Shown here: one piece after another, positions 1 to 46,196 of the stretch
Layout of the letters: each line of letters opens with the position of its first letter
Numbering within the stretch: the first letter of the stretch is position 1
Assembly (NCBI GenBank): GCA_009886045.1
Contig: VFJO01000079.1
Location: 1 to 46,196 of the forward strand
From: Verrucomicrobiota bacterium
GTDB lineage: Bacteria > Verrucomicrobiota > Verrucomicrobiia > Chthoniobacterales > Terrimicrobiaceae
DNA length: 46,196 nt
Direction of reading: 5' to 3'
Notes under the pieces: generated by a model
Databases searched by the model: none
What the model saw: the letters and a program-made list of their open reading frames with translations, nothing else
Told to the model about the DNA's origin: nothing
Made by a program: the position numbers and the translations under genes

Positions 1-63
1 CCGAAGAAGGAAAAAAAGAAAAAAAACCCAACACCCGCCGCCACACCCGCGCCGACGAATTAA
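1..63 (+). CDS. C-terminal tail of an upstream gene (partial)
   Basis: Reading frame 1 is open from the window edge to a TAA at 61-63 and encodes a 20-residue tail that begins with a Lys/Glu-rich stretch and ends in Pro, Thr and Ala. It stops 6 bp before rsmD, so the two are probably co-transcribed. Basic, low-complexity tails like this are common at the C-termini of RNA-binding proteins such as pseudouridine synthases, but there is far too little sequence to name the gene. That it is coding is inferred only from frame and spacing. Confidence 0.45.
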   Translation, partial: PKKEKKKKNPTPAATPAPTN

Positions 64-69
64 CCCGCC

Positions 70-621
70 ATGCGAATCATTGCCGGTAGTGCAGGCGGCC
101 GACCGCTCAAAGCCCCACCTGATGGACTCCGCCCGACGATGGATCGCGTTCGCGCTGCCATCTTCTCGAGCCTCGGCGACCGCGTTCCCGAGGCCCGCGT
201 ACTCGACCTCTTCGCCGGCTCGGGCGGCATGGGGATTGAGGCCCTGAGCCGGGGCTCGGAGTCCGCCGTGTTTGTTGACGAAAACGAACGCTGCGTGCGC
301 TGTATCCGCGAAAATCTCCGCATGGCCAAGGTGGAAGGCGTGGTGCAAACGATGGATGCCTACCGCTTTCTTGATCTGTATACAGAGGAAGCCACTTTCG
401 ACCTCATTTTTGCGGATCCCCCGTATTCTAAAAAGCAAGGCGACACCGACCACTCGGCCATGTTGAGTTCCTCGCTCAAGCTCGCGGCGGCGCTGAAGCC
501 CGACGGACTCTTCGTACTCGAAAGGCAATCCGGCGGGCCTGCGCTGGTTGATTCCGTCTTTGAAATTCTACGCTCCAAACGCTATGGGGGCAGCGAAGTC
601 CTCTACCTTGTCAGAAAATGA
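70..621 (+). CDS. rsmD: 16S rRNA (guanine(966)-N(2))-methyltransferase RsmD
   Basis: This 183-residue protein has the size and motif order of RsmD, the SAM-dependent enzyme that methylates N2 of G966 in 16S rRNA during small-subunit assembly. The N-terminal RIIAG segment is typical of the family. The SAM-binding motif I, DLFAGSGGMGIEAL, is at residues 46-59, and the catalytic DPPY tetrad of N2/N6-methyltransferases is at 116-119. It lies 6 bp after the preceding frame and its stop codon overlaps the waaA start (ATGA at 618-621), so translation of the two is probably coupled. Nothing suggests degradation. Family assignment is firm; the exact target base is by homology. Confidence 0.95.
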   Translation: MRIIAGSAGGRPLKAPPDGLRPTMDRVRAAIFSSLGDRVPEARVLDLFAGSGGMGIEALSRGSESAVFVDENERCVRCIRENLRMAKVEGVVQTMDAYRFLDLYTEEATFDLIFADPPYSKKQGDTDHSAMLSSSLKLAAALKPDGLFVLERQSGGPALVDSVFEILRSKRYGGSEVLYLVRK

Positions 622-1916
622 TCGCTCCGGTTCGCTTTCTCTACAACCTCCTCTTCCCCGTAGCCGTGCTGCTCATGCTCCCCAGCTTCCTTGTGCGAAT
701 GATCCGCCGGGGAAAATACCGCCACAAATTTGGCCAACGCTTCGGAATCTACTCACCGGGCGTGAGGGAAAAGATCGCTGACACTGGCCGTATTTGGATT
801 CACGCAGTGAGCGTGGGCGAGGTGAATATCGCCCTTAAGCTCATCCAAGCCCTCCGCGATGCCGACTCCTCATTGGCCTTCGTCCTCTCAACCACGACCT
901 CAACCGGTTTCAAGCTCGCCGCCTCCCGCAAATCCACTTGGTTAGAGCCGATCTACAATCCGCTCGACTTCCTCCCCGTGGCGCGCCGCGCCGTGCGTCT
1001 CATCAAACCTCGCGCCCTCATTCTGGTGGAGGCAGAGGTCTGGCCGAATGTCGTTTGCGAGGCTCGCCGACTCGGCGCGAAAGCCATCTTGGTCAACGCC
1101 CGCCTTTCCCCACGTTCGGAAAAACGCTTTCGCGCAGCCCGACTCATCGCCGCGCCGTTGTTCAACCAACTCGACGCACTCTGCCTGCAAGAACCCGAGG
1201 ACCTTGCACGCTGGACCGCTCTCGGCGTAAAGCGGGAAAAACTCCATGTCACCGGCAGCATCAAATTCGACGACTCGGCAAGCGCCCCTCGTCCCGTCCG
1301 GAATTTTCGACCCGTGCTGGATTTACTCGGCATCCCGCCCAACGCACCCGTTCTCCTCGGCGGCAGCACATTCGATGGTGAGGAGGAAATCCTCGCCCGT
1401 GTCTTTTTGGAAATCCGAAAATCCAGACCCGACCTCTTTCTCATTCTAGTGCCGCGGCATCAAGAGCGGGGCGACTCCGTGGCGCTTAATCTCGAGCGTA
1501 TGGGCCTGAAGGTAGCCCGCCGCACACGCTTGGAGACATCCATAAAACCGGATGTCCTCCTCGTGGACACGACTGGTGAGTTGGCGAGTTGGTATCACTG
1601 CGCGACCGTCGTCTTCATTGGAAAAAGCCTCTGCGACCGCGGCGGACAAAATCCCGCCGAGCCGATCACTGCTGGCGCTCCCGTTATTTTTGGCCCTCAC
1701 ATGCGGAACTTTGCCTCGCTTGTTCAGGGACTCCTCCGCACTCAAGCCGCCATCGAGATTCGCGACGAAGCAACTCTCCAAGCCGCTGTGGAGTCCTTGC
1801 TATCAGCCCCGGAGACCCGCTCTGCCATGGTGAAACGTGGCATCCAATGCCTTGAAATCCACCGCGGGGCCACGGCTCGCACAATATCCTTGCTGCGCGA
1901 GAATGCTTTTTCTTGA
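618..1916 (+). CDS. waaA: 3-deoxy-D-manno-octulosonic acid (Kdo) transferase
   Basis: WaaA/KdtA adds Kdo from CMP-Kdo to lipid A precursors at the inner membrane, the first step of LPS core assembly. The 432-residue length fits the family. A hydrophobic N-terminal anchor (about residues 5-28) is followed by the GT30 N-domain with the SVGEV segment at 65-69, which contains the likely catalytic Glu68. Further conserved stretches are LVEAEVWPN, GGSTFDGEEE and VPRHQERG. The start ATG overlaps the rsmD stop. The gene implies a Gram-negative envelope with Kdo-containing LPS. The number of Kdo residues transferred cannot be told from sequence. Confidence 0.95.
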   Translation: MIAPVRFLYNLLFPVAVLLMLPSFLVRMIRRGKYRHKFGQRFGIYSPGVREKIADTGRIWIHAVSVGEVNIALKLIQALRDADSSLAFVLSTTTSTGFKLAASRKSTWLEPIYNPLDFLPVARRAVRLIKPRALILVEAEVWPNVVCEARRLGAKAILVNARLSPRSEKRFRAARLIAAPLFNQLDALCLQEPEDLARWTALGVKREKLHVTGSIKFDDSASAPRPVRNFRPVLDLLGIPPNAPVLLGGSTFDGEEEILARVFLEIRKSRPDLFLILVPRHQERGDSVALNLERMGLKVARRTRLETSIKPDVLLVDTTGELASWYHCATVVFIGKSLCDRGGQNPAEPITAGAPVIFGPHMRNFASLVQGLLRTQAAIEIRDEATLQAAVESLLSAPETRSAMVKRGIQCLEIHRGATARTISLLRENAFS

Positions 1917-1949
1917 AGAGGAGGCGCCAACCTCCGATAAATAACTCCC

Positions 1950-2477
1950 ATGATAGACACCACTACGCGCCAGGCGGATGCCATCACGCCCGAGTTCGTT
2001 GCCGAGGCGCAGGAACTCATTTCCCACTATCCTGTCTCGAAGCGAAGCGCTTCCCTCCCTTTGCTACACCTCTGGCAGAACCACTTCAGCTACATCGACG
2101 ACACCGGTATCGAATGGATCGCCGCCCAACTCGACCTCACGCCGGTAAATATTCTGGAGCTGGTCACATTTTATCCCTGGTTCCGCCGCGAGCAGGCTGG
2201 CAAGACCGTGATCCGCGTCTGCCGCACACTCGCCTGCGCCCTCGCTGGCAGCTACGAGGTGAAGGAAAAGTTCTGCCAAGCCGTGGGACTCGATCCCCAC
2301 GAGGAGCACCACGGGTTCGGCTGCGCGCCACCCACGACTGCCGACGGCAAGTTCAGCGTCGAGTTCGTCGAGTGCCTTGCCAGCTGCGGAAGTGCCCCCG
2401 TCGCGCTCATCAATGACGATCTTGTCGAAAACATTGCACCCGCCGGCGTGTCCGCAATCGTAGAACAATACAAATAA
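1950..2477 (+). CDS. nuoE: NADH-quinone oxidoreductase subunit E
   Basis: NuoE carries the N1a [2Fe-2S] cluster in the NADH-input module of respiratory complex I. The 175-residue product has the thioredoxin-like ferredoxin fold with the four expected cluster ligands, Cys91 and Cys96 (C-x4-C) and Cys142 and Cys146 (C-x3-C). It begins 33 nt after waaA. A GGAGG at 1919-1923 pairs with CCTCC at 1931-1935 rather than sitting at ribosome-binding distance. It is followed after one base by nuoF, so they form a two-gene unit. A role in an NAD-reducing hydrogenase or formate dehydrogenase is possible in principle, but no such catalytic subunit is nearby. Confidence 0.93.
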   Translation: MIDTTTRQADAITPEFVAEAQELISHYPVSKRSASLPLLHLWQNHFSYIDDTGIEWIAAQLDLTPVNILELVTFYPWFRREQAGKTVIRVCRTLACALAGSYEVKEKFCQAVGLDPHEEHHGFGCAPPTTADGKFSVEFVECLASCGSAPVALINDDLVENIAPAGVSAIVEQYK

Positions 2478-2478
2478 C

Positions 2479-3819
2479 ATGGCCTCCCTTCTCCAAACTC
2501 CGCACCCGAAAGAGCGCCGCATCATTTTCGGAAACATCAGCAAGCCCGGCTACGCGCCGGACATCGACACCTACCTCACCCACGGGGGCTACGAGTCGCT
2601 CAAAAAAGCCCTCACGCTGAAACCCGGTGAGATTATTGATATGGTGAAAGCCGCCAACCTGCGCGGCCGAGGGGGAGCCGGTTTCCCCGCTGGAGCCAAG
2701 TGGAGCTTCATCAAATACGACGACGGCAAAGACCACTACATCGTTGTCAACGCCGACGAATCCGAGCCCGGCACCTTCAAGGACCGATATATCCTCCACG
2801 AGGACCCTCACCAGCTCCTCGAAGGCCTCGCCATAGCCGCCTTCGCCACGAATGTCCACCTCTCCTACATCTACATCCGCTGCGAATTCCCCAAAGCGGC
2901 CAAGATCGTCTGGAACGCCATCAAAGAAGCCCGCGCGAAAGGTTTCCTCGGCAAAGATATCCTCGGCTCGGGCTTCGACCTCGACATCTACGTCCACCAA
3001 GGTGCCGGCGCCTACATTTGCGGTGAGGAGACCAGCCTGCTGGAATCCCTCGAAGGCAAACGCCCCTACCCTCGTATCAAGCCCCCTTATTTCCCAGCTG
3101 TGCTCGGCCTCTACATGAAACCGACCATCGTGAACAATGTGGAAACCATCTGCCATGTGAAGCACATCCTCGCCATGGGCGCCGAAGAATATGCCAAAAT
3201 GGGCACTCCGGGCGACGGCGGCACCCGCACCATGTGCGTGAGCGGCGATGTCATGCGCCCCGGCTTCTACGAAATCCCCTGTGGCGGCGTCACTCTTGGC
3301 GAGCTGATCAACGATGTCTGCGGCGGCCTCAAACCCGGACGCACCCTCAAGGCCGTCATCCCCGGCGGCAGCTCGGCCAAAGTCCTCCGTGCAGGCGAGG
3401 TTTTCAAACTCAAGGTCAAAGGCCCCGATGGTCAAATGATCGACAAGGAAACTCCGCTGCTCGACCTCACGATGGATGCCTCCACACTCCAAGCGGCTGG
3501 CACCATGGTGGGCAGCGGCGGCGTCATGATCATGGACGACACCCGCGACATGGTCTGGGCCCTCAACAACCTGAACCAATTCTACGCCCACGAAAGCTGC
3601 GGCCAATGTACCCCCTGCCGCGAAGGCAGCCTCTGGATGTCCAAGGTCACCACCCGTATTATGGACCAAGGCGCACGCCCCGACGACGCCAAGAACCTCA
3701 AAAACATCGCCGACAACATCGCCGGTCGCACCATATGTGCCTTCGGCGAAGCTTGCGCCTGGCCCACCCAGAGCTTCCTCGCTAAATTCCCCGACGAATT
3801 CGAGAAACGCGTCGGATAA
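2479..3819 (+). CDS. nuoF: NADH-quinone oxidoreductase subunit F
   Basis: NuoF binds NADH and FMN and passes electrons through its [4Fe-4S] cluster N3 to the rest of complex I. Visible motifs are the FMN/NADH-binding GRGGAGFPAGAKW (63-75), NADESEPGTFKDR (91-103), the Gly-rich GAGAYICGEETSLLE segment (about 175-189), and the cluster ligands Cys374, Cys377, Cys380 and Cys420. The 446-residue length, without extra N-terminal ferredoxin or C-terminal cluster domains, matches canonical NuoF rather than the larger HndC/HydB bifurcating subunits. The start is one base after the nuoE stop. No nuoG or other complex I gene follows; the next gene is on the opposite strand. Confidence 0.96.
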   Translation: MASLLQTPHPKERRIIFGNISKPGYAPDIDTYLTHGGYESLKKALTLKPGEIIDMVKAANLRGRGGAGFPAGAKWSFIKYDDGKDHYIVVNADESEPGTFKDRYILHEDPHQLLEGLAIAAFATNVHLSYIYIRCEFPKAAKIVWNAIKEARAKGFLGKDILGSGFDLDIYVHQGAGAYICGEETSLLESLEGKRPYPRIKPPYFPAVLGLYMKPTIVNNVETICHVKHILAMGAEEYAKMGTPGDGGTRTMCVSGDVMRPGFYEIPCGGVTLGELINDVCGGLKPGRTLKAVIPGGSSAKVLRAGEVFKLKVKGPDGQMIDKETPLLDLTMDASTLQAAGTMVGSGGVMIMDDTRDMVWALNNLNQFYAHESCGQCTPCREGSLWMSKVTTRIMDQGARPDDAKNLKNIADNIAGRTICAFGEACAWPTQSFLAKFPDEFEKRVG

Positions 3820-3999
3820 TTCATAACACCGCACGTCCTCGCAGAGGCGAGCGGGCAACCCATCCCCCCGACGCGCCATTGGAGGGACGGCTTGTGTGTC
3901 ATCCGATTTCTGAGAGCCCCCAATGACGAATTTCCCGCTGTCAGCACCTGCAAAAAATCTTCTCGCCTGAAAAAACCAAGAAACCTAAATTCGGCCATT

Positions 4000-4015
4000 C
4001 AGCCTTGTCAGGCTG
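4000..4015. terminator. Hairpin between convergent nuoF and cutA (possible terminator)
   Basis: A perfect 6-bp stem (CAGCCT/AGGCTG, 4-nt loop) overlaps the cutA stop codon in the space between the convergent nuoF and cutA genes. Neither strand has an immediate T run, so this is a weak candidate. The 190-bp intergenic stretch holds one more short hairpin just after nuoF (CTCGC, AGAG loop, GCGAG at 3838-3851) and no open frame I would call. Confidence 0.25.
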
Positions 4016-4361
4016 TATTAAATGCTTGTAATGAGATATCCGGTGCTGAGATATCGCAAGCCGCAAGCGCCCAGGTGGTGAATGATTGGGAGACTTGGGA
4101 GGGTTCAAAGCTTGCGATCTCGGGTATTTCGTAGGGGTGCAGAGCTCGGAGATCGGCTTCAAAAGAGGCTGCTGCGGACTTTGGAATTTTAAAAACGACG
4201 ATGACCTCTTTTGCTTCTTCGATTGCACCCTTCCAGCGGTAGATCGAGTGTGCGCCGGGAATAATGGTGCCACAGGCGGCAGCTTTTTTCTCAACGAGGT
4301 TGCGGATGATATCCGCTGCAATTTGTTCGTCAGGGAGGGTTGTGACCACGAAAAGGATCAT
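4008..4361 (-). CDS. cutA: Divalent-cation tolerance protein CutA
   Basis: CutA1 is a small trimeric alpha/beta protein widely conserved in bacteria and plants, historically linked to copper tolerance; its real function is unsettled. The 117-residue frame starting at ATG 4361 begins with the family's MILFVVTTLPD strand and contains AACGTIIPGAHSIYRWKG and the HPYEIPEI segment, with usual family length. The longer open frame to 4394 lies within mnmA and adds residues not seen in CutA, so I chose the ATG that overlaps the mnmA TGA by four bases. The two genes are therefore translationally coupled. Confidence 0.93.
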   Translation of the reverse strand: MILFVVTTLPDEQIAADIIRNLVEKKAAACGTIIPGAHSIYRWKGAIEEAKEVIVVFKIPKSAAASFEADLRALHPYEIPEIASFEPSQVSQSFTTWALAACDISAPDISLQAFNTA

Positions 4362-5455
4362 GCCACGACAGGAGCCGGTTCGCGTGTGATCCATCCCCCA
4401 CCTACGACCACATCGCCATCATAAAAGACGGCCGCCTGACCAGGCGTGATTGCACGCTGGGGGGTGCTGAGTTGGATGCGGGCTTTGCCTCCGGGAAGGG
4501 CTTGCAAGATGGCCTCGGTGCCGGGATGCGCGTACCGGATTTTGACAGTGATGTGCTCGTCCCCCTTCGGTTCGCCACGAAGCCAGTTTGTGCGATCCAC
4601 TTCAAAAGTTTCACGCTCGAGATCCTCTTCATCGCCAACGATGACTCGATTTGTCTGCGGGTCGATATCGATGACGTAGCGCGGACGCGGGGATCCGCCT
4701 GGCAAACCCTTACGTTGGCCGATGGTGAACATCTCAATGCCTTCGTGATCGGCAATGAAATGGCCTTGGGTGTCGTAGATACCACCCTTGTGAAACTCCT
4801 CTTCTCCGAGGTGGCCTCGGAGAAATGCTTTGTAGTCATTGCCTGGCACAAAGCAGATTTCCTGACTATCCACCTTGTCGGCGACTTTCAGACCGAGTTC
4901 GCGGGCGATCTCGCGGATTTCAGGTTTTTCCATCCCGCCAAGTGGAGTGAGTGCGTGCTGGAGTTGGTCTTGGCCAAGGCTGAAAAGAAAGTACGACTGG
5001 TCTTTGCGGGTGTCACGGCCTTTGCGGAGAACGGCATGGTTTTCTTGGTGTTCGATGATCGCGTAGTGGCCTGTGGCAATGAAGTCTGCTCCGAGCGAGC
5101 GGGCCTTGGTGCGGAGATTGCCGAATTTGAGGTGCTCATTGCACATCACACAGGGATTGGGAGTCCGTCCCTTTTTGTATTCGCTGGCGAAGTAGTCGAT
5201 GACGATTTTTTCAAAATTGTCCGCCTCATCGACGACGTAGTGAGGAATTCCAAGCTTGTGCGCAACCCCTCGAGCATCCGCGATGGCCGAGGGCCCGCAG
5301 CACTTGTCCTCGGCGCGAGAGATGCAGTCCTGCGGCCAGACTTTCATTGTCACGCCGATCACGTCCCAGTCGTCGCGCAACAAAAGCGACGCTGCGACGC
5401 TTGAGTCCACTCCTCCGCTCATTCCGAGCAACACCCTTCTGCCATTACCTTTCAT
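4358..5455 (-). CDS. mnmA: tRNA 2-thiouridine(34) synthase MnmA
   Basis: MnmA activates U34 of Lys, Glu and Gln tRNAs with ATP and inserts sulfur to give 2-thiouridine. The PP-loop SGGVDSS lies at residues 13-19 from the chosen start. The two catalytic cysteines are in the NPCVMCN and EICFV segments (about Cys105 and Cys201), and the DQSYFLF and GQRKGL motifs are also present. An in-frame ATG at 5491 would add 12 residues. I prefer 5455 because it puts the PP-loop at the distance usual for the family, although the longer start has a better AGGCGG upstream. It overlaps downstream cutA and is divergent from ppk1 across about 150 bp. Confidence 0.95.
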   Translation of the reverse strand: MKGNGRRVLLGMSGGVDSSVAASLLLRDDWDVIGVTMKVWPQDCISRAEDKCCGPSAIADARGVAHKLGIPHYVVDEADNFEKIVIDYFASEYKKGRTPNPCVMCNEHLKFGNLRTKARSLGADFIATGHYAIIEHQENHAVLRKGRDTRKDQSYFLFSLGQDQLQHALTPLGGMEKPEIREIARELGLKVADKVDSQEICFVPGNDYKAFLRGHLGEEEFHKGGIYDTQGHFIADHEGIEMFTIGQRKGLPGGSPRPRYVIDIDPQTNRVIVGDEEDLERETFEVDRTNWLRGEPKGDEHITVKIRYAHPGTEAILQALPGGKARIQLSTPQRAITPGQAAVFYDGDVVVGGGWITREPAPVVA

Positions 5456-5607
5456 GGCTCCGACAATAAGGAGTGTCGGCGGCGGCGTCAAACCGCCTAC
5501 GTACTTAGGTGACAGGATTCTTGCGAATGCTCTAGCTTGCGTTTAGGAATAAGGAGGCTCTTGTGAGTACGACATAGCCACCTTAACGCAGATGTTGCGG
5601 CTTCCAT

Positions 5608-7692
5608 ATGGCTACGGATTTCTCGAATAAAAACAATTTCATCAATCGCGAACTGAGCTGGCTTGAATTCAACCAGCGGGTGCTCGACCAGGCATTTGAC
5701 GAATCAAATCCGCTTCTCGAGCGGCTGAAGTTTCTTTGCATCGTGAGCTCGAATCTTGATGAGTTTTTCGAGGTCCGTGTGGCTGGTCTGAAGCAGCAGC
5801 AACAAACAGGTTCAACGGATACGGGACCGGACGGCCTTTCTGCAGCCGAAACCCTTGCGAAGGTGAGCGTGCGGGCGAGAAGAATGGTCGATGACCAATA
5901 TCGCTGTTGGCGCGAGCACATCTCTCCAGCTCTCCAAGAACAGAGAATCCGCTTTCACAACTACCCCGAGGTTCCGGAGTCGGAGCGCGCGTATTTTGAA
6001 AAATTTTTCTCTGAGACAATTTATCCCGTCTTGACTCCCCTTGCAGTTGATCTGGCGCATCCTTTTCCACAGCTTTTAAACAAGAGTTTGAATGTGATTG
6101 TGGAGCTAGAGGGCGAGGATTTGAGCACCGACATTGCTGTGGTGCAGGCTCCGCGCATCTTACCGCGCTTGGTTCCTTTTTCGTCAAAATCGGATGGTGA
6201 TGACTATGTTTTTCTTGGAAACATCATCCAAGCGCATGTGCAGTCGCTCTTCCGCGGGGTCAATGTGAAGGGAGCCCATCTCTTCCGTGTAACCCGTAAT
6301 AGCAATCTGTATGTGGATGAGGAGGAGGCCAGCAATCTTCTCCACGCCATCGAGGAGGAATTGCGGAAGGTGAAGCGCGGAGCTGCTGTACGACTGGAAG
6401 TGAAGGATGATTGTCCCGAACATGTGCTGCGTCGCTTGCTCGAGATCTTCAATCTTGAGGAGGAAGATGTTTTTCGCATTGACGGGCCGCTGAATTTCTC
6501 CCGCCTCATGCCGCTGGCCTTGCAGTTGGACCGTCCCGATCTGCGCCACAAGCGCTTCACCCCTTGCTCGGTGGTCTCGCTTGACACCGAGGCGGACCTA
6601 TTTTTTCACATCCGCAAGGGCGACATCCTGCTGCATCATCCGTATGACAGCTTCCAGACGGTCGTTGATTTTCTCGCGCAGGCGGCGGAGGACCCGCAAG
6701 TGCTCGCGATGAAGCAGACGCTTTACCGTACGAGTTCGGATTCTCCAATTGTACAGGCTCTGATCACGGCGGCGAGAAATGGGAAGCAGGTGACGGCCGT
6801 CATCGAGTTGAAGGCGCGATTTGACGAGGCGGCAAATATCCAGTGGGCCCGAATGATGCGCGAGGCCGGCGTAGACGTTGTGTATGGGGTGACCGGACTC
6901 AAGACCCATGCCAAAGCGATGTTGATTATTCGCAGCGAAGGCGAGCGCATTCGGCGCTACGCTCACATGGGAACTGGGAACTACCACCCCTCGACGGCAA
7001 AAATTTATACGGATCTGAGTTTGCTGACCTGCCGAGAAGAGCTTACCAGCGAGCTTGCGGAGACATTCAACTGTCTGACCGGCGTGTCACGTTTTCCACC
7101 GATGAAGGAACTACTGGTGGCACCTTGGTCACTTTACGAAGGCTTCCAGGAACTCATTGAGAACGAGATTGGCCATGCGTGGGCGGGCAGACCCTGCGGG
7201 ATTTATGCGAAGGTTAACTCGCTTGTGGAGGAGGGCATTATCGAGGCGCTCTACCGCGCTTCGGCGGCGGGCGTTCCCGTTCGTCTTCTTGTGCGTGGCA
7301 TGTGTGCCATTAAGGTCGGCATTCTGGGAGTGAGTGAGAACATCGAAGTTCGCAGTCTTGTAGGGCGCTTTCTTGAGCACAGCCGGATTTTTCGTTTTGT
7401 GAACGGCGGTGAGAACCGCATCCTGCTCGGCAGTTCGGATTGGATGCCGAGAAATCTTTTTCGCCGCGTGGAAACCGTCTTCCCTGTCACCGCGCCTGGA
7501 ATGGTACGGCATCTGCAGGAGATTCTGGACTGGTTCTGGCGAGACAACGTGAAGGCGCAGGTCATGCAGCCCGATGGCACATATCGATTTCGTGAATGCC
7601 CTGAAGGCGAGGCGCCATTTGACGCGCAAGCTGAATTCCTCTCCGATGCTCAACGGCGCAGAAAAAATCACGTAAAGACACTGGAGCGATAA
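5608..7692 (+). CDS. ppk1: Polyphosphate kinase 1
   Basis: PPK1 makes long-chain inorganic polyphosphate reversibly from ATP. The 694-residue product has the N-terminal FINRELSWLEFN signature (about residues 10-21) and the two phospholipase-D-like catalytic histidines at His434 (GLKTHAK) and His591 (LEHSRIF), which align with His435 and His592 of the E. coli enzyme. The conserved GTGNYHPSTA segment follows the first histidine. It stands alone, divergent from mnmA, with no exopolyphosphatase gene beside it. No clear ribosome-binding site is visible before the ATG. Assignment is firm. Confidence 0.96.
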   Translation: MATDFSNKNNFINRELSWLEFNQRVLDQAFDESNPLLERLKFLCIVSSNLDEFFEVRVAGLKQQQQTGSTDTGPDGLSAAETLAKVSVRARRMVDDQYRCWREHISPALQEQRIRFHNYPEVPESERAYFEKFFSETIYPVLTPLAVDLAHPFPQLLNKSLNVIVELEGEDLSTDIAVVQAPRILPRLVPFSSKSDGDDYVFLGNIIQAHVQSLFRGVNVKGAHLFRVTRNSNLYVDEEEASNLLHAIEEELRKVKRGAAVRLEVKDDCPEHVLRRLLEIFNLEEEDVFRIDGPLNFSRLMPLALQLDRPDLRHKRFTPCSVVSLDTEADLFFHIRKGDILLHHPYDSFQTVVDFLAQAAEDPQVLAMKQTLYRTSSDSPIVQALITAARNGKQVTAVIELKARFDEAANIQWARMMREAGVDVVYGVTGLKTHAKAMLIIRSEGERIRRYAHMGTGNYHPSTAKIYTDLSLLTCREELTSELAETFNCLTGVSRFPPMKELLVAPWSLYEGFQELIENEIGHAWAGRPCGIYAKVNSLVEEGIIEALYRASAAGVPVRLLVRGMCAIKVGILGVSENIEVRSLVGRFLEHSRIFRFVNGGENRILLGSSDWMPRNLFRRVETVFPVTAPGMVRHLQEILDWFWRDNVKAQVMQPDGTYRFRECPEGEAPFDAQAEFLSDAQRRRKNHVKTLER

Positions 7693-7741
7693 ATGCCGTG
7701 CCTATTGCGCGGGCTCCGAGGAATTGGTAGTTTATAGGAAT

Positions 7742-8059
7742 ATGCCGAATTACGATTACGAATGTGAGAAGTGTGGAAAGACCTTTGAAGTTTTTCAGTC
7801 GATGAAAGACAAAGTCTTTGAGACGTGTCCGGAATCCTCGTGTCCGACGGAAACTTGGGGCCAAGGCAAAGTAAAGCGGTTACTGGGAACTGGAGCGGGG
7901 CTGATTTTTAAAGGATCTGGATTTTATATTACAGACTATCGTAGTGAAGGTTATAAACAGGCAGCAAAAAAAGATAGCGGAGATGCAGGTAGCGCGACGA
8001 AGACTGAGTCAAAGCCTGCCGCGCCCGCAGCCGCGCCTGCTCCACCACCAAAAACATGA
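7742..8059 (+). CDS. FmdB-family putative regulatory zinc ribbon protein
   Basis: The 105-residue protein opens with the family signature MPNYDYECEKCGKTFEVFQSM. Cys residues are arranged C-x2-C followed by C-x4-C (CPESSC), forming one zinc ribbon, then an Ala/Pro/Lys-rich low-complexity tail. FmdB-type (CxxC_CXXC_SSSS) proteins are small, common and functionally unresolved. I start it at ATG 7742 because AGGA is 5-8 nt upstream and the signature begins there; the frame is open six codons further up. Its TGA overlaps the ATG of the next gene, which also starts with a zinc ribbon. Confidence 0.85.
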   Translation: MPNYDYECEKCGKTFEVFQSMKDKVFETCPESSCPTETWGQGKVKRLLGTGAGLIFKGSGFYITDYRSEGYKQAAKKDSGDAGSATKTESKPAAPAAAPAPPPKT

Positions 8060-8841
8060 AAATCTGCGCGGCTTGCCAGACGGAGAACGATGATACACGC
8101 GTGATTTGTACGGAGTGTGGAGACCGCCTGCCTGCATCGCAACCTAGCGCTGCTGCTGCGCTCTCAATGGCCGCTGCGGCAGTCTTGGCTCCGCCCAAAG
8201 CAGCTCCGACTTACAAAAAAAAGCCGATTCCGAGAAGGGCTCCCAATGCGCCGAGGCGAGTTCTTCGAGTGCTTTTTAATCTGATTTTTTTGGCGATCGT
8301 TGCGGCTTTTATTTTTGCTGTTCAACTGGCGTGGCAGGCTCCGGATGGCATCCGGCCGCCTGTGGAAAAGAAGCCGCCGGGCTCGGACACGATACTGGCT
8401 TTTTTCAAAAAGTCTTCCGCGACCCCTGGTGGTGCTTGGATGGCCAGCGAGGAATCTATCAATTCCTTCCTCATGGAGAATGTGCGACCTGCGCCTCTGA
8501 ACGCGCCGTTCGGAATCCAGATCAAATGCAGACGTTGCTTTGTGGAATTGAAAGAGGGCCGCATGGACTTTGTGATGGAACAATCAATAGGTGACTACCC
8601 GCTCTATTTTTCGCTCAACCTCGTGCCCTACTCGAAGGGTGGCGAGCTGAAAGTTCGCTTCAGCGGAGCCAGCCTTGGAAGGTTACCCATACCGGAACAG
8701 CTCACGCCGTTTTTACTTGGACTTTGGCGTCCGTGTTTCGATTCCCTCGCTGAGATTCTGAATACTTTGGATTCTGCCAGTTCGGCTTCGGTTACCCCAA
8801 AAAGCCTCCTCGTTCGATGGCCTGGAAAAGGCGAATCCTAA
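8056..8841 (+). CDS. Hypothetical zinc-ribbon membrane protein
   Basis: A 261-residue protein of unknown function. It begins with a four-Cys zinc ribbon (CAAC at 4-7 and CTEC near 18-21). An Ala/Pro/Lys-rich linker leads to one membrane-spanning segment (about 72-94), after which a soluble domain of about 165 residues follows. By the positive-inside rule (KKK, RR before the segment) the ribbon should be cytoplasmic and the C-terminal domain periplasmic. The C-domain has two more Cys (CRRC). Its start overlaps the FmdB-type gene by ATGA, and its end overlaps the next frame by 25 bp, so a tightly coupled operon is likely. I recognise no family for the C-terminal domain. Confidence 0.75.
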   Translation: MKICAACQTENDDTRVICTECGDRLPASQPSAAAALSMAAAAVLAPPKAAPTYKKKPIPRRAPNAPRRVLRVLFNLIFLAIVAAFIFAVQLAWQAPDGIRPPVEKKPPGSDTILAFFKKSSATPGGAWMASEESINSFLMENVRPAPLNAPFGIQIKCRRCFVELKEGRMDFVMEQSIGDYPLYFSLNLVPYSKGGELKVRFSGASLGRLPIPEQLTPFLLGLWRPCFDSLAEILNTLDSASSASVTPKSLLVRWPGKGES

Positions 8842-9134
8842 AATTTGTTCTAGCTTGGCTTGGGGCTTGCAGTTTTTTAAGCGGCCTTTTTTTGGCGGGT
8901 GCTGCCGAGCCTCGGGTTGCAGGTGAAGGATCGAGCCGGAGTGGAGTGTTTGTCGCTTTTTCCCAAGATCGGGGAGTTCGAAATAAAATGCTTCGTTCTG
9001 CGGGATCCGCTCTCCTCGCATGGGAGAAATTTTATAGCACCAAGGCCACTGGAGATGCTCCGATTATTCTGAATGATAAAACGCGATCGGCGATTCCGAG
9101 GGGGGGGGCGATCGGTCGTGCCCTTGATCTTTGA
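8817..9134 (+). CDS. 5' part of a frame-broken exported protein
   Basis: This frame gives an N-terminal signal peptide (basic MAWKRR, hydrophobic core to about residue 28, AGAAEP cleavage region) and about 70 further residues before it ends at 9132-9134. The natural continuation is in the +1 frame: joining the two at the G run at 9100-9108 gives an uninterrupted protein of roughly 425 residues reaching 10095. Either one G too many or two too few sits in the run. It may be a sequencing error, a pseudogene, or a phase-variable or slippage-dependent gene. It begins inside the end of the upstream gene (25-bp overlap). Confidence 0.6.
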   Translation: MAWKRRILKFVLAWLGACSFLSGLFLAGAAEPRVAGEGSSRSGVFVAFSQDRGVRNKMLRSAGSALLAWEKFYSTKATGDAPIILNDKTRSAIPRGGAIGRALDL

Positions 9135-10095
9135 AACGGAGGCAGGCATGAAGGTGCAAGTCGATCTCTACGACGAGGCCGCGATTAGCAGTGGGGCATT
9201 TGATGCTGGGGTCTTTGCCGCGCTGGCGCTCCATGCCATGCACGGCGACCGCCCTCCCCGCGCCGGCAGTGCCTATGCTGAGCCTCCTGGGTGGTTTATC
9301 GAAGCGCTTGCGGAGGAGTTACGCCGATCGAGGGAGGGGATTCCGGCTGGTTTGTACTCGGCCTTGATCCAGAGCAGACGGCCACCGGATTTGGCAGTGT
9401 TTTTCAAGCAGAAGCCTCAAATTCTTGATGCGACTTCGATCGTCCTTTACCGGGCCCAAGCTGTTTCCCTGATCCGCATTTTAAAAATGGCGGATGGTTT
9501 TAAAGATGGTTTTGCGATCCTGCTAGGGGATCCTGCTTTTTCGAAAGGCGAATGGGAGCCGCTGCTTGAAGCATTTCCCTCCCTCGGCAGTCGAGCAGAT
9601 TTTTTGAAGCGCTGGACATTGGATATTGCACGAAGTTCAATGCCGCCGCGGCGCGCGTCTCTTACCGTCGAGCAAAGTGATCGAGAGCTTGCCGATATTT
9701 TGAAATCGGTTGGTGGCCCGGAGAAGATTGCAGAGGCTGCCCGCTCGAATGGAGGAGCTTATCGCCTGCGAGAATGTGCCGTGCAGTTTTTTCATTTGGA
9801 ATTTCGGGCACATCCGCTCTACCAGCCGATTTTGGAGGAGTATCGAAACATTTTCACAGTTCTTTCCCGCAAGCCGAAGGCTTCCGTTTCTGCTCAAATC
9901 GCGGATCTAGAAAAAATCCGCCCGTTGCTTGTTCAACGTTCCAAGCAGGTTGCTGATTACTTGAATTGGTTCGAGGTTACTCAACTTGAGGCCCCGAAAA
10001 GTTTGCTTCAGGACCAGACTAAAGCTTCTAATATTTTGCTCCGCAATGACCCTTACTCGCTGTTTCTTGACAGCTTGGAAGAGCGAGGATGGTGA
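9073..10095 (+). CDS. 3' part of a frame-broken exported protein (degenerate peptidase-like)
   Basis: This frame carries the bulk of the broken protein. It is open from an ATG at 9073, but the natural reading enters at the G run (9100-9108) from the signal-peptide frame. After the join comes RSVVPLIFETEAGMKVQVDLYDE, then a helical region with PPGWFIEALAEEL. That resembles the P-x-W-F-x-E-G-L-A segment that follows HExxH in gluzincin-type peptidases. The HExxH itself is not present (LALHAMHGD stands in its place), so any peptidase-like fold is probably inactive. The rest is helical with no family I recognise. Alone, this frame has no signal peptide. Confidence 0.6.
   Translation: MIKRDRRFRGGGRSVVPLIFETEAGMKVQVDLYDEAAISSGAFDAGVFAALALHAMHGDRPPRAGSAYAEPPGWFIEALAEELRRSREGIPAGLYSALIQSRRPPDLAVFFKQKPQILDATSIVLYRAQAVSLIRILKMADGFKDGFAILLGDPAFSKGEWEPLLEAFPSLGSRADFLKRWTLDIARSSMPPRRASLTVEQSDRELADILKSVGGPEKIAEAARSNGGAYRLRECAVQFFHLEFRAHPLYQPILEEYRNIFTVLSRKPKASVSAQIADLEKIRPLLVQRSKQVADYLNWFEVTQLEAPKSLLQDQTKASNILLRNDPYSLFLDSLEERGW
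9100..9108 (+). repeat. Run of nine G at the frame break
   Basis: Nine consecutive G separate the two frames of the exported protein. Eight (or eleven) would fuse them into one open frame. G runs of this length are typical phase-variation or transcription-slippage sites, and also typical homopolymer sequencing errors; the sequence alone cannot decide. Confidence 0.9.
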
Positions 10096-10156
10096 ACGTC
10101 TCGTCTGCAGTAAAAATGAAATTGAATGGAGCAGAAAAGCTGCTAGTTTTTTCGGA

Positions 10157-10558
10157 ATGAAGGTACCCCCTTTAAAAAGAGCCGATCAAATTGTTATCGT
10201 GGAGACGTGTAATATGGTCGAGGAAGGCATTCTGCAATCTTCTGAAACGCGCAACTTTTCATTAGAGATATTTTTGAATGGGTTTTTGCTTAAACTTGGC
10301 CAGTCCAATTTTCATGTCTTGGGCGTGGTGATTCAGCTTCTCACTCGCGGTAAAGTTCGTGTGGATTTTCGTGATTACAACATCCGTTTAGAGTTGGGTG
10401 CTGGGGAAAAGCCTATGGAACGTCCTCAGGCCGTGGCTGTCTTTGACGACTACATTGTACGAAGTCAAAAATCGGATGACAGAAAATCGGCTGAGGTCAC
10501 ACAAAAAATCATGGTTCAGGTGCCCAGAATTTCGCTCCCGAAGGCACGTCCATCGTAG
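10157..10558 (+). CDS. Hypothetical protein
   Basis: A 133-residue protein I do not recognise. The frame is open from 9986, but its first part only shadows the previous gene, so I place the start at ATG 10157, 61 bp after the previous stop. The product has a hydrophobic stretch (FSLEIFLNGFLLKLG) and mixed beta-like segments (VRVDFRDYNIRLEL, AVAVFDDYIV), with no Cys pair and no clear signal peptide. It is the last rightward gene before the convergent flagellar-unit gene whose stop is four bases away. Being real rests on frame length and codon-like composition only. Confidence 0.5.
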   Translation: MKVPPLKRADQIVIVETCNMVEEGILQSSETRNFSLEIFLNGFLLKLGQSNFHVLGVVIQLLTRGKVRVDFRDYNIRLELGAGEKPMERPQAVAVFDDYIVRSQKSDDRKSAEVTQKIMVQVPRISLPKARPS

Positions 10559-10562
10559 GTTT

Positions 10563-12731
10563 TTAAACGCCGGTGCCGGTGCGGCGATTGAGTTCTGTTC
10601 GGCGAGTTGTCTGGATTTCTTTTTCCAAGGCGTCTCTCGAGGATTGGCGGGCGCCGAGCTCTTGAAGTCGCACGGATTGGAGGGTGTCGCGTTGTAAGAG
10701 AAGGGCTACGACTTCGTCGCGAGCTTGGGCGATGAGTGGCTCGATGGCTTTGGCTTCGGCGCTGTCAGATCTCTGCAAAAAAACTGGCTCAAAGGGTTTT
10801 ACGGCGTCGCCGAGCCAGCGGATGACGCAGTCCGCACGTCGGGCGGAGGCGAGGTTATCCGAGAGTGCCAAGTCGCTGGCAGCAATTTTTTTAAGGTATT
10901 GGACGGACTCGTTTGCGGTAGGGGTCAGGACAGCGACTTGATAGGGGGTCGTCGAAGTATCTGGCACGTGCTCGATAGAATCTTTAGGCGTGTTGACGGC
11001 GATGGCTTTTGCTACTTGAGGCTCTTTTTCGATCGTTTTTTCGGGTTTAGGTGTTGGGCTTTGTGAGGGCTTGGGAGCCACGGGGAGAGGGACGAGGGCG
11101 ATTGCGGAGGGTTTAATCGGCTGTGGTGCTGGAGTGGCACTAGGAGCGGATTCGGGTCGTTCCAGCGAAGCCATAGGAGTGGGAATCGCTGTTGGTTCCG
11201 GAATGGCGGAAATTTCTTTTGCGGGAGGTTCGGGAGTCTGTGGTTGAACGAAATCGAAGGAAGGAGGTGTTTCCAAGGGTTCCAAGTCGAGAATGGGAGG
11301 CGCTGGTTTCGTGAGGAGAGCCACTGATGAGGTAGCGACTTCAGATTCTTGGGCTCGGGTGGGCGGGATAACAGGCTCAGGCGTGTCCGCCGGCTCATAA
11401 GTGCTCGAAGTGTCCGCCTCTAAGGGCAGACCGAGATCTTGGAGGAGTTCGTTCGTTTCGGGCTGGGAGGATCGAATTGGCGGCTTGGCTAGAAGCTCAT
11501 TGCCAGGAGGATCAAAAAACATTTCGGGCAGAGGAGTCTCAAAATCGACTTTTTGGATTTCGGCCAAGAGGGCCGCGTTTGCGTTTTTTTTATTTTTGCT
11601 GACACGAATGAATCGGGGGTCGTCCCATTCTCCGAGAAAGCGGCTGGGATCGAGAAAGAGGGGCGGAGCTTTGTCAGGCGAGTATCGGCGAGGATCGCTG
11701 ATGGCACGCCGCATGACGTCGCCCGAGATTCGGAGCTCCGAGCCGGGGGAGGTTTTTCTGAGAAGCTCTGGCAGGTAGGGAAGCGCCCGCACGGCAAATC
11801 CCTTGAATGGGTTTAGCACATTGGCGCTGGGATGATCGGCTTTGAAGTCTTGGATCGCTTGGAGACTGCCGCCGGAAAGGACATTGCTAAGGTTGAGGCG
11901 GAGGGGAGGTACGAATTTACGAGCGGCCGTGCCTGCGATCGGGCTGTACTGGCGCGGAGGGAGGCTGTCGAGGAGGGCAAAATAATCGAGTTGTCCATTT
12001 CGACCCCCTTTTTGAACGAGGTTGTGGTAGAGGTCGTCCATCCGCCCTGCATAAGGGCGCAGGAAAATCCCATCGCTTACGAGATGTTGGCCTACTTCGG
12101 CAACATGGATGCGGTTGAAGAGGCTTTGAAGTTCCTCGAATTTTTGTCCAGTCATGCCGATGCCGCGTTGGGACTCTAGGGCCTGTGCACGCACGGCTTC
12201 GAGCGGTACGATCCATGATGGAAGATCGCGATCCAGGGCAATAGGCTTGCCTCCTGCACCAATGAGAGCGTCGATATTGCGGAAGTTGCCACCTGTAAGC
12301 TTGGATCCATCAAAGACAAGAATATCCGCCGGCGGCAGGTTCGCGGCAGTGGACTCCTGCTCGGCGCGATTTGGGTTTTCGCAAAGGAAGACTTGGGCTA
12401 AGAGATCGAGAGAAGCGGGAGGAAGGCTAGGGAGGAGGCGATCGAATTTGGTAAGGAGGACGATGGAAAGTGCCGCTTGGATGGTGCGCAGGCGGTCGGC
12501 ATCTGGGAGCTGGCGGGCGGCGCTAGCAAGGCCAATGGCCGTGGCCGCGCTCTGCTGCAAAGCGGAGGGGTTTTGTTCACGTGTGGCAGTGACGTTCTGG
12601 GCTCGGAGCTCGGGAAAGATAGTAAGGGTCGCCACAACCCCAAAAACGAATATCCAGGTTTTCTGTCCCCTCGCGGCCGAGCTTTTTCGCAGGAGATTTT
12701 TTTTCATCTCAGTAACGAGCGTCCGGGTCAT
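10563..12731 (-). CDS. Large exported Pro-rich protein at the end of the fliA-motAB unit (hypothetical)
   Basis: A 722-residue protein with an N-terminal signal peptide (hydrophobic core about residues 26-41, LRAQN cleavage region). A predicted folded N-half (about 50-390) is followed by a long Pro/Glu/Ala/Thr-rich linker (about 405-600) and a short helical C-terminal region (about 620-715) rich in Arg, Glu and Gln. I recognise no family. It lies 15 nt after the small Cys protein, which overlaps motB, so it is likely co-transcribed with fliA, motA and motB. Location after the stator and a periplasmic signal suggest an accessory role around the motor or envelope; this is inference. An alternative start is ATG 12707. 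Confidence 0.7.
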   Translation of the reverse strand: MTRTLVTEMKKNLLRKSSAARGQKTWIFVFGVVATLTIFPELRAQNVTATREQNPSALQQSAATAIGLASAARQLPDADRLRTIQAALSIVLLTKFDRLLPSLPPASLDLLAQVFLCENPNRAEQESTAANLPPADILVFDGSKLTGGNFRNIDALIGAGGKPIALDRDLPSWIVPLEAVRAQALESQRGIGMTGQKFEELQSLFNRIHVAEVGQHLVSDGIFLRPYAGRMDDLYHNLVQKGGRNGQLDYFALLDSLPPRQYSPIAGTAARKFVPPLRLNLSNVLSGGSLQAIQDFKADHPSANVLNPFKGFAVRALPYLPELLRKTSPGSELRISGDVMRRAISDPRRYSPDKAPPLFLDPSRFLGEWDDPRFIRVSKNKKNANAALLAEIQKVDFETPLPEMFFDPPGNELLAKPPIRSSQPETNELLQDLGLPLEADTSSTYEPADTPEPVIPPTRAQESEVATSSVALLTKPAPPILDLEPLETPPSFDFVQPQTPEPPAKEISAIPEPTAIPTPMASLERPESAPSATPAPQPIKPSAIALVPLPVAPKPSQSPTPKPEKTIEKEPQVAKAIAVNTPKDSIEHVPDTSTTPYQVAVLTPTANESVQYLKKIAASDLALSDNLASARRADCVIRWLGDAVKPFEPVFLQRSDSAEAKAIEPLIAQARDEVVALLLQRDTLQSVRLQELGARQSSRDALEKEIQTTRRTELNRRTGTGV

Positions 12732-12746
12732 CCCGGGTGGGGCAAA

Positions 12747-13019
12747 TCAATAGTTGCACTGCAGGGTGATGATCTCCCCGCATTGGCAAGTGATGACGAT
12801 GTGGCCGATACGACCCGCGCTATCGGGGATGAGTTCCACTTGTGGTTCTGCGGTTCCCGATGCGGAGATCGAATCGGGTAGGATTTGTTCTTCGAGCTGG
12901 ATGCTGTCTGGATGTACGTGAGCGGCCGTAATCGGTGGAAGCATTGTCGATGCTGAGGTCTCGGAGCGGCGACTGGAAGAGGCAGCTGCGAGTGGACGAC
13001 CTTGGAGAAAATCCTTCAT
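12747..13019 (-). CDS. Small protein with C-terminal CxCG motif, downstream of motB
   Basis: A 90-residue protein whose ATG overlaps the motB TGA by four bases, which supports it being real. It has no signal peptide or membrane segment. The N-half is Ser/Ala-rich; the last third reads as beta strands and ends with CQCG followed by another Cys eight residues on (ITLQC). The Cys pattern resembles half of a zinc ribbon, so it might bind metal as a dimer. I know no flagellar family with this signature. Context suggests a stator- or motor-associated function; nothing more can be said from sequence. Confidence 0.7.
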   Translation of the reverse strand: MKDFLQGRPLAAASSSRRSETSASTMLPPITAAHVHPDSIQLEEQILPDSISASGTAEPQVELIPDSAGRIGHIVITCQCGEIITLQCNY

Positions 13020-13801
13020 CGGGCGGTGGGCTTGGGAGTTTCCGGAGTGGACCCGGAGCTTGGTGAGGGAGTAGGTGTGGGCGCAGACTGGGTGAGCGAG
13101 AGGCTCACGGTGAGACGCTGGTTATCTTCGGACTCGGATGGGATATCGGGGAGTGGCTGGGAGTCACCAAATCCGGCGATGCGTTTCATTTTTTCGGGGC
13201 TCATGGCGTAATACTCCATGAGTCGGCGGGCGGCATTGGCGCGGTCAGAGCTGAGTTCCCACGGGGTGTAGTTTTTATTGGAACCAAGATCGAGGCCCTT
13301 GGGGGCGTGACCTTCCAGGTATACTTGGAAGTTGTAGCGTTGGACGAGCCAGGCGAGATTTTGGAAGACGAAGTTTCCCCATTCCGTAAATTCGATCGTG
13401 TTGTCTTTGAAGATGGGTTTTTTTGAGCGGTTATAAATCTGCATTTTGAGCCCATCGTCTGTGATCGTGACATCAATTGGCTTTTTTTCTTCATCGTTGA
13501 CGTTGAGGAGGCGGTTGAAATCCCGGGCGATAGCGCGGAGGAAGCCTTGATTCTCGGTGTGGGTCTGGTCGTTTAAGGAGGCATCCTTGCGGGTTGCTTG
13601 GATTTCTTTTTCCATGACGCCCCAAGTTGTCGGCCAGTTTTTATTTGTGGGATCCTTGAAGTAGAGAGAGGTGTAGATGAGGATTTCCGGCTTGAAGTTG
13701 GCGATCCACAGAACGAGGAAGAGAGCCATCATGGACGTAACAAAGTCCGCATAGGCTACTTTCCACGCCCCGCCGTGGTGTTCGTGTTTTTTCTTGGCCA
13801 T
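13016..13801 (-). CDS. motB: Flagellar motor stator protein MotB
   Basis: MotB pairs with MotA to form the ion-conducting stator and anchors it to peptidoglycan. The 261-residue protein has a basic N-terminus, then one membrane segment (about 20-36) preceded by Asp19 in the AYADFVTSMMALF motif, the ion-binding aspartate. A plug/linker follows, then an OmpA-like peptidoglycan-binding domain with VYLEGHAPKG and the LSSDRANAARR helix. A Thr/Pro/Ser-rich tail of about 30 residues is extra. It lies five nt after motA and overlaps the next gene by ATGA. Whether it uses protons or sodium cannot be settled by eye. Confidence 0.95.
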   Translation of the reverse strand: MAKKKHEHHGGAWKVAYADFVTSMMALFLVLWIANFKPEILIYTSLYFKDPTNKNWPTTWGVMEKEIQATRKDASLNDQTHTENQGFLRAIARDFNRLLNVNDEEKKPIDVTITDDGLKMQIYNRSKKPIFKDNTIEFTEWGNFVFQNLAWLVQRYNFQVYLEGHAPKGLDLGSNKNYTPWELSSDRANAARRLMEYYAMSPEKMKRIAGFGDSQPLPDIPSESEDNQRLTVSLSLTQSAPTPTPSPSSGSTPETPKPTAR

Positions 13802-13806
13802 GGAGA

Positions 13807-14673
13807 TTAGTTGGCGGAGGTACCGATACTTTTCACCATTTCCTCAACGGCTTCTGATGTCGGCTGGAAGGCCGGATCAATGGCGCGGCGGGCTGCTTCT
13901 ACGGCCATAACTGGTGCCATGCCCCCGGTGAAGCCGAGAACGCCCTTCATGATGACGGCGTAGTATTGAAGTTCGTAAACGTTGTTGAGTTTGATACGGG
14001 CAGCGAGCGGGTTGATGAAGCCGTAAGCTCCGAGAACGCCCAAGAATGTGCCGACGAGGGCGGAAGCGACTTTCTGACCGACTTTCTCAGGGCCCATGGC
14101 AATGGCGGCCATGGTGTTGATAATGCCCATGACGGCGGCAATGATACCGATACCTGGCAGGGAATCGCCAACGAGATTCAGGATATGGACAGGCTGCACG
14201 GCGTCTTCCTCTTTGGCTTCGAAGTCTCCATGGAGGAGTCCGCCGAGTTGCTCCGGCTTGAGGCGACCATCAATCACGGGTTTCAAGCTGTTGGTCAGGA
14301 ATTCCAAGCGTTCGCGATCGTTGATGAAAGATGGATACTTGGAGAGAATCGGACTCTCTTTTGGGGACATGATGTCATCTTCGATGGCGATGAGACCGCC
14401 GCGCCGTGCTTTGCTAAATAATTCGTAGAGGAGTTTCAGAAGATCGGTGTAATCGGATGTCGGTACGGCTTGGTTTCGGAAAGCGACTTTGATTTTTTTG
14501 ACGATGTTTTTGAGCAAGGACACCGGACTTGCGATCACCATGAGGCCGATTGAGATACCTATAATAATGATGTACTCGGAGATCGGGAAAAGAAGACCCA
14601 CTTTACCGCCGGCGAGTACGAAGCCGCCGAGTGTGGAGCCGAGTACGATGAGATAACCTATTATGAGAATCAT
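13807..14673 (-). CDS. motA: Flagellar motor stator protein MotA
   Basis: The 288-residue protein has four membrane segments (about 1-22, 33-52, 165-190 and 200-222) with the large cytoplasmic loop between the second and third that contacts FliG. The conserved segment GDSLPGIGIIAAVMGIINTM contains the Pro of the ion channel region, and VGTFLGVLGAYG is the fourth segment. It precedes motB by five bases and follows fliA by 43 nt. Its start has no Shine-Dalgarno sequence; the upstream leader is A-rich. Assignment is firm. Confidence 0.95.
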   Translation of the reverse strand: MILIIGYLIVLGSTLGGFVLAGGKVGLLFPISEYIIIIGISIGLMVIASPVSLLKNIVKKIKVAFRNQAVPTSDYTDLLKLLYELFSKARRGGLIAIEDDIMSPKESPILSKYPSFINDRERLEFLTNSLKPVIDGRLKPEQLGGLLHGDFEAKEEDAVQPVHILNLVGDSLPGIGIIAAVMGIINTMAAIAMGPEKVGQKVASALVGTFLGVLGAYGFINPLAARIKLNNVYELQYYAVIMKGVLGFTGGMAPVMAVEAARRAIDPAFQPTSEAVEEMVKSIGTSAN

Positions 14674-14716
14674 GGGAGTTTGGTGTTTGTTTTGTTTTTA
14701 ATTAGAATCGGAAAAA

Positions 14717-15511
14717 TCAGCGGTCCATCGCCTTGCGAATATAGGATTTCAGGCTGAGGACGGCTTGGGTGTGAACTTGGCAGACGCGGGATTCGGTGAC
14801 ACCAAAAACCTTGGCTATCTCTGCGAGGCGCAAATTTTCAAAATAATACATGGCAAGAATTTTTTTCTGCATGTCTGGAAGTTTTTGAAGGCGGTCGGTG
14901 ACGAGCTTGATGAGCTCCTGTTTCATGGCGAGATCGCAGGCGTTTGGCTGGTTCTCATCTGCGATCACGTCGTGGAGATTGGAGTCTTCGTCATCGCCGA
15001 CGAGAGCATCAAGTTCGACGTAGCTGAGTGGGCGGACCTCATCGAGCAGGACGGTATATTCTTCGCTGGTGATGCCGAGTTCGCCTGCGATTTCGGCTTC
15101 AGTGGCTGGTCGGCCGACTTTTTGTTCAAAAGCAGAAATGACGTCGGTGAGTTTCTTGGCCTTGATGCGAAGAGTGCGGGACATCCAATCCATGCGGCGG
15201 AGTTCGTCGAGCACGGCCCCTCGGACGCGCATGGCAGCGTAGGCTGCGAAGGTTACCCCGTGTGTGGGGTCGAAGCGGCGTTGGGCTTGGATGAGACCGA
15301 GCAGACCGACGGAATAGAGGTCATCGACGTCAAGGTGGGAGGGGAGGCTGGCTCGCATACGGTCCACAACGGAGCGGACGAGAGGCATGTGAGTTTTGAG
15401 GATTTCCTCCTCGCTGGGCTGCGAGGCTTCTCCATAGGCACGCCATGCGGCCGAATACTTTCTAGCGTCGGGCCGTGGATCGTTCGTGATGGATTCGGCG
15501 ATTTGTGGCAT
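14717..15511 (-). CDS. fliA: RNA polymerase sigma-28 factor FliA
   Basis: FliA (WhiG/SigD family) directs transcription of late flagellar genes such as flagellin and is normally held by FlgM until the hook is complete. The 264-residue protein has region 2 with DVDDLYSVGLLGLIQAQRRFD (split around residues 62-82) and FAAYAAMRVRGAVLDELRR. Region 3 includes GRPATEAEIAGELGI, and region 4 ends in a helix-turn-helix (LAEIAKVFGVTESRVCQVH). Extra residues at the N-terminus contain no known motif. It is in one unit with a small membrane protein upstream and motA and motB downstream. No flgM is in the window. Confidence 0.95.
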   Translation of the reverse strand: MPQIAESITNDPRPDARKYSAAWRAYGEASQPSEEEILKTHMPLVRSVVDRMRASLPSHLDVDDLYSVGLLGLIQAQRRFDPTHGVTFAAYAAMRVRGAVLDELRRMDWMSRTLRIKAKKLTDVISAFEQKVGRPATEAEIAGELGITSEEYTVLLDEVRPLSYVELDALVGDDEDSNLHDVIADENQPNACDLAMKQELIKLVTDRLQKLPDMQKKILAMYYFENLRLAEIAKVFGVTESRVCQVHTQAVLSLKSYIRKAMDR

Positions 15512-15513
15512 GG

Positions 15514-15792
15514 TCAGGCGGCCGGTTGGGCTGGGGCGTCTGGCGTGTTATCTGGAGGTGGAGAGTCTGGAGTGGAAGACCTTTCGAGCTCGCGGAGCCT
15601 TGTTTTTTCGGCAACGACCTGCTTGGCGCAGTACTCGATGACGAATCGGAAGACTCTAAAAAGCAACGCAGTAAGAATGCAGCCGATGGTGGCATTGAAA
15701 ACCGATGCCTCAAGATTCTTGTTCGCTAAAAGGCTTACCAGAAAGGCAAGAACGAAGCCGGTGAAGCCTCCGATGAGCGTGAAGTATTGCAT
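15514..15792 (-). CDS. Small two-helix membrane protein, first gene of the fliA unit (hypothetical)
   Basis: A 92-residue protein with two predicted membrane helices (about residues 5-23 and 33-52), a charged helix (EKTRLRELERS) and a Pro/Ala/Asp tail. Its stop is two bases before the fliA start, and a sigma-54-like element lies 37 bp upstream, making it the first gene of the fliA-motA-motB unit. Its position, where other bacteria often carry flhF or flhG, suggests a flagellar role, but the sequence resembles no flagellar protein I know. Membrane topology is by inspection. Confidence 0.7.
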   Translation of the reverse strand: MQYFTLIGGFTGFVLAFLVSLLANKNLEASVFNATIGCILTALLFRVFRFVIEYCAKQVVAEKTRLRELERSSTPDSPPPDNTPDAPAQPAA

Positions 15793-15828
15793 GTGGGCCG
15801 ATAGGATTAAAAGATCAGCTCAAATCGT

Positions 15829-15844
15829 AGCAATTTTTGCGCCA
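15829..15844 (-). promoter_or_regulatory. Sigma-54-like -24/-12 element before the fliA/motAB unit
   Basis: On the minus strand this reads TGGCGCAAAAATTGCT: GG and GC exactly ten bases apart, matching the consensus TGGCACG-N4-TTGCW closely. The predicted start of transcription is near 15818, about 26 nt before the ATG of the small membrane protein. A poorer sigma-70-like pair overlaps it (TTGCTA at 15828-15833, TTTAAT at 15806-15811). Confidence 0.6.
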
Positions 15845-15857
15845 AAAAAAGAAATAG

Positions 15858-15891
15858 AAAAAAACGAGGTCTGAACTGTGAAAAAACAGAC
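15858..15891 (-). terminator. Possible intrinsic terminator after flhA
   Basis: Read on the minus strand downstream of the flhA stop, a 5-bp stem (GTCTG/CAGAC, 13-nt loop) is followed by CTCG and seven T. The stem is short, so this is a weak call. Its place between the end of the 21-gene unit and the next promoter fits. Confidence 0.35.
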
Positions 15892-15958
15892 GGAGAAGCG
15901 ATTTTCCCATTGTTTTTTGATTATTGGCTGTGGAAGTGGAAAATTCTGCCTATGTGGA

Positions 15959-18133
15959 TCAGGCGGCAGCTGGCATGCGTTCGGCAGGAGGGGGAACGAT
16001 GATGCCGGTGTTTTGGATTTCAGTCTGGGACGGGAGTTCTTGGTAGGAGAGGACGATGAGTTTTGGGAGGGAGGGTTCGAAGAAGCGTTTGAATGCGAGG
16101 CGGAGTTCCGCTGTGAGGATGGTGATCGGGGAGAGGCCTTGCTCGGCCATGGAGTTGGAGCGGATTGTGAGTTCTCGGAGCAGGTATTGAGCGGTGTTTG
16201 GATCGAGGGCGAGAGTAGTTTCAAAATGGGAGCGCTGAATGCGGGTCATCAAATTTTGTTCGAGGCGCGGATCGATGGTGATGCATTTGATGATGCCGGG
16301 TTCGGACTCGTATTGGCTGATGAAGTAAGTTCCGAGGCGGCGGCGGACTTGCTCGGAGAGTTCGTCGGGGTTTTTTGTAACGGGAGCGTAGTCGGCAAGG
16401 GTTTCCAGTATGAGCGGAAGATTTTTAATCGGCACGCCTTCGCGGAGCAGATTTTGGAGTACGCGCTGGATGACTCCCAGATTGACGAGATCTGGAAGGA
16501 GTTCTGCGATGAGGGCGGGGTTAGATTCCTTGACCCGGTCGATGAGGGATTGGACTTCTTGGCGGGTCAGGATGAGGTGGGAGACTTGTTTGAGAGTTTC
16601 CGCGAGGTGAGTGATCATGACAGAGGTCGCGTCCACGACGCTGTAGCCATTGATTTCTGCGGTGCGTTTTTCTTCTTCCGCGATCCAGACGGCTTCGATG
16701 CCGAAGACTGGTTCGCGTGTGGGAACGCCCTTGAGAGTGATCACGCTGCCGGAGACGTTCATAGCTAGCCAGCGATTTGGAATGACGGAGGCGCGAGCGA
16801 AGGATTTGCCGCGCAGGAGGAAGTTGTATTCGTTGGGTTCGAGTTCCAAGCTGTCGCGGATGGCGATCGGGGGTATGACCATGCCGTTGTCGCGGGCGAA
16901 GCCTTTGCGGACGCCGGTGATGCGGTCGAGAAGGTCGCCACCTTGAGTTTTATCGGCTAGGCGGAGGAGGCCGTAGCCGACTTCGATGGAGAGGACTTCC
17001 GCTTCGATGAGTTTATGGAGGTCTTCGGGGCCGATTTGGGATGAGGCGTTCGCTGTGCCCAGTGAGCTTGGGCGTCCCCCTGCGCTGGCGTTTGCTCCTC
17101 CGGGCGGAGGAAGGGCAAGCGCACTTCCTTTCGCTCCAGCGGCAAGTGGTGCTTGGGATTGTTTTTTGAGCATGTAGGCGGTGAAGCCGGTGATGGCGCC
17201 GAGGATGAGGAAGGGGGCGGGCGGCATGCCTGGAGCAAAGGCAAGAGCGGCGATGAGGCCGGAGGCAATGCCTACAGCGCGCGGGTAGGCGCCGAGTTGT
17301 TTTCCGATTTGGGCACCGAGGCTGTTGTCTCCTTGGGCGCGGGTCACAAGCAGACCGGCCGCGACAGAAATCACAAGGGCTGGGACCTGGGATACGAGGC
17401 CATCACCGATAGATAGGAGAGTGTATTTTTGGATGGCTTGGTCGATAGGCATGCCCTTTTGCAGCATGCCGATTCCGAAGCCTCCGATGACGTTAATGAA
17501 GGTGATGAGGATACCGGCCACGGCATCGCCTCGCACGAATTTGCTCGCACCGTCCATGGCTCCGTAGAAGTCGGCTTCTTTTTGGACTTTGAGTCGCCGG
17601 GAAGTGGCCGTGAGCTCGTCGATGATGCCGGCATTGAGTTCGGCGTCGATGGCCATTTGCTTACCAGGCATGGCATCGAGGGTGAAGCGGGCAGCGACTT
17701 CGGCGATGCGGCCCGCGCCTTTGGTAATGACGACGAAATTGATGATAACAAGAATAATAAAGACGACAGCACCGACGATGTAGTTTCCTTGAATGAGGAC
17801 GTGGCCGAAGGCTTCGATGACGTTTCCGGCAAAGCCGTCAAGGAGGATAAGTCGGGTCGAGGCGATGTTCAGTGCAAGCCGCAGAAGGGTGACGGCGAGA
17901 AGAATGGTGGGAAAGGCTGAGAACTCGGGAGGATCCTTCACATAGATGATCACAAGGAGGATCAGCAAAGAGATTCCGATATTGATCGCGAGAAAGAAAT
18001 CGAGCGCCCATGTTGGGATTGGCACGACCAGTAGAAGGATGATACCGAAGAGGCCGAGGGTAAAGATGAGGTCTGTCTGTTTCAGCAGATCGCTCCATTT
18101 GAATCGTGAGGGTTGTGCGTTTGCGATGGCCAT
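15959..18133 (-). CDS. flhA: Flagellar export gate protein FlhA
   Basis: FlhA is the nonameric export gate of the flagellar type III secretion system, coupling proton flow to protein export. The 724-residue product has a multi-pass N-terminal membrane half containing the FHIPEP-family signature around residues 142-166 (RIAEVAARFTLDAMPGKQM). A Gly/Ala/Pro linker (about 325-355) and a cytoplasmic C-terminal domain that docks chaperone-substrate complexes follow. It is 12 nt after flhB and is the last gene of the long unit. The linker is somewhat Ala/Ser-rich but otherwise ordinary. Confidence 0.96.
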   Translation of the reverse strand: MAIANAQPSRFKWSDLLKQTDLIFTLGLFGIILLLVVPIPTWALDFFLAINIGISLLILLVIIYVKDPPEFSAFPTILLAVTLLRLALNIASTRLILLDGFAGNVIEAFGHVLIQGNYIVGAVVFIILVIINFVVITKGAGRIAEVAARFTLDAMPGKQMAIDAELNAGIIDELTATSRRLKVQKEADFYGAMDGASKFVRGDAVAGILITFINVIGGFGIGMLQKGMPIDQAIQKYTLLSIGDGLVSQVPALVISVAAGLLVTRAQGDNSLGAQIGKQLGAYPRAVGIASGLIAALAFAPGMPPAPFLILGAITGFTAYMLKKQSQAPLAAGAKGSALALPPPGGANASAGGRPSSLGTANASSQIGPEDLHKLIEAEVLSIEVGYGLLRLADKTQGGDLLDRITGVRKGFARDNGMVIPPIAIRDSLELEPNEYNFLLRGKSFARASVIPNRWLAMNVSGSVITLKGVPTREPVFGIEAVWIAEEEKRTAEINGYSVVDATSVMITHLAETLKQVSHLILTRQEVQSLIDRVKESNPALIAELLPDLVNLGVIQRVLQNLLREGVPIKNLPLILETLADYAPVTKNPDELSEQVRRRLGTYFISQYESEPGIIKCITIDPRLEQNLMTRIQRSHFETTLALDPNTAQYLLRELTIRSNSMAEQGLSPITILTAELRLAFKRFFEPSLPKLIVLSYQELPSQTEIQNTGIIVPPPAERMPAAA

Positions 18134-18145
18134 GTGGCGGGCGGA

Positions 18146-19240
18146 TCAGGATTTCAGGCGACGGGATTTAAGTTGGTAAAAGTAGTAGCGGTGAGTGCGG
18201 TAAACATAGCCAAGAATCTCGGCAATTGCTTGGTAAAGTTGTGCAGGGATTGGCTTACCGACTTGTCCGAATTTGTAAAGCGCACGGGCCACTGGTTTGT
18301 TTTCGACAGTTGGGACCTCGTGCTTCGATCCGATGGCTTTGATACGCTGAGCAAAGATGTTTTGGCCTTTGGCGAGGACGAGTGGGGCGGCATCAACACC
18401 ACGCTCATATTTCAAGGCCACTGCGTAGTGAGTTGGGTTGGTGACAATGACGTCTGCATTTGGGACGTCCGCGAGCATCTGCTTTTGCATGAGGCGGCGA
18501 GCCATCGCGCGTTGGGCCATTTTCACATTGGGATCACCCATCGCCTGTCGCTGCTCATCTTTCACCTCTTGCTTTGTCATCATGAGATCCTTCTCGGTTT
18601 TTTTGAGTTGGAAAATATAATGCAACAAAGCAAGACCGCCCATGGCGAGGGCAAGGCGAAAAAATAAAGCGAGCGTTGAGTCGTAGATGAAGCTTCCCAA
18701 GCGCAAGACGGGAACTGGGGTAAAGAAAATGGGATCGGAGAGAATTTGTTTCACACTCCCATAGATGAGGGTTCCTACGATCAGGCACTTCGCAGAGTCA
18801 ATGAGGAGCCTCACAAGTCCTTGCTTGCTAAATACGCGCTGAAAACCTGTGACAGGGTTGAGCTTCTCAAATTTTAATCCCACGACTTCGGGTGTGGCTT
18901 TAAAGTGGGTCTGGAGTCCACCAGCCAGGATACTGGCGATGCTGGTGGCTAGGAACATCGGAGCTAAGAGACCGAACATGGTGAGAGAACCCATGGCTAT
19001 CCAATGAGGTATGAAGTCACTAATAATCTGATATTTTTCGAGGTTGCCGAGGATGCTTGCAACCATTTCAGTTAAGTAGCGGGATTGGCTATCCAGAGTA
19101 AAAAGGAACACAAAATAGGCTGCAACCAGCCCGAAAACAACCTGAATTTCAGGAGCTTGAGCGAATTGGCCTTTAGATTGGGCTTCCGACAGTTTTTTTT
19201 CTGTCGGTTTCTCTGTTGCGTTGTCGTTTTCCTCAGCCAT
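18146..19240 (-). CDS. flhB: Flagellar export substrate-specificity switch FlhB
   Basis: FlhB controls the switch from rod/hook to filament export through autocleavage in its cytoplasmic domain. The 364-residue protein has four membrane segments, the conserved cytoplasmic N-tail (EKPTEKKLSEA) and the autocleavage motif NPTH at residues 268-271, cleaved between Asn and Pro. The C-terminal piece after cleavage is about 95 residues, of usual length. It lies seven nt after fliR. Confidence 0.96.
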   Translation of the reverse strand: MAEENDNATEKPTEKKLSEAQSKGQFAQAPEIQVVFGLVAAYFVFLFTLDSQSRYLTEMVASILGNLEKYQIISDFIPHWIAMGSLTMFGLLAPMFLATSIASILAGGLQTHFKATPEVVGLKFEKLNPVTGFQRVFSKQGLVRLLIDSAKCLIVGTLIYGSVKQILSDPIFFTPVPVLRLGSFIYDSTLALFFRLALAMGGLALLHYIFQLKKTEKDLMMTKQEVKDEQRQAMGDPNVKMAQRAMARRLMQKQMLADVPNADVIVTNPTHYAVALKYERGVDAAPLVLAKGQNIFAQRIKAIGSKHEVPTVENKPVARALYKFGQVGKPIPAQLYQAIAEILGYVYRTHRYYFYQLKSRRLKS

Positions 19241-19247
19241 CTTGAGA

Positions 19248-20006
19248 TTACTTTAGAAATTGGAGCATGGATTCGGGGAGGTGTTGCATGTCGCGGAGGA
19301 TATATTGGATCGTGAGCCCGAGCGTCATGGAAAAAACAGTAAGACCGGCGAGAATTTGAACAGGGAAACTGAGCATAAAAACATTCAAACTTGGCGAGGC
19401 GCGACCGAGGACCGAGAAGGCCATGTTGACCAGAAAGCTGATCGCGAGAAGCGGTGCTGAGATTTGCACAGCAAGCAGAAAAATCCTGCCGCTGGAGTCG
19501 ATAACGGTGTTGATAGACTGTGGGGCAAAAATAGCGCTCGGAGGGAAAATCTCAAAGCTTCGGGCAAAGGCGACTAGGCAGAATTGATAAGCACCAGTCA
19601 CGAGAAACAGCACGGTACCAAGGGAAAGCAGCATCGTGTTAGGGGGGGTCGCCTGATTTCGCGTTACCGGATCAATGTTGGAACTCAAGGAGAGTCCGAT
19701 TTGTACAGCTATGATTTCGCCTGCCATTTCCAGAGAGTAGAGCAGGAATCGCACCGCAAATCCCATGAGGAGACCGGTGAGTACTTCGTGGATGACTTCC
19801 AGCGCCACGATGAACCAATGCTCAGGCACGCCACCGAAATCGCCGAAAATTGGGGCAAGCAGATAGGCAAGTATTGCCGACAAAGCGATTCTCACCGGGG
19901 CAGGAATCATGCTGCCGGAAAAAACCGGCATAATTAGGAATAGCCCAGTGGCGCGCAGAAAAATGAGTAATCCTGGGTAGATGTCCTCAATATGGATCGT
20001 GATCAT
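19248..20006 (-). CDS. fliR: Flagellar export gate protein FliR
   Basis: FliR, with FliP and FliQ, forms the helical core of the export gate. The 252-residue protein is almost wholly hydrophobic, with segments such as LIFLRATGLFLIMPVFSG near the start and VHEVLTGLLMGFAV-like sequence in the middle (here IHEVLTGLLMGFAVRF). Length fits the family. Its ATG overlaps the fliQ TGA by four bases. The C-terminal helices end shortly after LTIQYIL. Confidence 0.94.
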   Translation of the reverse strand: MITIHIEDIYPGLLIFLRATGLFLIMPVFSGSMIPAPVRIALSAILAYLLAPIFGDFGGVPEHWFIVALEVIHEVLTGLLMGFAVRFLLYSLEMAGEIIAVQIGLSLSSNIDPVTRNQATPPNTMLLSLGTVLFLVTGAYQFCLVAFARSFEIFPPSAIFAPQSINTVIDSSGRIFLLAVQISAPLLAISFLVNMAFSVLGRASPSLNVFMLSFPVQILAGLTVFSMTLGLTIQYILRDMQHLPESMLQFLK

Positions 20007-20272
20007 CTCGTCATTTCCGGGATTTTATTGATAAAAAACACGGTGAACTGCATGAGTTGGCGAAGTATCCAAGGCGCTCCGATAATGATGATCGCGCCCA
20101 CGGCGAAGAGTTTTGGGGCAAAGCTTAGCGTTGGCTCCTGAATACTGGTAACGGCTTGCAGAAGGCTAATGATAACGCCCACGATCACCGCGGTGAGAAT
20201 GATGGGTGTAATCACAAGAAGCGACACCGTGATCAGTGAACGCAGCATTTCGATGGCGGATTCCTGATTCAT
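20003..20272 (-). CDS. fliQ: Flagellar export gate protein FliQ
   Basis: An 89-residue two-helix membrane protein beginning MNQESAIEMLRSLI, with VGVIISLLQAVTSIQEPTLSF between the helices, the FliQ hallmark. I start it at ATG 20272, which overlaps the fliP TGA; the frame is open further up but only within fliP. It also overlaps fliR, so fliP, fliQ and fliR are translationally coupled, as expected for subunits needed in a fixed ratio. Confidence 0.95.
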   Translation of the reverse strand: MNQESAIEMLRSLITVSLLVITPIILTAVIVGVIISLLQAVTSIQEPTLSFAPKLFAVGAIIIIGAPWILRQLMQFTVFFINKIPEMTR

Positions 20273-21135
20273 GAGGCAAAACTTTGCACAAGCGAGCGGA
20301 CGACGAGTTGCCATCCATCGACAAGGACGAATAGTAGGAGTTTGAGCGGGAGCGCTACCATTGTGGGAGGCATCATCATCATTCCCATTGACATAAGTGT
20401 GGATCCCACAAGAAAGTCAATGACGAGAAAAGGGATGAAGATCAGGAATCCCATCTGGAATGCAGTGCGGAGTTCGCTAATGACAAAAGCTGGAAGCACG
20501 ACGCGCATGGGGAGGTCTTTGACATCGGTGCGCCCCATACCAGCTAGGTCAAGGAAGAAATCGACTTCACCCGGGCGCGTTTGGCGCAGCATGAAATCTC
20601 GGATTGGCTCAATGGCGCGGTCCATCGCTTCGTTTGAGTTGATCTGCTCACTCATGTAAGGATTGATGGCTTGATCTTGGATTTGTTGCCAGACCGGAGC
20701 CATAATGAAGAACGTGAGAAACATCGAGACGCCAATGAGAAGCTGATTTGCTGGTGCGCTAGGTACACCGAGCGCGGTGCGGACGAAGCCGAGCACAATT
20801 ACGATGCGGGTGAAGCTGGTCATCAGCAAGATAAGTGAGGGCGCCAGCGTAAGCAGCGTCATCACGATCACGAGTTGGATGGCCGTGCTGAGGTTTTCGC
20901 GCTCAGTTCCGTTGCCGACTTGGAGGTTTACAAAAGGTTTCCCGGACGAAGAGATGCCAGGTGCTTGAGGTGCGGTAGGGGCCGTGGGTGCCCGTGGGGG
21001 GGCAGGAGATGCTGGCGAGGTGATGAGTGGCGGAAAAGGTGTAGCGACAGGTGTTTGCGCACTGGCAGGGACGGTAAGCAAGCCAAGTAGGCAAGCGAGC
21101 AAGCAAGCGAATTTGGTTAAGCAAAGGAATTTCAC
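20269..21135 (-). CDS. fliP: Flagellar export gate protein FliP
   Basis: FliP forms the pentameric platform of the export gate. The 288-residue protein has a cleavable signal peptide (to about residue 26, PASAQ), then an unusual Pro/Thr/Ala-rich stretch (about 30-60) before the family domain. Recognisable segments are TSFTRIVIVLGFVRTALG, the conserved periplasmic loop, and MGMMMMPPTMVALPLKLLLFVLVDGW. It starts with GTG at 21135, overlapping the fliO TGA. The Pro-rich linker is longer than in enterobacterial FliP. Confidence 0.96.
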   Translation of the reverse strand: MKFLCLTKFACLLACLLGLLTVPASAQTPVATPFPPLITSPASPAPPRAPTAPTAPQAPGISSSGKPFVNLQVGNGTERENLSTAIQLVIVMTLLTLAPSLILLMTSFTRIVIVLGFVRTALGVPSAPANQLLIGVSMFLTFFIMAPVWQQIQDQAINPYMSEQINSNEAMDRAIEPIRDFMLRQTRPGEVDFFLDLAGMGRTDVKDLPMRVVLPAFVISELRTAFQMGFLIFIPFLVIDFLVGSTLMSMGMMMMPPTMVALPLKLLLFVLVDGWQLVVRSLVQSFAS

Positions 21136-21695
21136 GGTGTGGTTCCTTTTTTCTCCGCATCGTCAACCAGCACACTAAAATCGCGGTTGGCTCCGGAGGG
21201 TGAATCCAGAGTACAAAGGTAATCTATTTTTCCTGGGGTGACTCCGAGTAGCATACGGGTGTCCTCGTAGCCTATGACGACAAGAAATTGTTTACTGCCG
21301 AGGGGGCGCATTTCCAGAACATTTAGTTTGCGTTCCTCTTTGGAGCGGTTGCGGTGCAGTGGGATGCCAAACTTTATAAGATAAACCACGGCACCCGCGA
21401 GCGCTGCTAGAAGAGTGATGTAGCCGAGAAGGCGACTGAATTCGTCCATTCCGGGAGGGGCAGGGACGATGGACGTTTTCGTTATGGGCGGTGTTGTGCT
21501 TGGTGTGGAATCTGAAGCTGGATATTTTTGAGGTGATTCGCTGACCGGAGCATCGGCGCGAGGCAAGCCTGTCGAGGTGGATACGCCACTTTCAGCCGAC
21601 ACCGAATTGGTTGTCTCCGCGTAAACTTCGAGCGCTGAGGTATGGAGACACGCGAGGATCGCCAAAGTGGCAAGCCTCAACGCAGGGCCCTTCAT
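21132..21695 (-). CDS. fliO: Flagellar export assembly protein FliO
   Basis: FliO helps assemble the FliP ring. The 187-residue protein has an N-terminal signal-like helix (about 5-26), a Ser/Thr/Pro-rich periplasmic stretch, one membrane helix (about 88-107, LLGYITLLAALAGAVVYLI), and the cytoplasmic FliO domain with LNVLEMRPLGSKQFLVVI. It overlaps fliN upstream and fliP downstream. FliO is poorly conserved, so the call rests on the C-domain and on its place between fliN and fliP. Confidence 0.9.
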   Translation of the reverse strand: MKGPALRLATLAILACLHTSALEVYAETTNSVSAESGVSTSTGLPRADAPVSESPQKYPASDSTPSTTPPITKTSIVPAPPGMDEFSRLLGYITLLAALAGAVVYLIKFGIPLHRNRSKEERKLNVLEMRPLGSKQFLVVIGYEDTRMLLGVTPGKIDYLCTLDSPSGANRDFSVLVDDAEKKGTTP

Positions 21696-21952
21696 GCCGA
21701 GTCTCCGACGATCTGAGTGATTTTAATCCCGAAATTTTCATCAACCACGACAACTTCACCACGGGCGATGAGTTTGTCGTTTACATAAAGCCCGACGGGT
21801 TCACTAGCGAGTTGGTCGAGTTGAAGCACAGTACCTTCTCCAAGCTCCACGACATCTCTCATAGGCAGCATGCAGGAGCCGATGCGGACGGTGAGATCGA
21901 CTTTGACGTCGAGGATGACAGAAAGGTTTTTAGCTTCGTTGATAGTGCTCAT
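21692..21952 (-). CDS. fliN: Flagellar motor switch protein FliN
   Basis: An 86-residue protein consisting of the SpoA (surface presentation of antigens) domain alone. VKVDLTVRIGSCMLPMRDVVEL, GTVLQLDQLASEPVGLYVN and ARGEVVVVDENFGIKITQI are typical FliN strands. FliN forms the lower C-ring and binds FliH. There is no CheC-like extension. Coupled by ATGA overlap to fliM upstream and fliO downstream. Confidence 0.95.
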   Translation of the reverse strand: MSTINEAKNLSVILDVKVDLTVRIGSCMLPMRDVVELGEGTVLQLDQLASEPVGLYVNDKLIARGEVVVVDENFGIKITQIVGDSA

Positions 21953-22947
21953 TGTTTTTGGGCGGGTTGAATTTCAGAAGTGATCTGGACGGCGACATGG
22001 CCGTTCTCGCAGCCTGCTTGCGCGCTAAAGCGCGGAGAGTTAGCGATGCGGATGCGGGTGTTATTGAGAGTGGTTTTTGGCATTTCCAAGATATCGCCAA
22101 CACGAAGCCGGAGGACATCACTCACGTTGGCACCGGGGACTTCCCAGTCAGCGATGAGAGGAACGGAGATTTGGTTGTAAGAACTGCGCCATTGCTGGGG
22201 TTTGATATCGGGCTGAAGCTGCAGGTCGCGTGAGCGGCGGCTGTGCATATTCTTCACGATCGGTTCCAACATGTTGTAGGGAACAGCGATTTGAATGAGT
22301 TCCACGCTGTCGCTGGCGAGGGCCTCGATTGTGAGGACGAGCATGATCGCATCATTCGAACAGGCTTGGAGGAAGCGGGGATTATTTTCGTGGCCGATTT
22401 GACGCCCATTGTATTGGCGTTCGTCTTTCCACTGGCGCGACCACTCGTTGACAATAATATCTACAATTTCCTCAAGGAGAGCGATTTCAATTTCAGTGAG
22501 GTAGCGCTCTTCGTCCGAAGTGCTGCCGCGACCTCCGAGCATGCGGTTTGTCATGCTGATGGCCAATCGAGGATGGATTTCTAGGATTCCGATTCCGGGA
22601 AGTTGATCGACTTTGAAGAGAGAGATATGAGTCGGGTTTTTCATTGACTCAGCAAACTTTGCATAGGGCATCGTGCTGAGTTTAGAGAGCTTTAGGCTCA
22701 TGTCGGCGCGAAGAAGAGAGGAAAAACGCGCAGAAATGGTCGAGATAAAGCCTGCGTGAATGGTCCGGATGCGACGTATCTCTGCCTCTGCCAAATGGAT
22801 GGGGGTTCGGAAATCGAACGCCTTGGGTTGGACTTGGGCTGCGCTTGGGAAGCGAGAGCCGTCGAAGCGGTACACTGAAGGCGCTGAGGATTCTGCAGCT
22901 TCAGCGACAAGCCGGTCTATATCAGATTGTTTGAGTGGTCCTGCCAT
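21949..22947 (-). CDS. fliM: Flagellar motor switch protein FliM
   Basis: FliM forms the middle of the switch complex and is the usual target of CheY-P. The 332-residue protein begins with LKQSDIDRLVAEA, close to the CheY-binding LSQ.EID motif of other FliM proteins. The FliM core (RRIRTIHAGFISTISARFSSLL; NRMLGGRG) and a C-terminal SpoA domain with the GDILEMPKT turn follow. The retained N-terminal motif suggests response-regulator control of rotation, though no cheY-like gene is inside the unit. It lies 39 nt after fliL and overlaps fliN. Confidence 0.95.
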   Translation of the reverse strand: MAGPLKQSDIDRLVAEAAESSAPSVYRFDGSRFPSAAQVQPKAFDFRTPIHLAEAEIRRIRTIHAGFISTISARFSSLLRADMSLKLSKLSTMPYAKFAESMKNPTHISLFKVDQLPGIGILEIHPRLAISMTNRMLGGRGSTSDEERYLTEIEIALLEEIVDIIVNEWSRQWKDERQYNGRQIGHENNPRFLQACSNDAIMLVLTIEALASDSVELIQIAVPYNMLEPIVKNMHSRRSRDLQLQPDIKPQQWRSSYNQISVPLIADWEVPGANVSDVLRLRVGDILEMPKTTLNNTRIRIANSPRFSAQAGCENGHVAVQITSEIQPAQKQ

Positions 22948-22986
22948 TGGAAGTTTGAGAGTGATTGGGCGGTGTGAGCCGCGCCA

Positions 22987-23508
22987 TTATTGAATAACGA
23001 ATTCGGAGAAATAAATTTGGTCGATGACTTCAGCACCAAGAAGGCTGTTGAACTTCGCGATGAGTTGCTTGCGAACGGCTTCGCGTCCACTTGGATTATC
23101 GAGTGCTGAGGCTGGCTGGGAAGAAAGAATCGTAATCGCCGCATCGCGGAGAGGAGATTCATTTTCTTTCATGATATTTCCGATGCTGGCATCCGCGCTT
23201 GCAACCTTAAAATTAGTGCGCAGGTATCGCGAGCTTCCTGATCCAGAGAGATTCACGACGAGGGCTCCAAAATCAGCATTGTGCTCGCCCAGGGCGGATA
23301 CTGTTTTCGCAGTCTTTGCCCCACGATCATCTGCATGCTTGGCTGTCCCCGCCGCCGCTTTGAGTTTGGGTAGGATGACAAAATCCATGACTCCATAAAC
23401 CAATGCCGGAACGAGAATTATGACGGCTATAATCGGCATCATGGAATTGCCGGATTTTTTTGGAGCGGCAAAGTTTGGGGTGGCTGTATCGGCTTCGTTG
23501 GCTGGCAT
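22987..23508 (-). CDS. fliL: Flagellar basal body-associated protein FliL
   Basis: A 173-residue single-pass protein with a short cytoplasmic N-tail, one membrane helix (about 22-42, MMPIIAVIILVPALVYG) and a periplasmic FliL domain ending in VIDQIYFSEFVIQ. FliL rings support the stator. Sequence similarity is limited but the domain end, length and location between flgE and fliM fit. Its start has no ribosome-binding site; the leader is A-rich (AAACAAACAAT before ATG). Confidence 0.88.
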   Translation of the reverse strand: MPANEADTATPNFAAPKKSGNSMMPIIAVIILVPALVYGVMDFVILPKLKAAAGTAKHADDRGAKTAKTVSALGEHNADFGALVVNLSGSGSSRYLRTNFKVASADASIGNIMKENESPLRDAAITILSSQPASALDNPSGREAVRKQLIAKFNSLLGAEVIDQIYFSEFVIQ

Positions 23509-23547
23509 ATTGTTTGTTTTGTTTTTTTAATTTAAAAAGCTAAATGG

Positions 23548-24387
23548 TTATCGCTTGAGATTCACGATCTCCTCCATCACTGAGTCCGATACGGTAATAA
23601 CACGCGACCCTGCTTGGAAAGCACGCTGGGCGACAATGAGGTCGGAGAATTGTTGGGTCAAGTCGACATTCGAAAGTTCCAATGTGCCTTGAATAATGTC
23701 GCCAAAGAGGGTGGCATTGGCCGCTGTCGCTGGAGTTGCTCCCGCAGCGCCTGCACCACCGGCTTCTCCACCAGGGTTGGTGAGAAGATTTCCAGAAATC
23801 CGCTCGAGAGCATTGGGATTTGCAAATGAGGTGAGGAGGATTGGGCCGATGGGTGTGGCTGTAGTGCCATTGGCGTAATAGGCAGAAACCTCGCCGTTTT
23901 TATCGATTCTGTAAGATTGGAGGGGATTTGTGCCTTCAACGGGAGGGATAACGACTGGACCTGCAGCCATCATCACGTTCATTCCATCGTTTGTGAGCAG
24001 TTTGCCAAGATCATCCAGTCGAAAATCTCCAGCTCGGGTGTAGTAAAAATCTTGGGTTTCAGGATTTTGAACTTTAAAAAAACCTTTCCCTGAGATTCCG
24101 AGATCGGCGGGGCCTCCGGTGGTGCTGAGAACACCTTGAGTAAAACGCTGACTTACGCTGGCAACGCTTGTTCCCTGACCAATCTGCATTGTGTTTGCGC
24201 CTGGGATATCTCCATTTGCGGGGGCGGAGCGATTCAGGGTTTCGCTGAAGCTGTCTTGATTCGTAACACGAGAGCCTTTGAAGCCGGTCGTGTTCACATT
24301 GGCGATATTATCGCCGATGACCTCTAGGCTTTTGCTGAAAGTTTTGACTGCAGAGACGCCGCTGTTGAAAGAGTTAAGGAGTGCCAT
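23548..24387 (-). CDS. flgE: Flagellar hook protein FlgE (short form)
   Basis: The 279-residue protein has the rod/hook N-terminal motif (IGDNIANVNTTGFKGSRV near residues 23-40), the LGISGKGFFKVQNPE segment of hook-family proteins, and the C-terminal helix ending DLIVAQRAFQAGSRVITVSDSVMEEIVNLKR. Position right after flgD argues for the hook protein. The length is that of FlgG rather than the usual 350-400 or more of FlgE, so outer hook domain D2 may be minimal. A distal-rod role cannot be excluded. A Gly/Ala-rich stretch (about 205-225) interrupts the C-half. Confidence 0.85.
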   Translation of the reverse strand: MALLNSFNSGVSAVKTFSKSLEVIGDNIANVNTTGFKGSRVTNQDSFSETLNRSAPANGDIPGANTMQIGQGTSVASVSQRFTQGVLSTTGGPADLGISGKGFFKVQNPETQDFYYTRAGDFRLDDLGKLLTNDGMNVMMAAGPVVIPPVEGTNPLQSYRIDKNGEVSAYYANGTTATPIGPILLTSFANPNALERISGNLLTNPGGEAGGAGAAGATPATAANATLFGDIIQGTLELSNVDLTQQFSDLIVAQRAFQAGSRVITVSDSVMEEIVNLKR

Positions 24388-24408
24388 AATGTTTAATTGT
24401 GTTGAGGA

Positions 24409-24909
24409 TTACGACTCTGTGCTAGCGGTTGTAGCGGGCGTTGTGGCCACCATGCTTGTTGAGGGAGCTGCGGGAGGAGGAGGCATGGCAATACCAGTGA
24501 TGAGTTTGGTCTCGTAGGTTTTGCCATTGATAACGATAGCAGGTTTGCCGTCTTTGAGCTTTATAGCCTCTACGATACCTGTTATATCGCCAGTAGCATC
24601 AGTGATAGTTACTTGGCGACCAAGATAAGAGGGAGCAGAAGCAAGTTTCTGATCGGTGGTGAATGTTTCAAAGGACTTCGAAAGCGTCCGCATTTGCTCT
24701 AGCGAAGTGAAGTTGGCCATCTGAGATATGAACTCCGTGTCCTTCATAGGGTTCATCGGATCTTGGGAAGTGAGCTGGGTCGTCAGCAGCTTCATAAAAT
24801 CATCAGCGCCGAGCATTTGTTTTCCGGCATTACTTTGCATCGCTAGGCCTGTGATTGGGTCTTTGGCAGGAGTTGCTGAAGCGGATGAGGTTAAAGATGA
24901 GATGTCCAT
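24409..24909 (-). CDS. flgD: Flagellar hook assembly protein FlgD
   Basis: FlgD caps the growing hook. The 166-residue protein has the family signature DDFMKLLTTQLTSQDPMNPMKDTEFISQMANFTSLEQM in residues 36-73, followed by the tudor-like region (LGRQVTITDATGDITG) and a Gly/Ala/Thr-rich tail. The C-terminal FnIII-like domain of longer FlgD proteins is missing, as in many short FlgDs. Leader before the ATG is A/T-only (TTTTTAAAATG). Confidence 0.93.
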   Translation of the reverse strand: MDISSLTSSASATPAKDPITGLAMQSNAGKQMLGADDFMKLLTTQLTSQDPMNPMKDTEFISQMANFTSLEQMRTLSKSFETFTTDQKLASAPSYLGRQVTITDATGDITGIVEAIKLKDGKPAIVINGKTYETKLITGIAMPPPPAAPSTSMVATTPATTASTES

Positions 24910-24918
24910 TTTAAAAAT

Positions 24919-26094
24919 TTAAGCCCAGAGATTCAATTTACCCTCTCGAATGGTATCAGGGGGGGGTTGTTGAATGCTGGCAGTTTGTTTGGGGTTTGCC
25001 GAGGGAGTTCTATTCGTAAGAGTGGTCGGATCGGACTCCGATTGATATGAGTGTCGATTTTGTTGTTGAAAGGCGGTATCATTTTGGCGGGAGAGACCAT
25101 CTTGAAAATTGGACTCGCCGAATTGGATATTCTGCGTTCGATGTGTAGCAGTAAAATCCGGCCAAGCTTTTTGGAGAGCCTCTCGGAGCTCGGGAGATTC
25201 CGTAATGAAGGTCGAGCGGATTTCTCCAGCGCGGAGGTTGAGGCGAATGCGGACAGATTCGTTTTCCCCCACAGGGATATCTAACTGAAGTTGGGATTGT
25301 CCCGATTGCTTGAATTTTTCAAGTTCTGGAGGCAGGGCTTTGAAAAGTGCGGTGGCCTTTGCGGTTGGGCTTGCGGAGTTGGAGCGGGCCTCCCCCGGTA
25401 TAAGTGCCGAGGGATTACCAGACGCGAGTTGAGAAAAGTTGGTTTCGGATTCTGAATTGGAGCCGGAAATAGGCGTCACAGCCATGCGATCAATCGAAGC
25501 GACGGAAGCCAATCGGCTCACCGAAGTGATGGCAGTATCACGAACCATGTTGGGGTTCGCGGAGCCTTGCATTTCATCGAATGGAGCGAGCGAGATCATC
25601 TCATCTTCATTCATAGCATTTTCCATGCCATCGGCGTTTTTTTTGGCCGTGTCGAGAAGGTTGGAATAGGTGGTGTCCGCTTCAGTTTTTTCCTCGGCAA
25701 TTTGCGAGTCGATTTCCTCCACGACCTCTTTTTGAGCTTCTTTTTGCTTTAGGCTCTGAGTTGAGGTGTCTGGCGCATCCGATGGGGTTTTCTTTGTTGG
25801 GCTTCCCTCAAGGGAGGGTGCGGCAACTTCTGGTAGATCGGGTTGAGTTGGTGTTTGAGGAGCTGCGGCAACTAATGCCGCGTCCGCGGCGCGCTTGCGT
25901 TTTTTGGCGGCTTCAGCTTCCTCCAATTCTTTTTCCTGTTGGTCCTTGGGGTCGCTTTTTTGAATAAAGCTTTCGAAAGAATTAAGTTCCGTGCCATTTG
26001 GGACAGCCGCGAATTGGAAAAGTCCAGCGTCGTCCAAATTACGGGCTTCGAGAGAGGCGGGCTTCGTTTGTTGTGTTGGAAGCGGGGGTGTCAT
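24919..26094 (-). CDS. fliK: Flagellar hook-length control protein FliK
   Basis: FliK is a secreted molecular ruler that triggers the export switch through FlhB. The 391-residue protein has a long disordered N-region rich in Lys, Glu, Ala, Thr and Gln, and the conserved C-terminal domain (about 265-330) with LQLDIPVGENESVRIRLNLRAG and SPELREALQKAWPDF. The tail after it is Gln/Asn/Ser-rich. Position between motE-like gene and flgD is the classic fliK site. The start overlaps the end of the MotE-like gene by ATGA. Confidence 0.9.
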   Translation of the reverse strand: MTPPLPTQQTKPASLEARNLDDAGLFQFAAVPNGTELNSFESFIQKSDPKDQQEKELEEAEAAKKRKRAADAALVAAAPQTPTQPDLPEVAAPSLEGSPTKKTPSDAPDTSTQSLKQKEAQKEVVEEIDSQIAEEKTEADTTYSNLLDTAKKNADGMENAMNEDEMISLAPFDEMQGSANPNMVRDTAITSVSRLASVASIDRMAVTPISGSNSESETNFSQLASGNPSALIPGEARSNSASPTAKATALFKALPPELEKFKQSGQSQLQLDIPVGENESVRIRLNLRAGEIRSTFITESPELREALQKAWPDFTATHRTQNIQFGESNFQDGLSRQNDTAFQQQNRHSYQSESDPTTLTNRTPSANPKQTASIQQPPPDTIREGKLNLWA

Positions 26095-26765
26095 CGTGCG
26101 GCTTGGGTGGTCTCGTTTTTGAAGAGACGAAGTTGGTCGCTAATGGTGGCGGCGCGGTTTGCGAGTGTGGTTTTGGAGTCCTCAGGAGCGTTTGGGTCTT
26201 TGGTTTTGGCCATTTGGCCGAGGATTTTTGCGACGATATCGGCCTTCATGGTTGCGAGGAGCTTGACGATGCTGGCATCGGACATCTGAGCGAGGATGGC
26301 AACGGCCTCGGCCGGCTTCATGCTTGAATAGGTGCGGGCGAGGTTGCGGACATTGGATTTTTCGGTGCTGAGCAGCTCGGTGGTCTGAGTGGTGAGGTCT
26401 TCGCGCATTTTCTCGATCTCGCTACGCAGGCGGAGGAGTTCCTGTTTCTCAGCTGCGATACGCATTTCAACAGCGCCGAGGTCTTTGGTTTTGATCTCGT
26501 AGGTGGTACGCTGCTTTTGGAGTTCTTGGAGGAAATTGTCGATTTCGGCCGTGTAGAAATCCCAGTCTTTGGATTGGGATTTGATTTTTGTGTGAGTGGC
26601 AGATGGCTCTGGAGGCAGGGTGGTCACGGAAGGCCATTTGAGCAGGAGAACGCCAGCGGCGGTGGCAGTACCGAGGATGATGGCAAGAAGGATGAGTCCC
26701 CAGCTGGAGGAGGGCTTGGAGTCGGCTTCGGAGAACGGATTGAGTGTGGGTGTGTTGGCGTTCAT
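26091..26765 (-). CDS. MotE-like protein (MgtE N-domain fold)
   Basis: A 224-residue protein with one membrane helix (about 23-44), a coiled-coil region (about 70-140) and a C-terminal domain with YSSMKPAEAVAILAQMSD and ADIVAKILGQM. This is the repeat pattern of the MgtE intracellular N-domain found in MotE, a periplasmic stator chaperone/accessory in some flagellar systems. It sits between fliJ and fliK, as MotE-like genes do in other phyla. Whether it really works as MotE is inference from domain and place. Confidence 0.82.
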   Translation of the reverse strand: MNANTPTLNPFSEADSKPSSSWGLILLAIILGTATAAGVLLLKWPSVTTLPPEPSATHTKIKSQSKDWDFYTAEIDNFLQELQKQRTTYEIKTKDLGAVEMRIAAEKQELLRLRSEIEKMREDLTTQTTELLSTEKSNVRNLARTYSSMKPAEAVAILAQMSDASIVKLLATMKADIVAKILGQMAKTKDPNAPEDSKTTLANRAATISDQLRLFKNETTQAAR

Positions 26766-27209
26766 TTATGGGATGGCGGTTTGGAGAAAGCGGGTGGCGG
26801 TGACGAAATCTTCGAGTTGTTTTTCCTCGGCGCGGGCGGCTTCGAGTTGGATATTAACGAGCCATTTTTCGCGCAGTTTGAGCACGAGTTGGTGGTCACG
26901 GTCGGCTGCGATGAGGAGTTCGCGTTTGGCTTCGACTTTTTGTTCTTCTTGCGCGAGACGGTTTTGAAGGGTGTGCAGGAGATCGCGCTGGGCATTGAGG
27001 GCGTTCCATCCCTGTTCGCGAACCCAGGCAGGGAAACGCTCACCGCTGATCATGCGGGTGAGTTCTTCGAGGTGGGCGATGGCTTCGGCCACACGGGCGG
27101 CCGCAAGATCACGGTCACGCACGGCGGCAGCAAAGACCTCAGAGGCCTTGTCCTTGGCCTTTTCCCGCAAGTCGAGGACGGTCTGGAGACTGTATTTTTT
27201 GCGAGTCAT
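26766..27209 (-). CDS. fliJ: Flagellar export protein FliJ
   Basis: FliJ is the coiled-coil stalk inside the FliI ATPase ring. The 147-residue protein is almost entirely charged helix (KYSLQTVLDLREKAKDKASE at the start, long heptad-like stretches to about residue 135), with no other domain. FliJ proteins diverge strongly, so the call rests on coiled-coil structure, length and the overlap with fliI (ATGA). Confidence 0.88.
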   Translation of the reverse strand: MTRKKYSLQTVLDLREKAKDKASEVFAAAVRDRDLAAARVAEAIAHLEELTRMISGERFPAWVREQGWNALNAQRDLLHTLQNRLAQEEQKVEAKRELLIAADRDHQLVLKLREKWLVNIQLEAARAEEKQLEDFVTATRFLQTAIP

Positions 27210-28534
27210 GAGACGATTTTAGCGAGTTCGGCGAAGCTTCGGTCCCTTGTCCATTTGTCTTCGATGGGTTGGCGAAGGAGGCTACGGATGAGCGGAGTCT
27301 TGTCGATGGCGATATCCACGTGGGCATTGCTGCCTTTCGTGTAGGCTCCAATGGTGATGACATCCTCATTTTTGCGATAGACTGCAAGGAGGTCGCGAGC
27401 TGTGCCGATGCATTGCAGTTCCTCTTTCGAGCAGATTTCGAGTGTGACACGGCTGACGCTCTCCAAGACATCCACTGCGGGGAAGTGTTTTGCGGTGGCG
27501 AGTGCGCGGCTGAGAACGACGTGTCCATCGAGAATACCGCGCACGGCATCGGCGATCGGTTCGTTCATGTCATCACCATCCACAAGCACTGTGTAGAGCG
27601 CGGTGATCGAGCCGTTTTCGGCATTGCCTGTGCGTTCGAGCAGTCGAGGCAGGACGGAAAAAACAGATGGCGTGTAGCCGCGGCTGGTGGGCGGTTCTCC
27701 CACGGCGAGGCCGATTTCGCGCTGTGCCATGGCGTAGCGGGTCACGGAGTCCATCATGAAGAGGACTTTTTTACCCTCGTCGCGGAAATGTTCGGCGATG
27801 GCTGTGGCGATGTGGGCGGCACGGCGGCGGATGAGTGCCGGTTGGTCGGAGGTCGAGACAACGATGATCGAGCGAGCCATGCCTTCGGGGCCCAGGTCTT
27901 TCTCAATAAATTCACGGAGTTCGCGGCCTCGTTCGCCGATGAGGGCGATGACGTTGATGTCGGATTCGGCGCCCCGCGCGATCATGCCGAGCAGTGTAGA
28001 TTTGCCGACTCCAGAGCCCGCAAAAATGCCTAGGCGCTGACCGCGACCCACGGGGGTGAAAAGATCGAGGGATTTCACGCCGGTTTGGAATGGTTGGAGG
28101 ATGCGCTGGCGAGTGAGGGGATTGGGCGGTTGGCAATGCAGTGGGCGCAGTGTTCCACTGGGGAGCGGACCCTTGCCGTCGATGGGACGGCCGATTCCAT
28201 CAATGATGCGACCGATGAGGGCGTCACTCACATTGATGCCTGCGGCGCGGCCTGTGGCAGCGACTTCGCAACCTGCGTGGATTTCCTGCATCTCGCCAAG
28301 GGGCATGAGTAGGACTCGATGGTCGCGGAAGCCCACAACTTCGGCTTGCAGACCGCTGAGGCGGGGCGATCGAATTTCGCAGATGTCGCCGAGCGAGACA
28401 TTGGGGCCGATGGACTCAATCACGAGGCCCGTGACTTGTACGACTTCGCCCATTCGCACCAGTGGGGTGGTGGATTCGATACGACCGCGCAGATTTTGCA
28501 TGAGCGCGGGCAGAATGGGCGAACTTGAGTTCAT
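27206..28534 (-). CDS. fliI: Flagellum-specific ATPase FliI
   Basis: FliI is the hexameric ATPase of flagellar export, related to the F1 beta subunit. The 442-residue protein has Walker A GSGVGKST at 173-180, Walker B VLFMMDSVTR at 257-266, and the ALIGERGRELREF and PPTSRGYTPSVFSVLPRLLERTG segments. It overlaps fliH upstream and fliJ downstream by four bases each, typical for the soluble export complex. Confidence 0.96.
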   Translation of the reverse strand: MNSSSPILPALMQNLRGRIESTTPLVRMGEVVQVTGLVIESIGPNVSLGDICEIRSPRLSGLQAEVVGFRDHRVLLMPLGEMQEIHAGCEVAATGRAAGINVSDALIGRIIDGIGRPIDGKGPLPSGTLRPLHCQPPNPLTRQRILQPFQTGVKSLDLFTPVGRGQRLGIFAGSGVGKSTLLGMIARGAESDINVIALIGERGRELREFIEKDLGPEGMARSIIVVSTSDQPALIRRRAAHIATAIAEHFRDEGKKVLFMMDSVTRYAMAQREIGLAVGEPPTSRGYTPSVFSVLPRLLERTGNAENGSITALYTVLVDGDDMNEPIADAVRGILDGHVVLSRALATAKHFPAVDVLESVSRVTLEICSKEELQCIGTARDLLAVYRKNEDVITIGAYTKGSNAHVDIAIDKTPLIRSLLRQPIEDKWTRDRSFAELAKIVS

Positions 28535-29133
28535 TTGAAGGAGCGGGCCACGTTTTGGAGTTTCGTGAGGATGCGGGCATCAATCGTTCCGAATCGGCTC
28601 TTGGCCAGGCAGTCGCCGGGGGCCAGTTCGGGATCTGGTGTCAGCTTGAGGCCGGGGTATTTTTGCTCAAAATCGGCTTCGATTCCCTGAACAAGAGCTA
28701 GATCTTGAGGATGAAGTCGAATCTCAACCTCGGTGGATCCTGGGGCCACTTCGGCGAGGGTCTCGGAAACGATGCTCCGTATGGTTTCGGCATCCGGTTT
28801 AAAGCCGGCGAGCACACGATGGGTGATCTCAAGAACGAGATCTGGCAGAATGCTGGAAACCTGATGAGCAAGGGTTTCCGCCTGAGCGGCAAGGTTCTTG
28901 AAAACGGCATCTTGCAACTGTGCGACTTCTGCGCGCTGATCGGCAATTTGATTGGTCAGCGCATCGGTGGCTTCCTGAAAGCCTCGGTTGTAAGCTTCCT
29001 GACAGGCGGCTTCATGTTCCTCGAGGGCGACACGCGTATCTACGGGTTCCTCGATCACGGGCAGGATATCCCGTACGATGGTAATGGCTACTGGCAGTGC
29101 TGTGAAAGCGATTGCTTTAGCCTGCGGATTCAC
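28531..29133 (-). CDS. fliH: Flagellar assembly protein FliH
   Basis: FliH binds and regulates FliI and docks it to FliN. The frame is open from 29325 but that part lies inside fliG and contains no ATG after its first codon. I place the start at GTG 29133: a perfect AGGAGG lies six nt upstream, and the product is then 200 residues, normal for FliH. The C-terminal half (DLVLEITHRVLAGFKPD; VEIRLHPQDLALVQG) is the V-type ATPase subunit E-like domain. It overlaps fliG by 17 bp and fliI by four. Confidence 0.92.
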   Translation of the reverse strand: MNPQAKAIAFTALPVAITIVRDILPVIEEPVDTRVALEEHEAACQEAYNRGFQEATDALTNQIADQRAEVAQLQDAVFKNLAAQAETLAHQVSSILPDLVLEITHRVLAGFKPDAETIRSIVSETLAEVAPGSTEVEIRLHPQDLALVQGIEADFEQKYPGLKLTPDPELAPGDCLAKSRFGTIDARILTKLQNVARSFK

Positions 29134-30139
29134 TGGAGTCCTCCTGGGAGATATCAATCTCTCCTGCCTCGGAGAGTTGCATGATCTGAGCGATGATGCG
29201 GTCCTGGGCTGTCTCAATATCCTTATTTCGGACGGGGCCTTGGATTTCGATTTCTTCCTTGAGAGACTCTGAAGCACGTTTGGACATGGCGCCGTAGAAG
29301 GCGCGTTTAACGGACTCGGAGGCATTTTTCATTGCCACAGCCAGCTCCTGTGTTTCGACATCGCGGAGCAAACGCTGCACGTCGCGTTGCGAAAGTGAAA
29401 TGATGTCCTCGAAATTGAAAAGCCGCTTGCGGATGGCTTCACCCAGTTCGGCATTACGCTCTTCGATGCGGCCGAGGAGATTTTTGCTGAGATCCTTGTC
29501 GAGGGATTTGAGGAGTTGAGCTGCGGCTTGGGCTCCGCCGCGCTTGTGCATGCTGTACTGCTGAGGACCGGTCGAGAGATGCTTGCCGAGACTGCGGAGC
29601 ACTTTGTTAATCAGATCACTGGAGATGGAATCCATCGTTCCCAAACGCTCCACAATTTCTTCTCGGGCTTCGGGTGAGAAGAGAGGGATGATTTGGGAAA
29701 CTTGGCGGCCATCGAGGTAAGAAAGAATGAACGCGATGGTTTGAGGCTGCTCGTTTTTGATGATATTAAAAATCTGCCGCGCGTCCATTTGGCTGAGTTC
29801 GCGAACAGCATCGATCGAGTTGCTGGCAGGAAGTGCACGGAGAAGGATGCTTGAAGCCGCTTGGGGGCCTCTGGCTGCCTCTAGGGCTCGCTGGGCAAAG
29901 GACATGCCGCCGAGAGCGGTAGAGAGACCATCGCCAATAAGGTCACAAAATTCCTCAAGAATTTTCTCTTGGAGCTTAAAATCCACAACATCCATCACTG
30001 CCATCTCGCGAGCCACAGCTTCAATCTCTGGATCGCGGAGTTGTTTCATTAACTCGGGAGCCAAATCGGAGCCGACAATGATGAAAAACGCAGCGAGTTT
30101 CTGCGTTTTGGACATTGCTTCGTATTCTGCGGTAGGCAT
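29117..30139 (-). CDS. fliG: Flagellar motor switch protein FliG
   Basis: FliG links the MS ring to the C ring and its C-domain contacts MotA to produce torque. The 340-residue protein has the N-domain, the middle domain with NEQPQTIAFILSYLDGRQ (about 128-145), and the C-terminal motor domain with RLFNFEDIISLSQRDVQRLLRDV (about 250-272) and the charged helix that follows. It starts three nt after the fliF stop. Its 3' end carries the ribosome-binding site for fliH. Confidence 0.95.
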   Translation of the reverse strand: MPTAEYEAMSKTQKLAAFFIIVGSDLAPELMKQLRDPEIEAVAREMAVMDVVDFKLQEKILEEFCDLIGDGLSTALGGMSFAQRALEAARGPQAASSILLRALPASNSIDAVRELSQMDARQIFNIIKNEQPQTIAFILSYLDGRQVSQIIPLFSPEAREEIVERLGTMDSISSDLINKVLRSLGKHLSTGPQQYSMHKRGGAQAAAQLLKSLDKDLSKNLLGRIEERNAELGEAIRKRLFNFEDIISLSQRDVQRLLRDVETQELAVAMKNASESVKRAFYGAMSKRASESLKEEIEIQGPVRNKDIETAQDRIIAQIMQLSEAGEIDISQEDSSESAG

Positions 30140-30142
30140 GGC

Positions 30143-31744
30143 TTAGTTATTGTTTTTGTCGATGAGCCACTCGCGCAGGGTTGCCCCCACGTTTTCCGGT
30201 TTTTGACGGATGAGTGAGTTGAGAAGTTCCGGGGAGACCTTGAGGTTCTTGGCCACCGGCAGGAATGAGGTCGGGTTTGCACCACAGATATCCGGCAGAG
30301 CGCCCGCAGGCTGGGGTGTGTTGGTGTCGTCCACAAGTTCAAAAGAGATTTCTTCAGGTTTCGCGCGGCGGAGCATGAAGAAGAAGATGGCAAAAACGAT
30401 GCCAGCGATGGCTAGTGCGGCGATCGGGCGGATCATCTCGACATAGCCCCCTACTTTATCCGTTAGCGGGGCTCCTGCCGCGACGGTGGAAGGGAAAGCG
30501 ATTTCCTTAATGGAAACGAAGGATGCAGGATTCTCACTCTTTGGCACCTCGATGCCTAACGCACTAATTACCATGCTACGAAGTTCATTGATTTGCTCAG
30601 GTGTTCTGGGCGTGAGTTCCCCTGTTTCGGAGGATTTCTCTGCAAGGAAGACAGCTGCGGTGATGCGGGTGATGGTGCCGGGGTTTTTAACGGTGTTTGT
30701 CAGGGTCTTATTGATCTCGTAGCTCTGAGTTTTGGAGGAGCGGGATGTGTTGCTGGCCTTGTTGCTGCCGGGTTGGTTCTGCTGGTCTGGCTGAGCGGCT
30801 GTATTGGATGCAACGCCCGCGCCTTGGGCTTTATCAGCACCCGTTTCGTTAGTGGTGGAGCTGTCTTCGATGGTGACTTCTTGACGAGGCACTTGGCCCT
30901 CTGGATCGAAGCGCTCTTCTGTCATGGTCGCCGCTTCTGTATTGATTGTTGCGGAGACTCGAACAACGGAGTTTCCTGGCCCAAGGACTTTTGCAAGCAT
31001 GGTCTCAACCTTCGAGGAGAGGTATTCCTCGGTTTGTTGCTTGTATTTAACAATGCTTCCCGCATTTCCCAACTGGGGATCGGATTTGAGGTCTTCGGAA
31101 AGGACGTTGCCAGCGTTGTCAATGACAGCCACATCATCAACTTTCAACCCCTCCACGGAACTGGCTACGAGAGAGCGAATGGAATTCACTGCAGCTTTGT
31201 CAAGTTGGGCGCTGCCTGTGTCCACAAAAACGGAGGCCGTAGGGCGCGAATCGGTGCTGCGTACGAGGAGCCGGCTTTCGGGGAGAACGACCATCACTCG
31301 AGCCGATTTGACTCCCTGCATTTGTGCCACGGTGCGGCTTAATTCGCCTTGGAGGGCGCGGGTGTAATTTGTGCGCTGCACGAAGTCACTGATTCCGAAG
31401 TTACTGCGATCAAAAATCTCAAACCCCACACCATCGGCTGTGGGCAGTCCCTTTGATGCCAGTTCCATGCGAACTCGATAGACGTTTTTGGAATCAACAT
31501 AGATCGAGCTGCCGCCGCCGCCGATTTGGAATGGGATACTTTGGGCCTCGAGTTCTTTGACTACCTCGGCGGCTTCTTTTTCGCCGAGCTTGCCGTAGAG
31601 CAATTTCATGTCTGGGCGCTGGGCCCAGTAGAGCATCGCTCCGATGCCCAGGGCCACGGCCACTCCGGCGGCGGAAACGATGACACGATGGGTTGGGCTG
31701 AGTTCGCTCCAAATTTTAGTAATTTGCTGGAGTGCTTGTTTCAT
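30143..31744 (-). CDS. fliF: Flagellar MS-ring protein FliF
   Basis: FliF builds the MS ring, the base on which the flagellum is assembled. The 533-residue protein has a first membrane helix (about 21-42), the ring-building YscJ/FliF domains (KLLYGKLGEKEAAEVVKELEAQSIPF; ARVMVVLPE), and a Ser/Asn/Gln-rich insertion (about 300-345). A second membrane helix (about 442-462, IAALAIAGIVFAIFFFML) follows. The cytoplasmic tail (NLKVSPELLNSLIRQKPENV) is the FliG-binding end. Length and layout are ordinary. Confidence 0.96.
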   Translation of the reverse strand: MKQALQQITKIWSELSPTHRVIVSAAGVAVALGIGAMLYWAQRPDMKLLYGKLGEKEAAEVVKELEAQSIPFQIGGGGSSIYVDSKNVYRVRMELASKGLPTADGVGFEIFDRSNFGISDFVQRTNYTRALQGELSRTVAQMQGVKSARVMVVLPESRLLVRSTDSRPTASVFVDTGSAQLDKAAVNSIRSLVASSVEGLKVDDVAVIDNAGNVLSEDLKSDPQLGNAGSIVKYKQQTEEYLSSKVETMLAKVLGPGNSVVRVSATINTEAATMTEERFDPEGQVPRQEVTIEDSSTTNETGADKAQGAGVASNTAAQPDQQNQPGSNKASNTSRSSKTQSYEINKTLTNTVKNPGTITRITAAVFLAEKSSETGELTPRTPEQINELRSMVISALGIEVPKSENPASFVSIKEIAFPSTVAAGAPLTDKVGGYVEMIRPIAALAIAGIVFAIFFFMLRRAKPEEISFELVDDTNTPQPAGALPDICGANPTSFLPVAKNLKVSPELLNSLIRQKPENVGATLREWLIDKNNN

Positions 31745-31784
31745 CCTATCAAAACGGCGGGAATTTTGTTAAATTAAGTTTTGC

Positions 31785-32144
31785 TTAAACCTGAGCACGC
31801 ATGAGCTCTTGGTAGCTCTCCACAAGCTTATTACGAAGCTCGACCATGAGAGTGAACGCAACGCTGGATTCTTGGCCAGCGATCATTGCTTGGTGAAGAT
31901 TGGTGGCTTCGCCCGAGAGAACTTTATTTTTTTCAGTGGCGGATGTCTTCATTTTTCCGTCCACATCGGTCACAAATTTTTTCATCATGGAGCCAAAAGG
32001 ATCGGGTCCAGCGACTTGAGTTCCACCTGCGGAAAAACCTGCCTCTTTGAGCGAATTGGTGCGCTCGAGGTCGGGTTGGAAGTTCCGCATGGTGAGCGGA
32101 GCTGTCATGTTGGGGATATTGGAGGGGATAGCGGAAATATTCAT
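31785..32144 (-). CDS. fliE: Flagellar hook-basal body protein FliE
   Basis: FliE joins the MS ring to the rod. The 119-residue protein has the conserved C-terminal half (DLHQAMIAGQESSVAFTLMVELRNKLVESYQELMRAQV, here with NLHQ) typical of FliE, where the AxxSFxLMxxVRNKLxxAYxEIMRMQV pattern is recognisable. It lies 21 nt after flgC in the common flgB-flgC-fliE order. Confidence 0.93.
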   Translation of the reverse strand: MNISAIPSNIPNMTAPLTMRNFQPDLERTNSLKEAGFSAGGTQVAGPDPFGSMMKKFVTDVDGKMKTSATEKNKVLSGEATNLHQAMIAGQESSVAFTLMVELRNKLVESYQELMRAQV

Positions 32145-32165
32145 ATTTTAGAGAAAACTAAATGG

Positions 32166-32576
32166 TTAGCGACCGATGGAAAGAGCTTGTGTGGCCAGTT
32201 GGCGAGCATTACGAACAACAGCAAGGTTGGCTTCGTAGGAGCGTGTAGCAGTGACCATATCCACCATTTCAAAGGGAATGTTCACATTGGGCATGGTGAC
32301 ATTGCCATCGTCGTCTGCGTGGGGGTGCTCTGGGTTATTGATGATTTCGCCGGCGGTTTCATCACGTTTGATTTCTGAGACGCGAACGCCCTGCATGTTG
32401 GAACCAGCGGCAGCATCGAGCATGGACTCGAACGCGACGATGCGGCGCTGGTAGGGCTTGCCGTCAATGCCCTTGGTTGTATTTGCGTTGGCGATGTTCT
32501 GTGAGACAATATCGACGCGCATTTTTTCAGCGTTGAGGGCGCTGCCGGTGATGCTGCTGGCGGAGATAACATTCAT
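32166..32576 (-). CDS. flgC: Flagellar proximal rod protein FlgC
   Basis: A 136-residue rod protein with the N-terminal motif (SQNIANANTTK near residues 29-39), the PYQRRIVAFESML segment, and the C-terminal helix with NVNIPFEMVDMVTATRSYEANLAVV. It is 31 nt after flgB. The leader before the ATG is A/T-rich with no ribosome-binding site (CTTTAAAATT). Confidence 0.95.
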   Translation of the reverse strand: MNVISASSITGSALNAEKMRVDIVSQNIANANTTKGIDGKPYQRRIVAFESMLDAAAGSNMQGVRVSEIKRDETAGEIINNPEHPHADDDGNVTMPNVNIPFEMVDMVTATRSYEANLAVVRNARQLATQALSIGR

Positions 32577-32607
32577 AATTTTAAAGTTCTATCGGGATTT
32601 GAAGGAG

Positions 32608-32997
32608 TTAGACTGGACGGCCCACAATGGCGTGGCGGAGTTGCTTGAGGGAGCCGCTGGCAAAATCCGTGAGCACGCTGAAGTTCATTGTATTTTTCGT
32701 AAGGCCGAGGAGCTCGCTGTCGATTTGGACATTATTGCCGTCCGCACGAGTTGATGGGGTGAGTGTATCGGCCTCGGTCCTAGGTTCGGCCGCTGCAATT
32801 TCATCAGCGTCACGAGATTTGATGCTAGCGCGCAGTTCGTCCTCAAAGGACCGGCTCAAATCTACCCGCTTGTAGCCGGGGGTCGAGACATTGGCTAGGT
32901 TGCTTGCGATAGCTGAATGACGAAGAGTCGTAACATCCATCATTTTTTTCACAGCTGTGTAATTGTCGCTGTTGAAGAGTGAGGCCACCATTTCCAT
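32608..32997 (-). CDS. flgB: Flagellar proximal rod protein FlgB
   Basis: A 129-residue rod protein with LRHSAIASNLANVSTPGYKRVDLSRSFEDEL, the family signature, in the first third. The frame is open to 33075, but the residues before ATG 32997 do not look like FlgB, and a sigma-54-like element lies at 33010-33025, so I start here (ATG 32991 is also possible). It is the first gene of a 21-gene unit running to flhA. The predicted transcript would begin only about two bases before this ATG. Confidence 0.93.
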   Translation of the reverse strand: MEMVASLFNSDNYTAVKKMMDVTTLRHSAIASNLANVSTPGYKRVDLSRSFEDELRASIKSRDADEIAAAEPRTEADTLTPSTRADGNNVQIDSELLGLTKNTMNFSVLTDFASGSLKQLRHAIVGRPV

Positions 32998-33009
32998 GAT
33001 TGAATGATT

Positions 33010-33025
33010 AGCAGAAGCTGTGCCA
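33010..33025 (-). promoter_or_regulatory. Sigma-54-like -24/-12 element before flgB
   Basis: Minus strand reads TGGCACAGCTTCTGCT, with GG and GC ten bases apart as required for sigma-54 promoters. Only the first T of the TTGCW half deviates. The -12 C is 14 nt upstream of the flgB ATG. A nearly identical element with the same flanking ATCATT lies at 34000-34015. Confidence 0.6.
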
Positions 33026-33120
33026 GTTCCCAGAGAGTCACCACAATCCGATTTGAGGCTTGGGCAGGGGCTCAAAAGAATCGCTCAAAGAAAACTCAGA
33101 TATTTCTTAATGAAAATACT

Positions 33121-33136
33121 TTAAATATATATTTAA
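33121..33136. promoter_or_regulatory. Perfect AT palindrome upstream of flgB
   Basis: TTAAATATATATTTAA is its own reverse complement and lies about 100 bp upstream of the flgB sigma-54-like element, a usual distance for an activator or integration-host-factor-type site. It also could serve as the -10 region of a sigma-70 promoter on the minus strand with TTGCAG upstream (33144-33149). Confidence 0.3.
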
Positions 33137-33180
33137 CGGCATTCTTGTCTGCAAAACGAAGAGGCAAAAAACATTTTGAG

Positions 33181-33198
33181 GCCTCCGGCTCAGGAGGC
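33181..33198 (-). terminator. Possible terminator downstream of the 169-residue gene
   Basis: A 6-bp GC-rich stem (GCCTCC/GGAGGC, 6-nt loop) is followed on the minus strand, after CTCAAAATG, by six T. The T run is displaced, so it is a weak intrinsic-terminator candidate for the transcript of the gene ending at 33476. Confidence 0.3.
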
Positions 33199-33475
33199 GA
33201 TCCAATTCGAAAGACCAATTTCAGAGAAATTGGGATGGCCGAGACTAGGCAAAAAACTGGTCATGGCAGAAGATGCCAGAGGGGGTGTGGCATGATCGGC
33301 AAAACTTGCCGAGCTTGGAATGAGGACTGCTCGTGTTGCCTGCAGCTTGGGCAAGTGTCCGATTGTGTAAGCATCAATCCCGAGCTCGTGGATAAGGTTG
33401 TCGGTCTAGGGGAGAAACCTCTTGTGTGGAAGCTGCAAAATCGCACAGACCAGGCTGAGAGACAAATCGCGTTGT

Positions 33476-33985
33476 TTACGCTTGGAGCGTAGCCTTAGCT
33501 CCAGGAACGATGCGCAGGGATCCGCCAACATCTTTGGAAGATGCCGCCCCGTTTGGGTAAGCAATTTTTGAACTCTCTATGATGGACACCGCTTTTTGGG
33601 CAGTTCCCTTGAGATTTCCGTCTAATTGGAAAGTTTTTTCTGAGCCGTCGGCTTTTTTGATGACGACATTTCCATCGGGAAGAAATTTTAGGTCAAATGG
33701 TTCGGAGCTTCCCTCGAGTGCTTTAGCGACTTCTGGGGATTGGAGGATTTTTTGAGACATTTGTTGCAGCGTCATTTCGACGTCAGATCGGCTCCCGATA
33801 CCTTCTGCACTAAGGCTTTGCATGTTTTTGTATTCCGGAGTGCTTGTCGCCTTAGCGAGAATCTGGGCAAACGCTGCTTTTTTCATTTCGGCAGAGCTTG
33901 GAGCCTTCTCGGCGGAATTTCCAGTAAGGCTATTGAGAATATTGCTGCCCATCTTGGCGGCCGTGATGGCGAGGAAAGGGTTCAT
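33476..33985 (-). CDS. Hypothetical protein upstream of flgB, likely flagellar regulon
   Basis: A 169-residue protein without signal peptide or membrane helix. It has an Ala/Lys/Ser-rich helical N-half (about 1-85) and a small beta-rich C-part with FDLKFLPDGNVVIKKADGSEKTFQLDG (about 97-123), which looks like a compact sheet. I recognise no family. ATG 33985 is chosen over an upstream TTG at 33994. It has its own sigma-54-like element at 34000-34015, near-identical to that of flgB, suggesting co-regulation with the flagellar unit. A secreted substrate or chaperone role would fit but is speculation. Confidence 0.7.
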   Translation of the reverse strand: MNPFLAITAAKMGSNILNSLTGNSAEKAPSSAEMKKAAFAQILAKATSTPEYKNMQSLSAEGIGSRSDVEMTLQQMSQKILQSPEVAKALEGSSEPFDLKFLPDGNVVIKKADGSEKTFQLDGNLKGTAQKAVSIIESSKIAYPNGAASSKDVGGSLRIVPGAKATLQA

Positions 33986-33999
33986 ATTGCTCAATGATG

Positions 34000-34015
34000 A
34001 GCAGCTTTTGTGCCA
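34000..34015 (-). promoter_or_regulatory. Sigma-54-like -24/-12 element before the 169-residue gene
   Basis: Minus strand reads TGGCACAAAAGCTGCT, GG-N10-GC, sharing TGGCACA-N4-CTGCT and the downstream ATCATT with the flgB element. The -12 C is 16 nt upstream of the ATG at 33985, so the predicted transcript has only about a 4-nt leader. Confidence 0.58.
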
Positions 34016-34074
34016 TACTGGAGACTTCTCCGCGCCTGAGGCATCTTGCCCTTCAGGTTCAGGGAATAAAAAAC

Positions 34075-35544
34075 CTATCGCTGCAAGGCTGCGGGCGGGG
34101 CGATTTGGTTGGCGGCCTGCTGAGTGGTTTGGGAGGGAACGGCAGCAGGGGTTGCTGCGGGTTTTTCTGTTTTAAGGAAAGCGGGTTGGAGATCGCTGGC
34201 TGGAGTTTCCTTATCGAGAAGCGGGTAGAGATCTTTTTCGGTTTTTTCCAGCCAGTCGAGGTTATCGAGTCTCCATTGAGCCATATCGCGAAGTGTGGCG
34301 AGGTTCATACCGATTATGGTGTCGCCCTCGGTCGCTGGAGCTGCGGCTGGGATTTTATCAATGATATACCGGTAGGCCTCTCGGGCACGGGTGTTGTAGC
34401 GGAGGCGTTCAAAGCAGAGTCCGATCTGGTAGACCGTGGGACCGCGCCAATTGGGAGCGTCGTTGAGCTCAGCTAGCTTTTGATAGACGGAGAGGGCACC
34501 GAGTGTGTCGCCGGCCTCGTAGAGTTCGTTTGCGATGTCGTTGCCTGTTTTGCGCTGCCAGTAAGCCCAGACAGCTGGTTTTTTCTTACCGTATTCTCGG
34601 CCAGCCTGCAGGAGCTTGATTGTCTCTTGCATGGCTTCGTCTTTACGGCCCAGAGCTCGGAGGGACTGAATGCGCAGATACTGTGCTTCGGGAGCCAGTG
34701 GGCTTGCGGGATAAGTTGAAAGGAAAGCCTCGGCACCGGTGAGGGAGTTGGTGTATTGACCCGACAGGTAATGGATGTAGGCGAAGCGGAAGGCGACTTC
34801 GCTGGCTTCTGCTTGTGTCATTTTCACAAGCTTCAAGCGGGAGTACAGTTCAGCAGCGGCCTTGTAGTCGCCCGAAGCAAAATGAGTATGGGCAATTTCC
34901 AATTTTGCACGCAGCGAAGAGTCGGTGTATTCCTCCCCAGTTTTGACTTGGAGAGCCGAGTAAAGCACGCTGTAGAATTTGTTAAGCGCACTGGAATAGG
35001 CGCCATTTTCGCGATATATCCTACCGAGCCGAAGCAGAATCTCGGGAGTCTCTGGGTCGCTTGGAAACAAATTCACAAACTGCTCGTAAACTACGGCTGC
35101 TTTGGCTGGTTGCTTTTGTTTTTCTTCCAAATTGCGCCCCATGGTCAGGAGGGCCTTGCCTTTCTGTTTTTCGGGGGCGGCGAGGCGGAGGATTTGGTTG
35201 AACTTTTTTTCGGCAAGTGCAAGGTCACCGATTTCCAAGGCCTGCTGCATTTCCTCTGAAAGTGCTTCGGTGCTGGCCTCGCTGGCCATCAGACTCGTGG
35301 CGTAGGCGGGATTTTCCTCAAGTTCCGTTTCAAGTGCATCAAATTCGATCGGCACGGCGATGCTGTTCGGATTGGCGTCTGCGGAGAGATTGTTCTGCAA
35401 AGGCGGAGCTGCCGGCGCTTCCACCATCGCAGATCCTGAGCTGCTATGGGAACTGGCTTCGGAGGCGATTGGAGGTGGAGAGGCAATTTCTGCATAGGCG
35501 GCAGTGGCCAAGAAAAGAACGGAAAGTCTGGTGAAGCGGCGCAT
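34075..35544 (-). CDS. Exported TPR-repeat protein
   Basis: A 489-residue protein with a signal peptide (cleavage near AAYAE, residue 18), an Ala/Ser/Pro-rich stretch, and then a long array of tetratricopeptide-like helical pairs from about residue 95 to 420. Examples are KAAVVYEQFVNLFPSDPETPEILLRLGRIYRENG and the following repeats, similar to YbgF/BamD-type envelope proteins. The tail is Pro/Ala/Gln-rich. It follows the lipoprotein gene by two bases, so both are one unit. A role as an envelope scaffold is likely; a flagellar one is suggested only by location. Confidence 0.75.
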   Translation of the reverse strand: MRRFTRLSVLFLATAAYAEIASPPPIASEASSHSSSGSAMVEAPAAPPLQNNLSADANPNSIAVPIEFDALETELEENPAYATSLMASEASTEALSEEMQQALEIGDLALAEKKFNQILRLAAPEKQKGKALLTMGRNLEEKQKQPAKAAVVYEQFVNLFPSDPETPEILLRLGRIYRENGAYSSALNKFYSVLYSALQVKTGEEYTDSSLRAKLEIAHTHFASGDYKAAAELYSRLKLVKMTQAEASEVAFRFAYIHYLSGQYTNSLTGAEAFLSTYPASPLAPEAQYLRIQSLRALGRKDEAMQETIKLLQAGREYGKKKPAVWAYWQRKTGNDIANELYEAGDTLGALSVYQKLAELNDAPNWRGPTVYQIGLCFERLRYNTRAREAYRYIIDKIPAAAPATEGDTIIGMNLATLRDMAQWRLDNLDWLEKTEKDLYPLLDKETPASDLQPAFLKTEKPAATPAAVPSQTTQQAANQIAPPAALQR

Positions 35545-35546
35545 GG

Positions 35547-36002
35547 TTATTGGACTTTATAGGATGTGCTGCTGACGGGTTGATTGGCCGAGTTTGCCGG
35601 GCGGAAAACTGTATCGAAGAAAGACCCGAGCACGGATTCGCCAGCAGGGCCGTCTCCTGCGCCTTGAAAGAAATCCTGAGTTTGCTCGTTGTTGATGAAC
35701 TTAGGGCTGGTGGAGTCAACCACCACCGCATCGCTCGAGTCGGTTGCAGTATTAGTGGATACCAACGCGTCATCGGTATCCGAGATATTCACGATGGTCT
35801 TTGGAAGGAGCGGTGGCTTGCGGCGCGAATTGGAATCTTGCGCCACACGCATCGGTGCTGGCTTAGGCAATTTCTGCGGCATCACAGAGGCTTGCGTGGG
35901 TGTCGTTTTTTTCGAGGTGCTCGAGCAGGAAATCAAGCCAGAAGCGGCAATGAGGAGCGCAAGAGCGAGTTTGGATAGAGCCAAGAAACCATAAGCCCGC
36001 AT
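35547..36002 (-). CDS. Putative lipoprotein
   Basis: A 151-residue protein with a lipoprotein signal (MRAYGFLALSKLALALLIAASG then LISC, modified Cys about residue 26). The Ser/Thr/Lys/Pro-rich remainder has no domain I recognise; it ends in FFDTVFRPANSANQPVSS. I start at ATG 36002 because the signal is canonical from there; ATG 36044 would add 14 polar residues. It precedes the TPR protein by two nt, so they may work together in the outer membrane. It is divergent from the operon at 36203. Confidence 0.65.
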   Translation of the reverse strand: MRAYGFLALSKLALALLIAASGLISCSSTSKKTTPTQASVMPQKLPKPAPMRVAQDSNSRRKPPLLPKTIVNISDTDDALVSTNTATDSSDAVVVDSTSPKFINNEQTQDFFQGAGDGPAGESVLGSFFDTVFRPANSANQPVSSTSYKVQ

Positions 36003-36174
36003 CGGTTTGTTGGGTTCTTGGAGGGGTGATTCGTTGAGGCGCATAGTTACTTCTATCGAACGAAGTTCGCAAAACTTAATCGGAAAACAAAACTCGGCAA
36101 GTGGAAAGTCTGCTTGTTCGGTCCGCAATTTTTTTGCATGTCGGAATAGATGAGACCGAATCAAATTATGCACA

Positions 36175-36190
36175 AGGCACGAAAAATGCT
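36175..36190 (+). promoter_or_regulatory. Sigma-54-like -24/-12 element before the lipoprotein-kinase-regulator operon
   Basis: Plus strand reads AGGCACGAAAAATGCT: GGCACG as in the consensus and GG-N10-GC spacing; the -12 half is ATGCT instead of TTGCT. The -12 C is 14 nt before the ATG at 36203. Over 28 positions (36175-36202) it matches 21 bases of the element at 15829-15844 and what follows it, including CGATTTG just after the -12 box. Confidence 0.55.
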
Positions 36191-36202
36191 GCGATTTGGA
36201 CT

Positions 36203-36949
36203 ATGACTTTTCGCATTCTTTGTCTTTTGGGCGCCTTATCCCTCGCAGCCTGCACTCACTCATCAACTTCGCAGACTTTGGATGATAAAAGCAATCGCTC
36301 GGCTCGAATCCAGCAGATTTCCCAACCAACAATGACCTTGCCGCCGCAGGACTTATCGTCAAATTCGGGAATTCGCTGGCCACAAGGAATGCGACGCCTC
36401 GCCGTCTTGCCAATTTATTCGACTCGCCCGATCGACCAAACACAACGCGACATGGACGGCATTTTCCGCGCTGAGTTGTCAAAAGTTGTCAAATACGAAG
36501 TCGTGCAGGTCAGCCGTACTGACATGGCAGGGTTGGTCAATCGCGAGGCCGTTTCCTCATCCGAGATTATTCCAGCTTCTGTGATTGCGATGCTGCGACA
36601 AAAATATGCGGCTGATGCGGTTCTTTTTACCGACTTCACGCTTTTCCGCCCGTATCGCCCCCTGGCAATCGGAGTGAGATCGAAAATTGTGGACATCAAG
36701 ACGATGGATGTTCTCTGGATGGCGGATGGGATTTTGGATGCGGCCGAGCCTGATGTCTCCGACCTTGCGACTCAGTTCTCAGAAACCGGCCTACAAATGC
36801 GCTACGTGAGTGCGAAGGTTCCAAAGGGGCGGCAACGTGAGGAAGATAGTGGAAACCAAATCATTCTGCAAAGTCCTCGACTTTATGCAGCATTCGTTGC
36901 CCATGAGGCTTTTGCAAGCCTTGCACCTGCACCAGCGCCTACCAAATAA
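36203..36949 (+). CDS. CsgG/LpoB-like lipoprotein
   Basis: A 248-residue lipoprotein. The signal MTFRILCLLGALSLAAC ends in a clear lipobox (LAAC), which fixes the start at ATG 36203 rather than the longer frame from 36101. The mature part has the alternating alpha/beta pattern of CsgG/LpoB/GNA1162-like envelope proteins: RRLAVLPIYSTRP, a helix, YEVVQVSRTDMAGLV, KYAADAVLFTDFTLFRPYRP, and IVDIKTMDVLWMADGILDA. It is coupled by TAATG to the kinase-like gene. A flagellar outer-membrane role (compare FlgP/FlgT types) is possible because of the promoter and neighbours, but unproven. Confidence 0.75.
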   Translation: MTFRILCLLGALSLAACTHSSTSQTLDDKSNRSARIQQISQPTMTLPPQDLSSNSGIRWPQGMRRLAVLPIYSTRPIDQTQRDMDGIFRAELSKVVKYEVVQVSRTDMAGLVNREAVSSSEIIPASVIAMLRQKYAADAVLFTDFTLFRPYRPLAIGVRSKIVDIKTMDVLWMADGILDAAEPDVSDLATQFSETGLQMRYVSAKVPKGRQREEDSGNQIILQSPRLYAAFVAHEAFASLAPAPAPTK

Positions 36950-37725
36950 TGAGTGAACTTTTTAAAGACCCTGCTTTTGATGCGAGTGAGTCGGATGCCT
37001 TGGAGGGTCAAACCCAACGCCGTGCCTCGAACGAAATCAACGCGCAACTGACGCCTGGCCTCATTCATGAGGTAAATAACATACTCACTGGCATATACTT
37101 TAATCTTGAAGGGTGTCGAGATGTTTTTGATACGGGGCATCCGCTTGCAGAAACGGTTCAGGAAATTCAGGTTGGAGTCGAGCGCATCAAGGAAGTCTTA
37201 GGGCGCGTCACCCAGATTTACTTGAATACAGCCGAAAGAGAAGTTACATACCATGATATGCAGGAGTTAGTCGCAAATCAATTTGACCTTCTTCGCACTA
37301 TCTTCCCTAAAACCGCTCACATTAGCTTGTCTTCGCCGGAAAATCCGTTACACATTCGCGTTTCGGAGTATTCCTTCCGCGTGGGTCTGCTTACTCTGGC
37401 TGTTTGCCTAAAAGATTTTTATCCCCAAGGTAAAACCGAGGTTTCCCTTTCCGTTTTAAGTCCAGAAGCCTTATTGTCTGCCAAAATTACAGAAACACCT
37501 CTCTTGGAGGATCATGTTGGAATTTCCTTCAGTTTGCCCTGCGTGGCGCTATCGGTTTCAGAGGTTGATGATTTTCACTCAAGGGAATTCTTTTCTGATC
37601 TCTCGATGGCTGCGGCAGAGGATCTAATCGTTCATTCGGGTGGCAAGTTGCTTTTTTTCAAAGGAAAAAATCAGCATAGCTCCGAAGTGGTCATCGCTTT
37701 CCCTCGATTTAACCTCAACTCATAG
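36949..37725 (+). CDS. Histidine kinase-like protein with degenerate ATPase domain
   Basis: A 258-residue protein, no membrane segment. The dimerisation/H-box region is recognisable: GLIHEVNNILTGIYFNLE with His40. The domain following has the length and secondary structure of an HATPase_c domain but not its motifs. The N-box position reads FRVGLLTLAVCLKDF with no Asn, there is no DxGxG box, and the G2 position reads DLSMAAAEDLIVHSGG instead of a GLGL-type loop. It probably cannot bind ATP and may be a phosphotransfer or phosphatase partner of the next gene's receiver. Start overlaps the previous stop (TAATG). Confidence 0.75.
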   Translation: MSELFKDPAFDASESDALEGQTQRRASNEINAQLTPGLIHEVNNILTGIYFNLEGCRDVFDTGHPLAETVQEIQVGVERIKEVLGRVTQIYLNTAEREVTYHDMQELVANQFDLLRTIFPKTAHISLSSPENPLHIRVSEYSFRVGLLTLAVCLKDFYPQGKTEVSLSVLSPEALLSAKITETPLLEDHVGISFSLPCVALSVSEVDDFHSREFFSDLSMAAAEDLIVHSGGKLLFFKGKNQHSSEVVIAFPRFNLNS

Positions 37726-37739
37726 ATATATTCCGACTT

Positions 37740-38999
37740 GTGAACAAATCCAGCTTCTCCATTTTAACCATTGATGACGATCCAATTATTCTCAAAGTTC
37801 TTGAGGATCTTGTGACACGTGCAGGTTACCAGTCCATGACCACGACCAGCGGCGAAGAGGCCCTTCACCTTGCAGTTGACCGCAAATTTGCTGTCGTTAT
37901 CGCGGATCACAATATGCCGGACATGATGGGCGCTGAATTACTCAGCCGTATCGCCCGAATCCAGCCTTCGGCCTCGCGCATCCTCATCACCGGCATCAAA
38001 TCGCTCGATATTTTGGCATCTGCGGTTAATAGCGGGGAAATTTTCCGCTTTGTCACCAAGCCATGGATTTCAGCCGAGATGATCGCGACGCTTCACAATG
38101 CAGTGCATCGCTATGAGTTAATCGAGTCGAACCGATCGCTGGAAAAAACCACTCAAGAACTAAATGAGCGCCTCACCTCGGCAAATCAGCAACTCGAGCG
38201 TCAACTCCACGAGTTGGAGATCGGAAAAAAAGAAATCGACTTGTCTCATGCCGCACTGAAGACAAATTTCAGCCGATCGATGGAACTTTGCCATCGTATT
38301 CTTACGACATTCAACCCCCTCCTTGGAGAGCAGGCAAAGGCTGCCACAGGCATCTGCCAACTGATGGCTAGGACTCATTATTTCGATGAGGAGCAAAAGC
38401 ATGTACTCGACGTAAGCGCCCGGCTCTATGATATCGGCCTCACCGCAGTGCCACATGGCCTGATGACAGCGGTTCAAAACAACTCGGAAGAAATGTCCCC
38501 CGAGTTAAAGACTGTATTTCTCAACCACACGATCCATGCCCAGACTCTTGCGTCTTTTGTGGATTTCCTTAAGCCAGTAGGAGAGACAGTTCGCGCGCAC
38601 CATGAGCGTTTTGATGGTACTGGATTTCCAGATGGACTCGCTGGTGAGATGATCCCTTGGACTGCTCGATGCCTTGCCGTAGTCGTTTATTTTGTAACCT
38701 GCGGGCTTCCGCAAGAGCAAGCGGTAGATCGGATTCTTGAGCAGTCTGGAACAGCTTTTGACCCAGATGCTACGAGACTTTTCTTGAAGTGTGCCGAGGC
38801 GACGCCTCTACCTCGCCTGGTTCGTGAGATGATGGTGGATGAATTAGACGTTGGCATGCAACTCGCCTCTGGTATTTACAGCCCCACGGGAGTTCTCCTC
38901 GTGGCCGAGGGGTACCATCTCGATGAAAATACCATCGCGAAAATTCGGAACTACAACAGCTCCGCAACGCTTCTTCGTCAGGTACTTGTTTACTGCTGA
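37740..38999 (+). CDS. Response regulator with degenerate HD-GYP domain
   Basis: A 419-residue protein. The receiver domain (1-125) is complete, with acidic triad Asp12-14, acceptor Asp56 (VIADHNMPD), Thr84 and Lys107. A coiled coil (about 130-170) leads to an HD-GYP-like domain (175-400) that keeps HHERFDGTGFPDGL (287-300). Canonical ligands are lost: the HD pair is Tyr230-Asp231 (YDIG) and the late Asp of the vaDvyda motif is absent. Intact HD-GYP domains hydrolyse c-di-GMP; this one probably does not. It starts at GTG 37740, 14 nt after the kinase-like gene, and overlaps the end of the next gene on the other strand. Confidence 0.82.
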   Translation: MNKSSFSILTIDDDPIILKVLEDLVTRAGYQSMTTTSGEEALHLAVDRKFAVVIADHNMPDMMGAELLSRIARIQPSASRILITGIKSLDILASAVNSGEIFRFVTKPWISAEMIATLHNAVHRYELIESNRSLEKTTQELNERLTSANQQLERQLHELEIGKKEIDLSHAALKTNFSRSMELCHRILTTFNPLLGEQAKAATGICQLMARTHYFDEEQKHVLDVSARLYDIGLTAVPHGLMTAVQNNSEEMSPELKTVFLNHTIHAQTLASFVDFLKPVGETVRAHHERFDGTGFPDGLAGEMIPWTARCLAVVVYFVTCGLPQEQAVDRILEQSGTAFDPDATRLFLKCAEATPLPRLVREMMVDELDVGMQLASGIYSPTGVLLVAEGYHLDENTIAKIRNYNSSATLLRQVLVYC

Positions 39000-40576
39000 G
39001 GGCTACGTCCTTCGAGCAGGCTACCCACCTTCGAGATCAAATCTCCCACGGAGAATGGCTTATTGAGGAAAGCAAAATCGGCATCGTGTTCCTTGGCGAT
39101 TTCTTGCTGGTCTGGATAACCGGAGGTGAGCAAAAACGCCGTGCCCGGATGTTTCTTTTGTATTTTGCGGGCAAGTTGAAGCCCCCCCAAACGCGGCATA
39201 ACCATATCTGTCAAAACCAAGTCAGGCGCAAAGGCCGCATCACTCTCGAACAAGGAGAGCGCCGTCTCTCCGTCATCCGCTTCCACGATTTTGTGGCCAA
39301 GACGTTGCAAGACAGTGCGGGCAAAATTCCGTATCGCCGAATCATCCTCAACAAGAAGAATTGTGGCAGGAGACGCGGTGATTTCCAACGCTTGCCTGTC
39401 TGAAGGATTTTGGGGCTCTCTCACTCCAGGAAGGAAAAGATCCAAACGGCTTGGGCTCTGCGAAATCAAAGACAAGTCGAGCCTGCCGTCGTTTTCCTCC
39501 ACGACGGCTGCGGATGTTGAGAGATTGCGATTTTTTTCCAGAGCTTTTCCCAAGGTTTTGGACTCTCCCCCAGCAGAGGTTGGCGAAAAGGTCAGCGACA
39601 CACGTGTGTAATTGCCGGAAGGAAGATTTTTTTTGGAAACGACACGTACTTGAGAAACAATTTCTTTGAAGACATGAATTCTGAGTTGGCCTCCTTGGGG
39701 CATCGCCTCGCGGGCCGCGACCGCAAGGTTGATGAATACTTGCTCAAATTGGCTTCGATCGCCTGATATCATTGGGAGGTCGGCTCCGATTTCAACTGCC
39801 AGTTGAATTTGTTCACCCAGAAGACGCCGCAGCATTTTCACGACGTCGTTCAAAAGCTCACCGATCTGGAGCGAGCTACGACGAATCGCCGGGGGATGGC
39901 TGAAAGCTAAGAGCTGGTTGGTGAGAGAAGACGCTCGAAGCGCAGCTTTTTCTATTTCCTCAACAAAACCGAGGAGCTCCCCTTTTTCGCGCATCTCATC
40001 CCTCAGGATTTGTGAGTAGCCGATCACCACGGAAAGCATGTTGTTGAAATCGTGAGCGACGCCACCGGTTAATTTGCTGAAAGCTTCGGCCCGCTGGGAT
40101 TGGCTGAGCCTGGCCTCCATCGCCCGCAGATCGGCGACGTCGGTGATAACCGACGAGAGCACGTCGCCGCTGCCTTCGGTGGCAGCAATGAAGTAACCTC
40201 GCTCCAAGAAGATCGTATATTGGCCGCTTCTTTTACGAGCCCGGTATTCTGCTTGAAATGGACCTCCTTGTGAAAGGACTCGCTTGATCTCTTTTCGGTA
40301 GGCTGTGCGATCGTCCGGATGAATCAGGAGCATCCAGATTTCAAACTGGCCCGCAATTTCATGTGGAAAAATTCCTAGAAGCCACTCCATTGCCCCCGAG
40401 TAAATACTCTCGTCTGTGGAAGTATTCCACTCACGCAGGATTTGCTCAGCAGATTGCATAGCGCCTTCCATGCGCAGTTTCCACTGGCGCAGATTGCGCA
40501 ACTCCGATTTCAGTTCATCCTCATTTGAAGGAACCAAGGAGGTGGGATTGGTAGTGGTAGAATTTGGTTGAAGCAC
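38990..40576 (-). CDS. Hybrid histidine kinase-like protein with degenerate catalytic domain
   Basis: A 528-residue cytoplasmic protein: PAS-like domain (about 50-150), HisKA with LTGGVAHDFNNMLSVVIGYS (His175), an ATPase-like domain (about 235-385), and a C-terminal receiver (403-525) with Asp411-412, acceptor Asp457, Thr/Ser (LLTSG) and Lys506. The ATPase domain reads QVFINLAVAAREAM where family members have N-A-R-D-A-M, and it lacks the DxGxG, FEPFFTTK and GTGLGL motifs. It is therefore probably not an active kinase. It starts at GTG 40576 with GGGAG upstream, lies 50 nt after recN, and converges on the response regulator with a 10-bp overlap. Confidence 0.82.
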   Translation of the reverse strand: MLQPNSTTTNPTSLVPSNEDELKSELRNLRQWKLRMEGAMQSAEQILREWNTSTDESIYSGAMEWLLGIFPHEIAGQFEIWMLLIHPDDRTAYRKEIKRVLSQGGPFQAEYRARKRSGQYTIFLERGYFIAATEGSGDVLSSVITDVADLRAMEARLSQSQRAEAFSKLTGGVAHDFNNMLSVVIGYSQILRDEMREKGELLGFVEEIEKAALRASSLTNQLLAFSHPPAIRRSSLQIGELLNDVVKMLRRLLGEQIQLAVEIGADLPMISGDRSQFEQVFINLAVAAREAMPQGGQLRIHVFKEIVSQVRVVSKKNLPSGNYTRVSLTFSPTSAGGESKTLGKALEKNRNLSTSAAVVEENDGRLDLSLISQSPSRLDLFLPGVREPQNPSDRQALEITASPATILLVEDDSAIRNFARTVLQRLGHKIVEADDGETALSLFESDAAFAPDLVLTDMVMPRLGGLQLARKIQKKHPGTAFLLTSGYPDQQEIAKEHDADFAFLNKPFSVGDLISKVGSLLEGRSPQQ

Positions 40577-40626
40577 GATGGACTCCCGTACGGAAAGTTA
40601 GTATCAGCGTGGGCGTGGCAAAAGGA

Positions 40627-42294
40627 CTAATTTCCGAGAAGCAGTGCCTTGGCATGTTTGCGGGCGGATTCCATTTGCCCTCCAAGCATGCGCGCGATCT
40701 CTCCTACACGCTCCTCCTCACTCATAGAAACCAAGCGCGTGCGAGTACGCTCGCCTGTGGTGTCCTTCGAAACCATGAATTGCGAATCCGCAGCGGAAGC
40801 CACTTGCGGCAGGTGCGTGATACAGAAGACTTGGTGTGATGCGGAGAGTTCTTTCATCTTTGCGCCCACCTTGGATCCGACCTCCCCACCGACATTGGCA
40901 TCGATCTCGTCGAAAATCAGCACGGGCACACTATCCTGAGCAGCTAGCGAGGTTTTTAAGGCGAGCATAACGCGGGAAATCTCGCCACTGGAGGCAATCG
41001 AGCGAAGTGGGCGCTCGGGTTCGCCGGGATTCGGCGCAAAAAGGAAATCCACTTGCTCGATGCCAAGCGGAGAAGATTCCTCAAGCTCCTCGAACGCGAT
41101 TGAGAAACCGGCCTTCGCAAATCCGAGATCGGAGAGGTGTGTTTTCACTAGTTCAGCGAGTCGCGGAGCTGCTTTGCAGCGTTTCAATCGCAGCGATTTC
41201 GCTGCGGCGTCGAGGGATTTCCGAGCTTCCAAGATTTCCTCATCCAGACCCGCACCGCGCTCTTCGCGGCTTTTCAACTGCACCAGTTTGCCCGAGGCCT
41301 CAGCACCAAATTCGACAACCGCCTCGATGGTGGAGCCGTATTTGCGCTTGAGATTCTGAATCGTGTCGAGTCGAGCCTCGGTCGCTTCCAGCGACTGCGG
41401 ATTCGCATCCAACAAGGCCGCGTAGCGATCGACATCCCGGGTCAATTTTTGGAGCGCGTCAAAAATTCCTATCGCAGCGGCTGAGAGCGGTTCGGTTTGT
41501 GCATCGAGGCGCTGGAGTTCGCGCATGAGTCGGGAAACGTCTCCCCATCGAGAGATCATGGAATCCTCGGCTTCGGAGAGCAAAGCGGTGAGATCCGAGC
41601 AAATCGCGCATAGCCTGTGTGCGTTTGCCCCGGTGCGTTGACGCACGAGAAGTTCCTCCTCCTCCCCTATCTTCAAGGCCGCCTCGTCAATTTCGGCGAC
41701 TTGGTGCGAGAGAAGGTCCAACTCCCGTGCGAGAGCCTCAGCATTTTCCAAAAGGCGTTTTTTTTCTGATTGGAGATGCATCCATTCCCGCCGCCTTGCT
41801 GCATATTCGATTCGCAAAGCATCCGCTCCTGCAAAGGAATCCAAAACCAGCATCTGCTGGTCTCGGGAAAAAAGGCTCTGGTGATCGTGCGGCCCATGCA
41901 AATCCACAAGCAAATCCCCGAGCTGGCGGAGCAGTGCCAAGGTGGCGGGTGATCCATTGACAAATTGCCTGCCCGCACCCTCGATGGATACCACGCGCTT
42001 GATCAACAAGACTCCATCTTCGCAAACATCCATGCCGCCCTCTTCGATCATTGCGTGCAGGAGGGACTCGGCCGGAATCTGAAAAACGCCCTCCACCGAG
42101 CAGGCATCAGCCCCCGAACGCACGAGGGATTTATCCGCCCGTTCGCCCAAAAGAAGTTTCACCGCGCCGAGGATGATGGATTTTCCAGCGCCAGTCTCGC
42201 CGGTGATTGCGACAAAGCCCGCAGGAGGCTCCCAAAGGAGATCCTCTACGAGAGCAAGATTGCGGATGCGAAGAGATGTCAGCGTTGCGGACAT
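40627..42294 (-). CDS. recN: DNA repair protein RecN
   Basis: RecN is an SMC-like ATPase acting in double-strand break repair. The 555-residue protein has Walker A GETGAGKS at 32-39, a long coiled coil through the middle, the signature region (RSIASSGEISRVMLALKTSLA) and the Walker B FDEIDANVGG segment in the C-half. It is divergent from the MBL hydrolase gene over 47 bp. A weak sigma-70-like promoter (TTGGAA, 17 nt, CATACT) can be read in that gap. I see no obvious LexA-type site. Confidence 0.96.
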   Translation of the reverse strand: MSATLTSLRIRNLALVEDLLWEPPAGFVAITGETGAGKSIILGAVKLLLGERADKSLVRSGADACSVEGVFQIPAESLLHAMIEEGGMDVCEDGVLLIKRVVSIEGAGRQFVNGSPATLALLRQLGDLLVDLHGPHDHQSLFSRDQQMLVLDSFAGADALRIEYAARRREWMHLQSEKKRLLENAEALARELDLLSHQVAEIDEAALKIGEEEELLVRQRTGANAHRLCAICSDLTALLSEAEDSMISRWGDVSRLMRELQRLDAQTEPLSAAAIGIFDALQKLTRDVDRYAALLDANPQSLEATEARLDTIQNLKRKYGSTIEAVVEFGAEASGKLVQLKSREERGAGLDEEILEARKSLDAAAKSLRLKRCKAAPRLAELVKTHLSDLGFAKAGFSIAFEELEESSPLGIEQVDFLFAPNPGEPERPLRSIASSGEISRVMLALKTSLAAQDSVPVLIFDEIDANVGGEVGSKVGAKMKELSASHQVFCITHLPQVASAADSQFMVSKDTTGERTRTRLVSMSEEERVGEIARMLGGQMESARKHAKALLLGN

Positions 42295-42341
42295 GGCCAG
42301 AGTATGCCAGCTTGCCGTGCAAATTCCAAGCGATGCAAGAC

Positions 42342-43115
42342 ATGCAAATCACATTTTTGGGAACCGGAACCTCGCATGGGATTCCAGTCATCGGGTGCGC
42401 TTGCAAGGTTTGCAAATCCTCCGACCCTCGAGATAAGAGGCTCCGCACATCGATTCGCATTGAGACGAGTGGCTTCTCGCTCGTCGTTGATACGACGCCA
42501 GATTTCCGCGCTCAATGCCTACGGGAGGAAATTTCGAAAATTGACGCCGTGCTCTACACGCACGCTCACGTGGACCACATACTTGGCTTCGATGATCTGA
42601 GGCGCTTTTGTGAGTTGGAAAACAAGAGTATGCCGATCCATGGTTCGCCGCAGACTCTCGAGAGCCTGACTCGCGTCTTTCAATACGCCTTTGATGGGTC
42701 TGCGAGATTTTCAAATTACATCAGGCCGGACCCCTACCCGATCAGTGGTCCCTTCCAGATTGGCGGCATTGACGTTGTCCCTGTGGAATTGCCGCATGGG
42801 CGCATGACAACGAACGGCTTTGTTTTTGAAAAAAAAGGCCGCCGGCTTTTTGCGTATTATACCGACTGCGCCGAAGTCCCGCCCGCAGCCGAAGAGGCGG
42901 CGAGAGATGTCGAGGTGCTCGTGATCGATGCCTTGCGCCATAATTCCCACCAAACGCATTTTACAGTGAGCGGAGCTCTGGATGCAGCCCGCCGCATTCG
43001 CGCCCGCAAAACCTATTTCATTCATATGTGTCACGAACTCGGGCACGCTGAAACCGAGTCTGGCCTGCCGCCAGACGTTCGACTCGCTTACGATGGTCTT
43101 CGACTCTCATTTTAA
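42342..43115 (+). CDS. MBL-fold metallo-hydrolase, PhnP-like
   Basis: A 257-residue metallo-beta-lactamase-fold enzyme. It begins MQITFLGTGTSHGIPVIGC, with a GCACKVC zinc-binding segment typical of the PhnP/RomA-type subfamily (phosphodiesterases), then the metal-binding HAHVDHILG (HxHxDH), ELPHGRM, YTDCAEVP and a C-terminal HMCHELGH segment. No phn operon is nearby, so the substrate is unknown. The frame is open from 42207, but that part lies over the recN start; the family usually begins at the strand MQITFLG. ATG 42333 is an alternative. Confidence 0.88.
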   Translation: MQITFLGTGTSHGIPVIGCACKVCKSSDPRDKRLRTSIRIETSGFSLVVDTTPDFRAQCLREEISKIDAVLYTHAHVDHILGFDDLRRFCELENKSMPIHGSPQTLESLTRVFQYAFDGSARFSNYIRPDPYPISGPFQIGGIDVVPVELPHGRMTTNGFVFEKKGRRLFAYYTDCAEVPPAAEEAARDVEVLVIDALRHNSHQTHFTVSGALDAARRIRARKTYFIHMCHELGHAETESGLPPDVRLAYDGLRLSF

Positions 43116-44721
43116 ATCCGCTCTGTTTGCTTTTCTTTGGCTGATTCAATCTGCGACGTGCATTTTTGCCGCAGAGAGCCTTCCCTCCGCGACAATCGTG
43201 TTATTCAATGAAAACGATCCCGATTCGATCGAGCTTGCCCGCTACTATGCCGAGAGGCGCCAGATACCGAGCAGCCAGCTCGTTGGCCTCTCCTGCCCAG
43301 CTTCGGAGGAAATAACGCGCGCCGATTTCGATAGTACCATCGCCACCCCACTGATGAAAAAGATGCAATCCAAGGGATGGTGGAAAACCCTTCGCGTTGC
43401 TGGCGGTAAAAAGATGGTCGTAAAAAGCTCGGTCCGTTTTGTGGCGATTATGCGCGGGATTCCCCTGAAGATTGCGGCCGACCCCTCGATTGCCCCCAGC
43501 TTGGACACCCCGTACATTCCTGCCGCGATCTCTTCGCGCAACGATGCTTCCGTAGATAGTGAGATTGCCGCTCTGGGTTTGAAGAACTGGAAGCCCTCCA
43601 GCGTGGTGGAAAACCCCTACTTCGGACGTTTCACACAGATTCTGGACGACTCCGTTTTTCCGGGAATGCTTCTTCCTGCGCGATTGGACGCTCCTACAGC
43701 TCCGATGGTGAGGGCTATGATTGACGACTCTCTTATGGCCGAGAAAGAAGGGCTCTGGGGTTGGGCCTACGTTGATGGCCGGGATATCACGAGCGGAGGA
43801 CATACGGAGGGAGACAACTGGATGCGGCACTTGGTTGAAATGCTGCGCCAGCGAGGAGTGCCAACAATTTTTGATAATCTGCCTTCCACCATCGCGGAGA
43901 ATTTTCCCATTACCGATGCGGCCCTTTACTTTGGTTGGTATGCGGCTGATGCGAATGGCCCGTTCGTACGGGATGACTTTCAATTTAAAATGGGAGCCAT
44001 CGCTGTGCACCTTCACTCTTACAGCGCTAACACACTCCGCAGCACAACTAATAATTGGTGCGGTCCGCTGCTTGCACACGGAGCGGCTGCCACCCTCGGG
44101 AACGTTTATGAGCCATACCTCTCGCTGACCGCAAACTTGGATATTTTTCAAGAACGCCTCATGAGTGGACTGACGCTTGCAGAGAGTGCCTATATGTCGA
44201 TGCGGGCGCTTTCTTGGATGGGCGTGGTGATTGGTGATCCGCTTTATCGTCCCTACGCCATGTGGAATCAATTCTACGATCCAAGAAATCGTCCTCCCAA
44301 TCCTTGGAGGCGTTTCCGGAGCCTGACTCTGAGTGCAAAGGGCAACATTCTTGATGCGGGTCCTTCGATTCGCAAGGCGGCTCGTGAGACCGGAAATAGC
44401 ATGTTTCTGGAAGCCCTAGGCGCGGCACAATTTGATGTTTCAAATTCCTCGGGAGCATTGGAGTCGTTTCGGGAGGCCCTCGCATTGACCACAGACCCCA
44501 AGATTCAACGCCGTTTGGAGCTCGAAATGGCTGCGGCAAACCAACGCAACCTGCCGACTCCCGATGCCTCCCCAACACCTGCTGAGGCGATTCCCTCCAT
44601 GCCAGATTCGGCGATCCCAGCACACAGTGGCGAGGGCCAAGACTCGCCGCTCGTCAAGCCAGTTCCAAGCCTTCCGAAGATGCCAGAGGAAATCCCCAAC
44701 TTGCCATATCCTGATCTGTGA
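43093..44721 (+). CDS. TIGR03790-family protein
   Basis: A 542-residue exported protein of a family of unknown function found mainly in Verrucomicrobiota, Planctomycetota and Acidobacteriota. A signal peptide (about 1-27, CIFAAES) is followed by the family domain with VLFNENDPDSIELARYYAERRQIP, FVAIMRGIPLKI, WGWAYVDGRD, YFGWYAADANGPF and a late segment FQERLMSGLTLAESAYMSM with GDPLYRPYA. A short TPR-like helix pair and a Pro/Ser/Glu-rich tail follow. It overlaps the MBL gene by 23 bp and the next gene by GTGA, so an operon is likely. I start it at ATG 43093, where the signal begins. Confidence 0.85.
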   Translation: MVFDSHFKSALFAFLWLIQSATCIFAAESLPSATIVLFNENDPDSIELARYYAERRQIPSSQLVGLSCPASEEITRADFDSTIATPLMKKMQSKGWWKTLRVAGGKKMVVKSSVRFVAIMRGIPLKIAADPSIAPSLDTPYIPAAISSRNDASVDSEIAALGLKNWKPSSVVENPYFGRFTQILDDSVFPGMLLPARLDAPTAPMVRAMIDDSLMAEKEGLWGWAYVDGRDITSGGHTEGDNWMRHLVEMLRQRGVPTIFDNLPSTIAENFPITDAALYFGWYAADANGPFVRDDFQFKMGAIAVHLHSYSANTLRSTTNNWCGPLLAHGAAATLGNVYEPYLSLTANLDIFQERLMSGLTLAESAYMSMRALSWMGVVIGDPLYRPYAMWNQFYDPRNRPPNPWRRFRSLTLSAKGNILDAGPSIRKAARETGNSMFLEALGAAQFDVSNSSGALESFREALALTTDPKIQRRLELEMAAANQRNLPTPDASPTPAEAIPSMPDSAIPAHSGEGQDSPLVKPVPSLPKMPEEIPNLPYPDL

Positions 44722-46010
44722 AATCATCCCTCAGCTCCCGCTACGATTCTGCACGGCCGGCTGAGCTTTTGAACGAGCGAGCCGTTGTGCTAGGAGAAAT
44801 TGAAATTCAAGCGCGACTCTTTAATGGGGAGTACGGCACGAGGTGGCAGACGACGGATGGCGAGGAATTTGAAATCATCCACTTCGGCGAGTGGAATCGC
44901 GAGGCCGGCCCCGACTTCAAGGGAGCCATTGTGCGTTTCGAAAAGGCTGGGGAAAAGACGGGTGATATCGAGGTCGATCGGGATGCCCGGGACTGGGAGC
45001 GCCATGGCCACGCGCTCAACGCCGCTTTCGCGGGAGTCATTCTCCACTTGTTTGTCGAGGGCTGCAGCGAAAAAGCCTTTGCTCGCACCCTTGATCATCG
45101 CGCCATTCCGCAAGCGCTTTTGCCTGTGGATAGCCCGCGGGCTGCCTATGAGAGCCGATCGCACGAGCATGTGAGTTCCGAAGTCGGGCGACGCATGATT
45201 TGTGAAGCGGCTGAGTTCCGCCTCCAGAGCAAGCACACCGCTCATCTGCGCGCGATCTCGCTGCATGGAGCCGGGACCGCCATGTTCCATGCGATTGCCA
45301 CGGGCCTCGGTTATAAAAACAACAGCATTCCATTTCTCCTCGCCGCCCAGCGCGTTGGCTTGCGCCGCGCGCATGGACTCTCTGGGGAAGCGCTTCTTTT
45401 CGGCCTTTCTGGATTTTTAGAGCCTAGATCCTTTGATGATGCCGATGAGATCACTCGTCGCTATCTGAAGCCTCTTTGGGAGGAATGGTGGACTGTGCGT
45501 GATGCAATGGCTCGGATTGTCTTGGATGCGAAAATGTGGAAGCTCTCAGGCATTCGTCCTTCCAACCACCCTCACCGCCGCATCGGCGCACTTGCCGCAG
45601 TCGCGACCCGGTTTGAGGCTCTCCAAAAAGTGACGACTGAGAACGGGGGCAATGGTTTTCGCTCCTTCCTCGAGAGCCTCGACCATCCTTATTGGGGAAG
45701 GCACTGGAACCTTCGTGCGAGCGAACTTCCCAAGCCCATCGCACTAATTGGCAGTGACCGCATCACCGATCTTCTCATCAACGCCTTCTTGCCCTCGCAA
45801 CCGCTCAATATAGCCCGCTCCGAATTGCAGCGTCTTCGTGGCCCCTACCCCAGCGGCCGTCTTCTTCGGGCCAGCAAATGGCTGGTGGGTTGCATTGAGC
45901 CCAGTCTCATGCTTACGGCCAAAGATCAACAAGGGCTCTTGCAACTTTTCTCGGACTTTGCTTCCCAAAGCGCTGCCGAAGCTGCCCAACAAATCCTGTC
46001 ACCAAGATAG
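44718..46010 (+). CDS. DUF2851-family protein
   Basis: A 430-residue protein resembling the DUF2851 family, known mainly from Bacteroidota and Verrucomicrobiota, function unknown. Conserved parts are FGEWNREAGPDFKGAIVRF (about 55-73) and GDIEVDRDARDWERHGH (about 82-98) with VILHLFVE. The histidine usual in the GDVEIH motif is Asp here, a possible loss of an active residue. It starts with GTG overlapping the TGA of the TIGR03790 gene. It ends at 46010, followed by about 140 bp of A/T-rich non-coding sequence. Confidence 0.85.
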   Translation: MKSSLSSRYDSARPAELLNERAVVLGEIEIQARLFNGEYGTRWQTTDGEEFEIIHFGEWNREAGPDFKGAIVRFEKAGEKTGDIEVDRDARDWERHGHALNAAFAGVILHLFVEGCSEKAFARTLDHRAIPQALLPVDSPRAAYESRSHEHVSSEVGRRMICEAAEFRLQSKHTAHLRAISLHGAGTAMFHAIATGLGYKNNSIPFLLAAQRVGLRRAHGLSGEALLFGLSGFLEPRSFDDADEITRRYLKPLWEEWWTVRDAMARIVLDAKMWKLSGIRPSNHPHRRIGALAAVATRFEALQKVTTENGGNGFRSFLESLDHPYWGRHWNLRASELPKPIALIGSDRITDLLINAFLPSQPLNIARSELQRLRGPYPSGRLLRASKWLVGCIEPSLMLTAKDQQGLLQLFSDFASQSAAEAAQQILSPR

Positions 46011-46151
46011 TTTATATGGAGGGCAAAAGTGTCTTGATTATTACTTGTCAATTGATATTGTTAAAAGTAGGTTGTCTGACTTTAGTAGGTTTAAGAGCCT
46101 GCACTCTGTCCTCTTAAATCAGCTGATTGTTTGTCATCAAGGCTAATTCTT

Positions 46152-46196
46152 ATGTTCCACAAAGTTCCCCATCTACTCTGTATCGATGACAGCAAA
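46152..46196 (+). CDS. Start of a probable response regulator (partial)
   Basis: The last 15 codons, from ATG 46152, encode MFHKVPHLLCIDDSK, the beginning of a receiver domain (hydrophobic strand followed by two acidic residues). Nothing further is visible as the window ends. The upstream 46011-46151 is A/T-rich and holds no clear ribosome-binding site or terminator. Confidence 0.5.
   Translation, partial: MFHKVPHLLCIDDSK

Follow-up and report, generated by a model that had tools for sequence, protein, structure and literature searches.

The window (the whole stretch of 46,196 nucleotides that was analysed) belongs to a Verrucomicrobiota metagenome-assembled genome and contains three genes preceded at short distance by predicted sigma-54 promoters. 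The distance d is given throughout as the number of nucleotides from the C of the -12 element to the A of the ATG. The genes, promoters, spacers and start codons are as follows, the promoters having been read directly and by pattern.

32608..32997, minus strand: flgB, 129 aa, matching TIGR01396 with 82 bits (cut-off 59) and PF00460
32997-32995, minus strand: ATG of flgB, d=14
32998..33010, minus strand: 13-nt spacer between promoter and ATG of flgB, with transcription predicted to start at the A of the ATG or no more than about 2 nt from it
33011..33025 (33025-33011), minus strand: predicted sigma-54 -24/-12 promoter of flgB, TGGCACAGCTTCTGC
33476..33985, minus strand: gene encoding 169 aa, present in 16 genomes (the genus and G036)
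33985-33983, minus strand: ATG of the 169-aa gene, d=16
34001..34015 (34015-34001), minus strand: predicted sigma-54 promoter of the 169-aa gene, TGGCACAAAAGCTGC
36175..36189, plus strand: predicted sigma-54 promoter of the lipoprotein gene, AGGCACGAAAAATGC
36190..36202, plus strand: 13-nt spacer between promoter and ATG of the lipoprotein gene
36203-36205, plus strand: ATG of the lipoprotein gene, d=14
36203..36949, plus strand: lipoprotein gene, 248 aa, with the signal peptide MTFRILCLLGALSLAAC

The flgB gene heads a run of flagellar genes, among them fliF, fliG, fliH and fliI. Profile search of the 169-aa gene in Pfam and NCBIfam produced no match. The lipoprotein had been labelled CsgG-like in the preliminary description, which Pfam did not confirm; a weak GNA1162-like match (PF05643) was found at 15.8 bits, under the cut-off of 25.9. 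All three genes used an AUG start codon. It had also been proposed that the start of flgB is fixed by its N-terminus and that of the lipoprotein by its signal peptide. Both proposals held, as the flgB ATG aligned across all genus orthologues and the same lipoprotein ATG opened the signal peptide in the orthologues. A second in-frame ATG of flgB (codon 3) was rejected as the start since six of 14 orthologues have a leucine codon there, and an in-frame TTG located 9 nt upstream of the ATG of the 169-aa gene was rejected because it was not conserved. The named relatives whose flgB was near-identical or similar were freshwater Spartobacteria and Terrimicrobiaceae, e.g., AMD-G4 and UBA5019. An FlgB gene was present in Spartobacteria AMD-G4 (NEUK01000031.1), although the paper on the AMD-G4 genome, in the portion available, reports flagellum genes in its large genomes only (PMC5673642).

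The distances of 14, 16 and 14 nt claimed earlier for flgB, the 169-aa gene and the lipoprotein gene were exact on direct reading and with the pattern. Compared to the consensus TGGCACN5TTGC, the promoters of flgB and the 169-aa gene matched 9 of 10 bases and that of the lipoprotein gene, which is without the first T of TGGCAC, matched 8 of 10; the GG (-24) and GC (-12) were exact and correctly spaced in all three. The pattern GGCAYN6TGCT had four matches in the 46-kb window against 0.86 expected. When an ATG 11-15 nt downstream was also required, the four matches stood against 0.06 expected and none of 100 shuffles reached four. The fourth of these matches (C at 25616, minus strand) was set aside as a coding coincidence within a fliK-like ORF (24919-26094). 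The window genome encodes RpoN (TIGR02395, 409 bits, RpoN box ARRTVAKYRE present) and three activators, which are full-score PF00158 proteins with a GAFTGA or GSFTGA loop.

Comparison with orthologues showed that the short spacing is kept. A sigma-54 site was found at d=13-16 of flgB in 17/17 genomes from three families of the order, where one locus used a GTG start and another an in-frame ATG lying ahead of the part that aligns. A similar site preceded the lipoprotein gene in 16/16 genus genomes (d=14 in 12, 13 in two and 16 in two) despite divergent signal peptides. Orthologues of the 169-aa gene had d=13-20 in 13 of 16 genomes and d=31-38 in the other three (G005, G010 and G008); because of these longer distances, this gene is the least secure of the three predicted cases. 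The spacers themselves drifted at constant length, with a mean pairwise identity of 46% (minimum 17%) for flgB among the genus rows with d=14 and a mean identity of 41% for the lipoprotein gene. Alignment of the 300 nt upstream of flgB in G000 and four near relatives showed the sigma-54 box as the main conserved island. The box was likewise the main conserved island in the aligned 200 nt upstream of the lipoprotein gene, with a CGGCAAG stretch further upstream.

The position of the transcription start was estimated from two sigma-54 genes of the genus that do have leaders, flagellin (d=58) and glutamine synthetase, glnA (d=92). The flagellin leader in six species was variable from C+2 to C+11, had a T at C+12 in all and was invariant as GCAG from C+14, while the glnA leader in two species was conserved from about C+13 (GCCGCACGGGA). 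Since both leaders are conserved only from there, we infer a transcription start at about C+12 to C+14, which is where the AUGs of flgB and the lipoprotein gene are located. This agrees with the sigma-54 motifs of C. jejuni, which lie 8-13 nt before mapped starts in the part of that study available (PMC3847290). The preliminary description had predicted leaders of 2-4 nt. The near absence of a leader stood, and the length was refined to a more likely 0-2 nt for flgB and the lipoprotein gene because the estimated start is nearer to C+13/14 than to C+12; sigma-54 starts vary by a few nt and spacing does not resolve leader lengths between 0 and 5 nt.

The leadered genes also showed features of their own. 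The flagellin leader (L054, L081, L082 and L286-L288, genus g1) was conserved and about 45 nt long; it contained a hairpin, GACCC(ATGGAnn)GGGTC, and lacked a Shine-Dalgarno. L081 had a second site with a different palindrome, CTCCCATGGGAG, ahead of ATGATATC. In L046 and L290, glnA was preceded by a sigma-54 promoter, at d=92 in L046, and its conserved leader contained GCTACACCAGACGGCCTGG and, further on, CTACACC. An Rfam search of the flagellin and glnA leaders produced no match, and the glnA leader is possibly an unlisted RNA element.

The general lack of Shine-Dalgarno sequences noted earlier was borne out in 800 kb of the congener G010, in which 49 unambiguous first genes called by a home-made gene finder showed no excess (10% compared to 12-14% in controls). 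Genes inside operons of G010 had a weak excess (19% vs 10%), and E. coli gave 60% vs 20% by the same measure. In the same first genes, TANNNT began at -15 to -10, where a leaderless gene would have its -10 box, in 8 of 49 against about one expected, and C was favoured at -1 and -2 of G010 starts. Leaderless sigma-70 genes may therefore be common in the genus of G010.

Other genes carried sigma-54 sites at short distance. A flgF-like gene had d=17 in G000 and d=14 in G010. Another gene, which encodes 140 aa and by eye resembles a flagellar chaperone, had d=15-16 in six genomes. For the cultured Pelagicoccus mobilis, d was 13 for flgB, 16 for the flgF-like gene, 15 for a globin gene, 16 for a 501-aa gene, 12 for a secreted 165-aa gene and 34 for another gene. 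Single unconserved Pelagicoccus sites are weak because the pattern also matched inside genes and a reversed control was as frequent (18 against 11).

The phylum was sampled with 80 FlgB loci from named genomes, for which the start codons were picked by the analyst from in-frame candidates and alignment. A total of 68 Verrucomicrobiota flgB loci had a site, at d=13-18 in 46, d=22-35 in 22 and 19-21 in none, with modal distances of 13 and 14; this set included L186 and L194, which carry another or no phylum in their titles yet group with Verrucomicrobiota. The L169 locus had no recognisable sigma-54 site. L207 (Verrucomicrobiae DG1235) was excluded from the count as its FlgB frame looks broken, apparently shifted soon after the start compared to Pelagicoccus through a sequencing error or a mutation; its sigma-54 site was at d=13. 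On the FlgB tree, the short and longer distance classes required about four changes, compared to a mean of 19 after shuffling with 0/500 shuffles as low, on a short alignment in which many forks are unsettled.

Acidobacteriota flgB loci (18) had d=62-90 in 14, d=24 in one and d=14 followed by GTG in three, and differed from Verrucomicrobiota in a rank test in which relatedness was ignored (p=5e-7). The three loci with the site 14 nt from GTG (L269, L270 and L228), most relatives of which have 62-90 nt, would represent a separate shift to short spacing. Two Acidobacteriota together with the Verrucomicrobiota made up the sets of 48 short-distance loci and 70 loci in total. The 48 short-distance loci used ATG in 44 and GTG in four, two of the latter being Acidobacteriota. 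GTG is less favoured than AUG in leaderless initiation. No clear Shine-Dalgarno excess was found at the short-distance loci, where a 4-nt match occurred in 12/48 compared to 8/48 at the control position. A pyrimidine before the ATG was dropped as a sign of a start at the A because it was common in the 22-35 nt set too.

Overall, these sigma-54 promoters very probably place the initiating nucleotide at the A of the start codon or about 0-4 nt from it, giving leaderless sigma-54 flagellar mRNAs. This interpretation is supported as a prediction of the 5' ends, since the spacing is kept while the spacer drifts, the starts are conserved, first genes of a congener show no Shine-Dalgarno excess, the genome encodes RpoN and activators, and the start estimated from the leadered genes coincides with the AUGs. 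The start nucleotide, taken from the flagellin and glnA leaders, the activity of the sites and the mode of translation are what we infer from these sequences. An enhancer-binding activator would open the RpoN-polymerase complex at the site and transcription would begin some 13-14 nt downstream of the -12 C, so that the 5' end of the mRNA would be the AUG or lie a few bases ahead of it. An mRNA starting at its AUG could not carry a Shine-Dalgarno, and translation would be expected to follow the leaderless route, in which the ribosome and initiator tRNA recognise the 5'-terminal AUG. Short leaders appear to be tolerated as well, since in three relatives the site of the 169-aa gene lies at d=31-38 and one related clade has its flgB site at d=22-35.

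The reading closest to this one has transcription starting early, at C+8 to C+10, which would leave leaders of 4-8 nt and an ordinary Shine-Dalgarno-independent 30S route with no recognition of a 5'-terminal AUG. Sigma-54 starts are reported across a range of several nt in the available part of one study (PMC3847290), and the flgB clade at d=22-35 makes use of short leaders while showing no clear Shine-Dalgarno excess. An early start is nevertheless unlikely, as conservation of the flagellin and glnA leaders only from about C+12/C+13 and the modal flgB distances of 13 and 14, which put the A of the ATG in that same zone, both speak for the later position. Working sigma-54 sites could also be accompanied by a second promoter, or by read-through from an upstream gene, that supplies a leadered and mainly translated mRNA. 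There is room for such a promoter in the about 480 nt that separate the 169-aa gene from flgB in the window genome, and the search for sigma-70 and sigma-28 promoters was non-exhaustive. The fixed spacing of 13-16 nt would then have no need to be kept, a leader would have no clear Shine-Dalgarno excess to serve and the main island shared upstream of flgB is the sigma-54 box, which makes this arrangement very unlikely.

The least credible reading, which can be given hardly any weight, is that the boxes arose by chance or do not belong to promoters. The coding coincidence inside fliK among the four window matches and the missing first T at the lipoprotein site would fit it. However, shuffles give 0.06 matches, RpoN and activators are encoded, and boxes with GG and GC recur at nearly the same distance in 17/17 genomes for flgB, in 16/16 for the lipoprotein gene and at most flgB loci of the phylum.

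With the leaderless reading extended to the flagellated Verrucomicrobiota, the balance tips slightly towards a sigma-54 regulon that would be largely leaderless and take in rod, chaperone-like and lipoprotein genes along with some that are non-flagellar. The initiating nucleotide of these genes would be the A of the AUG, and flagellin and glnA would be leadered exceptions. The flgB arrangement would then be old in the phylum and have a separate origin in some Acidobacteriota. The predicted novelty is the coupling of leaderless mRNA to sigma-54; a literature search of partial coverage yielded no description of flagellar mRNAs that are both leaderless and sigma-54-driven, and isolated cases may exist. 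If true, activator-dependent sigma-54 initiation and leaderless translation, which are usually treated apart, would be joined, and the pairing would be stable for flgB over much of the phylum, unlike the poorly conserved leaderless set of Epsilonproteobacteria. It would also supply a working rule by which start codons and RpoN targets can be called in Verrucomicrobiota, with Pelagicoccus mobilis and Puniceicoccaceae K14 as cultured species for direct testing.

The sigma-54 flagellar promoters of C. jejuni, H. pylori, Caulobacter, Vibrio and Pseudomonas resemble those described here in the -24/-12 box for rod and hook genes and in the use of RpoN with enhancer-binding activators. Their transcripts usually have a leader with a ribosome-binding site, whereas the start codon in the window sits at the predicted transcription start. 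Bacterial leaderless mRNAs, as presented in the available parts of studies on Leptospira, C. jejuni and S. meliloti (PMC5243855, PMC3847290, PMC3616915), have the start codon at the 5' end or close to it, lack a Shine-Dalgarno and mostly use AUG, as the predicted transcripts would; for S. meliloti, 112 sigma-54 starts and 171 leaderless starts are listed (PMC3616915). The leaderless set of C. jejuni is preceded by sigma-70 TAnAaT boxes and is poorly conserved between related species (PMC3847290), whereas the promoter here is of the sigma-54 type and the flgB arrangement is conserved over much of the phylum. Finally, Akkermansia and strain IMCC26134, listed as Shine-Dalgarno-scarce Verrucomicrobia (PMC10783764), are similar in their little use of Shine-Dalgarno though the 16S tail, as seen in the congener G010, retains CCTCC. 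That work, in the part available, is about Shine-Dalgarno pairing, while the finding in the window is about promoter position at sigma-54 genes.
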